The notes under the pieces: model-generated
Told to the model about the DNA's origin: nothing
The model's database searches: none
The model's input: only the letters and a program-made list of their open reading frames with translations
In this document: piece by piece, positions 1 to 64,000 of the stretch
Layout: every line of letters begins with the position of its first letter
Numbering within the stretch: the first letter of the stretch is position 1
Position numbers and translations under genes: made by a program
Assembly (NCBI GenBank): GCA_031292145.1
Contig: JARLHR010000084.1
Span: forward strand, 1 to 64,000
DNA length: 64,000 bases
Direction: 5' to 3'
DNA from: Clostridium sp.
GTDB taxonomy: Bacteria > Bacillota > Clostridia > Clostridiales > Clostridiaceae

Positions 1-1734
1 ACTAAACTAATGCCACTTATATCATCAAAATCGAATATAATGCTTGCTTATAGGAATATTAAAAAGAATTCTGGAAGCAAAACGCCGGGTGTAGATAAAA
101 GAAACATAGAAGATATAGGACAATTATCTACTGAAGACTTAATTGATATGGTATGGAGAAAACTTATAAATTACAATCCTAAGCCTGTCAAACGCGTTGA
201 TATTCCCAAACCAAATGGCAAAACAAGACCTCTAGGCATACCTTGTATAATTGATAGAATTGTACAACAATGTATACTACAGATTCTTGAACCAATATGC
301 GAAGCAAAGTTCTACGAAAGAAGTAACGGCTTCAGACCTAACAGGTCAGCAGAACATGCCATTTCTCAATGCTATAAGATGATACAATGTTATAATTTGC
401 ACTATGCAATTGATATTGATATTGAAGGATTCTTTGATAATGTAAATCATAAAAAATTACGTCGTCAGCTTTGGACATTAGGCATTCAAGACAAAAAGCT
501 TTTATGTATTATAAACAAAATGCTGAAAGCTCCAATAATAATGCCTAATGGCAGTACTGTATTTCCATCTAAGGGAACACCCCAAGGAGGTATATTGAGT
601 CCCCTGTTGAGTAATATTGTTCTCAATGAATTAGATTGGTGGATAACTAATCAATGGGAAGATATGAAATCCAAATTTAATTATAGTTGCAACACTTCAA
701 AATTCAGAGCATTACGAAAAACTAAACTTAAAGAAATTTACATTGTAAGATATGCAGATGATTTTAAAATTTTCTGCCGAAATTATAATGATGCTCGAAG
801 AATATTTATTGCTACTGAAAAATGGTTGATTAAAAGGCTGTCATTAAAAATAAGTAAAGAAAAATCTAAAATAGTCAACCTAAGAACAAAATATTCAGAA
901 TTCCTTGGATTCAAAATTAAAGCAGTCAAAAGACGTAATAAGTATATTGTTAAATCTCATATTTCAGACAAAGCTGCCAAAAACGTTGCAGATAATCTGC
1001 GAGATAAAATTAAAAATATGCAAAGACCTGAAAGTCATATTCAACTTAGAAATGATATAAATCTGTACAATTCATATGTATGGGGCGTACATAACTATTA
1101 TCAATACGCCACACGCATTGGTACCGATTGTGGTAAAATACATTTTCAAACCAGAAAAATACTTGAAAACAGGCTAAAGAAAAGACTTCAAAAGAAGGGT
1201 TCAATAAAAATAGGATATCTTAAAGAAAAATATGGACGTAGCGCTCAACTACGTTTTGTCGATGGATACGCCCTTTCACCGATAGGGTACGTTAGGAATG
1301 CAGTCCCTAAATATAAAAAGAAGATTGTTAATGACTACACTCCTATGGGACGGAAGGAAATACACAATTCTTTAAAGATAGATACAAGCATTATACATCA
1401 ACTTATAGTTGAAGAATCAACTAATGAAAATATTGAACTTTCTGACAATATGATTTCTTTATACTGTGCACAATACGGTAAATGTGCCATTACTGGTGAA
1501 TTACTGATACCATGTGAAATCATCTGCCATCATAAAATTCCTAAAGAACTTGGTGGTGATGATACTTATAAAAATCTCATACTGGTCAAAAATGATGTAC
1601 ACTTTCTAATACATGCAACAGAATATAGCATTATCAATGAATACATTCATATATTAAACATAACTAAACCCATGATAAATAAAATAAATATTCTAAGAAA
1701 AAAAGCCAAACTCGAAACAGTTAATATTTTATAA
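1..1734 (+). CDS. ltrA: Group II intron reverse transcriptase/maturase with HNH endonuclease, 5' partial
   Basis: Multifunctional intron-encoded protein that splices the intron RNA and copies it into DNA targets. The frame is open to base 1, so the N-terminus is missing; the first ATG at 10 falls inside the usual RT-0 region (SKSNIMLAYRNIKKNSGSKTPG) and is probably not the start. Visible parts in order: RT fingers (RPLGIPCIIDRIVQQ), palm with the catalytic YADD box (IVRYADDFKIF, near residue 248), a maturase domain X (LNSYVWGVHNYYQYA-type), and a C-terminal HNH nuclease with CAITGELLIPCE, HHKIP and LGGDDTYKNL. No frameshift is seen, so the protein may be active. Confidence 0.93.
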   Translation, partial: TKLMPLISSKSNIMLAYRNIKKNSGSKTPGVDKRNIEDIGQLSTEDLIDMVWRKLINYNPKPVKRVDIPKPNGKTRPLGIPCIIDRIVQQCILQILEPICEAKFYERSNGFRPNRSAEHAISQCYKMIQCYNLHYAIDIDIEGFFDNVNHKKLRRQLWTLGIQDKKLLCIINKMLKAPIIMPNGSTVFPSKGTPQGGILSPLLSNIVLNELDWWITNQWEDMKSKFNYSCNTSKFRALRKTKLKEIYIVRYADDFKIFCRNYNDARRIFIATEKWLIKRLSLKISKEKSKIVNLRTKYSEFLGFKIKAVKRRNKYIVKSHISDKAAKNVADNLRDKIKNMQRPESHIQLRNDINLYNSYVWGVHNYYQYATRIGTDCGKIHFQTRKILENRLKKRLQKKGSIKIGYLKEKYGRSAQLRFVDGYALSPIGYVRNAVPKYKKKIVNDYTPMGRKEIHNSLKIDTSIIHQLIVEESTNENIELSDNMISLYCAQYGKCAITGELLIPCEIICHHKIPKELGGDDTYKNLILVKNDVHFLIHATEYSIINEYIHILNITKPMINKINILRKKAKLETVNIL

Positions 1735-1772
1735 GAATTCTGCGTTATAACAAACTTTGATTTTAAAATTGA

Positions 1773-1854
1773 TGGAACGCCGTGTGAGGTGAAAGTCTCA
1801 CGCACGGTGTGGAATGGGGGAAAAACTGGAGATTAAATCAAAGGTTTACCTATC
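1773..1854 (+). ncRNA. Group II intron domains V and VI
   Basis: Domain V is the catalytic hairpin: GCCGTGTGAGG, a GTGAAAG cap, and the returning strand CTCACGCACGGTG pair as expected. It is followed by GGAATGGGGG and a short helix (GGAGATTAAATC... AGGTTTACCTAT) that fits domain VI, where an unpaired A would be the branch point. It lies 40 bases after the maturase stop codon, the normal place. The exact 3' end cannot be set by eye. Confidence 0.8.
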
Positions 1855-1855
1855 A

Positions 1856-1990
1856 TTATTATTATTCCGCTTAGAAAAACAACTCTCCAGCCTTTCATCC
1901 TCAATAAACAAATTAAATACTATAATTTCCACTAAATTGGGTGTTGTTATTGATACTTCTTGTGACAATAGCACTGAAAATTTAAAGTAA
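1856..1990 (+). pseudogene. YvrJ-like protein, C-terminal half (3' exon of the intron)
   Basis: After the intron end an uninterrupted frame reads LLLFRLEKQLSSLSSSINKL and continues to a TAA at 1988-1990, about 44 residues. The RLEKQL..L..SI..L pattern is the amphipathic C-terminal half of small YvrJ-family proteins, which begin with one membrane helix (here lost upstream of the window). In Clostridium, YvrJ genes lie next to DUF1659 and DUF2922 genes, exactly the two genes found here next. If the intron still splices, the gene may be functional; otherwise it is disrupted. Confidence 0.65.
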
Positions 1991-2085
1991 AAAAATAAAT
2001 TTTAAAAAAATTTTCAAATAACCCTTTATAAAAATCAATTTTTTTATATATACAATATGAGAATAAAATTTAGGAGGTAACAATC

Positions 2086-2310
2086 ATGGCTGTAACAAAA
2101 CAAATTGCAACTACATCTTTAAGTATCGAGGTTCAAAGTGGACAAGATAAAGCAGGAGACCCAACATTTACCAAGAAAAACTTTTCTAATGTAAGAACTG
2201 ACGTGACCCCTGAAAATGCATATGCGGTGGCTGAAGCTGTTAAAGCTGTTTTATCAGCTAACACTAGAGCTTATTTATTAAATGAATCTTCAAGTCTTGC
2301 TCAAGGATAA
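2086..2310 (+). CDS. DUF1659 family small protein
   Basis: A 74-residue protein of unknown function. The family pattern is clear: a lysine-bearing start (VTKQIATTSLSIEVQSG), a central KKNFSNVRTDVTPENAYAVAEAVKAVL segment, and a short C-terminal tail. It has no signal peptide or membrane helix. The ATG has a strong AGGAGG ribosome site eight bases upstream. It sits between the interrupted YvrJ-like gene and a DUF2922 gene, the usual trio in Clostridia and Bacilli; co-transcription up to the terminator at 2637 is likely. The biological role of the trio is not known. Confidence 0.85.
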   Translation: MAVTKQIATTSLSIEVQSGQDKAGDPTFTKKNFSNVRTDVTPENAYAVAEAVKAVLSANTRAYLLNESSSLAQG

Positions 2311-2410
2311 ATCCTTCAAAAACAAACATCTTTTTAGACATCTTAGGAATTACTTACGTATCACGTATTAGGCACAATCAAAAAAAATTAATTTTAGGAG
2401 GCTTTAAATT

Positions 2411-2629
2411 ATGGAATATGTTTTAGCAATGACTTTTATAACTGAAAATGGGTTAAAAAGCAATTTTAGCATCAGCGGGGTTAAGCCTACTCTTACTTCT
2501 GCAGAAGTAAATTCCTTAATGGACACAATTATCCAGAAGAATGTCTTCTTTACTTCTTCTGGAGCTTTAGTAAAAAAATCTGGAGCTAACCTAACAGAGA
2601 AAAATGTTACTAAACTAGATGTAGCTTAA
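2411..2629 (+). CDS. DUF2922 family small protein
   Basis: A 72-residue protein of unknown function with the DUF2922 pattern: an N-terminal strand (YVLAMTFITENGLKSNFSISGVKP), the helix TSAEVNSLMDTIIQKNVF, and a C-terminal strand ending NVTKLDVA. AGGAGG precedes the ATG. It is the last gene of the small-protein set and is followed within ten bases by an intrinsic terminator. No enzymatic motif is visible. Confidence 0.85.
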   Translation: MEYVLAMTFITENGLKSNFSISGVKPTLTSAEVNSLMDTIIQKNVFFTSSGALVKKSGANLTEKNVTKLDVA

Positions 2630-2636
2630 AATTAAA

Positions 2637-2676
2637 AAGGCTCGTTACTTAATTATTTAGTAACGAGCCCTTTTTG
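2637..2676 (+). terminator. Intrinsic terminator after the DUF2922 gene
   Basis: Perfect 11-bp stem GGCTCGTTACT / AGTAACGAGCC (2639-2649 with 2659-2669), nine-base loop, followed by CTTTTTG. It ends the plus-strand transcript. Confidence 0.92.
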
Positions 2677-2769
2677 TGCATTTAAATTCTCTTTTTAATG
2701 CATTTTTATTACTTTAAGTATAGACATAAATTTTCCTAGTTAAAGAAAAAAACATTTCATTAAAATATA

Positions 2770-2829
2770 GTACTTGGTAATTCTCTGGGCCTCAGGTGTG
2801 CTAGTGAGGAACTTGTGATTCACTTGCTA
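2770..2829 (-). repeat. 3' tail element, copy 1 (after the Uma2 gene)
   Basis: In the gene's direction the element begins with the stop codon itself: TAGCAAG, a stem GTGA...TCAC, TAGCAC, a small hairpin around CCTGAGG, then CCCAGAGAATTACCAAG TAC. It matches the tails at 3490, 4500, 5695, 5796, 6626, 7131, 8545 and 29016. This copy has no clear GC stem before its T-run (TTTTTTTC near 2746-2753), so its terminator is weak or decayed. Confidence 0.8.
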
Positions 2830-3369
2830 TTCAAAAATATCTTCTAAGTCTACATTAAAATCTTTAAATACATAGCTCGTGAATAAATCCCCCAAATGGA
2901 ATGTATTAGTAATACTATAAACTCCATCTTCTAATCCATACTGAACTATATGTCCATTTTGTTCTACAATATTATACTCTAAAACTCCATATTTTTGATA
3001 TACAGAAAGCTTTGTAATATAGTCATGACTAGCTGTACTTTTTGAAACTACTTCAAATATTATTTTAGGAGGCGATATAAAGCTCTGCCCCATTGTTATA
3101 GCTTCTTCACATGTAACAAACACATCAGGTTTATATTTTATATTTTCATCAAAAATAACTTCTATCTGCTCAGTACTAACCTTGCATTTTCCACCTTTAA
3201 AATATTTTTTTAAAGCAAAAGCTATATTTAGAACTATATCGTTATGTTTAATAGATGTATCGGAATGCATAATAATTTTTCCATTATCATATTCTGTCTT
3301 ACATTTAAAAGATCCTTGCAATTTTTCATATTCATCAGAAGTAATATATATCTCTTTATTGCTATTCAT
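2827..3369 (-). CDS. Uma2 family PD-(D/E)XK endonuclease
   Basis: A 180-residue protein of the Uma2/DUF820 family, a restriction-endonuclease-like fold that is abundant in many genomes but whose role is unsettled. Visible: an N-terminal SDEYEKLQ segment, YDNGKIIMHSDTSIKHN, then the core motif KPDVFVTCEE with PPKIIFEVVSKSTASHDYITK (the D...E.V.S catalytic pattern), followed by KYGVLEYNIVEQ. ATG at 3369 has GAGGAGG upstream. Its stop codon is the first triplet of a 3' tail repeat. A paralogue lies at 51619. It is the last member of a minus-strand nuclease patch with Rpn genes. Confidence 0.85.
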   Translation of the reverse strand: MNSNKEIYITSDEYEKLQGSFKCKTEYDNGKIIMHSDTSIKHNDIVLNIAFALKKYFKGGKCKVSTEQIEVIFDENIKYKPDVFVTCEEAITMGQSFISPPKIIFEVVSKSTASHDYITKLSVYQKYGVLEYNIVEQNGHIVQYGLEDGVYSITNTFHLGDLFTSYVFKDFNVDLEDIFE

Positions 3370-3461
3370 TAGATTTTTACCTCCTCTTTTTTTGCTATTA
3401 AAATGTCCTCTATTTTTTACCTATCATTTCATTAGATTTAAATTCTATTTCTTTTACTTAT

Positions 3462-3490
3462 ATTATATCTCATATGCTACTTTTCTTAAA
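3462..3490 (-). promoter_or_regulatory. Promoter of the Uma2 gene, fused to the preceding terminator
   Basis: TATAAT (3462-3467) and TTTAAG (3485-3490) with 17 bases between. The -35 region runs straight out of the T-run of the terminator at 3496-3517. One of seven such modules in the window. Confidence 0.65.
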
Positions 3491-3609
3491 CAAAAAAACT
3501 ACGCTTTCACGTAGTTTAATCTCACAGCATTCATTCAGCATAATGCTTGTACTTGGTAATTTTTGTTTCCCCTAGGGGTGCTAGTTGAGTATTCATAATT
3601 TCCCAACTA
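3490..3609 (-). repeat. 3' tail element, copy 2, with terminator
   Basis: Starts at the TAG stop of the Rpn gene: TAGTTG...CAACTAGCAC (stem GTTG/CAAC), hairpin CCCCTAGGGG, then AAAAATTACCAAGTACAAGC, and ends with the terminator stem AAACTACG/CGTAGTTT (3496-3517) and TTTTTTTGTTT. The last 55 bases are identical to those of copy 5 at 5796. Confidence 0.85.
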
Positions 3610-4437
3610 TCTTAACTTTTCTATTTCCTCTACAGTCAAGCCTATTTTAACGGATATAGTTTCATTATCTAGCACATCTAATAAATTTTTAGCTATCTCA
3701 AAAGCTTTTTTCTTTTCTCCTTCTTCTCGTCCTTCTTCTCTTGCCTTATTAAGTGCACTTACCTTATCTTTTAATATTTTAGCTCTCATTTCATAGATCT
3801 CTCTCTGCTCAGTGTCATTACTCATTTTTATTAATTGATCTTTAGCATGTCTTATCTCTTCTACTGTCATTTCAAGATTTCTTACTTTTTCACTTTCTGG
3901 ATTCTTTAAAAATTCAGTCCATGCAACAAGCATATCTCTTTCATCACTATTTTCTTCTAATTTAGGAATCTCAATAAAATGCATTTCTATTATATCTGTT
4001 AATTCTTCATTGGTTTCTATCTCTTTAAGTCTATATCCTGTATGAAAACGTTCAGTTTTCAAATACTTAAAATTTAATATGTTTATGCAGACTGTTCTTC
4101 CAAGCTTTGAGTAATCCTCACCTTCCTCTAGCTGCTCTTCATACATTTTACTTAAATAATACATGCTTCTTTTTATCATATTATGTTCATTTTTTAGCTG
4201 TATTTCTATATTTATTATTTCATTATTATTTGTGGTAGCTTTTACATCTAATCTTGAATATTTATCTTCTATAAATTGCTTTGCAATATCAGTTCCTTTT
4301 ATTTTTACACTTGTTATTTTATTTTCAGGTTTTAATGTTGCATTTAAAAATGATATTAATATTTCAGGATTTTTTTCAGAGCCAAATATATTCTTAAAAA
4401 CGAAATCTACTTTGGGATCTAACAAACCTTTGCTCAT
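3607..4437 (-). CDS. Rpn family recombination-promoting nuclease/putative transposase (PF12784-like)
   Basis: A 276-residue member of the Rpn/YhgA-like group, which carry a PD-(D/E)XK nuclease core; E. coli RpnA is a Ca-stimulated DNase that promotes RecA-independent recombination, and homologues have been linked to phage defence. Seen here: the family start LLDPKVDFVFKNIFGSEKNPEILISFLN, the catalytic string YSRLDVKA...NIEIQLKNE (D...E.Q), a middle helical part, and a charged C-terminal AREEGREEGEKKKAFEIAKNLL segment ending TVEEIEKLR. The ATG at 4437 has GAGGTGG upstream. It lies between a sister Rpn gene and the Uma2 gene, and its stop codon opens a 3' tail element. Confidence 0.88.
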   Translation of the reverse strand: MSKGLLDPKVDFVFKNIFGSEKNPEILISFLNATLKPENKITSVKIKGTDIAKQFIEDKYSRLDVKATTNNNEIINIEIQLKNEHNMIKRSMYYLSKMYEEQLEEGEDYSKLGRTVCINILNFKYLKTERFHTGYRLKEIETNEELTDIIEMHFIEIPKLEENSDERDMLVAWTEFLKNPESEKVRNLEMTVEEIRHAKDQLIKMSNDTEQREIYEMRAKILKDKVSALNKAREEGREEGEKKKAFEIAKNLLDVLDNETISVKIGLTVEEIEKLR

Positions 4438-4472
4438 AATTATTCCACCTCTTTTAAATATCTATTATTTTA

Positions 4473-4501
4473 ATTATATACCATACATCATAACCTTAAA
4501 A
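4473..4501 (-). promoter_or_regulatory. Promoter of the 3607 Rpn gene, fused to the preceding terminator
   Basis: TATAAT (4473-4478), exactly 17 bases, TTTTAA (4496-4501); the TTTTAA is the end of the terminator T-run of the tail at 4500-4680. Confidence 0.68.
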
Positions 4502-4680
4502 CAAAAAAACAGATAAGATTTTCTATTCATCTCATCTGTTCTATCTATTCTCATTATTTTATACTTGTGCCTGTAAAATTTTGGACCTCCAAGGTGCTAG
4601 TCGGGAGCTTGCGAGCGACTTACTACCTTTGTGAGGGAAGCATGACCGAACTTGCTAGTCATGAAGTGCTGGGGTTGCTA
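4500..4680 (-). repeat. 3' tail element, copy 3 (long, composite)
   Basis: Begins at the TAG of the Rpn gene ending at 4678. It holds two tail types in series: a part with AGCAAGTTCGGTCATGCTTC shared with copies 4 and 9, then a stem GTCG...CGAC, TAGCACC, TTGGAGG and AAAATTTTACAGGCACAAG. It ends in a terminator stem CAGATGAGAT/ATCTTATCTG (4510-4538) and TTTTTTTG. The stem sequence differs from the other copies but still pairs. Confidence 0.75.
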
Positions 4681-5640
4681 GTGAATTTGTCCTTTTCTAA
4701 TAAAATCTATATCTTCATTTGTTAATCCTGTTAGCTTAATTATGACTTCATTATTCATTCCCATTTCTATAGCCTTTATAGCTGTTTCTTTTGCTTTCTT
4801 TTCTATTCCTTTTTCTATTCCCTTTTCTGTTGCTTTTCTTTCCATCTTTTCTAAAGTCTTTCCCAAATTGCTAACCATAAAATCTACCTCCTCCTGATTA
4901 GATTTATCTAATACCTCATCAACTTCTTTTTGCATTTCTTCAGTTAATCTAGGTTTTACTATTTTCTTGAGCCATTGCTTAAAAACATTAAACTGTTCCG
5001 GTGAAATTTTCTTTAGAATATATATTAATTTTCTTAGTCTTCTTATTAATTCATCCTCATCCATTTCCTGATCTAGCAAGAATACTGCTGATATTAAATT
5101 AGATACACTATATAGTTCTTCATCAGAATACCTATTTATATCAAATAACATATAATCAAAGTTTAATATATTATCTTCAAATAATTCGTATCCACTTAAT
5201 ATTTCCCTGAAACTTGTTTTGGCCGTCCATTTATTTTTTCCATTGTATAACACTATCGGAATAACTGCTGGTAGCCTAAAAGATTTTCTTTTAAGTTCAC
5301 TCTTATCTGTATTCTTAAGTACATCTCTCCAAACTTCTGTCATATAAAATAATAATCTCATAGGCATTTGAAAATCTACTTTTGATTGAAATTCCAGTAA
5401 TACATAAAATATTACTTCTTCCCCATTTATGTTTACTTTATAGAGTATATCAGACTCTTCTTCCTCAAAGTCTGAAAGTATATACGATTTATCAACTAAA
5501 ATTAAGTCTTCCTCATTTATTAAATTAGCCCATTCCTTTTTAGCAAAGCTTCTTAGTAGTTCTAAAAAAGTGCCTTTATGCGAAAATATGTGTTTATATC
5601 CTACATCATGCTCATGATGTACTTTATTCTTTTTCACCAC
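4678..5640 (-). CDS. Rpn family PD-(D/E)XK nuclease/putative transposase (YhgA-like)
   Basis: A 320-residue protein, full length for the family. N-terminal HEHDVGYKHIFSHKGTFLELLRSF is the typical YhgA-like opening; the nuclease core is ESDILYKVNINGEEVIFYVLLEFQSKVD (D...E.Q). The middle has FRLPAVIPIVLYNGKNKWTA and the DYMLFDINRYSDEEL...AVFLLDQEMDEDEL region, and the C-terminus has EKGIEKGIEKKAKETAIKAIEMG then LTNEDIDFIRKG. The start is GTG at 5640 (a second GTG follows at once), with AGGGAG upstream. It is diverged from the neighbouring Rpn at 3607, so the two are not a recent duplication. Fragments of the same subtype occur at 30025. Confidence 0.88.
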   Translation of the reverse strand: MVKKNKVHHEHDVGYKHIFSHKGTFLELLRSFAKKEWANLINEEDLILVDKSYILSDFEEEESDILYKVNINGEEVIFYVLLEFQSKVDFQMPMRLLFYMTEVWRDVLKNTDKSELKRKSFRLPAVIPIVLYNGKNKWTAKTSFREILSGYELFEDNILNFDYMLFDINRYSDEELYSVSNLISAVFLLDQEMDEDELIRRLRKLIYILKKISPEQFNVFKQWLKKIVKPRLTEEMQKEVDEVLDKSNQEEVDFMVSNLGKTLEKMERKATEKGIEKGIEKKAKETAIKAIEMGMNNEVIIKLTGLTNEDIDFIRKGQIH

Positions 5641-5666
5641 ATCACTCCCTTATTTCTTACTTTAAT

Positions 5667-5695
5667 TATAAACTATATTTCATTTTCTTAAAACA
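5667..5695 (-). promoter_or_regulatory. Promoter of the 4678 Rpn gene, fused to the preceding terminator
   Basis: TATAAT (5667-5672), 17 bases, TTTTAA (5690-5695) directly continuing the terminator T-run of the tail at 5695-5795. Confidence 0.68.
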
Positions 5696-5795
5696 AAAAA
5701 ATTGCACTAAACGATTATTTGGTGCAATGCTTGTACTTGGTAAAATTCTACAAGGGTCTGACCCCTTTGTGAGGGAAGCATGACCGAACTTGCTA
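5695..5795 (-). repeat. 3' tail element, copy 4
   Basis: Reads TAGCAAGTTCGGTCATGC, a hairpin ACAAAGGGG..CCCTTGT, AATTTTACCAAGTACAAGC, then the terminator stem TTGCACTAAA (5702-5728) and a T-run. No gene ends at this copy: it starts at the very end of copy 5, so the two tails are in tandem. Confidence 0.8.
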
Positions 5796-5924
5796 AAACA
5801 AAAAAACTACGCTTTCACGTAGTTTAATCTCACAGCATTCATTCAGCATAATGCTTGATGCTTGTACTTGGTAATTTTCTGGGCCTCCGAGGTGCTGGAG
5901 GGGAATGAAATGACCCTCTTGCTA
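5796..5924 (-). repeat. 3' tail element, copy 5, inserted in IS66 debris
   Basis: Reads TAGCAAGAGGGTCATTTC, stem GAGGG/CCCTC, AGCACCTCGGAGGCCCAG, AAAATTACCAAGTACAAGC and the ACTACG terminator. It interrupts an IS66 tnpA frame, so here the TAG is out of frame. This shows that the element begins at TAGCAAG regardless of the gene in front of it. Confidence 0.8.
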
Positions 5925-6201
5925 TTTCATTAGCCGGTACATATATTTTAGCTGTTCCTATTTCTATTATTATATTAGGTATATCAGCCGGAACTACAGT
6001 GATTTCAGTTCTTACTCTTTCTTCTCTCATAGAAATTGCATGAAACTGTAAATTATTATTTTCATCCTTAAATTTCTTTTTATAGTAATAAAATTGACTT
6101 TTAGTAATGTGATTTTCATTACAGAAATTTCCTAACGTTCCTTCGTAAGAAGAAAACCCAGAAACAATTTCTCTCCAATTTATATTTTCATTATTGTTCA
6201 T
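5839..6201 (-). pseudogene. IS66 accessory protein TnpA, truncated and fused to a tail repeat
   Basis: The first 93 residues fit the small IS66 Orf1/TnpA protein: NWREIVSGFSSYEGTLGNFC, KSQFYYYKKKFKDE (a helix-turn-helix part) and IIIEIGTAKIYVPANEI. At 5924 the gene runs into a 3' tail repeat, and translation goes on for 28 residues of repeat-derived sequence (RGSFHSPPAPRRPRKL...) to a chance stop at 5839. ATG at 6201 has GGAGG nine bases upstream. The rest of IS66 is missing or scattered; a piece of the main transposase lies at 6277 on the other strand. Confidence 0.75.
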
Positions 6202-6207
6202 ATAAAT

Positions 6208-6253
6208 AAACCTCCATTGTTAAAATCTATGCTAATTTTAACAATAGAGGTTT
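6208..6253. repeat. Inverted repeat between the two IS66 remnants
   Basis: Arms of 19 bases, 6208-6226 (AAACCTCCATTGTTAAAAT) and 6235-6253, pair with one mismatch around an eight-base loop. It includes the ribosome site of the tnpA remnant and may mark the junction left by inversion of IS66 debris. Confidence 0.7.
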
Positions 6254-6276
6254 ACATTTATCTATCCGTTAATTTT

Positions 6277-6513
6277 TTTACGCTTACAAAAAATTGGATG
6301 TTTTCCAAGACAGCAAAAGGTGCAAAATCAAGTGCACTTCTTTATAGTATTGTTGAAACGGCTAAAGCCAATGGCTTAGCAGTAGAAACGTATTTAGTAT
6401 ATTTGTTTGAAATGCTTGCAAATGCAGAATTTAAAGAACGTGACATATTAGAAAAATGTATGCCGTGGGCCGAAAACATTCCAGATGAACTGCACATTAA
6501 GATTACCAAATAA
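6277..6513 (+). pseudogene. IS66 transposase (TnpC), C-terminal fragment
   Basis: The frame reads KNWMFSKTAKGAKSSALLYS, IVETAKANGLAVETYLVYLF and then LPWA/IPDEL-type residues up to a TAA at 6513. This is the conserved C-terminal end of IS66 DDE transposases (W-F-S-x-T-x-KGAxASA...YLxxLFE). Everything before it, including the catalytic core, is absent. It points away from the tnpA remnant at 5839, so the original element has been rearranged. Bases 6514-6625 hold no gene. Confidence 0.85.
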
Positions 6514-6625
6514 TCATTTCTATATAAAATTGTACCCAACAGAGAATATAAGTTTTTCTGTTGGGTTTATTTTATCACTTAAGTTTAGGCTGCCGCTACG
6601 CGTCGTTTTTTTGACGTTTACTCTT

Positions 6626-6729
6626 AAAACAAAAAAATTGCACTAAATAATCTTCTAGTGCAATGCTTGTACCTGGTAATTTTCTGGGCCTCCGGGGTGC
6701 TGGAGGGGAATGAAATGACCCTCTTGCTA
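6626..6729 (-). repeat. 3' tail element, copy 6
   Basis: Begins at the TAG of the truncated Rpn gene: TAGCAAGAGGGTCATTTC, stem GAGGG/CCCTC, CCCGGAGG hairpin, AAAATTACCAGGTACAAGC, terminator stem TTGCACTAGAAG...TAGTGCAA (6638-6663) and a seven-T run. Nearly identical to copy 7, which lies in direct orientation before the same gene. Confidence 0.85.
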
Positions 6730-7041
6730 TTGTGCTTGATCTCTTATTGGAAACGTTGAATAATATATTGCCCTATCTTTAAAATATAATTGCTTCGCAT
6801 TTTGCATTTCTACTATAAATTGACTTCCCTTTTCATCCTCACAAAATATATCATACACAGCCTTCCGACTTATTACTATGTCCCCTTGCTGCTCATTCTT
6901 TTTAAATGTAAGATTTATTATTTTATCTCTTATTGGTAATAAATCATTTAGAAAACTTATTAATAATTTTTTGCTAGCTTCTTCTCCAAACAACTTTTTG
7001 AACCCATAATCTGTGAATGGATTTATATACTTTGGTTTCAT
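6727..7041 (-). pseudogene. Rpn family nuclease, N-terminal fragment
   Basis: About 104 residues of a protein normally near 290. It keeps the family start KYINPFTDYGFKKLFGEEASKKLLISFLN and the nuclease core VYDIFCEDEKGSQFIVEMQN (D...E.Q), and stops soon after FKDRAIYYSTFPIRDQAQ, where the tail repeat begins. The ATG at 7041 is preferred because GGAGGTGG lies five bases upstream; an in-frame GTG at 7050 falls within that ribosome site. The catalytic residues are kept, but loss of the helical and C-terminal parts suggests it is non-functional. Copies 6 and 7 of the tail flank it as direct repeats. Confidence 0.8.
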
Positions 7042-7106
7042 TATTACCACCTCCCATACTCTTTATTTTAAATTATATCATATTTATATCCATTTATTCT
7101 ATTTAT

Positions 7107-7135
7107 ATTATAACCTATAACCAATTTCCTTAAAA
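7107..7135 (-). promoter_or_regulatory. Promoter of the truncated Rpn gene, fused to the preceding terminator
   Basis: TATAAT (7107-7112), 17 bases, TTTTAA (7130-7135) at the end of the T-run of copy 7. Confidence 0.68.
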
Positions 7136-7234
7136 CAAAAAATTGCACTAAATAATCTTTTAGTGCAACGCTTGTACTTGGTAATTTCCTGGGCCTCCGA
7201 GGTGTTTGAGGGGAATGAAATGACCCTCTTGCTA
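7131..7234 (-). repeat. 3' tail element, copy 7 (after the acyltransferase gene)
   Basis: Same sequence as copy 6 with a few changes (terminator 7143-7168), but it lies 20 bases after the stop of an unrelated acyltransferase gene, whose TAA is at 7254. It probably now terminates the acyltransferase transcript. Confidence 0.82.
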
Positions 7235-7253
7235 TAAGATAATTTAGTAGAAG

Positions 7254-8213
7254 TTAATTGTATCTTCCTAAAAATATTCTTTCTAGATATTTATTTTTTC
7301 TTATAATATACTTAGACAATAAAATTGACATGAAACCCGAAATGAATAATATTAATATTACAGTTCCATAATTTACATTTAAAATTTGATAAAATATCAC
7401 TCTAAATCCAGTCATAAAAAACCAGCTAAATAAATATATATCATAACTATAATAAGCTAAAATATCAAGTGATTTTATTGCATTTTCATTATTAATTCTT
7501 TGAATAATATTTATTATTAATAATATTCCAATTGAAGACGTAACTAAAAATGCTATTATATTATTAAAAAATATATTTACAACAACTAATAATAAAAATA
7601 ATAAAATAGTCACTATATTATTTACCTTTAGCCTCTCAAATTTACCATAACTAAGTAATCCTAAGTAAAAGAAAATATAGTTTTTTAACAAACTAGATAT
7701 AGCTAAAAAGTTAGTTGTGTTTGGTGATATTGTACATAATAATACAAGTATTATTATCATGATTTTGGGTGGAAATTTTATGACTATAGGTAGTAATAAA
7801 AACATTAAAAATAAAGCATAAATATACCATAAATAAATTACTGGAGAATTAACGGGATAAATTAATATATCTTTAATTAATTCCGCTATAATCAATGGTC
7901 TTTGTGAAAACTTATTTAATATTAATTTAATAGGAACTGCTAATAAAGTTATTGCACAGTACGGTACAATCAATCTATTTAACTTCTTTTTATAGAATTC
8001 TTTAATATCATTTCTAGATTTTACTTTATAGATGCTAATTGCACAAAACCCTGAAATCCAAAAGAACAAAGGCATATGAAAACTATAAATAAATTTATGA
8101 ATAAATTCATAAAAATAATTATTGTTAAAATCGTCTGTTGGGAATGAATGTCCCAGAACAACTAATACTATTCCAAATCCTCTTAAATAATTTATTTTTT
8201 TATTATATTCCAT
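7254..8213 (-). CDS. Membrane acyltransferase, family 3 (OafA/WecH type)
   Basis: A 319-residue integral membrane protein with about ten hydrophobic segments. It starts with INYLRGFGIVLVVLGHSFPT, whose R-G-x-x-I-x-x-V-x-x-G-H motif carries the conserved histidine of acyltransferase-3 enzymes, followed by FHMPLFFWISGFC, the second family signature. Such enzymes O-acetylate sugars of exported polysaccharides. It lies downstream of the exopolysaccharide genes on the same strand but is parted from them by a 540-bp decayed region, so it may be an outlier of that locus or a later arrival. The stop is followed by tail copy 7. Confidence 0.82.
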   Translation of the reverse strand: MEYNKKINYLRGFGIVLVVLGHSFPTDDFNNNYFYEFIHKFIYSFHMPLFFWISGFCAISIYKVKSRNDIKEFYKKKLNRLIVPYCAITLLAVPIKLILNKFSQRPLIIAELIKDILIYPVNSPVIYLWYIYALFLMFLLLPIVIKFPPKIMIIILVLLCTISPNTTNFLAISSLLKNYIFFYLGLLSYGKFERLKVNNIVTILLFLLLVVVNIFFNNIIAFLVTSSIGILLIINIIQRINNENAIKSLDILAYYSYDIYLFSWFFMTGFRVIFYQILNVNYGTVILILFISGFMSILLSKYIIRKNKYLERIFLGRYN

Positions 8214-8758
8214 ATATATCCCCTTCCCATTGGTAATATTTATATTTATTTTTAAGCTGTATTTCTATATTAATTATTTCATTACTACTCTAATCTATAT
8301 AATAAAGATATTAATGCAGTCTATGATAATATTAGTAAAGATAAAATTAATAATAATCCACCAAATAATATCCTAATAATTCTATCAACAAAAAAAGCAT
8401 AAAGACAAATAAAAAGAAGAAAATAGATACGCTTATTAATATTACAGATGAAGAAACCAAATGAAATGTTCCTCTTACTAAAGAAAAACAGATTTTAATA
8501 GATTAATTCATCTTACCTGTTTTATCTCTATTTCTATATTATTAGAACTTGTATTTGATAATTTTTCATAATTGACTGACCATGTTGTGATAGAAGTATG
8601 ACCGAACTTGCTACTTATTTATATATCTATCTCTCTTTTAGTTAAAACACCAACTACTTCTTACCATTGATATTTATGTATTTTAAAATTAATATTTACA
8701 ACTCTCTATTTCTATATTATTCTAATCCCGTAACATCTAAAATTTTATAGAAATTTGA
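8214..8758. other. Decayed intergenic region with Rpn and tail-repeat remnants
   Basis: No intact gene. Bases 8246-8290 resemble the part of the 3607 Rpn gene that encodes NNEIINIEIQLKN (compare 4192-4230), and 8545-8613 is a degenerate tail element (copy 9) with TAGCAAGTTCGGTCAT. The middle part contains short open stretches without family signature. It looks like the scar of a lost Rpn cassette. Confidence 0.6.
8545..8613 (-). repeat. 3' tail element, copy 9 (degenerate)
   Basis: TAGCAAGTTCGGTCATACTT at the start agrees with copies 3 and 4; the middle is changed and the end reads AATTATCAAATACAAG, a worn form of AATTACCAAGTACAAG. No terminator stem is left. Confidence 0.6.
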
Positions 8759-10345
8759 TTACTTTTGCGAGCCCACAAAAAAACTCACCAGTATCTGTTT
8801 ACTTTGCTTTTTAAACTTATCCAAAATTTTCTTTAATTCACTAAATTGATTTATCTTTAATAATATCCCTCCATACACATAAATTGCACTTCCTAGTATT
8901 GAGGTAATTCCCATTTTCATAAACTCTAATAACACGTTGTTTGAATTTATTTTCACAATATATTCTTTTGAATACATTATAATTAAAATAAGCGGTATAC
9001 ATGAAATAAATAATTTCACTATACTTATAACTGTGTCTTTAGATATACAATTTTTAATTTTTTTATTAACATTAAAATATAATACAATCATAGATACTAT
9101 ACTTCCTATTGTTGAAGCTAATGCTATTCCTCCAACCCCTAGTATATCTTTTAGTATAAAACCTGTTGCTATATTAACTAGTATAGCTAAAAATGTATTT
9201 ATCATGGGTGTTTTAGTATCTCCTAAAGAATAACATACTCTTGAAAGTATATTATTAATTGCTATAGCAAATAAACCGAATGCATAATAATAGAAAGCTT
9301 TCGCTGTCATTATAGTACTTTCGCTGTTAAATGCTCCCCTTTGAAACAAAAATTTTACTATATATTCATTATACATAATTGCTATTATTACTATTGGCAT
9401 CAATACTATAAACATGGTTAATATACTTTTATTGGTTTCTTTATGCAGTTCTTTATTTTCACCATTTGCTATAACTTTAGTTAAGTTTTGATATATGATA
9501 GTAGTTATAGAGACTATTATTATATCTACTATTAAAGCATTTAATTTTAATGCATAATTTATAGCTGCGACACTTCCACTATCTAAAGATGATGCATATA
9601 TTCCATTAAATACTCCATTTATTTGAGTCATTCCTGTTCCTATGCATATAGGAACTATCAGTGTTAATATTTTATTTAAATTTTTATCTTTAAAATTTAA
9701 ATAAAATTTATATTTAAATTTAACTTTTTTTAATGCATATCTTAATATGCATATTTGAATAATTAAAGCCATAGACACCACTATCGAAAGTCCTACTACT
9801 CCAAATTTATTAATAAATAATATAAAATAGATTATCAAAATAATATTATATGGAATACCTATGCTCGCTGGAAGTGAAAAGTTATTCTCACATTGCAATA
9901 TAGCTGTAAATACATAAATTAATGTATTTAAAATTATCACACTAGCTAAAATCCTCGTTAAAAGTACCGTCAAAGTATACTTATATCCAATAAAACCTGG
10001 CGCCATTATTATTACTAATTGTGGAGCAAATAATTCACAACAAATAGTTAAAATTAAACTTACTATTAATAATATTGTAATTATATTAGAGGTAAACTTT
10101 TCTAATTCCTCATTCTCAGCATTATATTTTATTTCATTGTAAATTGGAATTATTGTTGTTGCAATAGCTCCCCCTATTATGACAAATAAAACATTAGGTA
10201 TATTTGATGCCATTAAATATGCATCAGCCTGTATTGTAGTACCAAATTTGACTGCAGTAAAATAATCCCTTAAAAATCCTAGTACTTTTGAAAGTAAATT
10301 AAAAATTATCATTAATGATGCTGTTTTTAATATGCTATTTTTCAT
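8759..10345 (-). CDS. MurJ/MviN-type lipid-linked saccharide flippase
   Basis: A 528-residue protein with about 14 membrane segments of the MOP (MATE-like) superfamily. The start SLMIIFNLLSKVLGFLRDYFTAVKFG with QADAYLMASNIPNVLF and GGAIATTIIPIY is the typical MurJ opening, including the conserved arginine of LRD. Given its place at the end of the exopolysaccharide operon, it may flip the lipid-linked repeat unit in the role of Wzx rather than lipid II; that is an inference. It begins nine bases after the acetyltransferase gene. Confidence 0.85.
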   Translation of the reverse strand: MKNSILKTASLMIIFNLLSKVLGFLRDYFTAVKFGTTIQADAYLMASNIPNVLFVIIGGAIATTIIPIYNEIKYNAENEELEKFTSNIITILLIVSLILTICCELFAPQLVIIMAPGFIGYKYTLTVLLTRILASVIILNTLIYVFTAILQCENNFSLPASIGIPYNIILIIYFILFINKFGVVGLSIVVSMALIIQICILRYALKKVKFKYKFYLNFKDKNLNKILTLIVPICIGTGMTQINGVFNGIYASSLDSGSVAAINYALKLNALIVDIIIVSITTIIYQNLTKVIANGENKELHKETNKSILTMFIVLMPIVIIAIMYNEYIVKFLFQRGAFNSESTIMTAKAFYYYAFGLFAIAINNILSRVCYSLGDTKTPMINTFLAILVNIATGFILKDILGVGGIALASTIGSIVSMIVLYFNVNKKIKNCISKDTVISIVKLFISCIPLILIIMYSKEYIVKINSNNVLLEFMKMGITSILGSAIYVYGGILLKINQFSELKKILDKFKKQSKQILVSFFVGSQK

Positions 10346-10354
10346 CCCTCTATC

Positions 10355-10903
10355 CTACCGTAATTTCTTTAATATTTTTGCAGGCACACCACCTATTACT
10401 GAAGCAGCTTCAAAAGATTTATTAACAACAGCATTTGCTGCAACTATACAATGCCTTCCCAAATTTACCCCTGGCAAAATAACTGCTCCAGTAGCAATCC
10501 AACAATCATTTTCTATATTAATTGGTTTAACTGTTGCGCCTTGTTCTTTTATACTTAAATTTAAATTAGAATAATTATGATTTGTATCAATAATAGTAAC
10601 ATTATGCGCAATAATTGTATCAGCTCCAATAGTAACTTTACTATTGCTAGTTATTATTGTACTTATTGATACATATACTCCTTCATTTATTATAAGTTCT
10701 GAATTATCATGTACAATAAGTCTAGCGTTATCAGAAATATAGCTATTATTACCTATTATTAGCTTTGAATTTTTCCCCATAATAATTCTTGCCTTTGTTG
10801 ATATAAACACATTGTCTCCTACTTCAAAATAAGACTCTTTATAAATTAATTTAATTTTGAAGCTAATTAAAGTACTTTTTATTTTATTTTTTAAAGCTCC
10901 CAT
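10355..10903 (-). CDS. Hexapeptide-repeat (left-handed beta helix) acetyltransferase
   Basis: A 182-residue O-acetyltransferase of the LbH superfamily. Imperfect hexapeptide turns run through the first 150 residues (VFISTKARIIMGKNSKLIIG, SYISDNARLIVHD), followed by the active-site-like DTNHNYSN and the C-terminal INIENDCWIATGAVILPGV, GRHCIVAANAVV and GGVPAKILKKLR that are usual for WcaF/WbbJ-like enzymes. It probably acetylates a sugar of the exopolysaccharide. It lies between an acyltransferase-3 gene and the flippase. Confidence 0.88.
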   Translation of the reverse strand: MGALKNKIKSTLISFKIKLIYKESYFEVGDNVFISTKARIIMGKNSKLIIGNNSYISDNARLIVHDNSELIINEGVYVSISTIITSNSKVTIGADTIIAHNVTIIDTNHNYSNLNLSIKEQGATVKPINIENDCWIATGAVILPGVNLGRHCIVAANAVVNKSFEAASVIGGVPAKILKKLR

Positions 10904-10912
10904 AATATCTCC

Positions 10913-11938
10913 CTACTTAAAATTGAAACTTGTATTCTTTTTCTTACCAATAATAAATGAAACTTTACAATTAATAAATTCTATTATTGGCTTCAATATC
11001 ATTAAACACATAACTACATTTACTATTGTTAGGATATTTCTAATAAAAAAATTATTTATATTTATATTTATAATATTATATTGAATTGGGTCCAAGATAA
11101 CCAAATAAATTATAAAATGTAAACTCATAATTACCAAAGAATTGCTTCCAATAAACTCCAACAATTTAAATTCCCTTATTATTTTAGCAATATAGTATAT
11201 AGATATTACTCCAATAATAGATGTTATTATAAATATAATATAATTTCCATATTGACAAACCATCATTGATACTATAACAGGGTTAAAAAATATTGCAGTC
11301 ATAAATACTATAACGGTAGTTATGCAAAATATTATCATATCCTGTTTCTTATTTGTTCTTACGGATAATCCATACTCTCTCACCATATTACCTAAAGTAA
11401 AGAATACTAATCCTGTAAATGCCACATCAATTTTAAAAGGTAAAACTAAATTAACCTTAGACAATAATAACCCTATTATAAAAAAGATCATAATATATAA
11501 CTTTAAGTAATCATTTCCAAATCTTTTGACTAGCAAAAAATAGATAATTTCTACAACAAATAAACACACTAAAAACCATAAAGGTCCATTCCAAATTCCT
11601 TTTTGAGTTATATAAAAAAAACTATTTATTAATTGACCATATTCAATCTTTGGTAATATATTTGCATTTGAAGCAAGTGCTTGTACTATTAATGATATTA
11701 TCCAAAAACAGCAATATGGTTGTAACAGGCTTCTCCCTTTTTTGATAATAAAGCTTCTATTGTCATTATATCTTCTCACATCAAATAAGTATCCCGATAT
11801 AACAAAAAAAAGTGGCATATGAAAGACATATATATACTTAACAATAATATTAGGTAGCGATCTATGCCCCAACATTACCATTAATATACCTATTCCTTTC
11901 ATAATATTTATTATCTTAGATTGTTTTTCATTTATCAT
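10913..11938 (-). CDS. Membrane acyltransferase, family 3
   Basis: About 341 residues with ten hydrophobic segments. MINEKQSKIINIMKGIGILM then VMLGHRSLP holds the catalytic histidine region, and YVFHMPLFFVISGYLFD is the second signature. The ATG at 11938 is chosen because AAGGAG lies upstream; the frame is open further upstream without a ribosome site. The start overlaps the end of the polymerase gene by 11 bases, so translation is probably coupled. It likely decorates the exopolysaccharide with acyl groups. Only about 25 percent-like similarity is apparent to the paralogue at 7254, judged by eye. Confidence 0.82.
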   Translation of the reverse strand: MINEKQSKIINIMKGIGILMVMLGHRSLPNIIVKYIYVFHMPLFFVISGYLFDVRRYNDNRSFIIKKGRSLLQPYCCFWIISLIVQALASNANILPKIEYGQLINSFFYITQKGIWNGPLWFLVCLFVVEIIYFLLVKRFGNDYLKLYIMIFFIIGLLLSKVNLVLPFKIDVAFTGLVFFTLGNMVREYGLSVRTNKKQDMIIFCITTVIVFMTAIFFNPVIVSMMVCQYGNYIIFIITSIIGVISIYYIAKIIREFKLLEFIGSNSLVIMSLHFIIYLVILDPIQYNIINININNFFIRNILTIVNVVMCLMILKPIIEFINCKVSFIIGKKKNTSFNFK

Positions 11939-13178
11939 TAATACTCTTCTCCTTCTTAAACTCAGTACATAATAAAGCATAAATAATAAATAACAACACA
12001 GGTATTGAGAAATGCAGTGTGCCTGATAATATACTTGGAATGATAAATATCTGCAATTTATTTAAATTTACAAAACTTTTAATTTTTATATATTTAAATA
12101 ATAAATAAAATATGTATATAATTGCTACTACCATTAAACAAATTCCAAATCTTGCTCCAATTTCAATAAACATATTATCTGAAAATATTATTTCCCCATA
12201 AGATTCTGATAATCCTGACATATCACTATTAAATGGCGCTCCAATCATACTATATCCTAATATATATTGTAAACCGATAATCCATCTTTGTCCTCGTGAA
12301 CCATTTAATAAGTAATCTAAATTAAAAAAGTAAATATTATATTTATTAACAGCCATATAAGCAGCTATTAATACTATTGCTGTTAATATTAATATCTTAT
12401 ATTTATTTAAAAGATACGTTATTCGTTTATATTTCTTATCTCTTGATACCATTTTATTTCTAATATACAAATATACAATAAGACAAAAGATGCTTGTTCT
12501 TGAGAATGTTAGTAAATTACATATAACTAATAAAATATTACTCATACATATAAATTTTTTACCTTCTTTTACTCTAAAATAGTCTAATATACACAGCATA
12601 ATAATAAAATATAAACCTGCATGATTTGGGTTCCCAAAAATAGACATCATTCTAGTCTTACTTGTTCCAACCCATGCATAAGCTAGCATCATATCCTCAC
12701 TTACCATACCTAAATAATCATTTCTCCAAAATAATACAAATGATATTACTATAATTATATAATTACATGCGTTTAGAACTTTAACCAATTTATTCATATT
12801 TATTTCTTCCCTTAACTGAGAAAAAATAATAAAATATATGTACCAAAAATAAAAATTAATATTACTATTTTTTAATAACCAATTAATGAACTCATTTGTA
12901 TTACTTTCGCAAATTAATTTTAATAGTACTATAAAAAAATACATCCAAAATATTATATGAACAAACTTAAAGTTACTATTAAACTTCTTTTTAATGAATA
13001 TTATATAAAATATAAATGTACATGAAAATACGACCTTAAGTATGTTTATTAAAGTATCTATACCTGGTATTAAAGCTCTAATTAATATTTCAAACAACAA
13101 GAATAAAATGAAAATAGTTATACTATAATTAATAAACTTATTGCTGGTCTTCACTTCTTTCAAATAACTTAAATTCAT
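11928..13178 (-). CDS. O-antigen ligase/polymerase-like membrane protein (Wzy candidate)
   Basis: A 416-residue protein with about 11 hydrophobic segments and a long outer loop near residues 280-330 (NGSRGQRWIIGLQYILGYSM... MSGLSESYGEIIFSDNMFIE), a layout typical of the Wzy_C/O-antigen ligase superfamily. FGNPNHAGLYFIIMLCI fits the G-N-P-N-x-x-G motif seen in that group. In this operon it is the only polymerase candidate, so it most likely joins repeat units on the outer face. ATG at 13178 has AGGAGAT upstream. Confidence 0.78.
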   Translation of the reverse strand: MNLSYLKEVKTSNKFINYSITIFILFLLFEILIRALIPGIDTLINILKVVFSCTFIFYIIFIKKKFNSNFKFVHIIFWMYFFIVLLKLICESNTNEFINWLLKNSNINFYFWYIYFIIFSQLREEINMNKLVKVLNACNYIIIVISFVLFWRNDYLGMVSEDMMLAYAWVGTSKTRMMSIFGNPNHAGLYFIIMLCILDYFRVKEGKKFICMSNILLVICNLLTFSRTSIFCLIVYLYIRNKMVSRDKKYKRITYLLNKYKILILTAIVLIAAYMAVNKYNIYFFNLDYLLNGSRGQRWIIGLQYILGYSMIGAPFNSDMSGLSESYGEIIFSDNMFIEIGARFGICLMVVAIIYIFYLLFKYIKIKSFVNLNKLQIFIIPSILSGTLHFSIPVLLFIIYALLCTEFKKEKSINDK

Positions 13179-13194
13179 AATTTATCTCCTCAAA

Positions 13195-14307
13195 TTAATT
13201 ATATTCGTTAGTATACATACTACAAACCTTACTTATAGAGTAATCCTTAGAACATTCTTTTTGCTTTTTCGCCATTTCCTTAAAATCAATTTTATCTTCT
13301 AAAATATCTTCCATTATATTTTTTAAGCATTCCGTTGTTCTTTCAGATAAAATAAATCCTGAAACCCCATTTTGAATTATTTCATTTGGTCCATCACATG
13401 GGGTGGATATAACTAAACACCCTGCTGCCAATGCTTCTATAACTACCATCCCAAAAGATTCATTAACTGATGGAATTATTAATGCATCAATACCACTTAA
13501 TATATTGCCAATATCTCTTCTTACACCTAAAAATAAAAAGTATTCTTCTAATCCATATTCCTTAATCATATCTAGGCATTCTCTTTTATATTTATCATCT
13601 TTTTCATTATCAAAAATAGAATCACCAACAAAAAGTATTTTAAATTTTCTACCTAACACCTTAAGTTCTTTAGCGGTTTCTATGAGTAACTTTTGTCCCT
13701 TTATCTCTTGAAATCTTCCTATAGTAGCAAACACTTTTTCATCTTTTGATAACTGTAATTCTTGCCTTATTTTTTGAGAATCACAATTGTCAAATTTACT
13801 TATATCAATTCCTAAAGGAATCTTAACTATCTTCTTTAATTCTATTCCATTATTGATTAAATTTTCCTTAACTATATTAGAAACAGAAACTATCTTATCT
13901 ATAAATAAATTGACCATATTTCTCTTAATCAAATTAAAATGATACCATTGTCCATGACATATCCAAATAATTTTACACTTAGAAAAACACATCTTGCTTA
14001 TTATGCTTAATAAAAATCCTGTTTTCCATTCATTTGTTTGAATTATATCTATTTTATTTGCTTTTATTATGGTGTTAAACTTTCTAATACAGCTTATAAT
14101 TTTAAATTTCTTAATATCTTCCTTATAATCATAAATTATTGTTTTTATTTCTGCTGTTTTGCTTTCTTCTGTAAGCTTTCCTTGTTTAAAACATAATAGA
14201 ACTGGATTTATTTCATTAAAATTATTATTAAACTCTATAATTAAGTTCAATAAGCTAGTTTCTCCTCCACCTAAATTCGACAGTTCAGAAACAAATAAAA
14301 CATTCAT
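13195..14307 (-). CDS. Glycosyltransferase family 4
   Basis: A 370-residue GT-B enzyme. The N-terminal domain starts VLFVSELSNLGGGETSLLNLI, with the glycine-rich acceptor-side loop. The C-terminal domain has IKIPLGIDISKFD, FATIGRFQEIKGQKLLIETA and the sugar-nucleotide motif PSVNESFGMVVIEALAAGCLVIS, whose ESFG..VIEA residues are the E-x7-E signature. It transfers a sugar from a nucleotide donor to the growing lipid-linked unit. It follows the pyruvyltransferase gene by 13 bases. Confidence 0.88.
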   Translation of the reverse strand: MNVLFVSELSNLGGGETSLLNLIIEFNNNFNEINPVLLCFKQGKLTEESKTAEIKTIIYDYKEDIKKFKIISCIRKFNTIIKANKIDIIQTNEWKTGFLLSIISKMCFSKCKIIWICHGQWYHFNLIKRNMVNLFIDKIVSVSNIVKENLINNGIELKKIVKIPLGIDISKFDNCDSQKIRQELQLSKDEKVFATIGRFQEIKGQKLLIETAKELKVLGRKFKILFVGDSIFDNEKDDKYKRECLDMIKEYGLEEYFLFLGVRRDIGNILSGIDALIIPSVNESFGMVVIEALAAGCLVISTPCDGPNEIIQNGVSGFILSERTTECLKNIMEDILEDKIDFKEMAKKQKECSKDYSISKVCSMYTNEYN

Positions 14308-14320
14308 AGCACACCTCTTC

Positions 14321-15457
14321 TTAATTATTAATGAACTCTTGTATTATATTCACATTTTTATTTTGGAGCTTCTTATCCAATATGTCTTTTATTCTTTGCT
14401 TTTCTAATTCTTTATTGTTTAATAAGTTTACTGTATCCCTGATCATCTTATCTGAATCAATGTTAGAATCAACCCAATTATCTCCATCACCTATTGATTG
14501 AGCTATAAATTCTAATCCAAATTCTTTAACACAACTCTCTACCTTACTATGATATATAATAGGCAATACTGGAATATTAAGTAATATCGAAATAACAACA
14601 GAATGAAATCTCATTCCTACTATTAAATCATATTTTTTCATTTCATCTAAGATACCCCACATATTACTATATTCATAAATATCAACATCAGTTTCTTTTT
14701 GTATTTCTTTAAAGAAGTTTATATCATACTCATATTGAAAAGGAATTAATTTAATATAAAATCCATATTTCTCTAACCTTTTAATATATTTAATCATTTC
14801 CTTTATATAATCTGCTCTTTTTTTGTCAGAATTTAAAAGCAATGGAGCTATAACTATACCAATTTTATCTTTTTCATTTTTGGGTTTATCTTCATTAGAA
14901 AAACTATCTTTAAAATCATAAACAACATCATTAGTCAACTGAATATTATTAAGTCCTATTTCTTTCAATAGATCATATGATTCCTTGTCTCTTAAGCTAA
15001 TACAATCAACTTGTTCTAGTACTTTCTTAAATTTAATCATTGATTCTTCCATTATTATAGGACCTGCACCAGCGCCTAATATTATTATTGTTTTGTTTAG
15101 GACTTTTTTAAAAAAGTTTATCATAAAGAATAGAGTTACTGTTGATTCAGGATTCCAATCTGATAATGCCCCTCCACTACCTATAATAAGATAATCATTA
15201 CAAAATAAATTTTTTATTACCTTAAAAGGATTATACTTAAACATTCTTAATATAGATTTAAACCTTAAATCAAAATTAGTAGAAACAGTATTTAAACCTT
15301 TATGGTATTTCTCAATACTCTTAGGTCTCCCACCCATTACATTAATTACATTATTAGGATTATTATTTCCAATAATTTCTATTATACTTTTTAAAATCAA
15401 TTCGTCTCCTAGATTTTCATAACCAAACCATCCATAAATCAAAAATCTCTTTTTCAT
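14321..15457 (-). CDS. Polysaccharide pyruvyl transferase family protein
   Basis: A 378-residue enzyme of the CsaB/EpsO group that adds a pyruvate ketal from phosphoenolpyruvate to a sugar. The opening RFLIYGWFGYENLGDELILK and the inner IIILGAGAGPI, SLRDKESYDLLKEIG and VGMRFHSVVISILLNIPVLPIIYHSK (with the family's conserved R-F/H-H) are typical. A pyruvylated sugar would give the exopolysaccharide negative charge. Spacing to both neighbouring glycosyltransferase genes is 10-13 bases, so it is part of the operon. Confidence 0.88.
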   Translation of the reverse strand: MKKRFLIYGWFGYENLGDELILKSIIEIIGNNNPNNVINVMGGRPKSIEKYHKGLNTVSTNFDLRFKSILRMFKYNPFKVIKNLFCNDYLIIGSGGALSDWNPESTVTLFFMINFFKKVLNKTIIILGAGAGPIIMEESMIKFKKVLEQVDCISLRDKESYDLLKEIGLNNIQLTNDVVYDFKDSFSNEDKPKNEKDKIGIVIAPLLLNSDKKRADYIKEMIKYIKRLEKYGFYIKLIPFQYEYDINFFKEIQKETDVDIYEYSNMWGILDEMKKYDLIVGMRFHSVVISILLNIPVLPIIYHSKVESCVKEFGLEFIAQSIGDGDNWVDSNIDSDKMIRDTVNLLNNKELEKQRIKDILDKKLQNKNVNIIQEFINN

Positions 15458-15467
15458 AACTCACTTC

Positions 15468-16622
15468 CTACTCGCTAAAAACTTTTGTATATGCCTTTTC
15501 CCAACTATAATTTGTTAGTATTATATTTCTACACTGATTACCGAAGCTTTCATTTATGGCATTATCATTTAAAGCTTTAACTACATAATAAACCCATTCA
15601 TCTTCTGTCGTTGGCACATAAATATTTTTATTGTGCTCTAACTGACTTATTCCTTCTACACTTATTTCAGAAGCTACTATAGCCCTTTTACAACTCATAG
15701 CTTCTAACACTTTATTTTTCATTCCTGTTCCAAATCTTAATGGTGATACATAAACACGTGCACATGCTATACTTCCTACTATATCATCTACAAATCCAGT
15801 TACCTGTATATTATTACTTATTAAGTTACAAATATCCTCATCTGAATTTTTTCCTACTATAATAAATTTAACTTCACTATCTTTTTCTAATATTTTAGGA
15901 AATATCTTTGTTGCAAAGAATATTGCTGCATCCTTATTAGGGGGATAATCCATTATTCCAGTAAATATTATATTCTTAGAACTTGAATTAGGGCATCCGC
16001 TTGAATCAAATTTATTATAATCTACACCTAAAGTAATATTATCTATTTTAGATTCACTCTGTATTCATTTTTTTTCATAAGAAGCATCACTTTCGGATAC
16101 AAAAAAAACTTTATTAAATTTACTATAAAGCTTTTTTTGTATCTTTTTATAATATTTACTTTGCATTTTATTATAAATTTTTTCTATAAGCGTAGTACTG
16201 TCTATATTTGATTTCCTATCAAAATACAAACTCATGCTATCATATGCCATAAAAACAGCTTCCTTTGTATTTACATTATTAATTAAATTCATACTTAATG
16301 GCTGATCAAAGATTATTTTATCATAATCATTATTTATATATAATAGACTTTCATCATATTGATATATACCATAAGGAATTCTTTTCAGCATACTTATAAT
16401 TCTTATAAATTTCCCTTTTTTTCTCAAGTCTAAATAATATACATTATCTATGTACTTTAACACTTCTATTTCAGCATATTCATCTTTTTCGTCATAATAT
16501 AATAAATCTATTCTATCATTAAATTTCTTATTTTCCTTTAACATATTAAATAGTGCATGTATTCCCCCTGATTTATGAGGGGGAAATGGACAATAAGGAG
16601 TTATAATTAAAACTTTCTTCAC
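15468..16622 (-). pseudogene. Glycosyltransferase (GT-B) interrupted by one in-frame TGA
   Basis: One gene read in a single frame, with GTG start at 16622 and a TGA at 16065-16067 after residue 185 (...SDASYEKK). Downstream the same frame continues without a break: IQSESKIDNITLGVDYNKFD then NIIFTGIMDYPPNKDAAIFF, up to FSE at 15468. The N-domain start VLIITPYCPFPPHKSGGIHA and the C-domain SPLRFGTGMKNKVLEAMSCKRAIVAS match sugar transferases like the one at 17697. Removing or adding one base in the nearby A8 run opens no alternative frame, so a nonsense change rather than a frameshift is indicated. Internal restart of the C-domain is unlikely to give an active enzyme. Confidence 0.8.
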
Positions 16623-16624
16623 AG

Positions 16625-17683
16625 CTATTCCTCCATATATATTTTTTCTAATTTAGCTATCATTTTTTCTAGTGAATATTCCTCTTCCACTAATCCTCTA
16701 GCTGTTATAACTATATTCCTATTTTTTTCTCTGTTATAATAAATGTCTTTAATTGTATTTACAAAATCACTAACAGAATGATTTTCTATTAAGTACCCTG
16801 TTTTTCTATTTTTTACACTATCACTTATTCCACCCACATTTGCAGCAACTACCAAAACTCCTGCACTAAAAGCTTCTATTATACTCATAGGGAAAACTTC
16901 CCTATGAGAAACTAATAAAGATACATCAATTTTTTCAAGGAACTTAGGAACCTCAGATACATTACCTATCATATTAACGTTTAAATTTCTTCTAGATATT
17001 TCATTAGCAATGCTTTCTCTTAAAGGACCATCCCCTGCTATATAAGCATTAAACTCTATATCTGTTTTTCCTATTTCATCTATTATATCTAAAAATAATT
17101 TATGATTTTTAACTTCATCTAACCTAGCTAATATTCCTATATTTAATGGATCGCTATCGTTTTTTAAATACTTAGAATTAAATTTGAATTGCTTAGTATC
17201 AGTACTGTTAGAAACAACAATTATTTTGTTTTCTTTTATTCCCTTATCCACCATTCTCTTTTTATCTAAATCACAAACTGTTAGCAATTTAGTAATAAAA
17301 GAATTAACATACCAAGCGAACGCCTTATTCCCTATCTTTTCTAGTGCTGTCAAATTATGTTTGGTGTATAATAGTTTTATTTTTTTTCTATATATAAATT
17401 TAGCCAACAATGACATCATACTTAATCTTAAAGAATTTGCATGTATTACATCCACTTTTTCTTTTCTAACTATATTAATAATTTTGAATACATTAACTAC
17501 AGGATTCTTACTTAAATAAACAAAAGAATTCATATTCTTAAGTTTATTCCTATATTCCCCATCCTCAGCAGCAGTAATCAAATTAATATTCCTCGATATC
17601 ATATTATTTTCTATTTTAAAAAAATAAGTTTCTGCGCCTCCAACTCTTAGCTGATCTGTTAATAATAAAACCTTTTTTTTCAT
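16625..17683 (-). CDS. Glycosyltransferase family 4
   Basis: About 352 residues. N-domain KKVLLLTDQLRVGGAETYFF has the GGAE loop; then DVIHANSLRLSMMSLLAKFI. The C-domain has VVSNSTDTKQF, NIGILARLDEVKNHKLFLDI and SHREVFPMSIIEAFSAGVLVVAANVGG, the E-x7-E donor-binding motif. The ATG at 17683 is chosen because AAGGTGG lies nine bases upstream; the frame is open for nine residues further without a ribosome site. It nearly abuts the genes on both sides and belongs to the exopolysaccharide operon. Confidence 0.88.
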   Translation of the reverse strand: MKKKVLLLTDQLRVGGAETYFFKIENNMISRNINLITAAEDGEYRNKLKNMNSFVYLSKNPVVNVFKIINIVRKEKVDVIHANSLRLSMMSLLAKFIYRKKIKLLYTKHNLTALEKIGNKAFAWYVNSFITKLLTVCDLDKKRMVDKGIKENKIIVVSNSTDTKQFKFNSKYLKNDSDPLNIGILARLDEVKNHKLFLDIIDEIGKTDIEFNAYIAGDGPLRESIANEISRRNLNVNMIGNVSEVPKFLEKIDVSLLVSHREVFPMSIIEAFSAGVLVVAANVGGISDSVKNRKTGYLIENHSVSDFVNTIKDIYYNREKNRNIVITARGLVEEEYSLEKMIAKLEKIYMEE

Positions 17684-17696
17684 ATAGTACCACCTT

Positions 17697-18956
17697 TTAA
17701 ATAATATCACTAAACTTATCTATTATAGTACTCCACTTATAATTATTACGAATAAGTTCTTGTGCACTATTTGATACTTTAATTATTAAATTTTCATCAT
17801 TTAGTAATTCTGCTACCTTACTAGAAAATTCTTTGTTATCATTACAAATAAATATATCCCTATTATTTATAGCATTTATTCCTTCTGCTCCTATATAATT
17901 AGTTATTACTGGAATACCCATAGCCATTGTTTCTAATATTTTAGTTTTTATTCCAGAACCATATGTTAATGGAGCAACTGCAATAGTACATTCTTGAACA
18001 TGGGGTCTTACGTCTTCAACTTCACCTGTAATTTCAACATTGTTATAATTAAAAAGTTCTTTTCTAAATTCGTCTGGACATTTTCCAACAATTCTAAACT
18101 TTACATTCGGAATTTTATTAATTATCTCAGGAAAAATGTTGTTTAAAAACGCTCTCACTGCATCCTTATTATGCGCTACATACATATTTCCTAAAAATAC
18201 TATATATTCTTTCTTTTTAGTTTCATATACTTTTTCTGAAAAATAATCATAGTCTACTCCTATGGTAATATCTAATGATTTATCTTCCGAAATACTTTTA
18301 TTAAAACTTTCCGCTTCTACCTTTGATACAAATATTACACTTTTGTAATATTTAGCAATGTTAATTTCATATTTAGAAAGAAGATTACTTTCCTTTTTTA
18401 TTATAAACTCCATTATATTTTTATTATCTATAAAACTATTTATAAATCCAGGCAATCTTTTAGAATATGCCCCTATTGCATCCCTACTTAATGTACCACT
18501 CTCGAGTTGCCTCTTATATCTTTTTGATAAAAGATCATCCATATCTAAAATTTTATTGTATTTGCTCTCATCTAAATCCTTTAAGTATTCACCTGTTCTA
18601 GCCATATCACATATAACAATATCTGGCTTATACTCATTAATAACTCTATCTAATTGTTTTTTTGCTCTTTTAGAATAATATACCGAAACTTGTAAGGGCC
18701 GGTTATTTGATAAGATTGATTGAAATACTAAATTCTTAATTTTTTCAAATTTACTAGGAAGATCTCCACAATAAACTTTTGTTATAAAATCTGGTTGCCT
18801 TATGTTTTTTTCATCTTCATCTATTAAAGAAAATAATCTTACTTCACAGTTATGCTGTTCAACTAATCCCTTACAATAATTATATAATACTACTTTTCTA
18901 CCATCATTAACCGGGTATATCAATCTAGTAGTGACAAATAACACCTTTTTCAACAT
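17697..18956 (-). CDS. Glycosyltransferase (GT-B, family 4-like)
   Basis: A 419-residue enzyme. The start KKVLFVTTRLIYPVNDGRKV with VLYNYCKGLVEQHNCEVRLF and the middle PDIVICDMARTGEYLKD are like those of sugar transferases of the TIGR03087 type. The C-domain has DITIGVDYDYFSE, VFLGNMYVAHNKDAVRAF and APLTYGSGIKTKILETMAMGIPVITNYIGAEG, the usual donor site. It is a full-length relative of the TGA-broken gene at 15468 (both share G-V-D-Y, N-K-D-A and G-x-K-x-K-x-L-E-x-M), and may cover its function. Confidence 0.86.
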   Translation of the reverse strand: MLKKVLFVTTRLIYPVNDGRKVVLYNYCKGLVEQHNCEVRLFSLIDEDEKNIRQPDFITKVYCGDLPSKFEKIKNLVFQSILSNNRPLQVSVYYSKRAKKQLDRVINEYKPDIVICDMARTGEYLKDLDESKYNKILDMDDLLSKRYKRQLESGTLSRDAIGAYSKRLPGFINSFIDNKNIMEFIIKKESNLLSKYEINIAKYYKSVIFVSKVEAESFNKSISEDKSLDITIGVDYDYFSEKVYETKKKEYIVFLGNMYVAHNKDAVRAFLNNIFPEIINKIPNVKFRIVGKCPDEFRKELFNYNNVEITGEVEDVRPHVQECTIAVAPLTYGSGIKTKILETMAMGIPVITNYIGAEGINAINNRDIFICNDNKEFSSKVAELLNDENLIIKVSNSAQELIRNNYKWSTIIDKFSDII

Positions 18957-18985
18957 TTATCTCCAATCCAATTTAAAAAATTAAT

Positions 18986-20032
18986 TTAAATAATGTTTTG
19001 ATAATCTCGAAGATTATCCATATATTTTTTATTTACAATGTAAATGCTATCCTCAGTCTCTAAAGTCATAACATCTGCTATTCCTATTAGCACTATTCTC
19101 TTTCCATTATTTATAGCTATATTAGATTTTGATTCAATTACCCTTGCATTTCCTTCAAGTATATTATTGTTAATATCTTTTTCTTTATATCTCTCAACTG
19201 ACTTCCAAGTTCCAATGTCATCCCATTCAATTTCACTTGGAATAACATAAATATTTTTTGATTTTTCCAATATTGCATAATCTATAGATATAGCTTCTGT
19301 TCTATGATACCTTTCATTTATTAACTTTTGTAAACTTTCTTCTCTTACATTTTCTATTTCGCGAATAGCCTCATATGTTTGTGGTAAATATTTTTTTATT
19401 TGATCTATTATAGTTGAAGTCTTCCATAAAAACATTCCACCATTCCAAAGATACGATTCATTTTCAAAATACTTCTTAGCTTTCTCTTCATTTGGCTTTT
19501 CAACAAATTTATCTACTTTGAACGTATTTAAAGTACCATTTTCACTAATTTTATTATTATATTTTATATATCCATAGCCTGTTTCTGGTCTATTTGGCTT
19601 CATCCCCAATGTTATTATTGCTTCTTCATTATTTTTTATGAACTCTTCTGCTCCTTCTATTATATTTCTAAATTTTTCTTCATTCTTTATTAGGTGATCT
19701 GAAGGAAGTACAATCATAGTTGAGTCTTTATAATGTCTACATATGACTAAAGCTGACAATGCTATACATGGAGCTGTATTTCTTCCTTCTGGCTCAATTA
19801 TTATGTTGCTCTCTGGTAATTCAGGCAACTGTTCTTTTACCAAATTAACATACATTTCACCAGTACAAACAAATATTCTTTCTATTGGTATAATAGGCCT
19901 TATTCTATTTACTGTCATTTGTATCATTGTGTCTTCGCCTATCAAATTTAAGAATTGCTTAGGTCTTTCTTCCGTTGATAATGGCCAAAATCTCGTTCCT
20001 TTTCCCCCCGCCATTATTAAAGCACATAGCAT
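18986..20032 (-). CDS. manC: Mannose-1-phosphate guanylyltransferase
   Basis: A 348-residue nucleotidyltransferase that makes GDP-mannose from GTP and mannose-1-phosphate. The signature LIMAGGKGTRFWPLSTEERPKQFL at residues 5-28 is the pyrophosphorylase motif; PEGRNTAPCIALSA and TGYGYIKYN bind the base and sugar, and VDKFVEKPN is the conserved sugar-binding FVEKP motif. The length fits the short single-domain form without the isomerase domain. GDP-mannose would feed the mannosyltransferases of this operon. Confidence 0.92.
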   Translation of the reverse strand: MLCALIMAGGKGTRFWPLSTEERPKQFLNLIGEDTMIQMTVNRIRPIIPIERIFVCTGEMYVNLVKEQLPELPESNIIIEPEGRNTAPCIALSALVICRHYKDSTMIVLPSDHLIKNEEKFRNIIEGAEEFIKNNEEAIITLGMKPNRPETGYGYIKYNNKISENGTLNTFKVDKFVEKPNEEKAKKYFENESYLWNGGMFLWKTSTIIDQIKKYLPQTYEAIREIENVREESLQKLINERYHRTEAISIDYAILEKSKNIYVIPSEIEWDDIGTWKSVERYKEKDINNNILEGNARVIESKSNIAINNGKRIVLIGIADVMTLETEDSIYIVNKKYMDNLRDYQNII

Positions 20033-20075
20033 TACAATACCTCCTAAAAATATTTATTTTAGATATCAACTATAC

Positions 20076-21044
20076 CTATAGTATGGCTATATTAATTTTA
20101 TCAGTCTCTATTTCCTTATTTATGAAAAATAAGTTTTTATAATATTCTACGTTTTCTCTAATTCCATCTTCAAAATCATATTCAGGAACCCATCCTAAAA
20201 ATTCTCTCGCTAAAGAATTATCTAAATAACTATGCAATATATCCCCTTGCCTTGGTTCTTTATAAATAACGTCAACATCGCTATTAAAAACTTTTTTTAT
20301 AGTTTCAAACAACTCATTCACAGTTACTGGCATATTGGTGCTAACATTAACAATCCTATTATCCCCCTTGTTCAAAGCAAGTAAATTTGCCTTAGCAATA
20401 TCTTTAACATAAATAAAATCTCTAGTCTGTTCCCCATCTCCAAATATAATAGGAGATTCATTATTTAAAAACCTATCTATAAATATAGAAACGACCCCAC
20501 CTTCTCCTTTTGGATCCTGTCTCATACCATAAACATTAGAATATCTAAAAATCGTATATTTAATACCATATAAGCTACAAAATGTTTTAATATAATGTTC
20601 TGGTGTATGCTTAGAAATCCCATAAAATGATATTGGTTCAACAGGATGCTTCTCATCAACTGGCAAATATTCCGGATTACCATATACAGCTGCTGAAGAT
20701 GGATAAATTATTTTGTTCACTTCAAATTTTCTACAACATTCTAATACATTTATAGTTCCTACAATATTAATATTAGCATCAAATCCAGGCCTTTTTAATG
20801 AAGTTTGTACATCTATTTGAGCAGCAAAATGATATACAATTTCTGGCTTTTCAATTTGAAATATTAACTTTAAGGCATCTATATTAGTTATATCACACTT
20901 ATAAAATCTTGCTTTATCATTTAAATTATCTATTTTTCCGGTTGACAAATCATCAATAACACAAACTTCATGGTTGTTATCTATTAACTCATCTACTACA
21001 TTTGAGCCTATAAACCCAGCTCCACCTACAACTACTATTTTCAT
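20076..21044 (-). CDS. NAD-dependent epimerase/dehydratase, UDP-glucose 4-epimerase-like
   Basis: About 322 residues of an extended short-chain dehydrogenase. MKIVVVGGAGFIGSNVVDEL gives the GxxGxxG NAD site, VYHFAAQIDVQTSLKRPGFD the substrate loop, SSAAVYGNP the catalytic serine and YGISKHTPEHY the YxxxK pair; FRYSNVYGMRQ and GDGEQTRDFIYVKD complete the pattern of GalE-like epimerases. The ATG at 21044 is used because AGGGGAT lies upstream; the frame is open nine residues further. It probably interconverts a UDP-hexose or its N-acetyl form for the exopolysaccharide. Confidence 0.88.
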   Translation of the reverse strand: MKIVVVGGAGFIGSNVVDELIDNNHEVCVIDDLSTGKIDNLNDKARFYKCDITNIDALKLIFQIEKPEIVYHFAAQIDVQTSLKRPGFDANINIVGTINVLECCRKFEVNKIIYPSSAAVYGNPEYLPVDEKHPVEPISFYGISKHTPEHYIKTFCSLYGIKYTIFRYSNVYGMRQDPKGEGGVVSIFIDRFLNNESPIIFGDGEQTRDFIYVKDIAKANLLALNKGDNRIVNVSTNMPVTVNELFETIKKVFNSDVDVIYKEPRQGDILHSYLDNSLAREFLGWVPEYDFEDGIRENVEYYKNLFFINKEIETDKINIAIL

Positions 21045-21054
21045 ATTACATCCC

Positions 21055-21720
21055 CTATCTTGCATGTTCATCCCCTAAAAACACACTAAAAGTTTTCATA
21101 ATTAACTTTATATCAAGTAGAGTATTTCTTTCACGTACATACTTAACATCCAGCTTCATCCAGTCTTCAAACCCAATATCACTTCTCCCTGAAACTTGCC
21201 AATAACAAGTGAGTCCTGGCTTTATTTCGAGCCTTTCAATCATCCAATCTTCAAATACATCTACTTCCTTTGGAAGTGATGGCCTTGGACCAACTAAGCT
21301 CATTTCACCCTTCAAAACATTTATTAATTGAGGAAGTTCATCAACGCTTGTCCTTCTTATAAATCTTCCAACCCTTGTTATCCTTGGATCTTCCTTCATT
21401 TTAAACATTGGTCCACTCATTTCATTTTTATTCCGTAGTGAATCCTTTAATTCTTCTGCATTGACTACCATAGACCTAAACTTATACATTTTAAATTTCT
21501 TTCCGTACCTTCCAACCCTTTCTTGGCTGAAAATCGGATTTCCTTCAGATTCAAGTCTGATTAAAGCAGCCACAACAAAAAATATCGGACTTAAAACTAC
21601 AAGCCCAATTACTGAACAAATCACATCCATAGTTCTCTTTAAAAAACAATATATTAATTTTGAATCTTCCTCTTGTTTTTTAAACAAAACTTCTTCATTA
21701 TTAAGTTCTAGTTGTTGCAT
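21055..21720 (-). CDS. Undecaprenyl-phosphate sugar phosphotransferase (priming transferase)
   Basis: A 221-residue membrane enzyme that puts the first sugar-phosphate on undecaprenyl phosphate. After a short N-terminus, one membrane anchor (TMDVICSVIGLVVLSPIFFV) is followed by the catalytic domain: NPIFSQERVGRYGKKFKMYKFRSM, KMKEDPRITRVGRFIRRTS, DELPQLINVLKGEMSLVGPRP and LTCYWQVSGRSDIGFEDWM. It is the short monotopic form (like the C-terminal part of WbaP). It opens the second transcription unit of the exopolysaccharide locus, behind its own likely promoter at 21865-21893. Confidence 0.9.
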   Translation of the reverse strand: MQQLELNNEEVLFKKQEEDSKLIYCFLKRTMDVICSVIGLVVLSPIFFVVAALIRLESEGNPIFSQERVGRYGKKFKMYKFRSMVVNAEELKDSLRNKNEMSGPMFKMKEDPRITRVGRFIRRTSVDELPQLINVLKGEMSLVGPRPSLPKEVDVFEDWMIERLEIKPGLTCYWQVSGRSDIGFEDWMKLDVKYVRERNTLLDIKLIMKTFSVFLGDEHAR

Positions 21721-21864
21721 TTACCTACTCCCCTAACTTATTAAATTACTCTACATTCTAAATTATTCTATATTATTGAAAATTATTACTTAAAATATAT
21801 ACATTTCATTTTTGGTTATCATTTCACAATAATGATAATAGCTACTGAATTACTAACTTTTATC

Positions 21865-21893
21865 ATTATATCATATCTTTACTATTGCGTTAA
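21865..21893 (-). promoter_or_regulatory. Candidate promoter of the second exopolysaccharide transcription unit
   Basis: TATAAT (21865-21870), 17 bases, TTAACG (21888-21893). It lies between the terminator at 21972 and the priming transferase gene, so the genes from 21720 down can be made without read-through from the tyrosine kinase gene. Confidence 0.55.
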
Positions 21894-21971
21894 GTCTTGT
21901 AAACATTGCCATTTAACATTTTTAATTTCCATATTTAGACCATATTTTTTCAATCTACTTACTCATTGTCT

Positions 21972-22030
21972 AAAAAAAAACGGAAAAGAGGCACCTTTCA
22001 CAATAAAAGGTATCTCTTTTCCATTTTTTT
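21972..22030 (-). terminator. Intrinsic terminator inside the exopolysaccharide locus (bidirectional)
   Basis: Long stem GGAAAAGAGATACCTTTT / AAAGGTGCCTCTTTTCC (21982-22022) followed in the minus direction by nine T. On the plus strand it is followed by CATTTTTTTG, so it could stop transcripts from both sides. Confidence 0.88.
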
Positions 22031-22060
22031 GATATTTTTTATGCCATATATAAATTGTTT

Positions 22061-22224
22061 TAGGCACATGAAAATAAATAACAAGTCCAAAGCTGCCATG
22101 ACTATTTTTCATCAGGCAAGGAAGTAAAGTGCCATCATAGCGGGCCTATTATGGCATTTTGCTGACGCAGGATGATGGAAAATATGCTGGCAGATGGACT
22201 TGTTATTTTTTTGATTGTGCCTTA
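22061..22224. repeat. MITE-like hairpin element, copy A
   Basis: Outer ends TAGGCACAT and TTGTGCCTTA are inverted; inside them ATAACAAGTCC and GGACTTGTTAT form a 12-base terminal stem. Within are imperfect arms and a central stem TGCCATCATAG/CTATTATGGCA. The internal strings CAGGCAAGGAAGTA, TAGCGGGCCTATTATGG and CTGACGCAG recur in similar form in the copy at 56120, which shares the same ends. It carries no gene. Confidence 0.75.
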
Positions 22225-22273
22225 TGCAAAGTCTGCATAACTAAATAAAAACATTCAAGGATTCAATTGTTAC

Positions 22274-22993
22274 TTAATTTTTTTCATTATTACTTCCATA
22301 GTAATAATAATACTTCCCTCTAGTATTTTCCACTGCATGTAGTACAGTTCCTATTATATTGGACCCTACTTTAGTTAGAAGATTTTTAGCTTCACTTACC
22401 GCTTGTCTGTTTGTTCTCTGCGCTCTTATAACAAGAATGGTTCCATCTACTTTTGTAGAAAGAATTTGAGCATCTGTAACCGCCTGAAGTGGAGCACTAT
22501 CTAAAATAACTATGTCATACTTTTGTTTTAAGTTTTCTATTAGATTATTCATAGAAGATGATGCCAACATTTCTGATGGATTAGGTGGAATCTTACCAGA
22601 TGGCAAAATATCAAGGTTTTCATTACGACTTTGTATTACTTCATCTAGTTTTTCTTTTCCTATAAGCACCTCTGATAATCCTTTCAAATTAGATATTTTG
22701 AAATTTTTATGTACTGAAGGCTTTCTCAAATCACAATCAACTATTATAACTTTTTTTTCATTTTGAGCAAAAGCTAATGCAAGATTTCCTGAAACCGTAG
22801 ATTTTCCTTCTGCTGCTTGTGCACTTGTAACTACTATTGTTTTTATTTCCTTATCAAATGATGAATATTGAATATTTGTTCTTAAAGTTCTATACGCTTC
22901 AGCTGCTATTGATTTTGGTTTTTGTTCAATAACAAAACCTCTATATTTTTGATTTGCTACTGCATCCTGTAATTTATTTCTTTTAAACATCAC
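22274..22993 (-). CDS. Capsular exopolysaccharide tyrosine autokinase (CpsD/CapB type)
   Basis: A 239-residue BY-kinase. AEAYRTLRTNIQYSS is the family opening; TSAQAAEGKSTVSGNLALAF near residue 55 is Walker A, KKVIIVDCDLRKPS Walker A', and YDIVILDSAPLQAVTDA Walker B. The C-terminus GKYYYYYGSNNEKN holds a five-tyrosine cluster, the autophosphorylation site. It pairs with the Wzz-like protein encoded just upstream (10-base gap), which activates it, to control polymer length and export. No membrane segment, as expected for the split Firmicute form. Confidence 0.92.
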   Translation of the reverse strand: MMFKRNKLQDAVANQKYRGFVIEQKPKSIAAEAYRTLRTNIQYSSFDKEIKTIVVTSAQAAEGKSTVSGNLALAFAQNEKKVIIVDCDLRKPSVHKNFKISNLKGLSEVLIGKEKLDEVIQSRNENLDILPSGKIPPNPSEMLASSSMNNLIENLKQKYDIVILDSAPLQAVTDAQILSTKVDGTILVIRAQRTNRQAVSEAKNLLTKVGSNIIGTVLHAVENTRGKYYYYYGSNNEKN

Positions 22994-23003
22994 CTATACC
23001 CCC

Positions 23004-23699
23004 TTAATCCAATTCATCAGGAATTGCACCGATAACCGGTACCCCTAAAATTTCTTCTAGTTGTTCCTTGGTTTTGAATGTATCATCCATAAATTCTAAT
23101 AAAAATGCTAATCCTGCGCTAATCATGAGCCCTAGTAAAAAAGCAATAGCTATATTTAATTTTTTATTAGGACTACTTGGACTTTCTGGCAGCTGTACAC
23201 TTTCTATTACTTTAACATTACCATTTGGTATAAGTTGTGTTGATGTTCTTATAAATTCCGTTGTAACTGATTGAACTACATCTTTAGCCAATTCTTTATC
23301 TGTACTTACATATTTAATTTCCAATATTTGAGTATTTGCACCTGGTGTAACTGTTAAGTTTTTAAGAACTTCTTCTGAAGTTGTGTTCAAATTATTTCTA
23401 TTAATAGCTCTTTCAATTAAATCATTAGTTGTTACTACCCCTGCATAGGTCTTCATTAATTGCTGATACATTTGTATATCGCTATTATTATAATTTTCAT
23501 CTTTACTGCTTTCTTTTCCTATAAACACCTTTGTACTTGCTTCATACTTTGGTGCTATTACGAAAAAACTAATAATTCCAGCAGTTACTGTCGCCATTAA
23601 TGTTATTGAAAGTATCAACTTCCACCTTTTAGTCAGTATATGCATTATTTCTCCAATGTTTATAGTTTCTTCATTTCTTATAATTTCTTCATTGTTCAT
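23004..23699 (-). CDS. Chain-length determinant/kinase activator (Wzz, CpsC/CapA type)
   Basis: A 231-residue membrane protein with two helices: LILSITLMATVTAGIISFFV near residue 33 and LNIAIAFLLGLMISAGLAFL near 185, with an outer domain between them. EINIGEIMHILTKRWK at the start and the PESPSSPNKK proline-rich stretch before the second helix are hallmarks of polysaccharide co-polymerases. The C-terminal cytoplasmic tail (FKTKEQLEEILGVPVIGAIP) would bind and activate the kinase encoded next. It is the first gene of the locus. Confidence 0.92.
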   Translation of the reverse strand: MNNEEIIRNEETINIGEIMHILTKRWKLILSITLMATVTAGIISFFVIAPKYEASTKVFIGKESSKDENYNNSDIQMYQQLMKTYAGVVTTNDLIERAINRNNLNTTSEEVLKNLTVTPGANTQILEIKYVSTDKELAKDVVQSVTTEFIRTSTQLIPNGNVKVIESVQLPESPSSPNKKLNIAIAFLLGLMISAGLAFLLEFMDDTFKTKEQLEEILGVPVIGAIPDELD

Positions 23700-23846
23700 C
23701 CTTCAAACTCCCCATAAATACTATTTTTCTTTATAACTTAAAAATTTTTATCCAACCGAAGAAATTTTTCTTCATTATTTAAATATAAATTTCAGTTAGT
23801 TCCCCTCGTCATTCCCATCTCCTTAAAAACTAGTGAATTTTCTACC

Positions 23847-23876
23847 ATTATATCACAAAATACTTATCTTTAGCAA
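23847..23876 (-). promoter_or_regulatory. Candidate promoter of the exopolysaccharide locus
   Basis: TATAAT (23847-23852) preceded by TGTGA, giving a TG-extended -10; TTGCTA (23871-23876) 18 bases further. A leader of about 145 bases follows before the Wzz gene, with a small hairpin GAAGAAA/TTTCTTC. Confidence 0.55.
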
Positions 23877-24566
23877 AAATTGTCGTTTCTTTATACTTCT
23901 ACTACTTTTATAAATAGTTACTTTATATAAATAACCCAAGTTAAAAACTCAAATTATTTTAGCACTATATTAGCCTATAAAAATTTTGAAAATTATACAT
24001 ATAAACTTATCATAAAATACTTTAATAAATAAATCCATCCTAAAATTCCTCATTTCGTTATATTTTTTTAGTAATTCATAACATCTAAACATTTACACTA
24101 CCTTTTTCTATAAATTTACTTTAAATAATATTTTCATATATTTACGTATTTGAAGTTACAATCAAAAAAATTCACTACACTCATTACTTTTCAATTGTCA
24201 ATTGTCAATTCATGTTGAAAGCCAAAGGCTTTTCTTCTTTCATTGACAAGTTAGCATTGATTATTTTAAATTCCCATGCACCAAAAAAATTCAAACATTA
24301 ACTTTATAATTTTATAAAACAATTACCACTATCTATTTACTTTCTGGTATATATTTTATATTTTTATATAATTAATCAATATAAAAATACTCTTTATATT
24401 GTTAAATGATTTTATTATCACAATATTTCGCATATTTACTAGACTTTAATTAATTACTACACCAGAAATAAGAAACATATTGTATTTACTGTTTCTTATT
24501 TCGGTTAGCAATCATACAAATCTATAAATATGTAAATTTAAATCGATTTCAATCGTAATATAATTA
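23877..24566. other. Long AT-rich spacer, no gene seen
   Basis: No credible coding frame. It contains CAATTGTCAATT-type repeats with a GCCAAAGGC palindrome (24200-24260) like those after the GH43 gene, and a 12-bp hairpin AAATAAGAAACA/TGTTTCTTATTT within 24461-24505 that may act as a terminator or regulatory fold before the GH43 promoter. Confidence 0.6.
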
Positions 24567-24595
24567 TTGATTTTATGTAAACGTAATACTATAAT
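24567..24595 (+). promoter_or_regulatory. Candidate promoter and CcpA-like cre site of the GH43 gene
   Basis: TTGATT (24567-24572), 17 bases, TATAAT (24590-24595). The spacer 24575-24589 reads ATGTAAACGTAATAC, close to the catabolite-responsive element WTGNAANCGNWNNCW with two mismatches at the right end. Repression by CcpA would fit a polysaccharide-degrading enzyme. Confidence 0.5.
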
Positions 24596-24689
24596 TTATA
24601 TTAGAAATTTCTAAAATGTTTTAGCATTAATTAAAATATACACTTGAATTCAAGATAATAAAAAAATTAAAGAAAAGTGGGGATATTTA

Positions 24690-27600
24690 ATGGCAAAGAA
24701 AAAATTTATAAAAACCACTTCATGTTTCATAGCAGGTGTGGTAAGTTCAACTTTCATAGTTCCTAACACTACCTTTGTTTTTGCCGATACTACTACCGGA
24801 CAGACAACTTCAGATTCAACCACTCAAACTCAAACACCAATTTCAGCCAAAGAACGAGCATCCGTACATGATCCTTCTGTAGTAAAAGATGAGAAGACTG
24901 GTGAATACTATGTATTTGGTTCACATATTGAAGCTGCAAAATCTTCTGATTTGGAAAATTGGGACAAGTTCACTAACAGCTATACAACTCCAGATAATAC
25001 GATTTTTGGAGATTTAGCAACAAACTTAGCTGGTTCTTTTGCATGGGCTGGCGAAAACGATTCAGACTGTAAAGGCGGCTATGCTGTATGGGCTCCTTCC
25101 GTTATGTACAATTCTGCTTATAAAAACTCTGACGGAACATATGGGGCATATATGATGTATTATTGTACCTCTTCTACTTATAAGCGTTCAGCTATTGGTT
25201 ATGCAGTTTCTCAAAATATTGAAGGACCATATACTTATGTAGACACAATTATGTATTCAGGTTTTACTAATACTGGTAAAGCAACATATGATTCTAATAG
25301 TACTATAAATACTGAAGTTTCTACACTTACATCCGATAGCAGAATACCTACCGACGTTAACTCTAAGTGGTTTAATTCTGATGGAAGCTATAATACAGAT
25401 TATGCACCAAATGCTATTGATCCAGAGTTATTTTGGGATCAAGATGGAAAGCTTTGGATGGATTACGGTTCTTGGTCAGGCGGAATATTTATGCTTCAAA
25501 TTGATCCTGCTACCGGTAAACCAATATATCCGGGAACAGATGCAAATACTAGTGCCTTAAATAATACTGACAGATATTTTGGAAAAAGAGTCGCAGGCGG
25601 GCATACAGATTCGGGTGAAGGTTCTAAAATAGTTTATGATAAAGCTACCGGTTACTATTACTTGTATATGTCTTATGCTGGTTTAGCTGCACAAGGCGGA
25701 TATAATATAAGATTGTTCAGGTCAACTAGCCCAACAGGTCCATTTGTAGATGCAAAAGGTCAAAACGCTGCATTGCCAAGTGCTGTTGATAATACTGCTT
25801 ATGGAATAAAATTAATGGGTAATTATAAATTAAACTGCTTAAGTGTAGGCTACAGATCTGCAGGAGGTAACACTTCATTCATTGACGATGATGGTCAGAT
25901 GTATCTTGTTTATCACCAAAGATTTGACGATGGTACAGAAAATCACCAAGTTAGAGTACACCAAATGTTTATAAACCAAGATGGTTGGCCAGTAGTTGCA
26001 CCTTATGAAAATAATGACGATAAAATTTCCGCAACCGGTTATAGCTCAGACGATATAGTAGGTGATTATCAATTTATTAACCATGGAACTTCAAGCAGCG
26101 CTTCAATGCTAACTACTCAAAATATAAGATTAAATTCAGACGGATCAATAACCGGAGACATAACAGGTACTTGGAGTAAGACTGATGGAACTTATTATAT
26201 GAATGCCATTATTGACGGAGTAACTTATAAAGGTGTCTTCTTCAAACAACAAGATGAATCTAGCTATGTTAATGAAGTAATGACTTTCTCTGCTGTTGGT
26301 TCTAATAATGAAGTTATTTGGGGAAGTAAACTTGAGTTAAGCGACAGCGATGCTCTTACTTATGTAGAGAATATTATAAGCAATGATATACCTACCACCA
26401 CCAAAGCAGCTTTGACATTACCTACTTCCGCAGCATACGGTACAACAATTTCATGGTCTTCAAGCGACGAAGATGTGATAAGCAACGATGGTAAAGTAAA
26501 CAGGCCAATTGGTTCAGATAAAACAGTAACACTTACTGCTACAATATCAACTAAAAGCGGACAAAGTATTACAAAAGAATTTAGTGTTCTTGTTAAAGGA
26601 ATATTGAATTTTACTGAAACTCCACTCTATGAATATAATTTTGATTCATCAAATGGGACAAGTATTATAAATAGCGGAAGTGTCGGCACAACTACTAGTG
26701 CAAGTGCAACTTTAATAGGAAATTCATCTATTGTAGATGATAGTACTATGGGTAAAGTACTTCAGGTAAAAAGCAAAACTGGTGAAATAGATACAAATTA
26801 CTTAGCATTACCAACTAATTCTTTCAGCACAATTTCAAAAAATGGTTTCTCAGTTGGTATGTGGGTAAATGTAGATACTACCGATTCTAATTACTGGCAG
26901 CATAGTGCATTATTCGAGGCAGATAGCAGCAAAGCTTATCCTATGACAAGAATAGGTGCTAACTTAATTGCAAGAATTAATGCTGGAAACGGATCATATT
27001 CAGATACAGATATAGCTTCGTTAAAATCAAATACATGGCAATATCTAACTTATACAGTTGGAACCACAGGTATTGTTGTTTACTTAAATGGTGTTGAAGT
27101 TGGAAGACAAGATAAAGATATTACTGCATCATTAGCAAATAATATACTTGCAAGCATTAATAACGTCAGAGTTGGAAGCGGAAGCATTTGGAATGATAAA
27201 GATTTAGCTTCAGCAAAATTTGATAATGTAGCTCTCTATGACTCTGCATTAACTGATCAAGAAGTAGAAGGTCTTTATACTAGAGAATTATCATCACTCT
27301 CTGAAACATCAGCAATCAACAGCGTTGCAACAACTCCAGCAAGTGTAACTTTGACCCCTGGGGTAACAAAGCAATTATCTGTAAAAGTAGATGCATCAGG
27401 CGGAGCAGCTGAAACAGTAACTTGGTCAAGCAGTGATACAAATGGTAAAGTAACAGTTAATCAAAATGGACTTGTAAGCGTAGCAAAAGATGCAACAATT
27501 GGAGATTATGATATCAAAGCTACTTCTACAGTTGATTCAACTAAATATGGAACAACAACTGTTAACGTAGTTAGTTCATCAGATAATCAAGGCGGCAATA

Positions 27601-28694
27601 GCAATTCAGGAACAACTACATCAGACACATTAGAAATAACAACACAGCCAATTGCTCAAACAGTAACTCAAGGAAATACAGCTAAGTTTAGTGTTGAAGT
27701 GACAGGAACAGCACCTTTTACTTATCAATGGCAAAAAGATAATAAAAATCTAAAAAATAGTGACAATATAAGCGGAGCTAATGGAGCATCACTATCAATA
27801 AACAGCGTAACTGCAAGCGATGAAGGAGATTATAGATGTATTGTATCAGATGAAACTGGAAATACAACAACAAGTAGTGCAGTAAAATTAACATTAAGTT
27901 CAAACTCAAACTCCAGCTCTAACTCAAGTTCAAATTCTAGCTCGAGCTCAAATTCAAGCAGTACCAGTACTGCAACTACCACTACAAGCAATAGCAGTTC
28001 AAACCACGAATCCGCTAGCAAATCTAGTAGTAGTTTATCATCAAGTACATCTACAGATACTGGTACTATTACTGTAGATGCTAATGAAGCATCAGTACAA
28101 AACGCTATAAAAAACTCAGCCGAAAAAACTATTATCATCAACCTTCCAACTGTAACTCAACCTAACTCTACAAACAATGTACCTATATTAACTCAAAATA
28201 TTATTCTAGGTTTAAAAGCCAATTTAGATAAGACTTTAGTTCTAAAAACAAATGATTCTACTATTGAAATTAAAGGTAAAGATGGCCAAATTCAGTTTAC
28301 TCAAAATAACACTCCTCTTTCTGGATTTACTACAATAGGTCAAAGTAAATATTACTTAAATTCTAATGGAATCATGCAAACAGGCTGGGTTCAAACTCCT
28401 GATAGTAATTGGTATTATCTAGACAAAGCAACAGGCGTTATGAAATCAGAGTGGATTCAAGATACAAATGGTATTTGGTATTATCTTAACAAGACATCTG
28501 GCGCTATGAGCACTGGCTGGGTTCAAGATACTTACGGTGCTTGGTATTACCTTGATAGAACATCAGGCGCTATGAAAACAGGCTGGATTCAAGATAACGG
28601 ACAATGGTATTTCCTATATTCTAACGGTTCACTTGCAACCTCAACTACTATTGATGGCTATGCAGTTGATGAAAGTGGTAAATGGATAGGATAA
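24690..28694 (+). CDS. Secreted multidomain GH43 glycoside hydrolase (arabinanase/xylosidase-like)
   Basis: A 1334-residue exported enzyme. Signal peptide 1-32 (KKKF...FVFA). GH43 five-blade propeller from about residue 55 to 450: HDPSVVKDEKTGEYYVFGSH has the catalytic-base aspartate (D61), APNAIDPELFWDQDGKLWMDYGSW the second acid region, and GSKIVYDKATGYYYLYMSYAG follows. Then a small beta domain, an atrophied Ig domain (near 560-630), a LamG-like jelly roll (near 650-870), a BIG2 domain (near 880-960), an Ig domain with YQWQKDNKNL and DEGDYRCIVSDETG (near 975-1065), a Ser-rich linker, and four or five cell-wall-binding repeats (GWVQ...WYYLD, 1205-1334). It probably stays on the cell surface and cuts arabinan- or xylan-type side chains. 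The ribosome site is GGGGA. Confidence 0.9.
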   Translation: MAKKKFIKTTSCFIAGVVSSTFIVPNTTFVFADTTTGQTTSDSTTQTQTPISAKERASVHDPSVVKDEKTGEYYVFGSHIEAAKSSDLENWDKFTNSYTTPDNTIFGDLATNLAGSFAWAGENDSDCKGGYAVWAPSVMYNSAYKNSDGTYGAYMMYYCTSSTYKRSAIGYAVSQNIEGPYTYVDTIMYSGFTNTGKATYDSNSTINTEVSTLTSDSRIPTDVNSKWFNSDGSYNTDYAPNAIDPELFWDQDGKLWMDYGSWSGGIFMLQIDPATGKPIYPGTDANTSALNNTDRYFGKRVAGGHTDSGEGSKIVYDKATGYYYLYMSYAGLAAQGGYNIRLFRSTSPTGPFVDAKGQNAALPSAVDNTAYGIKLMGNYKLNCLSVGYRSAGGNTSFIDDDGQMYLVYHQRFDDGTENHQVRVHQMFINQDGWPVVAPYENNDDKISATGYSSDDIVGDYQFINHGTSSSASMLTTQNIRLNSDGSITGDITGTWSKTDGTYYMNAIIDGVTYKGVFFKQQDESSYVNEVMTFSAVGSNNEVIWGSKLELSDSDALTYVENIISNDIPTTTKAALTLPTSAAYGTTISWSSSDEDVISNDGKVNRPIGSDKTVTLTATISTKSGQSITKEFSVLVKGILNFTETPLYEYNFDSSNGTSIINSGSVGTTTSASATLIGNSSIVDDSTMGKVLQVKSKTGEIDTNYLALPTNSFSTISKNGFSVGMWVNVDTTDSNYWQHSALFEADSSKAYPMTRIGANLIARINAGNGSYSDTDIASLKSNTWQYLTYTVGTTGIVVYLNGVEVGRQDKDITASLANNILASINNVRVGSGSIWNDKDLASAKFDNVALYDSALTDQEVEGLYTRELSSLSETSAINSVATTPASVTLTPGVTKQLSVKVDASGGAAETVTWSSSDTNGKVTVNQNGLVSVAKDATIGDYDIKATSTVDSTKYGTTTVNVVSSSDNQGGNSNSGTTTSDTLEITTQPIAQTVTQGNTAKFSVEVTGTAPFTYQWQKDNKNLKNSDNISGANGASLSINSVTASDEGDYRCIVSDETGNTTTSSAVKLTLSSNSNSSSNSSSNSSSSSNSSSTSTATTTTSNSSSNHESASKSSSSLSSSTSTDTGTITVDANEASVQNAIKNSAEKTIIINLPTVTQPNSTNNVPILTQNIILGLKANLDKTLVLKTNDSTIEIKGKDGQIQFTQNNTPLSGFTTIGQSKYYLNSNGIMQTGWVQTPDSNWYYLDKATGVMKSEWIQDTNGIWYYLNKTSGAMSTGWVQDTYGAWYYLDRTSGAMKTGWIQDNGQWYFLYSNGSLATSTTIDGYAVDESGKWIG

Positions 28695-28860
28695 GTTAAG
28701 AGTTAATGTTCAATTGTCAATTTTCAATGCTCAATTGTCAATTAAGGTTGAAAGCCATAGACTTTCTTTTATTTTTTCAGAAAAGCCTATGGCTTTTCAT
28801 CCTTCATTGAAAATTGAGTATTGATCATTGAGTATTGACATTGTTAATTATTTCAAATTC
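28695..28860. repeat. Inverted-repeat spacer after the GH43 gene
   Basis: Left arm with GTTAAGAGTTAATG and CAATTGTCAATT-type units, a central pair of GAAAGCCATAGAC / AAGCCTATGGC palindromes, and a right arm ATTGAAAATTGAGTATTGATC. It starts at the stop codon and has the same plan as the heptamer spacers at 34435, 42000 and 60800. It may also end the GH43 transcript. Confidence 0.65.
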
Positions 28861-28876
28861 TACCAATTCCAATACA

Positions 28877-28991
28877 TCAAGAAAACACTTCACAGTTATC
28901 AATTACATCAACAGTATATATAATATCAAGTTCTTCTAATTCATTTCTTAATAAATTTAATCGAGTGCTAGTCATATTATCTGCTACTACT
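28877..28991 (-). pseudogene. Nucleotidyltransferase (MNT-like) remnant
   Basis: A 38-residue open stretch ending in TGA reads DIIVVADNMTSTRLNLLRNE then LEELDIIYTVDVIDNCEVFS. The pattern L..ELEE..I.Y.VDV.D is the second half of MNT-type minimal nucleotidyltransferases, partners of HEPN toxins. The GS-x10-D-x-D catalytic part is gone. It sits directly behind a terminator-promoter module of the kind found before the Rpn/Uma2 genes. Confidence 0.45.
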
Positions 28992-29020
28992 ATTATATCC
29001 TATAATATTTTTGGTTAAAA
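28992..29020 (-). promoter_or_regulatory. Orphan promoter fused to a terminator (before the nucleotidyltransferase remnant)
   Basis: TATAAT (28992-28997), 17 bases, TTTTAA (29015-29020), continuing the T-run of the tail remnant at 29016-29060. Same module as at 3462, 4473, 5667, 7107, 37356 and 52219. Confidence 0.62.
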
Positions 29021-29060
29021 CAAAAAATTGCACTAAATAATCTTTAGTGCAATGCATGTA
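29016..29060 (-). repeat. 3' tail element, copy 8 (terminator end only)
   Basis: Only the last part is kept: GTACATGCATTGCACTAAAG, with the terminator stem TTGCACTAAA/TTTAGTGCAA (29028-29052) and TTTTTTG. The front part with TAGCAAG is lost; the Rpn remnant runs straight into it. Confidence 0.75.
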
Positions 29061-29190
29061 CTTTGCATTTCTTCTCTACCCTCTTTTATACCTTCTTCTC
29101 TTCCTTCTTTTTTAGCTTTGTCCCTCCATTCATCAAGTATAAAAGCATTTCTTGCAACCATAAGTTCAACCTGATTTCTAAAACTATGTC
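29054..29190 (-). pseudogene. Rpn family nuclease, C-terminal remnant
   Basis: A short frame reads RNQVELMVARNAFILDEWRD then KAKKEGREEGIKEGREEMQ. The charged KEGREEG run is the typical C-terminal part of Rpn/YhgA-like proteins. The N-terminal nuclease is absent, and the end is cut by the tail repeat. Confidence 0.6.
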
Positions 29191-29247
29191 AAATTGACTT
29201 TTGCATAGTTTTTCATTCTATTAACTAAATAGAATGGTAGTATCACA

Positions 29248-29438
29248 GGATTCAACTACTAGGATTAAGACAACCATCTTAAAATCTCACTTTACATTAA
29301 AGTAATGCCTTTGTTATTCTATATCTTAACAAAGTACTGCAAAATTATGGGTGTTACCCATTCCTCAAATATATTATTCCACCAAAGCCTTTCCTTCTAG
29401 GTGTACTTTGACAGTCATTATATCTTAAAGATTAATTT
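29248..29438 (-). ncRNA. Candidate omega-RNA region of a TnpB transposon
   Basis: Follows the TnpB-related stop codon. In gene direction it has small stems (GGGTAACACCC, CTTTGTTAAG...AACAAAG, AAGATGGTTGTCTT) and ends GTAGTTGAATCC at 29248. TnpB guide RNAs lie at this position and end at the element border with the guide read from flanking DNA; the TTGAATCC end resembles those borders. Assigned by position and shape only. Confidence 0.35.
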
Positions 29439-29906
29439 TTATGCTATTCCTAATATTTGTTTCCTATTAACTATCCAATAATCAGGATTTTCACCTGCCT
29501 TTCTCTTTATAATTTTATTTATATAACTCCATTTACTCCATTCATTCTTTTGATTAAATAACTTAAGGTTATCTACGAATTTGCTTTTTAGTATTTTAGG
29601 TATTTTTTCTTTGAATTTATAACTTCTTCTGGCAATTACCATAGCAGCACCATTATGGATTTCCATCCCATGTTGATGACAATATTTATATAATCCTATT
29701 TTGCTTGTATATTGAGGTTTTACTTTAACTAACTCTATGCCTTCTTTATAACAAGAGGCTTCAAGCATGGTCAGTAGCCTTGAGTATATAAATCCATGCT
29801 TTATTCTTGCAAATTTACTTTGGACATCTTTATAATTTTTAAATTTTAGATCCTCTGTAACACCTAAAATTTTCCCTGCTTCTGATACACTTATCATCAT
29901 ATCCAT
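29439..29906 (-). pseudogene. IS607/IS605-type TnpB-related protein, internal-deletion derivative
   Basis: A 155-residue frame with its own ribosome site (GAGGTG, seven bases before ATG). Residues 20-115 are the C-terminal RuvC half of TnpB: TEDLKFKNYK has the conserved glutamate region, then FARIKHGFIYSRLLTMLEAS, KPQYTSKIGLYKYCHQHG and HNGAAMVIARRS. The first 17 residues (MISVSEAGKILGVT) look like the MerR-type helix-turn-helix start of an IS607 TnpA serine recombinase. The simplest reading is a deletion that joined the start of tnpA to the end of tnpB. RuvC-I and most of the DNA-binding part are missing, so it should not cut DNA. Confidence 0.65.
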
Positions 29907-30024
29907 ATAGATTCACCTCATAAAATAAGTGTATCCCAAACATGTTCTTTTATCCTGTTAAATCATATTTTGTCATACTTTTTAACAACTGTTACTACCT
30001 CCCATTTATCAGCTTCTAATATCT

Positions 30025-30330
30025 TTATAGCTTTATAGCTGATTCTGCTAGCGAATCAACTACTGTGTTTTTAATCCAGTTTTTAATTGCTTTTATTTCT
30101 ACATCACTAAGTGAATTAAAATATAAAGCTATAACTTTAATTCTTTCTAAAAACTCTGCTGCATCCATCTTTTGATCTAGTAAAAATATTGCTGATGTGA
30201 CGTTCTTAATATCTATAAGTTTATTTTTCTCAAGTTTTTCGTCATTACTTATATCAAATACATCGTATGTAAAATTCAATATATTATTACTAAAAAGTTC
30301 TTCATTATTATAATTTATTATTCATGCTAA
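30025..30330 (-). pseudogene. Rpn family nuclease, middle fragment
   Basis: Reads NNEELFSNNILNFTYDVFDI, then SAIFLLDQKMDAAEFLERIK and IKNWIKNTVVDSLAE. This matches the middle of the intact Rpn at 4678 (YELFEDNILNFDYMLFDI, AVFLLDQEMDEDELIRRLRK, KQWLKKIVKPRLTEE). Neither the nuclease core nor the charged C-terminus is left. Bases 29907-30024 hold no gene. Confidence 0.75.
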
Positions 30331-30379
30331 TTCAACTCTTTGCGTGATAAGTCAGTACCAAAAGTATTACATAAACAAA

Positions 30380-30413
30380 CTGACACAAGTTTAAATTAAT
30401 AATCTTGTGTCAG
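30380..30413 (-). terminator. Intrinsic terminator of the ABC importer operon
   Basis: Stem CTGACACAAG / CTTGTGTCAG (30380-30389 with 30404-30413), then TTTGTTTATG in the minus direction, about 100 bases after the ATPase gene stop. Confidence 0.85.
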
Positions 30414-30510
30414 TATTATAAATAAATTTAAATAAATAGATACATCAGAAACCGAAACACAACATGTTACTCATTTCGGCAAGCTATTGCTTAAGTTTAA
30501 TTCTTGTGTC

Positions 30511-31305
30511 TTAACCGAATAAAGTCCTGTCACTTAATGCTTCTGCTCCATTGGCCTTTTCAAAAAGTCCAAGAAGCTTATTAGTATCTAATCCTGCTTT
30601 TTCTTCATCTCTTGCATCATAAAGAATTTTACCCCTATGCATCATAAAGAGCCTGTTTCCATTTTCAAGAGCATGCTTAAGATTATGGGTAACCATTAGT
30701 GTTGTTATTCCACTATCTTTAACAATATTTCTTGTTATATTCATTATTTTTTCCGAAGTTTTAGGGTCTAAGGCTGCTGTATGCTCATCTAGTAATAATA
30801 ATTTAGGCTTTGACATTACTGACATAAGCAAGGTTAACGCTTGTCTTTGTCCACCCGATAAGAGTAACACTTTATTATAAAGCTTGTCTTCTAAACCTAG
30901 ATTAAGCTCTCTTACCATTTCTTTGTAATATTCTATTCTCTTTTTATTTATTCCAAAACCTAGCCCAAAAGTTTTTCCTTTATTGTCTGCCAGAGCAATA
31001 TTTTCAAGTATAGTCATGTTTGGCGAAACACCTTTAGATGGATCTTGAAATACTCTTCCGATGGACTTTGATCTTGTGTACTCAGGTTTATTAATTACCT
31101 CATTTCCATCTAATAATATTGATCCAGAATCTGCTTCCAGTGTTCCTGATATCATGTTTAATAAAGTTGATTTACCTGCTCCATTTGATCCAATAATACT
31201 TATAAAGTCCCCTTGTCTAACTTCTAAAGATAAGTTATCAAAAACTCTGTTTTCATTTATAGTATTTGGATTAAACACTTTGGACAGTTGTTTCACTTTT
31301 AACAT
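30511..31305 (-). CDS. ABC transporter ATP-binding protein (TrpZ-like)
   Basis: About 264 residues. LSLEVRQGDFISIIGSNGAG then KST is Walker A, LLSGGQRQALTLL the ABC signature, KLLLLDEHTAALDP Walker B with catalytic glutamate, and MVTHNLKHAL the H-loop. The ATG at 31305 is chosen for its AAGGTGG ribosome site; the frame is open 24 residues further upstream inside the permease gene. It overlaps the permease gene by 35 bases. With the permease and lipoprotein it forms an importer of the ABC_sub_bind class, whose best-known members (TrpXYZ) take up tryptophan; the substrate here is not proven. Confidence 0.88.
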   Translation of the reverse strand: MLKVKQLSKVFNPNTINENRVFDNLSLEVRQGDFISIIGSNGAGKSTLLNMISGTLEADSGSILLDGNEVINKPEYTRSKSIGRVFQDPSKGVSPNMTILENIALADNKGKTFGLGFGINKKRIEYYKEMVRELNLGLEDKLYNKVLLLSGGQRQALTLLMSVMSKPKLLLLDEHTAALDPKTSEKIMNITRNIVKDSGITTLMVTHNLKHALENGNRLFMMHRGKILYDARDEEKAGLDTNKLLGLFEKANGAEALSDRTLFG

Positions 31306-32173
31306 TTTGTGCACCACCTTCCACAATAGTCTTTTTCTTTTTAAATTTAAAAATTCCATTATTAGAACATAGTGCAATAACTACTATAATAGCTGTCATT
31401 AACTTTAAATCATTTGGACTTAAGCCAAACTTTAATACAAGGGCAATTACACCTTTATATATAATTGCTCCAAATATTGATAATGTAGTTGCTTTTATAA
31501 AAGTTATTTTTTCAAATAGTGAGCTTCCGATAATTACAGCTGCAAGCCCCATTACAACAGTACCAGTACCCATTCCAACATCACTAAAACCTTGATATTG
31601 AGCTGTTAATGCTCCTGCAACTGCTGCAAGTCCATTACTTATAACAAGCCCTAGTATTTTAACCATATCTTTATTTACGCCAAGAGAAGATACTACTTGT
31701 TCATTATCTCCTACTGCTATTAATAAAAATCCTGATTTAGTTTTCATGTATAGGTCAAATAAAATTTTCACTACAATAAGTATAGCTATAATAATTGCCA
31801 TAGCTGGTATTCCTAACTTGAATACATGGTTAACATTGAATAAAGGAATATTTGCTTTTCCCATTATTCTTAAGTTAATTGAATACAACCCTATCATCAT
31901 AAGTATTCCAGCCATTAAATTGTCGATTTTAAACTTAACGTGTAATAATCCTGTTATTGCTCCTGCTATTCCGCCTCCAACAGCAGCTACAACAAGAGTA
32001 ATCCAAGGATTTACGCCTTGAACCAAGAGGGCTGCTGAAATAGCAGCTCCCATTGGAAAAGTACCATCAACAGACATATCTGGGAAATCTAATATTTTAT
32101 ATGTGATATAAACTGCAATTGCAACAAGCGAGAATAACAGTCCTTGTTCTAAAATATTAATTAAAACATCCAC
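31271..32173 (-). CDS. ABC transporter permease (TrpY-like)
   Basis: A 300-residue inner-membrane protein with about eight helices, of the branched-chain amino acid permease superfamily (BPD_transp_2). The start EQGLLFSLVAIAVYITYKIL then DFPDMSVDGTFPMGAAISAA is typical of permeases paired with ABC_sub_bind lipoproteins. The start codon is GTG at 32173 and shares one base with the stop of the lipoprotein gene, so translation is coupled. The C-terminal 11 residues overlap the ATPase gene. Confidence 0.88.
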   Translation of the reverse strand: MDVLINILEQGLLFSLVAIAVYITYKILDFPDMSVDGTFPMGAAISAALLVQGVNPWITLVVAAVGGGIAGAITGLLHVKFKIDNLMAGILMMIGLYSINLRIMGKANIPLFNVNHVFKLGIPAMAIIIAILIVVKILFDLYMKTKSGFLLIAVGDNEQVVSSLGVNKDMVKILGLVISNGLAAVAGALTAQYQGFSDVGMGTGTVVMGLAAVIIGSSLFEKITFIKATTLSIFGAIIYKGVIALVLKFGLSPNDLKLMTAIIVVIALCSNNGIFKFKKKKTIVEGGAQNVKSETTVQSV

Positions 32174-33189
32174 TATTCAGCGCCCCCAGTTACCTTTTTA
32201 GCGTTATCTTCTATATCCTTTGGAATTGTTATATTTAACTTTTTAGCAACATCTGTATTTATAGTATATGACATTTCACTTAATGTAGTTATTTCAACAT
32301 CTGAAGGTTTCTTTCCATTTAGTACATCAGCTGCCTTTTCTCCTGCTTCTTTTCCTAATTTATAGTAATCTATACCAATTGATGCAAGTCCACCTTTAGT
32401 CACTACTGCTTCTTCTGCACCTATTATAGGAACTTTCTTATCTAAACAAAGTTTACCTACTAAAGAATAACCTGAAGCTACTGTATTATCTGTTGGTGTA
32501 TATAATACATCTATATCACCTAATGCATTTGTTAAATTTTGGTCTATTTCATTTACATTAGTAACTCCAACTTCTTTTACTTTTAATCCTTCTTTTTCTG
32601 CTGCTGCCTTAAGTTCATCAACTTGAATAACAGAGTTTGTTTCTGATGTATTATAAATTACTCCTACAGTCTTTGCATTTGGAATTAACTTTTTGAGCAA
32701 TTCTATTTGCTTGTCCACTGGAACCTTATCTGATGTACCAGTAACATTTGTACCTGAACTCTTCCAATCCTTTGCAACTTCAGCTTTAACTGGATCTGTT
32801 ACTGCTGTAAATACTATTGGTATATCCTTAGTTGCATTGTATGCTGCTTGCACTGCTGGCGTAGCAATTGCAAAAATCAAATCCTTTTTTGAATCTGCAA
32901 ATTGTTTAGCTATAGTTTGTGCGTTTGCTTGATCGCCTTGAGCATTTTGCTGCTCAATCTTGATATTCTTTCCATCTTCAAAACCTTTTTCTTTCAATCC
33001 ATCAACAAAACCTTTATTAGCTGCATCTAACGCATCATGTTGAACTAATTGCAAAATACCAATATTCTTTACCTGTGTTGAAGCCGCACTACCTTTACTA
33101 GAGTCTGCACCACTATTTCCACAGCCTCCAAGGATTCCCCCAACTAAAACCATACACACTAACAAAGCCAATTTTCTTTTTCCTACCAT
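32173..33189 (-). CDS. ABC transporter substrate-binding lipoprotein (ABC_sub_bind, TrpX-like)
   Basis: A 338-residue lipoprotein. Residues 1-23 are a signal peptide ending in the lipobox LGGC, so cysteine 23 is lipid-anchored; GNSGADSSKGSAAS is a linker. The binding domain has KNIGILQLVQHDALDAANKG, VFTAVTDPVKAEV, KTVGVIYNTSETNS and DVLYTPTDNTVASG, the recognisable motifs of PF04392. ATG with AGGAGG upstream. It is the first gene of the three-gene importer and follows the promoter at 33339-33367. Confidence 0.9.
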   Translation of the reverse strand: MVGKRKLALLVCMVLVGGILGGCGNSGADSSKGSAASTQVKNIGILQLVQHDALDAANKGFVDGLKEKGFEDGKNIKIEQQNAQGDQANAQTIAKQFADSKKDLIFAIATPAVQAAYNATKDIPIVFTAVTDPVKAEVAKDWKSSGTNVTGTSDKVPVDKQIELLKKLIPNAKTVGVIYNTSETNSVIQVDELKAAAEKEGLKVKEVGVTNVNEIDQNLTNALGDIDVLYTPTDNTVASGYSLVGKLCLDKKVPIIGAEEAVVTKGGLASIGIDYYKLGKEAGEKAADVLNGKKPSDVEITTLSEMSYTINTDVAKKLNITIPKDIEDNAKKVTGGAE

Positions 33190-33338
33190 AATTCTATCCT
33201 CCTAAATATTCTTTACTATCAATTTCCTACTATACTACTATGCTTTACCTTACCCCAATAAACAATATTATAAATATATGATTATATTTATGCTAAATAT
33301 TCAACAAAATTGATAATAAATTGTAAATCTTTTAAGTA

Positions 33339-33367
33339 ATAATATCATAATTTGATATAGTTGTAAA
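33339..33367 (-). promoter_or_regulatory. Sigma-A promoter of the ABC importer operon
   Basis: TATTAT (33339-33344), 17 bases, TTTACA (33362-33367). The leader of about 140 bases shows no T-box, attenuator or other riboswitch by eye. Confidence 0.65.
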
Positions 33368-33423
33368 GCTGACCTATTCTTTACTTATAATACTTTTTTA
33401 ATTTTTTACTACAAAAATTATAC

Positions 33424-33577
33424 ACCTATAAAAAAGTGCGTAGCACAATTAAGATCTTTTACCTATAAAAAAAAGTGCGTTAGCACAATTTGAATCTTTT
33501 CACCTATAAAAAAAAGTGCGTTAGCACAATTAAAATCTTTTTACCTATAAAAAAAAGAGTACCTATTTTAGATACTC
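33424..33577 (-). terminator. Array of tandem terminators (one plus three repeats)
   Basis: After the coiled-coil gene, a terminator AAGAGTATC...GGTACTCTT with eight T is followed by three tandem copies of a 37-41-base unit, each holding GTGCTAACGCAC (last copy GTGCTACGCAC) and a run of six to eight T, then ATAGGT. Unit starts on the plus strand are at 33424, 33461, 33502 and 33543. Confidence 0.85.
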
Positions 33578-33868
33578 TTAAGCCATCTTCATTCTCATTT
33601 TTATTTGAGCTATTTCAAAACTATTTTGTGCAGTTGCTAATTCAGCACTTGTTGCATCTTCTCTAGTTTCCTTCACATTAACTTTTATAGAACCTAGATC
33701 TAGTTTTATATCTTTTATATCTACTTTAATTTCTTGCTGAGCCATTTCTATTTTATCAACTTTATTTTCTAGTTTGTCAACTGTATTCTCTAGTTTATCA
33801 ACTTTATTTTCTACTCTTTGTATACTTTCTTGCATACTCTTTAATATTTCTAATATTTCATTCTCCAT
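33578..33868 (-). CDS. Small coiled-coil protein, paralogue of the 37462 gene
   Basis: A 96-residue, almost wholly helical protein. The middle consists of heptad repeats of the type KVDKLENTVDKLENKVDKIE and DIKDIKLDLGSIKVNVKETR, predicting a long parallel coiled coil. The N-terminus MENEILEILKSMQESI is shared with the product of 37462, so the two are a small local family. No enzymatic motif or signal peptide. The gene ends in an unusual set of tandem terminators. Function unknown; an oligomerising or accessory role is only a guess. Confidence 0.7.
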   Translation of the reverse strand: MENEILEILKSMQESIQRVENKVDKLENTVDKLENKVDKIEMAQQEIKVDIKDIKLDLGSIKVNVKETREDATSAELATAQNSFEIAQIKMRMKMA

Positions 33869-33935
33869 TACATCACCTCACATATTTTTATTATATCATT
33901 AGCAGAATAAAATTTAACTAGTAAAAATATAAAAA

Positions 33936-34020
33936 TTATAATTTAAGAAATTACGAAGTAATTTCATCCTCACCTCTTACTTCTTATCTCTTACTTCTTA
34001 CCTCTTACCTCCCTCACCTC
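33936..34020. repeat. Heptamer array with palindrome, after hutP
   Basis: GAAATTACGAAGTAATTTC palindrome followed by about seven units of TTACTTC/TTACCTC up to the hutP stop codon at 34021. Same build as the array at 62700-62798. Confidence 0.8.
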
Positions 34021-34434
34021 TTAAACCGGTAATGATCTATGTCCTATCCCAATAACAACTTCATCTAAATGCAGCAAGCCAATATTTAAAAATATGCAAA
34101 CGGATATATGCTCTCCGCCCTTTGCTATTCCTATTTTCCCTCCCACATTTAGACCATTAGCTCTATTTGCAATTTGAATTATTGCATCTCTTGCAGCTCC
34201 TATTACCGCTCCTTCATGTAAATGTTCTTCCCTTATTAACCCATTTCTTTTTGCTGCTACCAACGCACTTTCAAGAATCTTTGACATTGATGAATTAATA
34301 TTCCCACCTACATTTACGGCAGTAACCACTATTCCTTTTTCACTATAATATTTCTTTAAATGATCTTCTTCATGTCTATCACATATAGCCATTCTAGTTG
34401 CAATTTTAGCAACTTTTGTACTATTACTCTCCAC
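34021..34434 (-). CDS. hutP: HutP family RNA-binding protein
   Basis: A 137-residue protein. In Bacillus HutP binds L-histidine and Mg and acts as an antiterminator on UAG-repeat RNA of the hut operon. The family signature is clear: LVAAKRNGLIREEHLHEGAV, IGAARDAIIQIANRANGLNV, GGKIGIAKGGEHISVCIFLN and IGLLHLDEVVIGIGHRSL. GEHISV and the GIGHR end include the histidine-binding residues. The start is GTG at 34434 with a poor ribosome site. No histidine-use genes are next to it, so in this host it may act elsewhere. It is enclosed by two repeat spacers. Confidence 0.85.
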   Translation of the reverse strand: MESNSTKVAKIATRMAICDRHEEDHLKKYYSEKGIVVTAVNVGGNINSSMSKILESALVAAKRNGLIREEHLHEGAVIGAARDAIIQIANRANGLNVGGKIGIAKGGEHISVCIFLNIGLLHLDEVVIGIGHRSLPV

Positions 34435-34734
34435 TTCGTTCAGTTAACAGTCAACAATTTACAGTTAATAGTCATAGGATGAAATCTCCTTCGGAAATTT
34501 CTTTAATTTTATTCTTTGAAAAGCCTTTGGCTTTTCTTCCCTAACTATTAATTCTCAACAGCTGACTGCTAATCTCCTTCCTTAAATTTTTATCGAGCCG
34601 TATATATTATCGAAAAAACTTTAGCTCTCCATCCTTACCTCTTACCTCTTACCTCGTACCTCTTAATTCTTACCTCTTACCCCTTACCTCTTACTTCTTA
34701 CCTCTTACCTCTTACTTCTTACTTCTTACCTATC
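34435..34734. repeat. Inverted-repeat spacer with heptamer arm
   Basis: Left: GTTAACAGTCAACAATTTAC..., then GAAATCTCCTTCGGAAATTTC and AAAGCCTTTGGCTTT palindromes, then the mirrored CTCAACAGCTGACTGC, and a right arm of about 14 TTACCTC/TTACTTC heptamers reaching the stop codon of the ATPase-nuclease gene at 34735. No coding sequence seen. Confidence 0.8.
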
Positions 34735-36297
34735 TTAAACGTATACTTGAAAAATATCTTTCCCTTGAATATTAACTCTTTCCTCTTTAAATTCCTTATT
34801 CTTATTAAAATTAAATACTAACAGGTATCCTTTACTTAAATCATTTATATCCAAATAATCGCAAAGCTGATTAATTCCATCTTCATGATATTTTAGCCCT
34901 CTCCAAATTTTCATTTCAATTATATATTTATAATTGTTATAGGTTATAACTACATCTAATCTTTTTTCCTCTGAAACTTGAACTTCCTTAAAATCAAAGC
35001 CTGTTCCATTTATTATGGGTTTAATAAATGCTAAAAATAATAATCTGCCATGATGTTCTAGAAATTCTTTATCTCGAGAAGAATATTGTTCTTTCATAAA
35101 CTGCTGGAATCTTTTAAGAATTTTTTCTATATCTAGACTTCCATCCTTGTTAATAAATTCTCCCTTAAAGTTATATTCATCCATCTTATTATAATTATTT
35201 TCAAGTTTAGACACCATGTAGTTATAAATCACTTCTCCAAATATTTTATTAGATAGTGACACTTTACCACTTTTATTTTTTAAATAACCATATATGTTTC
35301 CAAGTTCAATCACTGGATTATAATTATTAAAGCTTCTATCATTTCCATTTACTATTATTTCTTGAATATACTCATAAAGCTCTTCATTATTTTCTAAATT
35401 TTTCACCAAGCTATCAAATAAAGTATTTTTTTCTTCTAGAAGCATCTTAACCGCATTCTGAACTTCTTTAATATTCCAAGGCTTTTTTTCTTCGCAATAA
35501 TTTTTTTCATCAATAATCTGGCATAACCTACTTACTAAAAATGGGTATCCACTCGTGAAAAAGTATAACTCCTGGCTAATTTTATCTATTTCCATGGAAA
35601 TAGAATTTTCAGTGCAGTATTCATTAAGCATTGTACTTATTTCTTCTGGCGAGAAGCTCATATCTACGGCAAAATCAACAGCAATATTCCATGGTGAATT
35701 ATATTTAGCCTCTTTTTCATTTCTGATCTTTAATTTCAAACTTTTAACATCGTAAAGTCCTGCTAAAATAACGCTTTTAAAAGTAAAGTCCCTACCCATT
35801 TCTCTTGCTAAATATTTATTTCTAAGCATTCCTATAAAACTTAAAAATAATTGATTATTTGAACTCTTATCTACTTCATCTATAATCAAAATCACTTCTT
35901 TTTCCGCATTCTCAACAAAATTAGTTATTACTTCTGATAATTCTTCCATGTCATTAATTTCATTACTTAACCCTGCCAGTCTTTCACTTTCTTTTTTATC
36001 TGCAAATTTTAATTCTTTGATCATTAATTTTAAAAATTTATTACAGAAAATTTTTTCATCTTCAAATACAATATCACCAATACCTTCAAAACTCAGATTT
36101 ATTATTAAATATATATCTCCCAATGTATTATTTATTTCATTTAAGGTAGTTGTCTTTCCATATTGCCTTGGTCTATTTATAGTAAAATAAAATTCATTAT
36201 CTATAAGCTTCTTTATTTGTTCAAGTTTCCTGCTTATGTCAACCATATAATGTTTCCTTGAAACACAGACTCCTGTGCTATTAAATCTTTTCTGCAT
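34735..36297 (-). CDS. AAA-like ATPase fused to PD-(D/E)XK nuclease
   Basis: A 520-residue protein. The N-terminal P-loop domain has FTINRPRQYGKTTTLNEIN (Walker A, near residue 43) and EVILIIDEVDKSSNN (Walker B), then a winged-helix-like middle with FTSGYPFLVSRLCQIID. From about residue 430 a PD-(D/E)XK nuclease follows: RLDVVITYNNYKYIIEMKIW (D...E.K). This is the AAA-ATPase-like/DUF1703-type family, common in anaerobes; roles in defence or mobile DNA control have been suggested but are not established. The ATG at 36297 lacks a strong ribosome site. It is enclosed by repeat spacers and stands alone. Confidence 0.82.
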   Translation of the reverse strand: MQKRFNSTGVCVSRKHYMVDISRKLEQIKKLIDNEFYFTINRPRQYGKTTTLNEINNTLGDIYLIINLSFEGIGDIVFEDEKIFCNKFLKLMIKELKFADKKESERLAGLSNEINDMEELSEVITNFVENAEKEVILIIDEVDKSSNNQLFLSFIGMLRNKYLAREMGRDFTFKSVILAGLYDVKSLKLKIRNEKEAKYNSPWNIAVDFAVDMSFSPEEISTMLNEYCTENSISMEIDKISQELYFFTSGYPFLVSRLCQIIDEKNYCEEKKPWNIKEVQNAVKMLLEEKNTLFDSLVKNLENNEELYEYIQEIIVNGNDRSFNNYNPVIELGNIYGYLKNKSGKVSLSNKIFGEVIYNYMVSKLENNYNKMDEYNFKGEFINKDGSLDIEKILKRFQQFMKEQYSSRDKEFLEHHGRLLFLAFIKPIINGTGFDFKEVQVSEEKRLDVVITYNNYKYIIEMKIWRGLKYHEDGINQLCDYLDINDLSKGYLLVFNFNKNKEFKEERVNIQGKDIFQVYV

Positions 36298-36438
36298 GGC
36301 TCTATAAACACACCACCGTTCTCATTAATTTATCAATATGATTATATCACATATATTTAACAGATTGTTGAACTATTATTTATTCTAATAACCTCTCATC
36401 CCGCATTTTGGGCGCATATTCTTAAGAATATATATGGT

Positions 36439-36480
36439 AATATTGTTAAGAATACACATTATAACATTCTTGACAATATT
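36439..36480. promoter_or_regulatory. Dyad upstream of the ATPase-nuclease gene
   Basis: AATATTGTTAAGAAT (36439-36453) and ATTCTTGACAATATT (36466-36480) are inverted with one mismatch around a 12-base loop; a palindrome ATTCTTAAGAAT lies just before. It could be an operator for the gene starting at 36297, or a remnant of a hairpin element. Confidence 0.45.
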
Positions 36481-36505
36481 TATAGTGAAGAAAAAGATTT
36501 TATAC

Positions 36506-36660
36506 AGGTAAGAGGTAAGAGGTAAAAAGTAAGAGGTAAAGAAGAAAAGCCACAGGCTTTTCAATAAAAATATTTTTTAGAAATCCAATTCATGGATTTC
36601 ATCATTAACTCTTAACTCTTAGTTCTTAGTTCTTACCTCTTAACTAATTAACTTCATCAT
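36506..36660. repeat. Heptamer inverted-repeat spacer
   Basis: Left arm GGTAAGAGGTAAGAGGTAAA... (36506-36540), palindromes AAAGCCACAGGCTTTT and GAAATCCAATTCATGGATTTC, right arm CTTAACTCTTAGTTCTTA... (36603-36650). The two arms are complementary and the whole could fold on itself. Confidence 0.8.
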
Positions 36661-36722
36661 CCCTGATTAAAAATCAAATAACATATAATAAATAAACTTC
36701 TCAATGAGTTCCCCTATAGATT

Positions 36723-36795
36723 TGTGAATAAGTAATAGATAAGAGGGAATAGTTAAGAAGTATAATTAAAAATTTACTGTAATTCGAGGTAAAAA
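36723..36795 (+). repeat. Direct repeat, left copy, before the four-helix-bundle gene
   Basis: About 70 bases (AATAAGTAATAGATAAGAG ... TTTACTGTAATTCGAGG) nearly identical to 37143-37212. Since the right copy begins inside the gene's last codons (WISNR-stop), the left copy is the 3' end of a former second gene copy. Confidence 0.82.
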
Positions 36796-37161
36796 ATGAA
36801 AGATAGTGAGTTAATTAAACAATCTATAACCTTTTCTGTTTCTATAGTTGAATATTATAAATGGCTTGTTTATGATAAGAAAGAGTTTGTTATGTCAAAA
36901 CAGATTCTTAGAAGCGGAACTAGTATTGGTGCCAATATACATGAAGCCAAATATGCAGTAAGCAAAGCTGATTTTATAAACAAAATACACATTTGTCTAA
37001 AGGAAGCTTCTGAAACAGAATACTGGCTAATTGTCCTAGATCAAACAGGGTACCTATCTAAAGAATATGATAACTTAAACATCAAATGTACTTCTCTTAA
37101 AAAGATGTTGATATCAACATTAAATACTCTTAAAAAAGATAATTGGATAAGTAATAGATAA
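36796..37161 (+). CDS. Four-helix-bundle protein (S23/23S rRNA intervening-sequence protein family)
   Basis: A 121-residue protein of the TIGR02436 family. Signatures: SVSIVEYYKWLVYDKKEFVM, SKQILRSGTSIGANIHEAKY and KIHICLKEASETEYWLIVLD, forming four amphipathic helices. Relatives occur in 23S rRNA intervening sequences and, as Avd, in diversity-generating retroelements; this one is free-standing with neither rRNA nor a reverse transcriptase beside it. Its function is unknown. The ribosome site is GAGGTAAAAA before ATG. About 70-base direct repeats flank it, which shows an earlier tandem duplication. Confidence 0.85.
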   Translation: MKDSELIKQSITFSVSIVEYYKWLVYDKKEFVMSKQILRSGTSIGANIHEAKYAVSKADFINKIHICLKEASETEYWLIVLDQTGYLSKEYDNLNIKCTSLKKMLISTLNTLKKDNWISNR

Positions 37162-37212
37162 GAGAGAATAGTTAAGAAGTATAATGAAAATTTACTGTAA
37201 TTCAAGGTAAAC
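37143..37212 (+). repeat. Direct repeat, right copy, at the end of the four-helix-bundle gene
   Basis: Covers the last codons and the 3' flank (AGTAATAGATAAGAGAGAAT ... TTTACTGTAATTCAAGG), matching 36723-36790 with few differences. Confidence 0.82.
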
Positions 37213-37227
37213 AATAAAGGATAGGAG

Positions 37228-37320
37228 CCATAACTATTACCTTTTGGCTCTTACCTCTTACTTCTTACTTCTTACTTCTTACTTCTTACCTCTTCCTTCT
37301 TCCTTCTTCCTTCTTCCTTC
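37228..37320. repeat. Heptamer array TTACTTC/TTCCTTC
   Basis: About twelve units of CTTACTT/CTTACCT changing into CTTCCTT, after a small palindrome near GAGCCATAAC...TTTTGGCTC. No gene. Confidence 0.8.
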
Positions 37321-37355
37321 TGAAAGTTCTATTTTAACATTCATCGTTTTCCTAT

Positions 37356-37421
37356 ATTATATACTATAATGAAGTTTCTTAAAAACAAAAAAATAAGACT
37401 AAAGGTTTTACCTTATAGTCC
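37356..37421 (-). terminator. Terminator of the 37462 gene fused to an orphan promoter
   Basis: Stem GACTATAAGG/CCTTTAGTC with TTATTTTTTTG (37392-37421), followed directly by TTTTAA (37379-37384), 17 bases and TATAAT (37356-37361). No gene follows in the minus direction, only a heptamer array, so the promoter may be a leftover of a lost cassette. Confidence 0.7.
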
Positions 37422-37461
37422 ATATATTTAAATTCTCAATTCAAAATATTAAATTATATTT

Positions 37462-37764
37462 TTACTTAATTGCTTTTAATTTTGCTATATCATTCCAATT
37501 TTTAGATGTAGCTTCTTCTACAAATATCAAATCTTTCTTTATATCTGTAATATCTTCAGCTGTTCTTGCAACTTGGTCATAAGTCATATCAATTTTATTT
37601 TCTATTCTTTGCTGTACTTCTTCTAGCTTAGTTAATCTTTCATTAGCCTCTGTCTGACCCTTCTCTAATCCTATTAATCTTTCATTGGTCATCTTTTGTT
37701 CTTTTTGTATTTCTATAATTGAACCTTGTAGACTTTTTAAAATTTCTAAAATTTCATTCTCCAC
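37462..37764 (-). CDS. Small coiled-coil protein, paralogue of the 33578 gene
   Basis: A 100-residue helical protein with heptad repeats (GLEKGQTEANERLTKLEEVQ, RIENKIDMTYDQVARTAEDI). The first 16 residues MENEILEILKSLQGSI match those of the 33578 product, and both end in a segment like ATSKNWNDIAKLKAIK / ATAQNSFEIAQIKMRM. Start ATG at 37764 with GAGGTG upstream. Its promoter region (TATAAT near 37806) lies directly behind the T-run of the accA terminator. Function unknown. Confidence 0.7.
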   Translation of the reverse strand: MENEILEILKSLQGSIIEIQKEQKMTNERLIGLEKGQTEANERLTKLEEVQQRIENKIDMTYDQVARTAEDITDIKKDLIFVEEATSKNWNDIAKLKAIK

Positions 37765-37821
37765 TCTATTATCACCTCACATAACATTGATGAGTAACGT
37801 AATTATATCATAATTTAAATA

Positions 37822-37865
37822 AAAAAAGTATAAAATTAAGATATGCACTTAAATTTCATACTTTT
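37822..37865 (-). terminator. Intrinsic terminator of the fatty-acid operon
   Basis: Imperfect 17-bp stem AAAAGTATGAAATTTAAG / CTTAATTTTATACTTTT with TTTTTTTA behind it, about 80 bases after the accA stop codon. The hairpin element at 37901-37936 lies between accA and the terminator. Confidence 0.78.
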
Positions 37866-37900
37866 CATTATAGTGATCGTCACCAATATTGTGTGTGGGT

Positions 37901-37936
37901 AAGGCACATTCAAAAAAATAACAAGTTCATGTGCCT
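37901..37936. repeat. MITE-like element, minimal copy (ends only)
   Basis: AAGGCACATTCAAAAAAATA, ACAAGTT and CATGTGCCT: the outer and inner end sequences of the elements at 22061 and 56120 without the internal part. Confidence 0.65.
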
Positions 37937-37942
37937 AATTTC

Positions 37943-38761
37943 TTAATAAAAATTACCCATTTTTCTAAATTTATTATATCTATCTTCAACTAAAGCCTTT
38001 AAGTCCTTAGATTTTAATTCTTGTAGTGAATCTGCAATTATCTTTTTAATGCCTTCACCTGTTTTAGCTGGATTTTTATGAGCTCCGCCTCTAGGTTCCT
38101 TTATTATTTCATCAATTATGTCAAAATCTTTTAAATCTTTAGCAGTAATTTTCATAACTGCTGCTGCTTCTTTTGCTCTGCTGGCGTCTTTCCATAAAAT
38201 TGACGCAAAACCTTCTGGTGTAAGAATTGAGTATACGGAATGTTCCAGCATAAAAACTTTATCTGCAACTGCTAAAGCCAAAGCTCCACCACTTCCACCT
38301 TCACCTGTAACTATAGAAATTATTGGTGTCTTTAATCTGCTTAATTCAAAAAGGTTATTTGCTATAGCTTGACCTTGGCCTCTTTCTTCTGCTCCAAGTC
38401 CCGGAAATGCTCCTGGCGTATCCACAAAACAAATTACAGGTCTTTTGAATTTTTCAGCTTGCTTCATAAGTCTTAATGCTTTTCTATATCCTTCCGGATT
38501 TGGCATTCCAAAATTTCTTTCTATATTTTCTGCGGTATTAGCTCCTTTTGTAATTGCAATAACTGTAACATTTATATCATTAAAGGATGCAATTCCTCCA
38601 ATTATAGATTTATCATCTCCAAAGCTTCTATCACCATGAAATTCTATAAAGTCCTTAAAAATAGTTTCTATATAATATTTGCCAGTTGGTCTGTCTTTAT
38701 GCCTTGCAATTTCAACACTTTCCCATGGTGTTACATTAATTTTTATAAATTCTTTATCCAT
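37943..38761 (-). CDS. accA: Acetyl-CoA carboxylase carboxyltransferase, alpha subunit
   Basis: A 272-residue subunit. With AccD it transfers the carboxyl group from carboxy-biotin to acetyl-CoA to give malonyl-CoA, the first step of fatty-acid synthesis. Signatures: [80 protein letters not shown]-type region and [16 protein letters not shown], the oxyanion-hole glycines. It is slightly shorter than the E. coli protein at the N-terminus, as usual in Clostridia. It overlaps accD by eight bases and is the last gene of the operon. Confidence 0.95.
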
Positions 38762-39629
38762 AATTCCTCACTCCATGTAAAACAAGTATTTTATATATGC
38801 ATGCTCTCATATTCTTTCTTTCAACAATGGCATCGATAAAACCCTTTTCTAATAAAAACTCTGCTGTTTGAAAATTATCTGGGAGACTTTCTTTAATTGT
38901 ATTTTCAATTACTCTTCTTCCGGCAAATCCAACTAATGCATTTGGTTCACTTAAGATAATGTCACCTTCCATAGCAAAACTTGCTGTTACTCCTCCAGTA
39001 GTTGGGTCTGTTAATACTGTAATATATAAAAGTCCGGCTTCATCATGTTTTGCAAGAGCTGCACTTACCTTAGCCATTTGCATTAGTGAAAAAATACCTT
39101 CCTGCATTCTAGCTCCACCTGATGTTGTAAAAATTATAACTGGAAGTTTATTTTCTGTTGCATACTCAACAAGCCTTGTAATCTTTTCACCAACTACAGT
39201 TCCCATGCTACCCATCATAAAGAAACTATCCATAACAGCACAAGCTACGTTTATGCCATTTAGCTGACCAATACCAGTAACAACTGCTTCTGTGCTATTA
39301 GTTTTTCCACTTTTTAATTTTTCTTCATAGCCATCAAATTTCAGCGGATTTGTTGTCTTTAATTCTCTCCAGAATTCTTTAAATGTGTCTCTATCAAAAA
39401 ACATTCTTACTCTCTGCTTTGCATTTATTCTGAAGTGATGACCACAAGTTGTACAAACATATTTAGAATTTTCTAAGTCTTCAGTATAAATCATTGAATT
39501 ACATTTATCACATTTTTCCCACATTCCTGATGGAATAGTAGGCTTTTCTTGTTGAACACTGCTTCTAACAACTGAAGGTTTGATGGTTGCATATTGTTGT
39601 TTTTTTATAAATAAGTCCTTAAGAGACAT
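38754..39629 (-). CDS. accD: Acetyl-CoA carboxylase carboxyltransferase, beta subunit
   Basis: A 291-residue subunit. A zinc finger lies at the N-terminus (C40, C43, C59, C62 in EKCDKCNSM and [11 protein letters not shown]), followed by the crotonase-fold core with [60 protein letters not shown] and [19 protein letters not shown]. Partner of AccA. The start overlaps the end of accC by 11 bases, so the three genes are translationally coupled. Confidence 0.95.
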
Positions 39630-40974
39630 CCTTCTTCACCATCTTTTCTGCTAAAAATGAGGTATCATAATCACCTTCTAAAAATTCTTTACTTTCAAGT
39701 ATTGATAACTCAAAATTAATATTTGTTTTAACTCCACCTACTGCAAATTCTGATAATGCTCTATTCATCTTTACAATAGCTTCGTTTCTATCATTTCCAA
39801 AGGTAATTAACTTAGCTATCATCGAATCATAACAATGAGGTATTTTATATCCACCATATATTGCTGAATCAATCCTTACTCCCATTCCACCTGGAACACA
39901 AAGTTCTTCTATTGTTCCTGGACATGGTCTAAAGTCATGATCTGGATCTTCTGCATTAACTCTACACTCTATTGCATGACCTTTAATTTTTATATCATCT
40001 TGAGTAAATTCAAGTTTTTCTCCTGCTGCTATCTTTAGTTGTTGCTTTACTAAATCTATACCTGTAATCATCTCTGTAATTGGATGTTCTACTTGTATTC
40101 TTGTGTTCATTTCCATAAAGTAAAAATTATTGTCTTTATCAAATAAAAATTCTATTGTTCCTGCATTTTTATAATCTACTGCAAGAGCTGCTGTCTTTGC
40201 AATCTCACCCATTTTTTCACGTAATTCTGGTGTAAGCACATTAGACGGAGCTTCTTCTAATACCTTTTGATTTTTTCTTTGCATAGAACATTCTCTTTCA
40301 CATAAATGTATTACATTTCCATATTCATCTGCTAGTATTTGAAACTCAATATGTTTTGGTTTTTGAACAAATTTCTCTATATATAAAGAGTCATCTCCAA
40401 AACAAGCCCTTGCCTCTGCTTTAGCTGTTTTGAATCCCATTAAAAATTCTTCGTCATTTGTAGCGATTCTTATTCCTTTTCCACCGCCGCCTGCTGACGC
40501 TTTTATCATTATTGGATAACCAATATCTTTAGCTATTTCTAAAGCATGATTTTCATCCCTTATTTCGCCTTCATATCCTGGAACTACAGGAACTCCAGAT
40601 ATTTTCATAATCTTCCTAGCTTCAGCTTTATTTCCCATCATTTCAATGGTTTCATAATCAGGTCCTATAAATTTTATATTACATTGCCTGCACATCTTAG
40701 CAAACTTTGGATTTTCTGATAAGAATCCAAAACCAGGATGTATAGCATCAGCGCCTGTTAAAACACACGCACTTAAAATATTTGTTATGTTTAAGTAACT
40801 ATCCTTAGGCATTGCAGGACCAATACATACAGCTTCATCTGCTAATTGAGTATGAAGTGCTTCTTTATCTACTTCTGAATAAACAGCAACTGTGCTTATT
40901 CCCATTTCCCTACATGCTCTAATTATTCTAACTGCAATTTCGCCTCTATTGGCAATTAGTACCTTCTTCAACAT
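39619..40974 (-). CDS. accC: Acetyl-CoA carboxylase biotin carboxylase subunit
   Basis: About 451 residues with the ATP-grasp fold; it carboxylates the biotin on AccB with ATP and bicarbonate. [20 protein letters not shown] is the standard start; [20 protein letters not shown] is the glycine-rich ATP lid, [20 protein letters not shown] and [20 protein letters not shown] carry the catalytic residues. The ATG at 40974 is chosen because AGGTGAG lies seven bases upstream; a GTG three codons earlier is the alternative. Confidence 0.95.
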
Positions 40975-40988
40975 TCTTCTCACCTATC

Positions 40989-41417
40989 CTACTGCAATGC
41001 AAAAAGTATTTCTGCTTCGCAAACTGTTTTTCCATCAACTGAAGCTATTGCGTTACCTATTCCTACAGGTCCTTTGATTTTTATTATTTCACAATATAAA
41101 TCTAATCTATCACCAGGCACAACCTTCCCTTTAAATCTAGCTTTATTAATGCCTGCAAATAAAGGAGTTTTTCCTTTAAATCTTTCCATTGAAAGAATAG
41201 CTACTGTTCCTGCTTGAGCTAATGCTTCAATTTGTAATACCCCAGGCATAATCGGTTCTTGTGGATAATGCCCTTGGAAATATGCCTCATTAGCAGATAC
41301 ATTTTTATATCCTTTAACAAATAATTTTTCCTCAATATCCATCTCAACAACTCTATCTATTAATAGCATTGGATATCTGTGAGGTATAATTTCTTTTATT
41401 TGATTTACATCTAGCAC
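40989..41417 (-). CDS. fabZ: 3-hydroxyacyl-ACP dehydratase FabZ
   Basis: A 142-residue hot-dog-fold enzyme that removes water from 3-hydroxyacyl-ACP in elongation. The catalytic pair is histidine 50 (FQGHYPQEPIMPG) and glutamate 64 (LQIEALAQAG); IIPHRYPMLLIDRVVEMD is the family start. No fabA or fabM homologue is in the operon, so how unsaturated fatty acids are made here cannot be told from this window. It is three bases from accB. Confidence 0.94.
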   Translation of the reverse strand: MLDVNQIKEIIPHRYPMLLIDRVVEMDIEEKLFVKGYKNVSANEAYFQGHYPQEPIMPGVLQIEALAQAGTVAILSMERFKGKTPLFAGINKARFKGKVVPGDRLDLYCEIIKIKGPVGIGNAIASVDGKTVCEAEILFALQ

Positions 41418-41420
41418 TCT

Positions 41421-41939
41421 CTATTCCCCCTTAACCTTAAATAATGGCTGACCGTATTCTACCATATCGCCAGATTTAACTAAACATTCAACTATTATAC
41501 CATCAAATTCACTTTCTATTTCATTCATAAGCTTCATAGCTTCAATGATACAAATTATCTTACCCTTGCTTATAGTATCTCCTACTTGCGCAAAAGCTGC
41601 ACTTTCTGGTGAAGCTGAAGAATAAAATGTTCCTACCATAGGTGAAGTTATAACACTTAAATTCTTATCTTCTATAATAGTTTCCTTTTCAGTTGTTTTT
41701 AATTCTTCTTCTTCTGCAACATAGTTTTCAACTTTTTCTTTAGCAGTAACTGGTGTTATTGCAGTATCAACCACATTATTAACAACTCCAGTGCTAGGTT
41801 TACTCACATTATTATCAGCTATTCCTCTAACTAAAGATTTATCCATTTTTATATGATCATTTCCACTTTGAAGCTCAAAAAATGCTAAACTTGAAGAGTC
41901 TACTAATTTAATAAGCTCCTTAATCTTCCCAAATTCCAT
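41421..41939 (-). CDS. accB: Biotin carboxyl carrier protein of acetyl-CoA carboxylase
   Basis: A 172-residue carrier. The C-terminal biotinyl domain has [15 protein letters not shown] and [17 protein letters not shown], with the biotin-bearing lysine in EAMKLMNE. The N-terminal part ([20 protein letters not shown]) is the usual AccB helix; a long flexible Thr/Val/Glu-rich linker joins them. It lies at the downstream end of a 360-bp repeat spacer after fabF. Confidence 0.93.
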
Positions 41940-41959
41940 TAAAACTTCCTCCCTTTATT

Positions 41960-42301
41960 GACGTAAGAGTTAGTAGGTAAGAGTTAATAGGTAAGAAGTA
42001 AGAGTTTGAGGAATAAAGCTCTAAAGAGAAAGTTCTGCTAACCAAATATAAAATGCCCGCAAGGGGAAAGTTCGAGAACCCAAATATAAAATTTGGACTC
42101 TCACTTTTGGAGCATCACTTTTTAGGCATTCACTTTTCCTTCGGAATTTAAAAATATATTCTTTCAAAAGAAATTCTGTAAAAATTTCCTCCCCACTTCT
42201 TACCTCTTACCTCTTACCTAATACTTACTTCTTACCTCTTACCTAATTCTTACCTCTTACTTCTTAGTTCTTACCTACTTCTTACCTCTTACCTAAATTA
42301 A
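41960..42301. repeat. Heptamer inverted-repeat spacer inside the fatty-acid operon (fabF-accB)
   Basis: Left arm GTAAGAGTTAGTAGGTAAGA... (41965-42010), middle with two AAATATAAAAT-type repeats and CCCGCAAGGGG, right arm about 14 units of TTACCTC/TTACTTC (42190-42300) reaching the fabF stop codon. 360 bp without a gene in an otherwise tight operon. Confidence 0.85.
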
Positions 42302-43537
42302 TTATTTCCATTTTTTTAAAAGTAGAGTTGCATTATGTCCACCAAAACCTAATGAATTAGTAAGGGCATATTCCAATTCTTGTTTTCTTCCAACATTAGG
42401 TACATAATCTAAATCTAATTCTTCGTCCTTTGTTTCATATCCAATTGTTGGCGGAATAAATCCTTCTTGAAGAGCTTTTGCACATATTATTGCTTCAATT
42501 GCTCCTGCTGCTCCAAGTAAATGACCTGTCATAGATTTTGTTGAAGATATTGGAACCTTATAAGCATCTTCTCCAAAAGCCTTTTTAATAGCAAATGTTT
42601 CAAACTTATCATTTAATTCTGTTGAAGTTCCATGAGCATTGATATATGAAACTTCTTCTGGTTTGATTCCTGCTTCTTCTATAGCATCTTTCATAGCTCT
42701 TGCTGCACCAGTTCCATCTGGATCTGGTGAAGTAATATGATATGCATCACATGTTGAACCATACCCTACAACTTCTGCTATTATATTTGCACCTCTAGCT
42801 TCTGCATGTTCTAAAGATTCAAGTATTACTACACCTGCACCTTCACCCATTACAAATCCGCCTCTGTTTTTATCAAAAGGAGTAGATGCTTTCGAAGGAT
42901 CATTGCTAGTATTTAATGCCTTCATGCTATTAAATCCTGTAACACCAAGTCTAGTTATTGGAGCTTCTGCTCCACCAGCAAGCATTACATCTGCATAACC
43001 ATGCTTTATCGTTCTAAATGCATCCCCAATATTGTTTGTTCCTGTTGCACAAGCAGTTACTGCTGAAGTACATGGTCCTTTTAATCCGTATTTAATAGCT
43101 ACATTTCCTGCTCCTAGATTTATAATTGCCATAGGAACAAAAAATGGAGATACTCTTCTTGACTTTCCAGTAGCAAGCTTACTACATTCATCTTCTATTG
43201 TTTGGAATCCACCTATTCCTGATCCTAACATTACGCCAAATCTTTCTAGGTTTACTTTTTCCAAATCTATTCCTGAATCTTTTATTGCTTCATCTGATGC
43301 TACTAAAGCAAATTGAGCAAATCTATCTAATCTCTTAGACTCTTTTTTACCTACTAATGTTTCTTGATCAAACCCTTTAACTTCTGCAGCAATTTTAACA
43401 TCTATTAAATCTTGATCTATTAAAGTAATAAAGTCTATACCTAACTTTCCTTCTTTTGCATTATTCCAAAATGCATTAACGTCATTTCCTATAGGAGTTA
43501 AAGCTCCCATCCCCGTAATTACAACTCTTCTTTCCAT
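42302..43537 (-). CDS. fabF: Beta-ketoacyl-ACP synthase II
   Basis: A 411-residue condensing enzyme that elongates acyl-ACP with malonyl-ACP. RRVVITGMGALTPIGNDVNA is the start; the active-site cysteine lies in GPCTSAVTACATGTNNIGDA, the two histidines in NAHGTSTELND and KSMTGHLLGAAGAIEAI; the end has TNSLGFGGHNATLLLKK. Full length. It lies 18 bases after fabG. Confidence 0.95.
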   Translation of the reverse strand: MERRVVITGMGALTPIGNDVNAFWNNAKEGKLGIDFITLIDQDLIDVKIAAEVKGFDQETLVGKKESKRLDRFAQFALVASDEAIKDSGIDLEKVNLERFGVMLGSGIGGFQTIEDECSKLATGKSRRVSPFFVPMAIINLGAGNVAIKYGLKGPCTSAVTACATGTNNIGDAFRTIKHGYADVMLAGGAEAPITRLGVTGFNSMKALNTSNDPSKASTPFDKNRGGFVMGEGAGVVILESLEHAEARGANIIAEVVGYGSTCDAYHITSPDPDGTGAARAMKDAIEEAGIKPEEVSYINAHGTSTELNDKFETFAIKKAFGEDAYKVPISSTKSMTGHLLGAAGAIEAIICAKALQEGFIPPTIGYETKDEELDLDYVPNVGRKQELEYALTNSLGFGGHNATLLLKKWK

Positions 43538-43555
43538 AATACAACTATTCCTCCA

Positions 43556-44296
43556 TTACATCAACATTCCGCCATCAACTTGGATTACTTGGCCTGTAAC
43601 ATAGTTTGAACTTTCACTAGAAAGGAACGCTACAACTTCTGCCACATCATTTGCTGTTCCAAGTCTCTTAAGTGGTATGTTTTTCTTCATTTCTTCTTTA
43701 TACTTATCGCCTAAAGCTTCTGTCATATCTGTTTCTATATATCCTGGTGCAACTGCATTTACGTTAATTCCTCTTGAACCAACTTCCTTAGCAAGTGACT
43801 TAGTCATTCCAATTACTCCAGCCTTAGATGCTGAATAATTAACTTGACCTGCATTTCCTGAAATTCCAACTACTGAAGAAAGATTTATTATCTTCCCTTG
43901 TTTTTGCTTTACCATAACTGGTGTAATAGCTTTTAAGCAGTTAAATACACCTTTTAGGTTTACATCAATAACGCTATCAAAATCTTCTTCCTTCATTCTA
44001 AGTATTAATGTATCTTTTGTGATTCCAGCATTATTTACCATAATATCTATTATACCAAATTTTTCTTTAGAGCATGCAATAAGATTTTCTACTTCATCTG
44101 ATTTAGAAATATCTCCCTTTATACATAGTGTTTCCACTCCCATGGATTTTATTTCATTTTCAACTTCTAAAGCTTCTTTTTCATTGCTTCTATAATTTAT
44201 AACAATATTAGCGCCAAGAGATGCAAGCTTTAAAGCAATCGCCTTACCGATTCCTCTTGATGCTCCTGTAATAATAGCACATTTTCCTTTTAACAT
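43556..44296 (-). CDS. fabG: 3-oxoacyl-ACP reductase FabG
   Basis: A 246-residue short-chain dehydrogenase that reduces 3-oxoacyl-ACP with NADPH. KCAIITGASRGIGKAIALKL is the nucleotide-binding motif, NNAGITKDTLILRM follows, and the catalytic triad lies in INLSSVVGISGNAGQVNYSA then SKAG (Ser, Tyr, Lys); VAPGYIETDMTEAL and VTGQVIQVDGGMLM finish the pattern. A repeat spacer of about 145 bp parts it from fabD. Confidence 0.95.
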   Translation of the reverse strand: MLKGKCAIITGASRGIGKAIALKLASLGANIVINYRSNEKEALEVENEIKSMGVETLCIKGDISKSDEVENLIACSKEKFGIIDIMVNNAGITKDTLILRMKEEDFDSVIDVNLKGVFNCLKAITPVMVKQKQGKIINLSSVVGISGNAGQVNYSASKAGVIGMTKSLAKEVGSRGINVNAVAPGYIETDMTEALGDKYKEEMKKNIPLKRLGTANDVAEVVAFLSSESSNYVTGQVIQVDGGMLM

Positions 44297-44314
44297 TAAA
44301 TTACCTCCATTTTA

Positions 44315-44441
44315 ATCAGTTAAGAATTATAAGTTAAAAGTTATGAGTTAAGCAACAAATCCATTTTAAGAACTCCTGCAAGGAATTCACCCTCACCTCT
44401 TACCTCTTATCTCTTACCTCTTACTTCTTATCTCTTACCTC
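44315..44441. repeat. Heptamer spacer inside the fatty-acid operon (fabD-fabG)
   Basis: Left arm GTTAAGAATTATAAGTTAAA, palindrome near AACTCCTGCAAGGAATT, right arm about eight TTACCTC/TTATCTC/TTACTTC units touching the fabD stop codon. Confidence 0.82.
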
Positions 44442-45380
44442 TTACTTCTTAACTGATTCAATTGTATTCTTTAATGAGTCCATATCTTCTACATTTAATA
44501 ACTTAGCACTCTTATCAATCTTCTTAACAAAACCTCTAAGCGCTTTTCCTGGTCCTACTTCTATAAATGTATCTACACCATTTTCGATCATATGTTTTAT
44601 AGTTTTTTCAAAAAGTACAGAAGATCTTATATGTTTCTTTAATAAATCTCTAATGTCGTCTCCTTCTTCATATGGAAGACCCTTAACATTAGAATATACT
44701 ATTTTATTAATTCCTTTAATATCTACCGTCTTGATTGTATCGAAGAATTCTTCACTTGCTGGTTCAAGAAGTGAACTATGGAATGGTCCACTAACTTTTA
44801 GAGGAATTCCAAGTCCTCCAAGTTCTTTTGCAATTTTAACTGCTTCAGCTACTGCTTTATTTTCGCCAGAAACTGATACTTGCCCTGGGCAATTAAAATT
44901 AGCACCTTCTATGATTCCAAATTCACTAGCTCTTTTTAATAATTCTTGTAATTTTTCATCATCTAATTTTAATATAGCTGCCATTGTGCCTAAACCTTCT
45001 GGTAAAGCACTTCCCATAATTCTTCCTCTTTCTTTTATAAGTAATAATCCATCTTCTAAAGAAAGAGCTCCTCCATATATTAAAGCAGCATATTCACCTA
45101 GGCTAAGCCCTGCTGTATAATCTGCTTCAATTCCATTTATCTCTAAAGCTTTTAAAGCCATAAGAGATGCTACAAGAATTGTTGGTTGTGCATTTTCTGT
45201 TGCAGTAAGAAGATCCTCAGGACCTTCAAACATCATTTTCTTTATAGGCATATTTAAAATTTCTTCACTACGATCTAAAATTTCTTTGCATTCTGGTATA
45301 TTTTCATAAAGTTCTTTTGCCATTCCAATAGTTTGAACGCCTTGACCTGGGAAAAGAAATGCAGTTTTAGTACTATTCAT
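44442..45380 (-). CDS. fabD: Malonyl CoA-ACP transacylase
   Basis: About 312 residues. It moves malonyl from CoA to ACP. TAFLFPGQGVQTIGMAKELY is the start, YTAGLSLGEYAALIYGGALS holds the active-site serine in GxSxG, and VSGPFHSSLLEPASEEF the catalytic histidine. The ATG at 45380 is used because GGAGG lies eight bases upstream; it overlaps fabK by eight bases. Confidence 0.95.
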   Translation of the reverse strand: MNSTKTAFLFPGQGVQTIGMAKELYENIPECKEILDRSEEILNMPIKKMMFEGPEDLLTATENAQPTILVASLMALKALEINGIEADYTAGLSLGEYAALIYGGALSLEDGLLLIKERGRIMGSALPEGLGTMAAILKLDDEKLQELLKRASEFGIIEGANFNCPGQVSVSGENKAVAEAVKIAKELGGLGIPLKVSGPFHSSLLEPASEEFFDTIKTVDIKGINKIVYSNVKGLPYEEGDDIRDLLKKHIRSSVLFEKTIKHMIENGVDTFIEVGPGKALRGFVKKIDKSAKLLNVEDMDSLKNTIESVKK

Positions 45381-46314
45381 TTTGGCCTCCAAATTTCACA
45401 AATAACTCTTTTGCTTCATCAAATAATTCTACAATCATTTCTTTACAGGTTTGTTCTTTATTAACAAGTCCTGCTATTTGACCTGACATAAGTGATCCGT
45501 TATCAACATCACCATCTACAACTGCCTTTTTAAGTGCACCTATTCCAAGTTTTTCTAACTCTTCAGCTGATGCTCCTTCTTTTTCTAATTGTAAGTAAGT
45601 TCTTGCTAGCTTATTTCTAAGAACTCTAACCGGATGACCTGTTGGTCTACCTGTTACTTCTGTATCTATATCCTTAGCTTTTAATACTTTATCTTTATAA
45701 TTTTGATGTATTGTACATTCTTTAGCTACTAAGAATCTTGTTCCTACTTGAATTCCTTCAGCACCTAGCATAAATGAAGCTGCAACTCCTCTACCATCAC
45801 CTATACCACCAGCTGCTATAACAGGCACACTAACAGAATCAACTACTTGTGGTACTAATGCCATTGTAGTTAATTGACCTACATGCCCTCCTGATTCAGT
45901 TCCTTCTGCTATAATAGCATCTGCTCCTGATTTTTCCATTCTCTTAGCTAAAGCTACTGAAGCTACTACTGGTATAACCTTTATTCCATGAGCTTTCCAT
46001 TTTTCCATGTACTTACCTGGACTACCTGCACCAGTAGTAACAACTGATACTCCTTCTTCACATACAAGTTCAGCTATTTCTTCAGCATTTTCTGACATTA
46101 ACATTATATTTACACCGAATGGTTTATCTGTTAATTCCTTAGTCTTCTTAATTTGTTCTCTTACCCACTCAGTCGGCGCTGCTCCTGTTATTATTCCAAG
46201 TCCACCAGCTTCACTTACTGCTGAAGCTAAAGAAGCATCTGCAATTCTCGCCATAGCTCCTTGAAATATAGGGTATTTTATTTTTAATAGTTCGCATACT
46301 CTATTTCTTTCCAT
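45373..46314 (-). CDS. fabK: Enoyl-ACP reductase II (FMN-dependent)
   Basis: A 313-residue flavoprotein that does the last reduction step of elongation. CELLKIKYPIFQGAMARIAD is the family start; KPFGVNIMLMS, AIIAEGTESGGHVG and VPVIAAGGIGDGRGVAASFM with GAEGIQVGTRF form the FMN-binding TIM barrel. No fabI is seen, so this is probably the enoyl reductase of the pathway; FabK is insensitive to triclosan in other species. AGGAGG precedes the ATG. Confidence 0.95.
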   Translation of the reverse strand: MERNRVCELLKIKYPIFQGAMARIADASLASAVSEAGGLGIITGAAPTEWVREQIKKTKELTDKPFGVNIMLMSENAEEIAELVCEEGVSVVTTGAGSPGKYMEKWKAHGIKVIPVVASVALAKRMEKSGADAIIAEGTESGGHVGQLTTMALVPQVVDSVSVPVIAAGGIGDGRGVAASFMLGAEGIQVGTRFLVAKECTIHQNYKDKVLKAKDIDTEVTGRPTGHPVRVLRNKLARTYLQLEKEGASAEELEKLGIGALKKAVVDGDVDNGSLMSGQIAGLVNKEQTCKEMIVELFDEAKELFVKFGGQNE

Positions 46315-46505
46315 AATATATTCCTCCTATAATTATCAAATCTAAAAGTGTCTGTTGCTATCTTTCACTATATAATTTAATAAATAACATATTAATTGCA
46401 TTTTAATAAATTTTAAGTGTAACAAGCATATCATGATAAAAATTTTACTATATTCATCCTTTAATTATCAATAACATAGTTGAAATGTTAAAAATAAGTT
46501 CATAC

Positions 46506-46724
46506 TTATTTATTTATTTCTACATAATTAACTGCATCTTCTATAGTTTTTAATCCTTCAACATTTTCTATTTGTATGCCGTATTTTTCTTCAAGTTCAA
46601 TTACTATTTGAAATAAGTCTAAAGAATCAGCTCCTAAATCCTCAAAAGTTGTTTCTAAACTTACCTCTTCCTTTTCAATCCCCAATTGCTCACAAATAAC
46701 CTCTCTAATTTCTTCAAATAACAT
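46506..46724 (-). CDS. acpP: Acyl carrier protein
   Basis: A 72-residue carrier with the phosphopantetheine serine in FEDLGADSLDLFQIVIELEE. The ATG at 46724 has GGAGGT eight bases upstream and gives the normal length; a longer frame upstream lacks a ribosome site. About 190 bases of AT-rich sequence part it from fabK. Confidence 0.94.
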   Translation of the reverse strand: MLFEEIREVICEQLGIEKEEVSLETTFEDLGADSLDLFQIVIELEEKYGIQIENVEGLKTIEDAVNYVEINK

Positions 46725-46771
46725 AATCTCATACCTCCATACCCATTTTTTTATTATAAATTTATCTTTAT

Positions 46772-46888
46772 TATTGAAAGCCATAGGCTTTCTATTAATT
46801 TATTTAAAACTCCTATTGGAATTTTCACCTTAACTCTTAACCCTTAACTCTTACCTCTTACCTCTTACCTCTTACCTCTTAACTAATT
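46772..46888. repeat. Heptamer spacer inside the fatty-acid operon (fabH-acpP)
   Basis: GAAAGCCATAGGCTTTC palindrome, then about seven units TTAACTC/TTACCTC reaching the fabH stop codon. No left arm is evident. Confidence 0.8.
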
Positions 46889-47863
46889 CTACCATTCCAT
46901 TAATGTAGCTGCATAAGTTAATCCCCCACCAAATGCAACTAATATAAATTTATCACCTTTATTAATCAAGCCTTTTTCATACATCTCATTTAGGACTATT
47001 GGTACTGATGCTGACGATGTATTGCCAACTCTATCTAAATTTAAATAAAATTTACCTTCATCTAATCCTAACTTATTTGCTGCTGATTTTATAATTCTGT
47101 AATTTGCTTGATGTGGTACTATATATTTAATTTCATCTAATGAAATATCTGTATCTTTTAATATTTCATTAACAGCATCTACAATAGCTGTAGTTGCAAA
47201 TTTAAATACTTCCCTACCATTCATTTTAATTATTGTATCCTTTAGTTTTTCCTCTTTAGTAAAAGGTGTATTAAAATCAGCTGCTCCTATAGTTAGAGCA
47301 TCTCCCTTTGTTCCATCTGATCTTAAATATGATTTTATAATTCCTTTTGTTTCATTTTCTTGTGTAAGCACAGCTGCACCGCCACCATCACCAAATAGGA
47401 TACAAGTGCCCCTATCAGTCCAATCCATTACTTTTGAAAGAACTTCTGCTCCTATTACTAGTGCATTTTTATAGTTCATAGATTTCATCATTCCTCTTGC
47501 TATTTCAAGGCCATATAGAAATCCTGAACATGCAACATTTATATCGAAACAAGCTGCTTTATCTGCATTTAATTTACTTTGAACGATACATGCAACTGAT
47601 GGTATAAACATATCTGGAGAAACTGTTGCTACTATTATTAGTTCCACATCTTCCGCATTTACACCAGCTCTTTCAAGTGCAATTTGTGATGCTTTAATTG
47701 CAATATCAGATGTGTCTTCCCCTTCTGAAATTCTTCTTTCCCTAATACCCGTTCTTTCAATTATCCATTCGTTATTAGTTTCAACAAATTCGCTTATTTT
47801 ATCGTTTGTAACTACTAAAGGTGGCAAATAAGCGCCAATCCCAGCAATTTTAACATTACTCAT
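46889..47863 (-). CDS. fabH: Beta-ketoacyl-ACP synthase III
   Basis: About 324 residues. It starts fatty-acid synthesis by joining acetyl-CoA (or a branched acyl-CoA) with malonyl-ACP. VKIAGIGAYLPPLVVTNDKI is the start, FDINVACSGFLYGLEIARGM holds the active-site cysteine, IKYIVPHQANYRIIKSAA the histidine, and VGNTSSASVPIVLNEM the asparagine. The ATG at 47863 is used because AAGGAG lies upstream; it starts 15 bases after the fabT stop. Confidence 0.95.
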   Translation of the reverse strand: MSNVKIAGIGAYLPPLVVTNDKISEFVETNNEWIIERTGIRERRISEGEDTSDIAIKASQIALERAGVNAEDVELIIVATVSPDMFIPSVACIVQSKLNADKAACFDINVACSGFLYGLEIARGMMKSMNYKNALVIGAEVLSKVMDWTDRGTCILFGDGGGAAVLTQENETKGIIKSYLRSDGTKGDALTIGAADFNTPFTKEEKLKDTIIKMNGREVFKFATTAIVDAVNEILKDTDISLDEIKYIVPHQANYRIIKSAANKLGLDEGKFYLNLDRVGNTSSASVPIVLNEMYEKGLINKGDKFILVAFGGGLTYAATLMEW

Positions 47864-47877
47864 AATTTTCTCCTTCA

Positions 47878-48327
47878 TTAATCTAGTTTATATTTTTCTA
47901 TAAAAAAGTGATTTATTTTATCTAAAGCAGAAATTAAAACTTCTTCTTCCTCTAAGTCCAACCCTTCTATAGCCGTATTTATCATTTCTCTATGAAATCT
48001 TCTATGAATTCTAAAGGCTAGCTTGCCTCTTTTAGTTAATTTTATTAAGACAACTCTCCTATCCTCTTCGATTCTCTTTCGTTCTACATATTCTTTTTTT
48101 ATTAATTTATTGATAGCTGTTGTCAAGGTACTCACAGTAATTTTTAACGTCTGAGCTACCTCAGACATTGTTCTCTCATTATACATTCCAATAGCTTCTA
48201 TTGTATGAATTTCTGTTATTGAAAGGTCTGAGAGCACACCACTTTTTAAACTTTGTTCTTCAATTTGTATAACATCATTAAATAGCTGTACCAAAAGCTC
48301 ATTAATTCTTGCCATCGACTTATTCAT
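47878..48327 (-). CDS. fabT: MarR-family regulator of fatty-acid synthesis (FabT)
   Basis: A 149-residue winged-helix repressor. LSDLSITEIHTIEAIGMYNE, TMSEVAQTLKITVSTLTTAI and the wing EYVERKRIEEDRRVVLIKLT fit MarR proteins, and its place as first gene before fabH is that of FabT in streptococci and Clostridia. FabT binds DNA better when loaded with acyl-ACP and then shuts the operon. A palindrome TTTGATAATCAAA in the promoter of this operon (48445) is its likely operator. Confidence 0.92.
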   Translation of the reverse strand: MNKSMARINELLVQLFNDVIQIEEQSLKSGVLSDLSITEIHTIEAIGMYNERTMSEVAQTLKITVSTLTTAINKLIKKEYVERKRIEEDRRVVLIKLTKRGKLAFRIHRRFHREMINTAIEGLDLEEEEVLISALDKINHFFIEKYKLD

Positions 48328-48407
48328 TTATTTGCACTCTCCACTTTGTCATCTAAAAAATTTCTCATAGAAATTCACTTTATATTTTCTAAGAACTTAA
48401 ACATCTA

Positions 48408-48485
48408 ATTTGATTACTAAATTAAAAGTTTTGCAATCAAATAGTTTGATAATCAAAATATACTATAACAAAAATACATTGTCAA
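48408..48485 (-). promoter_or_regulatory. Promoter and FabT-type operators of the fatty-acid operon
   Basis: TTGACA (48480-48485), 17 bases, TATATT (48457-48462). The palindrome TTTGATAATCAAA (48445-48457) touches the -10 box, covering the start site, and a second related site ATTTGATTACTAAAT lies at 48408-48422. Both fit the FabT consensus core TTTGA...TCAAA. The leader to fabT is about 110 bases. Confidence 0.82.
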
Positions 48486-48599
48486 ACTTTTTTCAAAATT
48501 TTCCATATAATAGCATACTTTTAATTCCTAATTCAATATGATATAATTTAGTTAATGAAACCTTTTAGAAATTTATAAAAGTATGATGAAATTTTATAA

Positions 48600-48830
48600 A
48601 ATCCTCATTTCGTTGAGGTCGGTGGTCTTATTGTGATTCCCATACATTGCGAAAGTGGTGTAATCATAGGATAAAACCTTGAGGGTGTTTAGCACCGTGT
48701 GGAGAAATCAAATTTGATAAATAATAAAAGAAAAGGAGGAAGTTGACAGCTCGTGAATTACGCACTAACAAGTATTTACGAGTATATACCGTGCGTTGTA
48801 CGGGAATTTAAGCCTTTGGAGAACTGTATC
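48600..48830 (+). other. Unidentified structured region before the lipoprotein gene
   Basis: No coding frame. It is richer in G and C than its surroundings and holds several stems on the plus strand: CCTCATTTCGTTGAGG, GGTGTTTAGCACC, CTCGT...ACGAG, and ACGCAC (near 48759) with GTGCGT (near 48792). A good AGGAGGAAG sits within it without a gene behind it. It could be a regulatory RNA, a riboswitch-like leader or a ribozyme relic; no known class was recognised. Confidence 0.4.
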
Positions 48831-48932
48831 AAACAAAAGTAGTTTACTCTTTTAAGTTTACGAAATTGGGTTCAATGAATAAGGAATGAACTTTATAGAG
48901 TTTTATAAAGTTTTGTCAACGGTGTACATATC

Positions 48933-49544
48933 ATGACTAGAAAATTAATTTTAGCTACAGTTTTAATGTTAAGTGTTGTAATGGTCTCATGTACCACAAA
49001 ACCTAGCGATACTGCTAATTCAAACACTAACACCCCCCCTACTACTGTAGAACAAAATAAGGATAGCACCAGCTCTTCTAAAACAGAAACTAATAAACCT
49101 AGCGACAACACGGACAGCACAAAGGTTAATAAGATAAAACTTTCTATATATGCTATAGATGAAAATTCTTTGGAGCCTAACGAATCCGGAACTATTGAAG
49201 TTGATCAAAATTTAAGTTTAGAAGATAAATTAAAACAATTATCAAAAGCAATATCTGAAAAGAAATTCGATAATTTACCAATTGAAGTTAAATCTATAGA
49301 TACCATTAATGGTAAAAAAGTTGCTACCATCAATTTAACTGATTCTAGCAGCCAAAAATGGCCATCAAAATTCCAAGGTTCTACTGGCGGTGCAGTTACT
49401 TCAGGCACTTTAATTGAGAATTTCCTTCAATCTAATAATAAATCTAAAGGTGAATGGATTGACGGTGTAAAGTTCCTATATAACAATGGAACAATAGAAT
49501 ACGAACATGTACCGAATTTATCTACTATTCAATATAGGGATTAA
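48933..49544 (+). CDS. Lipoprotein, GerMN-like domain
   Basis: A 203-residue exported lipoprotein. MTRKLILATVLMLSVVMVSC is a signal peptide with lipobox MVSC, so the anchored cysteine is 20. A Thr/Ser/Asn-rich linker of about 50 residues follows, then a compact domain: KIKLSIYAIDENSLEPNESG, TIEVDQNLSLEDKLKQLSKA, NGKKVATINLTDSSSQKW and GTLIENFLQSNN, which resembles the GerMN fold of sporulation and cell-wall proteins. The ATG has no good ribosome site; the structured stretch upstream may play a part in its expression. Confidence 0.7.
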   Translation: MTRKLILATVLMLSVVMVSCTTKPSDTANSNTNTPPTTVEQNKDSTSSSKTETNKPSDNTDSTKVNKIKLSIYAIDENSLEPNESGTIEVDQNLSLEDKLKQLSKAISEKKFDNLPIEVKSIDTINGKKVATINLTDSSSQKWPSKFQGSTGGAVTSGTLIENFLQSNNKSKGEWIDGVKFLYNNGTIEYEHVPNLSTIQYRD

Positions 49545-49619
49545 ATTTATGATATAACCAACCGAAAGAAATGGTAGTCTTTTGCTCGGCTGCTAGAGAA
49601 TATGGCTGTGGATTTCTAC

Positions 49620-49694
49620 CAGTAGAAGTTGTACCCATATTAACTTGCTTCAAATGTAAAATTGGGACAAGTTAATATGGAACAACTTCTACTG
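49620..49694. repeat. 75-base palindrome
   Basis: CAGTAGAAGTTGT and CCATATTAACTTG pair with CAAGTTAATATGG and ACAACTTCTACTG, with two unpaired bases on one side, one on the other, and a 20-base loop. It lacks a T-run, so it is unlikely to be a simple terminator; it may be a small MITE. Confidence 0.8.
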
Positions 49695-49774
49695 AAGAAA
49701 TACCTACATGTAAAAAAGTTCTTAATTGTGCAAATTGCGTCTTATTTGAAAACATCTATGCTTCTGTTATCCCA

Positions 49775-50218
49775 CTATAGAAACTTGGAAAGTTCCTTGT
49801 GAATACGAAATAGTGTATCTATATCTTCCGTTGGTATTTTTTCTAGTGCAGAAACCATTGCGATATATGAAGAAGGTTTTTGAATTGACTTTTTTGATAT
49901 TTCCTTACCTTTGTCAGTTAAAATCAAGTTGATTTGCCGCCTATCTTTTTCAGATGATTTACGTTCAACCAACCCCAAATTAACAAGTTCTTCAACGCTA
50001 ACACTTATTGTACTTTTAGGACTGAATAATTTCTCTGTTATTTCTTTAAGAGTTATTAACGGAGAAGAATAAATGACATTTAAAACTCCCAATTGTTGCA
50101 ATGTCAAACCTAAACTCTCCGCATTCTGCTGTGTGTATTTTGCTAAAGTTCTGCTAATCATCATAAATGATTGCACTACCTCTGCAGCTTGTTTTACTTT
50201 AAAATCATTGTAATCCAT
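49775..50218 (-). CDS. MarR-family transcriptional regulator
   Basis: A 147-residue winged-helix protein. LGLTLQQLGVLNVIYSSPLI, TLKEITEKLFSPKSTISVSV and LVERKSSEKDRRQINLILTD give the helix-turn-helix and the wing with its D-R-R. It shares no gene pair with its neighbours; the gene upstream in its direction is a TPR protein behind a large palindrome. Its own upstream region holds GAACTATATTTCAAGG and an imperfect TTCATATATGAAC palindrome (50252-50270) that may be its operator. The ligand is unknown. Confidence 0.85.
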   Translation of the reverse strand: MDYNDFKVKQAAEVVQSFMMISRTLAKYTQQNAESLGLTLQQLGVLNVIYSSPLITLKEITEKLFSPKSTISVSVEELVNLGLVERKSSEKDRRQINLILTDKGKEISKKSIQKPSSYIAMVSALEKIPTEDIDTLFRIHKELSKFL

Positions 50219-50365
50219 AAAAACATCTCCTTGAAATATAGTTCACAACTGAACGATTCATATATGAACTATATTAATTTATTTATATGCCAATGTCAAT
50301 ATGGTTACTTTATACGTATTAAATTATTATGAGATTATACTAAACTTAGGTATATATCTACACTA

Positions 50366-50552
50366 GAAATCAAATACATTTGTGTGAAGCAGGCATTTGA
50401 AAATTTCGATGCTAAAAGCACTTAGAGGTAGGTTGTTCCACTTTCGCTTGTCCAACCGAATGGTTGGAGCAAGCAAAAGTGGGTGCAACCTGCCTCTTAG
50501 TGCTTTCAGCGAAATTTTCATAGTCCTGCAGAATACAAATGTATTTGATTTC
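50366..50552. repeat. 187-base near-perfect palindrome
   Basis: The ends GAAATCAAATACATTTGT and ACAAATGTATTTGATTTC pair fully; inside, GAAAATTTCG, AAAGCACT, AGAGG.AGGTTG, CCACTTT, GCTTG and CAACC pair with their counterparts around a GAAT loop. Mismatches are spread along the arms. No gene. Lies between the marR and TPR genes. Confidence 0.88.
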
Positions 50553-50576
50553 AGTTAGTTATCGCATAAGTCTAAT

Positions 50577-51491
50577 TTATGCGTTAGGTAAGATATCTAT
50601 AAGTTCTCTTATTGGGTCCAGTTCATTATCTTTTTTCATATAATCAAGAAATAGCTCATTTAGCTCTATACTTTTTTTTATATCTTCTAATGCGTTTAAA
50701 TTCTCTTTTATATTTACATAGAAACAGCCTCTATTATAATATAAAAATCCTTCATCATCATTTTCTTTTATTCCTTGCGTAATTATTTCAATAGCTTTTT
50801 CAAATTTTCCTTCTTCTCTATATATAACAGCTAAGTTTAGGAAACTATATGGATAATTAGGGTTTTGTTTAATTGATTTATTGTAATAATCCTTACTTTC
50901 CTCTATTTTGCCTAATTTGTTTAGAATTACAGCTTTATTAAAAAGTATTTTGTAATGATTATCGTCTACTTCTAATGCCTTATTTATATAATCTAATGCT
51001 TCATGATTTCTATCAATTTCCTCTAAAATGCATGCTACATTAGCATATGCCCATAAATCATTGGGATTTATGCTGATAGCTCTTTTGTAATTTATTATAG
51101 CTTCACCCTTTTGGCCAAATTCATCATATATATTAGCCAAGAAAAAATATGCCTTATCATAATTAGGATTTTTTTCTATAGCTTTTTCATAATATTGTTT
51201 AGCTTTTTCTAATTCCTCATTTTCATCATATATTATAGCTAATCCATAGTATGCTCTTGCTTCATCTTCATCTAACTTAAGTATCTCAAAATACTTAGTT
51301 TCAGCTTCACCTGCAAGTCCAATTTCATCATATAATAATGCCATATCCATAAGAAGCTCTATATCATGCTTTCCCATATCTAGTGCATACGCTTTCTTAT
51401 AAAAACTCATAGCTTTTAATAAATTATTTTCAGTTCTTAAGTTTCTTGCCATATTTAAATAGTTATTGTATAAATAATTCTTGTTTTCCAT
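50577..51491 (-). CDS. Tetratricopeptide-repeat protein
   Basis: A 304-residue soluble protein made of about eight TPR units from residue 10 to the end, for example AYYGLAIIYDENEELEKAKQ, AYFFLANIYDEFGQKGEAII and SFLNLAVIYREEGKFEKAIE, each with the W/L-G-Y-A-P spacing. No signal peptide, catalytic domain or membrane helix is seen. TPR proteins hold protein complexes together; the partner is unknown. Confidence 0.88.
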   Translation of the reverse strand: MENKNYLYNNYLNMARNLRTENNLLKAMSFYKKAYALDMGKHDIELLMDMALLYDEIGLAGEAETKYFEILKLDEDEARAYYGLAIIYDENEELEKAKQYYEKAIEKNPNYDKAYFFLANIYDEFGQKGEAIINYKRAISINPNDLWAYANVACILEEIDRNHEALDYINKALEVDDNHYKILFNKAVILNKLGKIEESKDYYNKSIKQNPNYPYSFLNLAVIYREEGKFEKAIEIITQGIKENDDEGFLYYNRGCFYVNIKENLNALEDIKKSIELNELFLDYMKKDNELDPIRELIDILPNA

Positions 51492-51540
51492 CTTATCTTT
51501 TCATCCATTCATCTTGTTTATCTAGTTAATGATATTAGAC

Positions 51541-51618
51541 CATATTCAAAAAATAATCACCCAAAATGTAGGAAACACATGTTCATTATTTTTTTGATTA
51601 TTTCTAATATGTCTTATG
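51541..51618. repeat. Degenerate MITE-like hairpin
   Basis: ATATTCAAAAAATAATCACC and the inverted ATTATTTTTTTGATTATTTC with ATATGTCTTA recall the ends of the elements at 22061 and 56120. It directly follows the Uma2 stop codon at 51619. Confidence 0.5.
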
Positions 51619-52170
51619 TTATTCAAATATATCTTTTAGCTGTATTTTCAATTCTGGAAATACTGAACTAGTATAAATATCATTACTATTCAATACTTTA
51701 GGAGCTCTATATGCTCCTTCTATCAATGAATATTGTGTAATCATTCCATTTTGTTCAACTATATTATACTCGAGAACTCCAAATCTTTGATATATATTAG
51801 CCTTTATAAAGTAGTCATGTTCTGAATATTCTGGTGATACAACTTCAAATATTATTTTAGGTACTGATGTAAAGCTCTCGCCTTTCTTACCAGCATCCTC
51901 GCACATTACAAATACATCTGGCAAAAACTTATATATTTCACTTTCATTCTTAAATATAACTTCAATTTGTTCAGAATATGGAGTACATTTACTACCTTTA
52001 AAAAAATTATATAACATTGCTGATAATCCCATAACTATTCTATTATGAGACATTGATGTTCTTGAACTAAACAATATTTGCCCATTATAGTATTCAGCTT
52101 TGCCTTCATAATTTGCTTGTATTTTATCAAATTCGTCTAAAGATATAAATATATTATTTTGTACATGCAT
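51619..52170 (-). CDS. Uma2 family PD-(D/E)XK endonuclease
   Basis: A 183-residue paralogue of the protein at 2827. FISLDEFDKIQANYEGKAEY, YNGQILFSSRTSMSHNRIVM, KFLPDVFVMCEDAGKKGESF, PKIIFEVVSPEYSEHDYFIK and FGVLEYNIVEQNGM follow the family in order, with the catalytic D...E.V pattern. The ATG at 52170 is chosen because AGGAG lies eight bases upstream. It is served by a promoter fused to the terminator of the HepT-MntA pair (52219-52280). It lacks the TAGCAAG tail of the 2827 gene. Confidence 0.85.
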   Translation of the reverse strand: MHVQNNIFISLDEFDKIQANYEGKAEYYNGQILFSSRTSMSHNRIVMGLSAMLYNFFKGSKCTPYSEQIEVIFKNESEIYKFLPDVFVMCEDAGKKGESFTSVPKIIFEVVSPEYSEHDYFIKANIYQRFGVLEYNIVEQNGMITQYSLIEGAYRAPKVLNSNDIYTSSVFPELKIQLKDIFE

Positions 52171-52218
52171 TAAAATCAACTCCTATTCAAATACAATTCT
52201 TTGCATAAGCTACTTAAT

Positions 52219-52280
52219 ATTATATCCTATAAATCATTTACTTAAAATAAAAAACTCCACTAAATTAGGTTAGTGAAGAT
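52219..52280 (-). promoter_or_regulatory. Terminator of hepT fused to the promoter of the Uma2 gene
   Basis: Stem CTTCACTAA/TTTAGTGGAG with TTTTTTATTTT (52248-52280) ends hepT; TTTTAA (52242-52247), 17 bases and TATAAT (52219-52224) follow at once and lead to the Uma2 gene. Confidence 0.72.
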
Positions 52281-52315
52281 TTTTATGATCTCTTATTTTA
52301 TTGCCAATATTAAAC

Positions 52316-52774
52316 TTATTTTTTATCTCTATGTTTTAATATAACATCTTCTTTGCTTTCCTCTAAAAATAATTCAAAATATGCCAATTTCTCTAAGCAA
52401 AATTTTTCTATTTCTTCTTCGCTAGTTTCTCTGACATAATAATCATGCGTGTACCTATTTCTAAGTTTTACTACCATCGCTAAATATTTTTTCAATGTCT
52501 CATCAAAAAATCCCATATCATAAGCTTCTTCTATAAGCTTTAATCCAGAAACTGAACTATTTATTTTTCCATCCATTATAATTATATAACTCTCGCACAT
52601 GTCTATTATATATTCTGAAAAATCCTGAAAATAAGCAATCATAGCTCTTTTAATTATTTTATTATTAGTTTTTTTATACTCTTTTATAGCCTCTTTTAAA
52701 TTTTCCAAATCACCATAAGCTGCTTTATATTTTTCCATAAACTTTTCTTTTTTATATTTATAATAAGGTTTCAT
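52316..52774 (-). CDS. hepT: HepT-like HEPN RNase toxin
   Basis: About 152 helical residues of the DUF86/HEPN family. KLRNRYTHDYYVRE holds the R-x4-6-H ribonuclease motif followed by the tyrosine (RNRYTHDYY) that the MNT partner adenylylates in known HepT-MntA pairs. The ATG at 52774 has GGAGG eight bases upstream and overlaps mntA by 17 bases. HepT cuts RNA when free; here the antitoxin gene comes first, the usual order for this type VII pair. Confidence 0.85.
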   Translation of the reverse strand: MKPYYKYKKEKFMEKYKAAYGDLENLKEAIKEYKKTNNKIIKRAMIAYFQDFSEYIIDMCESYIIIMDGKINSSVSGLKLIEEAYDMGFFDETLKKYLAMVVKLRNRYTHDYYVRETSEEEIEKFCLEKLAYFELFLEESKEDVILKHRDKK

Positions 52775-53198
52775 CTGTAATTCCTCCAAAATAACTATAT
52801 TGCTCATCTATTTTTAACATTTTTTCAAAATTTAAATTGTTTCTTGCATATTTAATAACATAATGTCGAAAGTCATACCACAATTCTTCTTCAATTATAT
52901 ATCTTTTATTACTATCTACTGCAATCCTTGCATATCTGCTTGGAAAATCCTTGAATAATATAAATGTTAAATGTATTTTATTATAGTTATAATATTGTTT
53001 TGATAATTCTAAAATTTCATCTTCAATCTCCAAGGTGTCCATAAATGAAACTTTTGGTTTAACTACAACTGCCAAATCTATGTCACTTCTACCTTCATTC
53101 CAATATTCAGTTTCATAGCTTCCAAACTCAGAAATACAAATAATGTAGCCAATTTTCTTTATTTTCTTTAAAAACTCTGCTTCTCCCAAAATTTTCAC
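52758..53198 (-). CDS. mntA: MntA-like nucleotidyltransferase antitoxin
   Basis: A 146-residue minimal nucleotidyltransferase. SEFGSYETEYWNEGRSDIDL carries the GS-x10-12-D-x-D motif that binds ATP and metal; VKPKVSFMDTLEIEDEILEL and IHLTFILFKDFPSRYARIAV follow. In the known system MntA adds AMP residues to the HepT tyrosine and so disarms it. First gene of the pair; a similar but broken gene lies at 28877. Confidence 0.85.
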   Translation of the reverse strand: MKILGEAEFLKKIKKIGYIICISEFGSYETEYWNEGRSDIDLAVVVKPKVSFMDTLEIEDEILELSKQYYNYNKIHLTFILFKDFPSRYARIAVDSNKRYIIEEELWYDFRHYVIKYARNNLNFEKMLKIDEQYSYFGGITDETLL

Positions 53199-53324
53199 CC
53201 CTTTAATATAGCATATATCAATTATATTCTACCCAAAACAAATATACCCTTATTATAATTTCATTATAGTTATAATTATATCATTATTTCCAATATTTAT
53301 ATTAGCTATATTTTATAATATTAC

Positions 53325-55634
53325 CTATCCTATAAATACATCTATAACATTCTCTGTTGTATAATGGCCATAGTACCAGCTATTAGTATACGATTCAGAA
53401 TTAAAGTTTAACGAATCAGCAAGCTTAGTTTCCATTCCATCCTTTATCTTCCACAAACTATATGAATCTCCATCTTTTCTTGCAAATAATATTTCATTAT
53501 TTAATAAATATTTTGGCATAAAGTCAAAGGATTTACCGTTTGTAATTTGAGTCACTTCTTTTGTATCAGCATTTACTTGGTAAATATAGTGTGGCTGATT
53601 ATTCCATTTTTCAAGACCTTGTGATATATCATCTTTTATACTATTAGTTCCAGAATACACTATATTTTTTCCATCACTGGAATAATACGGCATCATTGAT
53701 ACTTGATTTTCTGGAATTAAACTTGTGAAAGTATTGCTTTCAACATTAAAAATTCCCAATGTTTTATTAGAATACATATCTCTATATTCACCATTGTTAA
53801 CTGCAACAAGATTACTATTTACAGGATTTTGCGAAATATTATCTTTATAAGCTAATGCTATCATATTATCATTTTCTATAAATCTATTGTTTAAAATATC
53901 ATATACTGCAAATTCTGTCATATCAGAAGATGTTGAGCCCGAATTAGGTTTGTTCCATATATACAAGTACCTATCATCATTTGAAATTTTTGAAACATTA
54001 GGTGTTGATCCAAGTGATTCAAGCAATTCAGAAAACTTAGCATTTTCTCCAATATCTTTCCCATTACCTTCTTTACTTTCCAATAGAACCTTTTCTTCTT
54101 TACTGTATAAATCATAACTGACTACACCAATTGATTTGCCATACTGCATATTGTCTTTAGTATATTCCAAGCTTTTATTTGCATATATTTTATTTTTACT
54201 ATCGCAATGAATGTTATCATAGTCATATTCATTATTTATAAGACTTGTGGAATTTTTAGAGTTTGTATTATACATTGACATACCTGCATTTTTTGCAGAG
54301 TAAATCAAGTTTCCTGAATTATTCCAGTCATATGACTCCACATTTTTTGACACTTCTGTTATTTCATCAGTCTTAATATTGCATATATATAAATTATCTT
54401 CTTTAGTATAAGCAACATACAAACCATCTTTAGATATTATAGGTAATTTAATTTTATCACTTTTATCTAGGAGTATTGGATTATTATCCTTTAATTCTGA
54501 TATATACAATCCATCATTTGATACAAATACAGCAAATTCTGTTGTTTGGTTATTTTTTAATTGACTATTATTTTCGGCAAATACAGCATTTGCAGCAAAT
54601 AAACTTGTAGATGTAAACATCATAGCTACCACAAATGAAATTCCAATAATTAATTTACGTGATTTTTTAAAAAATACTATCTTTTTCAATCTTGTTTCAA
54701 GCTCCTTTCTACTTTTACAAACTGATGCTCCTAAGGCTAATGATTTATTTTGTGAATATTCTATTTGCTCTAATATAATTTCTCCATAATATTTTCTTTT
54801 TGATTTATCCATGTTCTTTATAAGCTGTTCATCTAATGATAATTCGCAAATTATATTTATCTTATTTCTAAGAATATATACAACAGGGTTAAACCAGTTG
54901 ATTACATTTGCAATAAGTGCTGTTATTTTTATCCATAAATCTTTACGTTTATAGTGAATTAATTCATGAATAAATATTATTTCAAGTTTGTCCAAATCTT
55001 GATTCATCTTAGGAATTGTAATTACAGGAGCAAATATGCCTGTAATCATTGGACTTTTTATATGTAAACATTCTTTCAAAACTATTTTTCCATTTATATT
55101 TAATTTTCTCTTGCACTTTTCTAAAGTATTGATTATAGATTCATCATCAATTATATTACTTATACTTTTAAGTTTCTTATGAAAATATATATAAGCATAT
55201 GCTTCTTTGCCTATAAATATTATTACACCGAGCATCCAAACATAAAGTAATATTTCTTTATTAAATATCTGAAGCATTTCTTTTGATTTTCCCAAATCAA
55301 CTTGCTCTTCACTTGTAGATTTTAATTCACTGCCATTATTATTGGTAATTTGTTTACTAGTTATTTCATTATTATCTTGTGATAAATTCTGCTTACTTAG
55401 GTGCAATATCTTACTTGTATTTTGTGCAGGCAAATAATTCTTATAAATTGTTACTGATGGTAACTTAACGAAACTTCCTATTGGTACAATAAAAACTAAA
55501 AGTGTTATAACTAACATATAATAATTCCAAGTTGCACTAAAGGTTTTCTTTATAAACGGATTAAATACACAAAGAAATAAAAACAGAACACTTCCTGCTA
55601 GTGATATTTGCAAAATTGAATTTAGAATCACCAT
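53325..55634 (-). CDS. BlaR1/MecR1-type M56 metalloprotease with beta-propeller sensor
   Basis: A 769-residue membrane protein. Residues 1-340 are the M56 domain: helices near 1-25, 36-60, 125-150 and 315-340, with LEIIFIHELIHYKRKDLWIK (the zinc HEXXH motif, near 220) and LSLDEQLIKN downstream. The usual C-terminal penicillin-binding domain is absent. Instead residues 360-769 form repeats like ISKDGLYVAYTKEDNLYICN, YDWNNSGNLIYSAKN and YYSSDGKNIVYSGTN, typical of a TolB/WD40-like propeller outside the cell. It should cut or inactivate the BlaI-type repressor encoded two bases upstream when its ligand is sensed; the signal is unlikely to be a beta-lactam bound covalently. Confidence 0.85.
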   Translation of the reverse strand: MVILNSILQISLAGSVLFLFLCVFNPFIKKTFSATWNYYMLVITLLVFIVPIGSFVKLPSVTIYKNYLPAQNTSKILHLSKQNLSQDNNEITSKQITNNNGSELKSTSEEQVDLGKSKEMLQIFNKEILLYVWMLGVIIFIGKEAYAYIYFHKKLKSISNIIDDESIINTLEKCKRKLNINGKIVLKECLHIKSPMITGIFAPVITIPKMNQDLDKLEIIFIHELIHYKRKDLWIKITALIANVINWFNPVVYILRNKINIICELSLDEQLIKNMDKSKRKYYGEIILEQIEYSQNKSLALGASVCKSRKELETRLKKIVFFKKSRKLIIGISFVVAMMFTSTSLFAANAVFAENNSQLKNNQTTEFAVFVSNDGLYISELKDNNPILLDKSDKIKLPIISKDGLYVAYTKEDNLYICNIKTDEITEVSKNVESYDWNNSGNLIYSAKNAGMSMYNTNSKNSTSLINNEYDYDNIHCDSKNKIYANKSLEYTKDNMQYGKSIGVVSYDLYSKEEKVLLESKEGNGKDIGENAKFSELLESLGSTPNVSKISNDDRYLYIWNKPNSGSTSSDMTEFAVYDILNNRFIENDNMIALAYKDNISQNPVNSNLVAVNNGEYRDMYSNKTLGIFNVESNTFTSLIPENQVSMMPYYSSDGKNIVYSGTNSIKDDISQGLEKWNNQPHYIYQVNADTKEVTQITNGKSFDFMPKYLLNNEILFARKDGDSYSLWKIKDGMETKLADSLNFNSESYTNSWYYGHYTTENVIDVFIG

Positions 55635-55636
55635 TC

Positions 55637-56005
55637 CTACACCTCTTTAAGCCAGTCTTTTAAATCTGATATATCCTTACTACTTATTTTCTTATTGTTG
55701 AATAATGTTGCCATAAAATTTTTAACAGAACCATTATGCATATCTTCCAAAAAGTTATCTGCTTGAATTGCCTTATATTCATCTTCAGTAATTTTGGCAG
55801 AATAGTGATTTAACTTTCCTACTTTAGTCATATCCAAAATTCCTTTTTCAACAAGTCTTGATATAAGAGTCATTACCGTTGTAGTTTTCCATGAATTTTC
55901 TTTCGGCAGTTCTTCTAAAATCTCTGCTGTTGTAACCTTCTCATTTTTCTTCCAAATAATTTTCATTATTTCCATTTCTGCTTCCGAAATCTTTCCTAAT
56001 TTCAT
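55637..56005 (-). CDS. BlaI/MecI-family transcriptional repressor
   Basis: A 122-residue winged-helix repressor. KISEAEMEIMKIIWKKNEKV, TTAEILEELPKENSWKTTTV and MTLISRLVEKGILDMTKVGK give the DNA-binding part; the C-terminal helices serve in dimer formation. Two bases part it from the sensor-protease gene. It likely binds the inverted repeat at 56027-56072 and controls its own operon. Confidence 0.92.
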   Translation of the reverse strand: MKLGKISEAEMEIMKIIWKKNEKVTTAEILEELPKENSWKTTTVMTLISRLVEKGILDMTKVGKLNHYSAKITEDEYKAIQADNFLEDMHNGSVKNFMATLFNNKKISSKDISDLKDWLKEV

Positions 56006-56026
56006 TTCTATCGTCTCCCTAATTTA

Positions 56027-56082
56027 ATTCTACAAGGTGTAGTTTATATTTTCATACTACGCCTTGTAGAATTTATTGTCAA
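56027..56082 (-). promoter_or_regulatory. Promoter and BlaI-type operator of the sensor-repressor operon
   Basis: TTGACA (56077-56082), 17 bases, TAGTAT (56054-56059). A 17-bp inverted repeat with one mismatch, ACTACGCCTTGTAGAAT (56056-56072) and ATTCTACAAGGTGTAGT (56027-56043), covers the spacer, the -10 box and the start site. Each arm is itself a CTACA..TGTAG-type dyad as in bla/mec operators. Confidence 0.85.
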
Positions 56083-56119
56083 TATATTCTTTGGATACTT
56101 TTAACACTTTTTCGAGATA

Positions 56120-56282
56120 TTAAAAACAAAAAAGAAAATAACAAGTCAAAGATGCGATGTATGTTTTGCGTCAGACAAGAAAGTATATTTTCCTTATAGC
56201 AGGACTATTATGGAAATATACTGACGAAGTATGATACAAAATAGACTAGCATAGTGACTTGTTATTTTTTGAATGTGCCTCA
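56120..56282. repeat. MITE-like hairpin element, copy B
   Basis: ATAACAAGTC and GACTTGTTAT form the inner ends, TGAATGTGCCT the outer right end. The core has CGTCAG/CTGACG and AGTATATTTTCC/GGAAATATACT stems. CAGACAAGAAAGTA, TAGCAGGACTATTATGG and CTGACGAAG match the same places in copy A at 22061. Confidence 0.75.
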
Positions 56283-56322
56283 TAGAGTTCTTAAACCCAA
56301 TATTTATAATTCCGTATAGTAG

Positions 56323-57516
56323 CTATCTAGTATCAGTCTCGGAATTTTGCCTTTCTTGAAGTAATTTTGCTGCAATAGCGGATACAATTGGTACTGTCAG
56401 AATAACTGCCAAACTACCACAAACAGCGTTAAGAATGTCAATTGCAACTCCATTAGAATTAAACACTTGCTTGAACTGTACTTGATAAGAATACATGAGA
56501 ATAAAAGAGAAAACAGACTCACCCAAAAACGCCAAAATAAGCGTATTGCTCATAGTCCCCATCATATCCCGACCAATATTCATTCCTGAACGAAATAGTT
56601 CATTAAAAGAAGCATTCTGCTTTTGCTTCTTGATCTCATTGATTGAAGTAGCAATTGAAATGGCTATATCCATTACTGCTCCCAGTGAGGCAATAATAAT
56701 TCCTGGAAATAGAAGATCTTTCACTTGCAGCTTGCTTTGGCCAGCAATGTTAAGAAGTGCATCTGTATCCGAAGATGTATATCCAGATATTCCTAGAATT
56801 TTACTGAAAATAAGCATAATAATAACTGATACAATCACACCTGCCACTGTTCCTAACACGGCAGACATAGTTTTTCTATCAAAGCCTCCCACTAGAAATA
56901 GTGTTACACAAGAGGTTATAACAACAAGTAAAATGGTTGCAGCAACAGTCGATATACCATGAAAAAGCAATGGCACAAAAATGAATAACACTGTTGTGAG
57001 AGTAAATATAATCCCTATTACTGAGTGAAAACCACGCCAACCTCCCACTAAGCAGATTGCTCCAATAAATAGACCTATAAGTACAAGTAAGGGAATAACA
57101 CGATAAGGTGCAAACATATAAATATTTATGTTTGATTTATCACCAGTTGACGTATTAATAGACACCACAATATCTTGACCATTATGAAGAACAAAATTAG
57201 TATCATAATTAAGAGCATTATTAACTTGAAAATTCTGTCCTTTATATTGACCACTTTCTATAAGTACATTAACTATTTGTCTACCTATATATAATCCTGA
57301 GAAACCTGAAGGATTTATTACTTGCTCATCAATTGAGATAACCTTACCTTTTTCGTAATGCATTTCTCCGCCAGCTCCTGAACTATATGGATTATAAATT
57401 GGCGTGTGAGAACTAAAAATAACAGCTATTACGATATAAGCAAATAAAACGGCAATAGGAATAATAATTTTACTACATACTTTAACGGATGAAATCCAAT
57501 CTAATTTTACCTTCAT
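56323..57516 (-). CDS. YibE/F family multi-spanning membrane protein
   Basis: A 397-residue protein. One N-terminal helix (KIIIPIAVLFAYIVIAVIFS), an outer domain of about 100 residues (KGKVISIDEQVINPSGFSGL, KGQNFQVNNALNYDTNFVLH), then six or seven helices with RVIPLLVLIGLFIGAICLVG, GGWRGFHSVIGIIFTLTTVL, IIASLGAVMDIAISIATSIN and MNIGRDMMGTMSNTLILAFL, the conserved YibE/F motifs. The family has no proven function. No operon partner; a MITE-like element lies downstream. Confidence 0.88.
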   Translation of the reverse strand: MKVKLDWISSVKVCSKIIIPIAVLFAYIVIAVIFSSHTPIYNPYSSGAGGEMHYEKGKVISIDEQVINPSGFSGLYIGRQIVNVLIESGQYKGQNFQVNNALNYDTNFVLHNGQDIVVSINTSTGDKSNINIYMFAPYRVIPLLVLIGLFIGAICLVGGWRGFHSVIGIIFTLTTVLFIFVPLLFHGISTVAATILLVVITSCVTLFLVGGFDRKTMSAVLGTVAGVIVSVIIMLIFSKILGISGYTSSDTDALLNIAGQSKLQVKDLLFPGIIIASLGAVMDIAISIATSINEIKKQKQNASFNELFRSGMNIGRDMMGTMSNTLILAFLGESVFSFILMYSYQVQFKQVFNSNGVAIDILNAVCGSLAVILTVPIVSAIAAKLLQERQNSETDTR

Positions 57517-57569
57517 GTCATGTCTCCTGTTTCTACACTACCATTATGCAATAGCAGATAATTTTTTAT

Positions 57570-57602
57570 AACAAACAGTCCATCCAATATGAACTGTTTG
57601 TT
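57570..57602 (-). terminator. Terminator of the metallophosphoesterase gene
   Basis: Stem AACAAACAGT/ACTGTTTGTT (57570-57579 with 57593-57602) with a 13-base loop, followed in the minus direction by ATAAAAAATTATC. The T-rich tail is weak. Confidence 0.65.
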
Positions 57603-57630
57603 ATTTACTAAAATATATATTTATCTTTCA

Positions 57631-59292
57631 TTAGTTCTTTGTAATTGTATAACTATCAATTAGAGTTTGATTAGCAATTGTATAATCACCTGCTGCATAA
57701 GTTTTTATTGTAAATGTATCGTTAGTAAAACTTACGTAGGAATAAGATGGAACATACCCCTGCCAGCCAACAACACTGAATGAATGATCAGTAGCCCCGC
57801 CAATGGTATCATTGCTTCCACTATTTAAATCATAGAATTTACTTCCAGTACCAGAGTCAAGAGTAAAGTAAACTGTTCCTTTAGGATTAGTTACACTGTT
57901 TGGATATTCTTTTGTTGCATAAGTAGCATTTGGATTTGTAGTACCTGGAGCAGAAGCGTTACTACTATTTTTCAAAGTTTCAGGAGTTCCAGTACTAGGA
58001 TCAACAACATTTCCATTTAGCATTTGTGCAGTACGAGTATAGTAGTGATCATGTCCTTGTAATACAACATCTATATTATATTTATCCATCATCTTTGTCC
58101 AAGTATTACGTATTGTTAAAACTGGATCATCAATCTCATTTTTAGTATTGTGATTAGCTTCGCTGTATGCAGATTGATGCCATGTCGCCACTTTCCACTT
58201 TACATTAGGGTTAGCTTTAATAGCTTCAGCTATAAATTGATCATGATCGGCAGTACCATAGTTATTTGCATTTAATACCAAGAATAACACCGGACCAGCA
58301 GTAAACCAATAGTCTCCATCATTTCCATACTGTGTAGCACCTAGTGCGCTTATGTTTGGTTGATTGTAGTGATAGCCATAATATTCACCCATTTGGTGAT
58401 CATGATTACCAGAGAACTCAGCTAAAGGTATATTTTGCATATAATTCACTGAAGAGTCAGGATTAAAAAAGTCTCTATACTGATACCATTGTCCATCAGA
58501 TGAATTTGAAGGCTGAATCAAGTAATTGTAGTCATTAACTTGATCTCCCATTGTAAAGAGGAAGTTTAAATCTTTATTTTGACTCACTAACTTAAGCATA
58601 TTTTGCCAAGCGGTTTTATCATCATTTAAATCCTTATGACCACCTGTAGCATTAGATTTAGCAGTACCCTTCGAATTATCAAAGGCACCAATTTGCGGAT
58701 CACCAAACGCAGCAAAACTTACTTTATCTGTAGATAGTGTCGTAATTGTATAAACCGGACTCCAATTACCTTGTTCATCACTTACAGAGTAAGAATATTG
58801 AGTATTAGGAGTTAATCCTTTTATTGTTGCTTTGTTTGAATATTCTCCAGTCGGAGTACCTAAGGTACTTTTTCCGTTATAAACATTATCCCCATCACTT
58901 TCAGGATTAGCCTTACCTTTAATGTCACCAAGAACTGTAGTAACTTGATTAATAGATTGTGTGACTTTTACAACCGTCTGTTCTGCATCTTGAATATTTG
59001 CAGATGATGGAAATTGAGTACCATTCATATCAGATGTACGTGAAATTTTTATTTGTGTCTTTCCAGGCGCTTGAGTAAACCAAGCAAAATCAAGTTCTTT
59101 TGGATCTGTACCAACATTTGCATTAATGTTGTAGGCTCCTGTTACCTTAGGCAATGAGAACCCTTCAGTGCTAGTAGATGCGCTTGTCACTTCTGCGTTA
59201 ACATCTTTTATAAATGGTAAACAGATAGAAGCAGCAACAACTGTAGCTACAGCAACCGGAATAATAAACTTAATTTTCTTATTAATTTTCAT
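57631..59292 (-). CDS. Secreted purple-acid-phosphatase-like metallophosphoesterase
   Basis: A 553-residue exported enzyme. Signal peptide 1-33 (KKIKFIIPVAVATVVAASIC...VNA). A fibronectin-III-like N-domain (about 45-185: TKIQISRTSDMNGTQ, ATIKGLTPNTQYSYSVSDEQ) is followed by the catalytic domain with all metal motifs in order: AAFGDPQIGAF, LFTMGDQVNDY, EFSGNHDHQMG, KVATWHQSAY and VVLQGHDHYYTRT. It would release phosphate from organic esters outside the cell. It stands alone between two terminators. Confidence 0.92.
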   Translation of the reverse strand: MKINKKIKFIIPVAVATVVAASICLPFIKDVNAEVTSASTSTEGFSLPKVTGAYNINANVGTDPKELDFAWFTQAPGKTQIKISRTSDMNGTQFPSSANIQDAEQTVVKVTQSINQVTTVLGDIKGKANPESDGDNVYNGKSTLGTPTGEYSNKATIKGLTPNTQYSYSVSDEQGNWSPVYTITTLSTDKVSFAAFGDPQIGAFDNSKGTAKSNATGGHKDLNDDKTAWQNMLKLVSQNKDLNFLFTMGDQVNDYNYLIQPSNSSDGQWYQYRDFFNPDSSVNYMQNIPLAEFSGNHDHQMGEYYGYHYNQPNISALGATQYGNDGDYWFTAGPVLFLVLNANNYGTADHDQFIAEAIKANPNVKWKVATWHQSAYSEANHNTKNEIDDPVLTIRNTWTKMMDKYNIDVVLQGHDHYYTRTAQMLNGNVVDPSTGTPETLKNSSNASAPGTTNPNATYATKEYPNSVTNPKGTVYFTLDSGTGSKFYDLNSGSNDTIGGATDHSFSVVGWQGYVPSYSYVSFTNDTFTIKTYAAGDYTIANQTLIDSYTITKN

Positions 59293-59464
59293 ACAGCATT
59301 ATCACCTCAATAAATAATTAATTAATTTCCATATAAATAAGTTTACTACTTATAATTTAAATAGCAGTTAACTTATAGTTAATTTTACTTTAAGTTTTAT
59401 AATTTTCTTAAAATGGTGTAATTTTACTTATAGCACATAAGGCATATGAAAAATAAGAATAAAA

Positions 59465-59518
59465 AATAAGCCTTGAGTATTATTCATTAGAACTAATTAT
59501 AATACTCAAATGCTTATT
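59465..59518 (-). terminator. Terminator after purD
   Basis: Stem AATAAGCATTTGAGTATTAT / ATAATACTCAAGGCTTATT around a 15-base loop, followed in the minus direction by TTTTTATTC. It starts about 12 bases after the purD stop codon and ends the pur operon. Confidence 0.82.
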
Positions 59519-59530
59519 TCATACTTTCTA

Positions 59531-60781
59531 TTATTTATGTGTTCCTATATCTGTTCTACAATATGCCCCTTCAAAAGTAACATATTTAATATTTTCATAG
59601 GCATCTTTTCTAGCTTCTTCTAAAGTTTTTCCAAGACCAATAACAGATAATACTCTACCACCATTTGTCTTTAAAATTCCATCTTCTGCTTTAGCTCCTG
59701 CTAAAAATACTTTATCTTTTACTTTTTCATCTATGCTTATTTCATATCCCTTAGTAAAGTCTCCTGGATATCCTTTTGATGCTAAAACAACATTTATGCA
59801 AACTCCATCATTCCACTTAATCGTAGTCTTATCTAGCTCTTCCATTAATGCAGCTTCAATAACTTCTACTAAATCACTTTCCATTAAGTAAAGAACTGAT
59901 TGTGTTTCAGGATCTCCCATTCTAACATTATATTCTAAAAGATAAGTTCCTTTTTCAGTAATCATAATACCAAAGAAAATAATTCCCTTATAATCAAAAC
60001 CTTCTTCTCTAATTCCTATTAGTGTCCTTGCCATAATATTGTCTTCAAAGTCCTTCATTACGTCTGCTGTAACATAAGGATTTGGTGCTAATACTCCCAT
60101 TCCCCCTGTGTTTGGACCTTTTCCGCCATCAAAGATTTGTTTATGATCTTTTCCTGATATAAATGGAATGATTGTCTTTCCATCTGTAATTGAAAGAATA
60201 GAAGCTTCAACTCCTTCTAGGAATTCTTCAATCACTATTTTTTGACCTGCTCCATTAAATATATCATCTACCATGTAAGATTTTACTGCTTCCACTGCTT
60301 CTTCTTTATTTGCACATATAGCAACACCTTTTCCAGCAGCTAGTCCATCAGCTTTTACAACTGTTGGATACGGACAATTTTCTAAATACTGAAGTGCTTC
60401 GTCTACATTAGTAAATGTCTCATATTCAGCAGTTTTAACACCATACTTTTTCATGAATTCTTTAGAAAAACTTTTACTGCCTTCAAGTTGTGCAGCACTT
60501 TCAGCTGGCCCAAATATCTTTAATCCTTCTTTTTTAAACTCATTTACAATGCCTTTTGTTAAAGGATCTTCTGGTCCAACTATTGTAATATCAATAATTT
60601 CTTTTTGTGCAAATTTAATCAATTCACCAATATCAGTTATATTTACATTTTCACATTTATTTTCAATTGCAGTTCCACCATTTCCTGGAGCAACAAATAT
60701 TTTTTCTACCTTTTCACTTTTCGCAAGCTTCCAAGCTAAAGCATGTTCTCTACCACCTGAACCAATTAAAAGAAGTTTCAT
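59531..60781 (-). CDS. purD: Phosphoribosylamine-glycine ligase (GARS)
   Basis: A 416-residue ATP-grasp enzyme, second step of IMP synthesis: phosphoribosylamine + glycine + ATP to GAR. MKLLLIGSGGREHALAWKLA is the standard start; IFVAPGNGGTA, VVKADGLAAGKGVAI, DHKQIFDGGKGPNTGGMGVL and EYNVRMGDPETQ are the active-site motifs. Last gene of the cluster; a repeat spacer of 230 bp parts it from purH. Confidence 0.96.
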   Translation of the reverse strand: MKLLLIGSGGREHALAWKLAKSEKVEKIFVAPGNGGTAIENKCENVNITDIGELIKFAQKEIIDITIVGPEDPLTKGIVNEFKKEGLKIFGPAESAAQLEGSKSFSKEFMKKYGVKTAEYETFTNVDEALQYLENCPYPTVVKADGLAAGKGVAICANKEEAVEAVKSYMVDDIFNGAGQKIVIEEFLEGVEASILSITDGKTIIPFISGKDHKQIFDGGKGPNTGGMGVLAPNPYVTADVMKDFEDNIMARTLIGIREEGFDYKGIIFFGIMITEKGTYLLEYNVRMGDPETQSVLYLMESDLVEVIEAALMEELDKTTIKWNDGVCINVVLASKGYPGDFTKGYEISIDEKVKDKVFLAGAKAEDGILKTNGGRVLSVIGLGKTLEEARKDAYENIKYVTFEGAYCRTDIGTHK

Positions 60782-60794
60782 AAAATCCCTCCGT

Positions 60795-61013
60795 TTATTT
60801 AGGTAAGAGTTAAGAGTTAAGAGCTAAGAGTTAAGAAGTAAGAAGTAAAGATAAAATTCCTTTGGAATTTATTTATTATTTCCAAACGCCCTTGCCGTCT
60901 ATTCCTTACCTATTATCTCTTACTTCTTACCTATTACCTATTACCTATTACTTCTTACCTATTACCTATTACCTATTACCTATTACCTATTACTTCTTAC
61001 CTATTAATTATTT
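60795..61013. repeat. Heptamer inverted-repeat spacer (purH-purD)
   Basis: Left arm GGTAAGAGTTAAGAGTTAAG... (60801-60848), palindrome AAATTCCTTTGGAATTT, right arm about 16 units of TTACCTA/TTACTTC (60904-61008) up to the purH stop. The most regular array of the window. Confidence 0.88.
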
Positions 61014-62516
61014 TTAATGTTTAAAATGTCTATATCCTGTAAATACCATTGCTATTCCATGTTCGTTACAAGCATCTATTGATTCTTGATCTCTCATAGA
61101 TCCACCCGGTTGGATTATAGCTTTAATTCCATATTTAACTGCTTCATCTACTACATCTCTGAATGGGAAAAATGCATCTGATGCAAGTATTGTAGCTCCC
61201 TTTCCTCTCTTTAAAGCGTCTTCTGTTGGCCAGATTCTATTGACTTGACCTCCGCCAATTCCAAGAGCTATTCCATTATGAGCAACAACTATGGCATTTG
61301 ATTTAACATATTTAACTACTTTCATTCCAAATAGTAAATCTCTCATTTCTTCATCAGTTGGTTTCTTTTCAGTTACAACTTTGATTTCTTCAATTAATTT
61401 ATTATCTTCTTCTTGAACAAGCATTGCTCCATCAACTGTAACCATATATTTATCAGCTTTTGGTGTATTGTTAAATTTAAGAACTCTTAAGTTTTTCTTA
61501 GTCTTTAATACTTCTAAAGCATCTTCATCGTATTCCGGTGCTGCAATAACTTCTAAGAAAATCTTAACCATTTCTTCAGCAGTTCTCTTATCTACTTTTC
61601 TATTAAATGCAACGATTCCTCCGAATATTGAAGTTGGATCTACTTCATAAGCTTTCATATAAGCTTCGTAAGCATCTGTACCCATTGCAACCCCACAAGG
61701 TGTATTATGTTTTAAAGCACAACATGCTGGTTCTTCAAATTCACTAGCACATTTCCAAGCAATATCACAGTCTTTAAAATTATTATACGATAATTCTTTA
61801 CCATTTAACATCTCAAAAGTATTCATAGCTCCATCAAGCATTGTTGATGAATAAACTGCTGCACTTTGATGAGAATTTTCGCCATATCTAAGTCCTTGCA
61901 TCTTTCTGTATGAAACTGAAAGATATTCTGGATATTCCTCATCTTCAAGCAAGAAGTTTGAAATAGCTCCATCATAAGCACTCATAAGATTAAATACTTT
62001 ACCAGCTAATTTCTTTTTAGTCTTTAAAGAAGTTTCACCGTTTGCTTCAATTTCTTCCATAACAACTTTATAGTCATTTTTATCAGAAATTACTACAACA
62101 TCTTGGAAGTTCTTAGCTGCTGCCCTAAGCATTGTAGGACCGCCGATATCTATAAATTCAACCTTTTCTTCAAATTCTAAGTCTTCTTTAACTTTCTCAA
62201 AGAATGGGTAAAGATTTACTACCACGTAATCTATAGTATGAATATCTCTTCCCTTTAATGTATTCATATGCTCTTCATTATCTCTTATAGCAAGAATCCC
62301 TGCATGAACTAATGGATGAAGAGTTTTAACTCTTCCATCTAACATTTCAGGAAAGTTAGTTACTTCATTAATTTCAATTACATCTAAACCATTTTCTTTT
62401 AAGTATTTATAAGTACCTCCTGTTGATACAATTTCAACATCTTTAGATACTAAAAATTTAGCAAAATCTAAAACTCCATCTTTATCAAATACACTTATTA
62501 AAGCTCTCTTTTTCAT
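61014..62516 (-). CDS. purH: Bifunctional AICAR transformylase/IMP cyclohydrolase
   Basis: A 500-residue enzyme for the last two steps of IMP synthesis. The N-terminal cyclohydrolase has [33 protein letters not shown] and [18 protein letters not shown]; the C-terminal transformylase has [13 protein letters not shown] (Lys-His catalytic pair), [23 protein letters not shown] and [14 protein letters not shown]. Full length, no defects. Repeat spacers lie on both sides. Confidence 0.96.
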
Positions 62517-62537
62517 AAAAACCCACTTTCTTCAATT

Positions 62538-62798
62538 AAAAAGGTAAGAGGTAAAAGGTAAGAGGTAAGAGTTGTGGAGGAAACTCCTCTCGGAGTTTCT
62601 CTTTCTATTTATTTTAACGCTAACTCTAGCTCTAACTTTTAACTATCACTATAACTGATTTTAAATAATATATCCTACACAAAAATCAAAGCTAAATCCT
62701 TTGATTAAATTAGAATCAAGAAATTACGCAGTAATTTCATCCATAACTCTTACTTCTTACTTCTTATCTCTTACTTCTTACTTCTTACTTCTTACTTC
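62538..62798. repeat. Heptamer inverted-repeat spacer (purN-purH)
   Basis: Left arm AAGGTAAGAGGTAAAAGGTA (62541-62573), palindrome GGAAACTCCTCTCGGAGTTTC, a GCTAACTCTAGCTCTAAC stretch, a second palindrome GAAATTACGCAGTAATTTC (62720-62738), and a right arm of about eight TTACTTC units up to the purN stop at 62799. Confidence 0.85.
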
Positions 62799-63407
62799 TT
62801 AACTAATCTTAGCTTTTCCGTTAACAAATTGAACTCTGCCTTCACTAATCAATTTAATCGCTTGTGGTAATATCAAGTGTTCTTTTTCTAAAATTCTCTT
62901 TTGAAGTGTTTCTGCATCATCTTCAAAATATACTGGAACTGCTTCTTGAAGAAGTATTGCTCCACCATCAACTTCAGAGTTTACAAAGTGAACTGTGCAC
63001 CCTGAAAATCTTACACCGCTTTTAATTACAGCTTCATGAACCTTTAATCCATACATTCCTGGTCCGCAAAAAGAAGGAATTAAAGATGGATGTATATTTA
63101 TAATCTTATTATCAAATTCTTTTAATATTTCTCCATCTAAAATTGCTAAAAATCCTGCTAGAACTATTAAATCAACTTTACCCTTTGTTAATTCTAATAT
63201 CTTATCCGAAGATTTTTCACCATATTCTTTTCTACTGACAACAAAAGCATCTATGTTATGTTTTTTTGCTCTTTCTAACGCATAAATATTATCCTTGCTG
63301 CCTATAACCATTTCTATTTTAACATCAAGTTCTTTATTCTCTACTGCATCTATAATAGATTGAAGGTCTGTTCCTCCCCCTGAAACTAAGACCGCTATTT
63401 TAAACAA
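62799..63407 (-). CDS. purN: Phosphoribosylglycinamide formyltransferase (GART)
   Basis: A 202-residue folate-dependent enzyme that formylates GAR. FKIAVLVSGGGTDLQSIIDA is the start, LAGFLAILDGEIL, KIINIHPSLIPSFCGPGMYG (catalytic N and H) and VHFVNSEVDGGAILLQ (catalytic D) follow. The start codon is TTG at 63407 with GGAGGTGAAGG upstream; it overlaps purM by 13 bases. Confidence 0.95.
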   Translation of the reverse strand: MFKIAVLVSGGGTDLQSIIDAVENKELDVKIEMVIGSKDNIYALERAKKHNIDAFVVSRKEYGEKSSDKILELTKGKVDLIVLAGFLAILDGEILKEFDNKIINIHPSLIPSFCGPGMYGLKVHEAVIKSGVRFSGCTVHFVNSEVDGGAILLQEAVPVYFEDDAETLQKRILEKEHLILPQAIKLISEGRVQFVNGKAKIS

Positions 63408-64000
63408 ATACCTTCACCTCCAGATGTAACATATCCTATTTCATAAGCTTTTTCTCCCATTTCCACTAAAGCTTTAATAATAGGTGCCACATCTTTTTCA
63501 TTAACAGCAAGAACAAAACCAATTCCCATGTTAAAAGTATTATACATATGATCTTTATCTACACCTTTTTCAATAATTCTTTCAAATATTGCTGGAAGTG
63601 GATATGAATCTTTATTAATTACAGCTGTGAAATTTCCGCCATTGAACATTCTTGGAACATTTTCAATGAAACCACCGCCAGTAACATGTGCCATTCCTTT
63701 GATTTCATAGTTTTCTAATAGCTTAAGTACAGGCTTTACATAAATCTTAGTTGGAGTGATTAATGTTTTCCAAACTTCTTCTCCCTTAAATTCTTCATTT
63801 AAATCTGGGAATACTTTTCTAATTAACGAATACCCATTAGAATGAACTCCTGAAGAAGCTATACCTATTAACTTATCTCCTTCTTTGATATTGCTTCCAT
63901 TAATGATTTTATCTTTATCTGCAATACCAACTGCAAATCCTGCCATATCATATTCACCGTCAGAATAGAAACCTGGCATTTCAGCTGTTTCTCCTCCAAT
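63395..64000 (-). CDS. purM: Phosphoribosylformylglycinamidine cyclo-ligase (AIR synthetase), 5' part outside window
   Basis: The C-terminal 202 residues of PurM, which makes AIR from FGAM with ATP. At the window edge the frame reads IGGETAEMPGFYSDGEYDMA, the conserved start of the second half, then GVHSNGYSLIRKVFPDLNEE, MAHVTGGGFIENVPRMF and NTFNMGIGFVLAV. The N-terminal half lies beyond base 64000. The in-frame ATG at 63979 is internal and not the start. Confidence 0.95.
   Translation of the reverse strand: MGGETAEMPGFYSDGEYDMAGFAVGIADKDKIINGSNIKEGDKLIGIASSGVHSNGYSLIRKVFPDLNEEFKGEEVWKTLITPTKIYVKPVLKLLENYEIKGMAHVTGGGFIENVPRMFNGGNFTAVINKDSYPLPAIFERIIEKGVDKDHMYNTFNMGIGFVLAVNEKDVAPIIKALVEMGEKAYEIGYVTSGGEGICLK

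Follow-up and report, generated by a model that had tools for sequence, protein, structure and literature searches.

The window, by which we mean the whole 64,000-nt stretch of Clostridium sp. DNA that was analysed, contains a row of genes that is probably a cassette-like array, made up of units for toxin-antitoxin systems and defence, at a chromosomal hot spot, jointed by REP-like tails that are positionally linked to RAYT transposases, with the Rpn and Uma2 genes as cargo. A unit of such an array would consist of a promoter-like start, a gene or gene pair, a tail and a terminator, and the array would stand beside polysaccharide genes.

Tail copies and genes of the array

The original prediction described nine copies of a structured tail in the window. 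A cmsearch with a model of the 40-nt core of the tail placed seven good copies at 2770, 3544, 4563, 5728, 5859, 6664 and 7170, all on the minus strand, with E-values from 3e-6 to 5e-14 that are partly circular because six of the seven (2770 excluded) were among the 14 training copies, and a decayed copy at 8548 on the minus strand (E 0.003). Outside the source genome, from where no copy entered the training, matches reached E 3e-9 (G007), 2e-7 (G013) and 4e-8 (G158). The ninth copy is a truncated tail (29016..29070, minus strand) that keeps merely the end of the core (AAAGTACATGC) and a GTGCAAT terminator, and gave no match to the core model at E ≤ 1. An Rpn-like fragment was identified by eye ahead of this copy.

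The border of the hot spot is marked by DUF1659 and DUF2922 genes (2086..2629, plus strand). Tail 1 (2770..2829, minus strand; E 3e-6, not a training copy) follows a cargo gene for a Uma2 family nuclease (2827..3369, minus strand; 180 aa; Pfam PF05685, E 7e-25; PADLOC PDC-S03), which is 97% identical to a gene of G049 and whose stop codon is the TAG of TAGCAAG; the tail comprises a module (TAGCAAGTGAA..CTCACTAGCA), a palindrome (CACCTGAGG) and the core up to AAGTAC, and its terminator portion is decayed. Tail 2 (3490..3609, minus strand; E 8e-10), a variant with palindrome CCCCTAGGGG and terminator ACTACGTGAAAGCGTAGT, follows a PDDEXK_2 (Rpn-like) cargo gene (3607..4437, minus strand; 276 aa; PF12784, E 5e-66) that has a 91% identical counterpart with different neighbours in the G013 array. 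Tail 3 (4500..4680, minus strand; E 4e-9), built of several consecutive modules with TAGCA at the start of each, follows a Transposase_31 (Rpn/YhgA-like) cargo gene (4678..5640, minus strand; 320 aa; PF04754, E 1e-32) that has two tandem counterparts, 93-94% identical, in the G002 array. The predicted tandem pair is present as well: tail 4 (5695..5797, minus strand; E 1e-7) has no preceding gene and begins with GTTTTA/GCAAG (the slash marks the border) immediately behind the terminator of tail 5 (5796..5926, minus strand; E 5e-14), and is either what remains of a lost unit or a tail that was added. Tail 6 (6626..6731, minus strand; E 4e-13) follows a short PDDEXK_2 gene (6727..7050, minus strand; 107 aa) that covers the N-terminal part of the family (PF12784, E 2e-32, profile positions 1-98 of 229), tail 7 (7131..7236, minus strand; E 3e-12) lies ~20 nt past the stop codon of an acyltransferase gene (7254..8213, minus strand; 319 aa; PF01757), and the decayed tail 8 occupies 8545..8615 (minus strand; E 0.003).

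The tails stand behind genes of different families, as had been claimed, which are Uma2, PDDEXK_2, Transposase_31, short PDDEXK_2 and acyltransferase genes; an ORF (5839-6201) that overlaps tail 5 with its end has no Pfam match at E ≤ 0.001, and a C-terminal IS66 remnant (6217..6513; PF13817) adjoins it on the plus strand. A phage or plasmid as the carrier of the array was rejected, with no match of the exact tail pattern in viral contigs, no match of the window array to phages and only four weak gene-level matches to plasmids.

Structure and borders of the tail

The predicted TAGCAAG start, a palindrome of the CCTCGGAGG type, AATTACCAAGTACAAGC and the terminator TTTTTTTGTTT were recovered in the tail. 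The module word GCAA[GC] is preceded by TA at 33 of 39 module starts versus 22 of 280 background occurrences, counts that are not independent because the tail copies are related. Allele pairs (galU, Transposase_31 and the two Transposase_31 tails of G002) diverge right behind this TA, and in one case a whole module has been added at TTA, which flanks the added module on both sides. The predicted precise borders were confirmed for the 5' side of the tail, where the TA/GCAA border is sharp, and not for the 3' side, where the border is spread across the core, the terminator and the first part of the following unit. One and the same gene can be followed by different tails that switch at its stop codon, in line with the claim that the tail moves independently of the gene in front of it. 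The tail may be regarded as a clostridial REP-like palindromic element, in which hairpin modules start after TA and a conserved core stands at the end. As a known Rfam family it was rejected, since no family fits: the window array had no Rfam match that reached the gathering score, and a loose threshold gave eight weak matches in the second array of the source genome, all under the gathering score (best E 0.53).

In 24 modules, hand-picked for one type and also the source of the structure, 94.6% of the hairpin 1 cells are paired and 34 cells have changed on both sides. This pairing was reached by 0 of 500 shuffles and slid versions were far lower, while two of the five covariation measures were at chance (double-change pairs, 4 versus 3.4; further pair types, 9 versus 9.1); helix 2 is 65% paired in the same alignment. 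These data bear on a possible though doubtful alternative, in which the tail would function as a 3' UTR RNA element (for stability, processing or termination) duplicated together with the genes, the shuffling being plain repeat recombination that would tell nothing of tail mobility. Consistent with it, variation in hairpin 1 keeps the pairs, and the tails stand 3' of genes in gene direction, where a 3' UTR with a terminator is expected, with a T-run within 130 nt behind 44 of the 50 core matches that have an ORF upstream in eight array loci. Solitary copies follow a UspA gene and a sugar-binding gene (both identified by eye), and most array genomes yielded no RAYT. However, the TA/GCAA border and the module added at TTA resemble insertion and not duplication alone, the core also occurs before RAYT genes in three genera, and 11 homologues elsewhere in the source genome carry no tail (see below).

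Distribution of the tail and exchange of units

A search of Clostridium genomes with a tail model, as the original prediction had proposed, found the core in 16 of 68 genus genomes, and in 20 of 206 family genomes. An exact-pattern scan across the genome contigs gave four loci, one of which was taken as chance because it resembles cyanobacterial coding sequence. The source genome (G000) has a second array on another contig (C46, locus L030) with five good tail copies and one weaker, and of its 17 core matches at E ≤ 0.01 only 4 are found away from the two arrays; at E ≤ 0.001, G158 has ten core matches and G157 six.

Arrays of differing content occupy one chromosomal hot spot, between polysaccharide genes and a DUF2922 gene, in six genomes (G000, G002, G003, G007, G013 and, in part, G049), and the DUF2922 border gene is 76-89% identical in G002, G003, G007, G012, G013 and G049. 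The direction of the array is matched by 51 of 52 core matches in eight array loci. The cargo consists mainly of toxin-antitoxin, Rpn and Uma2 genes (26 of 38 in the cargo tally) and includes HepT/MntA, DUF4160/DUF2442, Fic, Rpn, Uma2 and DUF3990. The DUF4160/DUF2442 pair corresponds to dhiTA as presented in a passage of PMC8198452.

Comparison of the arrays, with one genome per species, showed that blocks shared between species mostly end, as judged from the sequences, in or just behind tails, and that units vary in presence and order. When each array pair was counted once, 25 of 43 homology-block ends lay in tails (7.7 expected) and 18 outside; counting both directions of every pair, 47 of 79 did (13.3 expected). 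If the 40 nt behind the terminator are included, a limit chosen afterwards, the number rises to 34 of 43 (9.0 expected). Moreover, the order of a Fic unit and two DUF4160/DUF2442 pairs (A and B) differs cyclically, being Fic-B-A on C46 of the source genome, A-Fic-B in G002 and B-A-Fic in G013. The units are thus cassette-like in the sense originally proposed, running in one direction, exchangeable, changed in order between species and joined mostly at tails.

Vertical inheritance of a single old array combined with differential loss, in which the order differences would be small local events and the tails incidental, appears improbable. The identity of shared units (84-99%) is close to that of the flanking genes, as this explanation would have it, and G003 looks like an eroded array with an MntA remnant recognised by eye. 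Against it stand the three orders in which the same units occur, each conflicting with the others, the second array within the source genome and the enrichment of block ends in the tails.

Candidate enzymes

The absence of an integrase stated in the original prediction held for integron integrases (TIGR02249), none of which was above the cut-off in any of the 68 genus genomes. Weaker TIGR02249 matches occur in 67 of the 68, as expected of other tyrosine recombinases, so candidate recombinases are not lacking for an integron-type system in which an unknown tyrosine recombinase would act on the tails as attC-like sites. The one-direction array with a folded site 3' of each gene, the cargo rich in toxin-antitoxin genes and the cyclic reordering would also suit such a system. 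We nevertheless consider it quite improbable, given the absence of an integrase above the cut-off, block ends that are spread over the tail and not located at a single nucleotide, and, by reading, two tail ends without complementary simple sites and the units' own promoter-like starts.

The enzyme that is positionally tied to the tail is RAYT (a REP-associated HUH transposase, IS200-like and acting on single strands), not Rpn. In three genera (G004, G082 and G158), a core match and a RAYT match share a strand, with the core 128-270 nt to the 5' side of RAYT, where 0.004 such cases are expected, and on this basis we take the tail to be a REP-like element of clostridia. Most of the RAYT genes inspected, however, have no tail close by. 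A core HMM reached 6 bits at 5 of 17 RAYT loci, 3 of these 5 matches adjoining RAYT, versus 1 of 170 shuffles, with only 20 of the control pieces cut being tallied (window and L110); in a separate count of RAYT loci, 13 of 20 had no core match of 6 bits. At the genome level, RAYT or Y1 transposase was rejected as a marker of the tail and only the local adjacency holds, since RAYT and tail presence do not correlate among 206 genomes (9/20 versus 92/186; Fisher p 0.82). RAYT was not found at E ≤ 1e-8 in six of the seven array genomes (G000, G002, G003, G007, G013 and G049), the arrays of which differ nonetheless, and contig C248 carries the only Y1_Tnp match of the source genome, a broken fragment, with no Y1 transposase inside the units. 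The lack of RAYT matches in these genomes and the lack of correlation suggest that the shuffling of today may be due to ordinary recombination from one tail to another. It is less likely, albeit conceivable, that RAYT itself would excise and insert whole toxin-antitoxin units at the folded tails, cutting at TA/GC, and so build and shuffle the one-direction arrays as a single-strand, HUH-based counterpart of the integron; the RAYT-less genomes would then hold frozen arrays, in the way that integrase-less CALINs do for integrons.

Rpn proteins had been proposed to act on the tails, and this claim was not supported. Of the six arrays compared, three (window, G002 and G013) have Rpn-like genes, as does G049, which would suit Rpn nucleases that promote tail exchange, but two arrays (L030 on C46 of the source genome and L091 of G007) have no member of the Rpn family; the rest of the genome was checked for Rpn genes in G000, and other genomes may hold some. 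Furthermore, none of 11 PDDEXK_2 and Uma2 genes outside the arrays of the source genome (four and seven, respectively) has a tail behind it, the best core score being 6.3 bits, and Rpn proteins are reported (PMC10327210) as anti-phage toxin-antitoxin systems. A role of Rpn in tail exchange is therefore very improbable, and Rpn looks like cargo, not a recombinase. The same 11 genes led us to reject the tail as an intrinsic part of Uma2 and PDDEXK_2 genes.

Discussion

Our preferred explanation remains the cassette-like array jointed by REP-like tails. RAYT would first have spread the tails by cutting and joining folded single strands near the TA/GC foot, and once several tails stood in the same direction, recombination between them, with or without RAYT, may have duplicated, lost and reordered units. 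The Rpn and Uma2 proteins would be cargo retained for their addiction or defence value.

In a limited literature search, neither clostridial arrays of this kind nor gene cassettes jointed by REP elements were described among the matches listed. If correct, an array without an integrase, jointed by REP-like palindromes, would show another way to gather and shuffle genes in rows and would give REP elements a testable consequence. The analysis also points to a hot spot for the turnover of defence genes in the C. beijerinckii group and counts Rpn and Uma2 genes as exchangeable cargo.

The array shares its gene content (HepT/MntA, DUF4160/DUF2442, Fic, Rpn, Uma2 and DUF3990) with defence islands and toxin-antitoxin hot spots and differs from them in the structured tail common to the joints. 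The IS200/IS605 family and its palindrome-associated derivatives resemble it in that TA/GCAA and the flanking TTA suggest insertion 3' of a short fixed target, whereas the units here have no transposase and carry toxin-antitoxin and defence genes.

RAYT/REP systems (REPtrons, REPINs and BIMEs) likewise consist of small modular palindromes in extragenic DNA that carry a short foot next to their hairpin, and the tail core stands beside RAYT genes in three genera. The foot of the tail, however, is TA/GC (the 33 of 39 module starts) and not GTAG or GT[AG]G, RAYT was not found in six of the seven array genomes, and the tails here are 3' ends, mostly with terminators, in a one-direction cargo array. 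Passages of PMC6006769 describe REP-like families without the GT[AG]G foot, and passages of PMC6006769 and PMC3733652 describe REP families without their own RAYT gene and mention a REPtron locus of E. coli whose place has been taken by a toxin-antitoxin operon.

The array also invites comparison with integrons and CALINs. Integrons are known for cassette arrays rich in toxin-antitoxin genes, and a CALIN is a cluster of attC sites without an integrase. Both share with the array described here the single orientation of the units in their row, the folded site that follows every gene, the large number of toxin-antitoxin units and reordering. They differ from it in that no integron integrase above the cut-off and, by reading, no attC core sites were recognised here, and in that each unit of this array has its own promoter-like start and terminator, with borders spread over the tail.

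A repeated tail behind short genes

On the minus strand of the window, eight copies of a folded palindromic element (the tail) lie behind short genes at 2770-8613, confirming the repeated tail that the original prediction placed there. A sequence-only covariance model (R1) of the conserved 40-nt core of the tail, built from 14 aligned copies of the window's genome, recovered seven good window copies with E values from 3e-6 to 5e-14, six of which had been in its training set, and one decayed copy (E 0.003). Training-independent weight for the tail comes from the matches in other genomes: R1 found tails at E<=0.01 in 16 of 68 genus genomes, the window's genome counted, and at E<=0.001 in 20 of 206 family genomes, representing 5 of 46 genera. 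A ninth copy, predicted at 29016, is present only in truncated form (29016-29070), remote from the array and behind an apparent Rpn fragment. No Rfam family fits the tail, and the exact array-type pattern was absent from viral_contigs. In genome_contigs, a scan that may omit records near the window's genome, the same pattern, which misses the other tail variants, occurred in C. chromiireducens, C. beijerinckii HUN142 and one Bacillota MAG, and at a further place regarded as a chance match.

The tail begins at or shortly behind the stop codon. By reading, it holds at least one repeated hairpin unit (module), then the core (AATTACCAAGTACAAGC) and, in most tails, an intrinsic terminator ending in TTTTTTTGTTTTAAG, directly behind which the next unit begins with a promoter-like start. 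The first module type, of ~50 nt, consists of GCAAGT, hairpin 1, ACTAGCACC, a palindrome such as CCTCNGAGG or CCCCTGGGG, and CCAAAATTTTA; the second type is GCAAGTTCGGTCATGCTTCCCTCACAAAGGGGTCAGACCCTTGTG. For hairpin 1, the test used 24 modules of the first type that had been picked by hand (alignment A3). Over its seven pairs, 94.6% of the cells were paired and 34 cells were changed on both sides; the covariation score was reached by 0 of 500 shuffles, and slid controls were far lower. In these hand-picked modules, two other measures were at chance: 4 pairs had a double change (shuffled mean 3.4), and there were 9 further pair types (shuffled mean 9.1). Helix 2 was 65% paired over the two pairs tested. 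TA precedes the module start in 33 of 39 cases, the background for the same word being 22 of 280.

Arrays, hot spot and cargo

The window's genome contains two tail arrays, one in the window and one on contig C46, and four more tail matches (E<=0.01) outside both (C14 twice, C67, C267). In the relatives G002, G013, G003, G007 and G049, tails occupy the corresponding chromosomal site, a hot spot next to polysaccharide genes and a DUF2922 gene; that of G003 holds little besides galU and a remnant read as MntA. G012 has the DUF2922 gene and no tail within 18 kb, and the G004 array (L093) occupies another chromosomal place. Of the 52 core matches in eight array loci, 51 keep the array direction, and the TAG within TAGCA or TAGTAGCA doubles as the gene's stop codon in 19 of 50. 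A T-run follows within 130 nt behind the core match in 44 of 50, one of the 51 matches having been dropped for want of an upstream ORF. A group II intron of the window (10-1859; reverse transcriptase frame RVT_1, RF00029 match) adjoins the hot spot at its DUF1659 end, and an ORF (1814-1990) is similar to a small gene that relatives have near this place. A RAGATH-18 RNA (67.5 bits) lies at 48813-48886 (+).

By hand tally, 26 of 38 tailed units carry toxin-antitoxin, nuclease or defence-type genes. The nuclease-type cargo comprises Uma2 and the Rpn-like PDDEXK_2 and Transposase_31; further cargo includes DUF4160/DUF2442 pairs, Fic, DUF3990 with partners, HepT/MntA and HI0074/nucleotidyltransferase pairs. 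The units that depart from this pattern hold galU genes or fragments, an acyltransferase, an ORF next to an IS66 piece, or the polysaccharide gene that comes last before several of the arrays. DUF4160/DUF2442 is tabulated as the toxin-antitoxin pair dhiTA (PMC8198452) and is among the toxin-antitoxin pairs named in PMC12654330, and Rpn proteins have a reported role as anti-phage toxin-antitoxin systems (PMC10327210).

Shuffling of units at tail borders

Shared units are 84-99% identical, yet their order differs. With A and B denoting two DUF4160/DUF2442 pairs, it is Fic-B-A on C46, A-Fic-B in G002 and B-A-Fic in G013. Among the alignments listed, shared units lose identity at the stop codon or TA|GCAA at one flank and within the core or terminator at the opposite flank. 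We counted the ends of homology blocks (at least 350 nt, at least 80%) against an expectation by length, taking tails +-10 nt. In six arrays, G049 and G004 being left out, 47 of 79 distinct ends fell within tails (13.3 expected) with both directions of each pair, and 25 of 43 (7.7 expected) with each pair once; since the arrays share history, the nominal p values of these counts are not to be taken at face value. Of the 32 ends outside tails, 16 lie 12-40 nt past a terminator and the rest elsewhere, some within genes.

Allele pairs show the 5' border of the tail. galU alleles end GATA|ATGACC in G003 vs AATA|GCAAGTGAG in G013 and G002, and Transposase_31 alleles end CACTA|ACTGAG in G002 vs CACTA|GCAACC in the window. 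In G003, a weak tail lies behind galU, ~50 nt further downstream, so that a deletion is another possible reading of this pair. The two Transposase_31 tails of G002 diverge at AAAAATTA|CCCAG and AAAAATTA|GCAAG. The interpretation in the original prediction is supported in part: the reordered units and the lack of an integron integrase above cut-off in 68 genus genomes agree with it, and an action of Rpn on the tails is not supported, tails being absent from 11 homologues elsewhere in the window's genome (4 PDDEXK_2, 7 Uma2).

RAYT genes and apparent group II intron ends beside tails

A match to RAYT, the REP-associated HUH transposase, lies 128-270 nt behind a same-strand core match in three genera (G004, at the array end, G082 and G158), where 0.004 such pairs were expected (28 core and 27 RAYT matches, nine genomes with both). 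By reading, the RAYT of G158 stands between parts of a longer tail form, and several further clostridial RAYT genes are bordered by palindromes of the ACCCCTGGGGTCCAAAAAATT kind, resembling the tail palindrome and spacer; in G033, a tail-like sequence of 11.9 bits precedes RAYT. A core-HMM scan gave 6 bits or more at 5 of 17 RAYT loci, adjoining RAYT in only 3 of these, and in 1 of 170 shuffles and 1 of 20 control pieces, so that the loci are only moderately enriched; 13 of 20 loci of a second RAYT set had no core match of 6 bits. RAYT was not found in G000 (the window's genome), G002, G003, G007, G013 or G049, and its presence is unrelated to that of the tail across 206 genomes (Fisher p 0.82), which is evidence against a present RAYT role. 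We therefore take the tail to be of REP type and RAYT to have probably spread it, while recent reordering may come from ordinary tail-to-tail recombination. With lower probability, a single-strand transposase may itself assemble the arrays.

Clostridial RAYT genes are often located within, or immediately upstream of, a comM/yifB-like frame (L093 9799-10497, by TIGR00368 match; L122 11280-12100, L133, L135 and L142-L144, by eye). In the genus labelled g25, long-form tails stand behind repeated 347-aa genes; the two at L122 2549-3592 and 8601-9644 match a SocA/Panacea antitoxin domain, and those at L120 1443-2486 and L128 37-1080 share only the length with them. Apparent group II intron 3' ends lie, by eye, directly at the palindrome or GTAGAATAAAATGG part of long-form tails of this genus (L121 14880-14960; L122 9900-9970; L167 1-80), which would make these elements possible intron targets. 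A segment starting ATTGATGGTACGCCAAGCAAGGGGGGAATAGCCGAAG, common to three tails (L089 8781-8830 and 11472-11520; L088 13232-13280), looks, by eye, like a piece of a group II intron.

Comparison with known systems

The tailed array is like an integron array in layout; it differs in that no integron integrase was found above cut-off in 68 genus genomes and no fixed crossover point was seen, and for these two reasons we do not class it as an integron. Although the tail is without the GTAG foot of REP elements, it resembles them in its anatomy and, in three genomes, in its RAYT neighbourhood.
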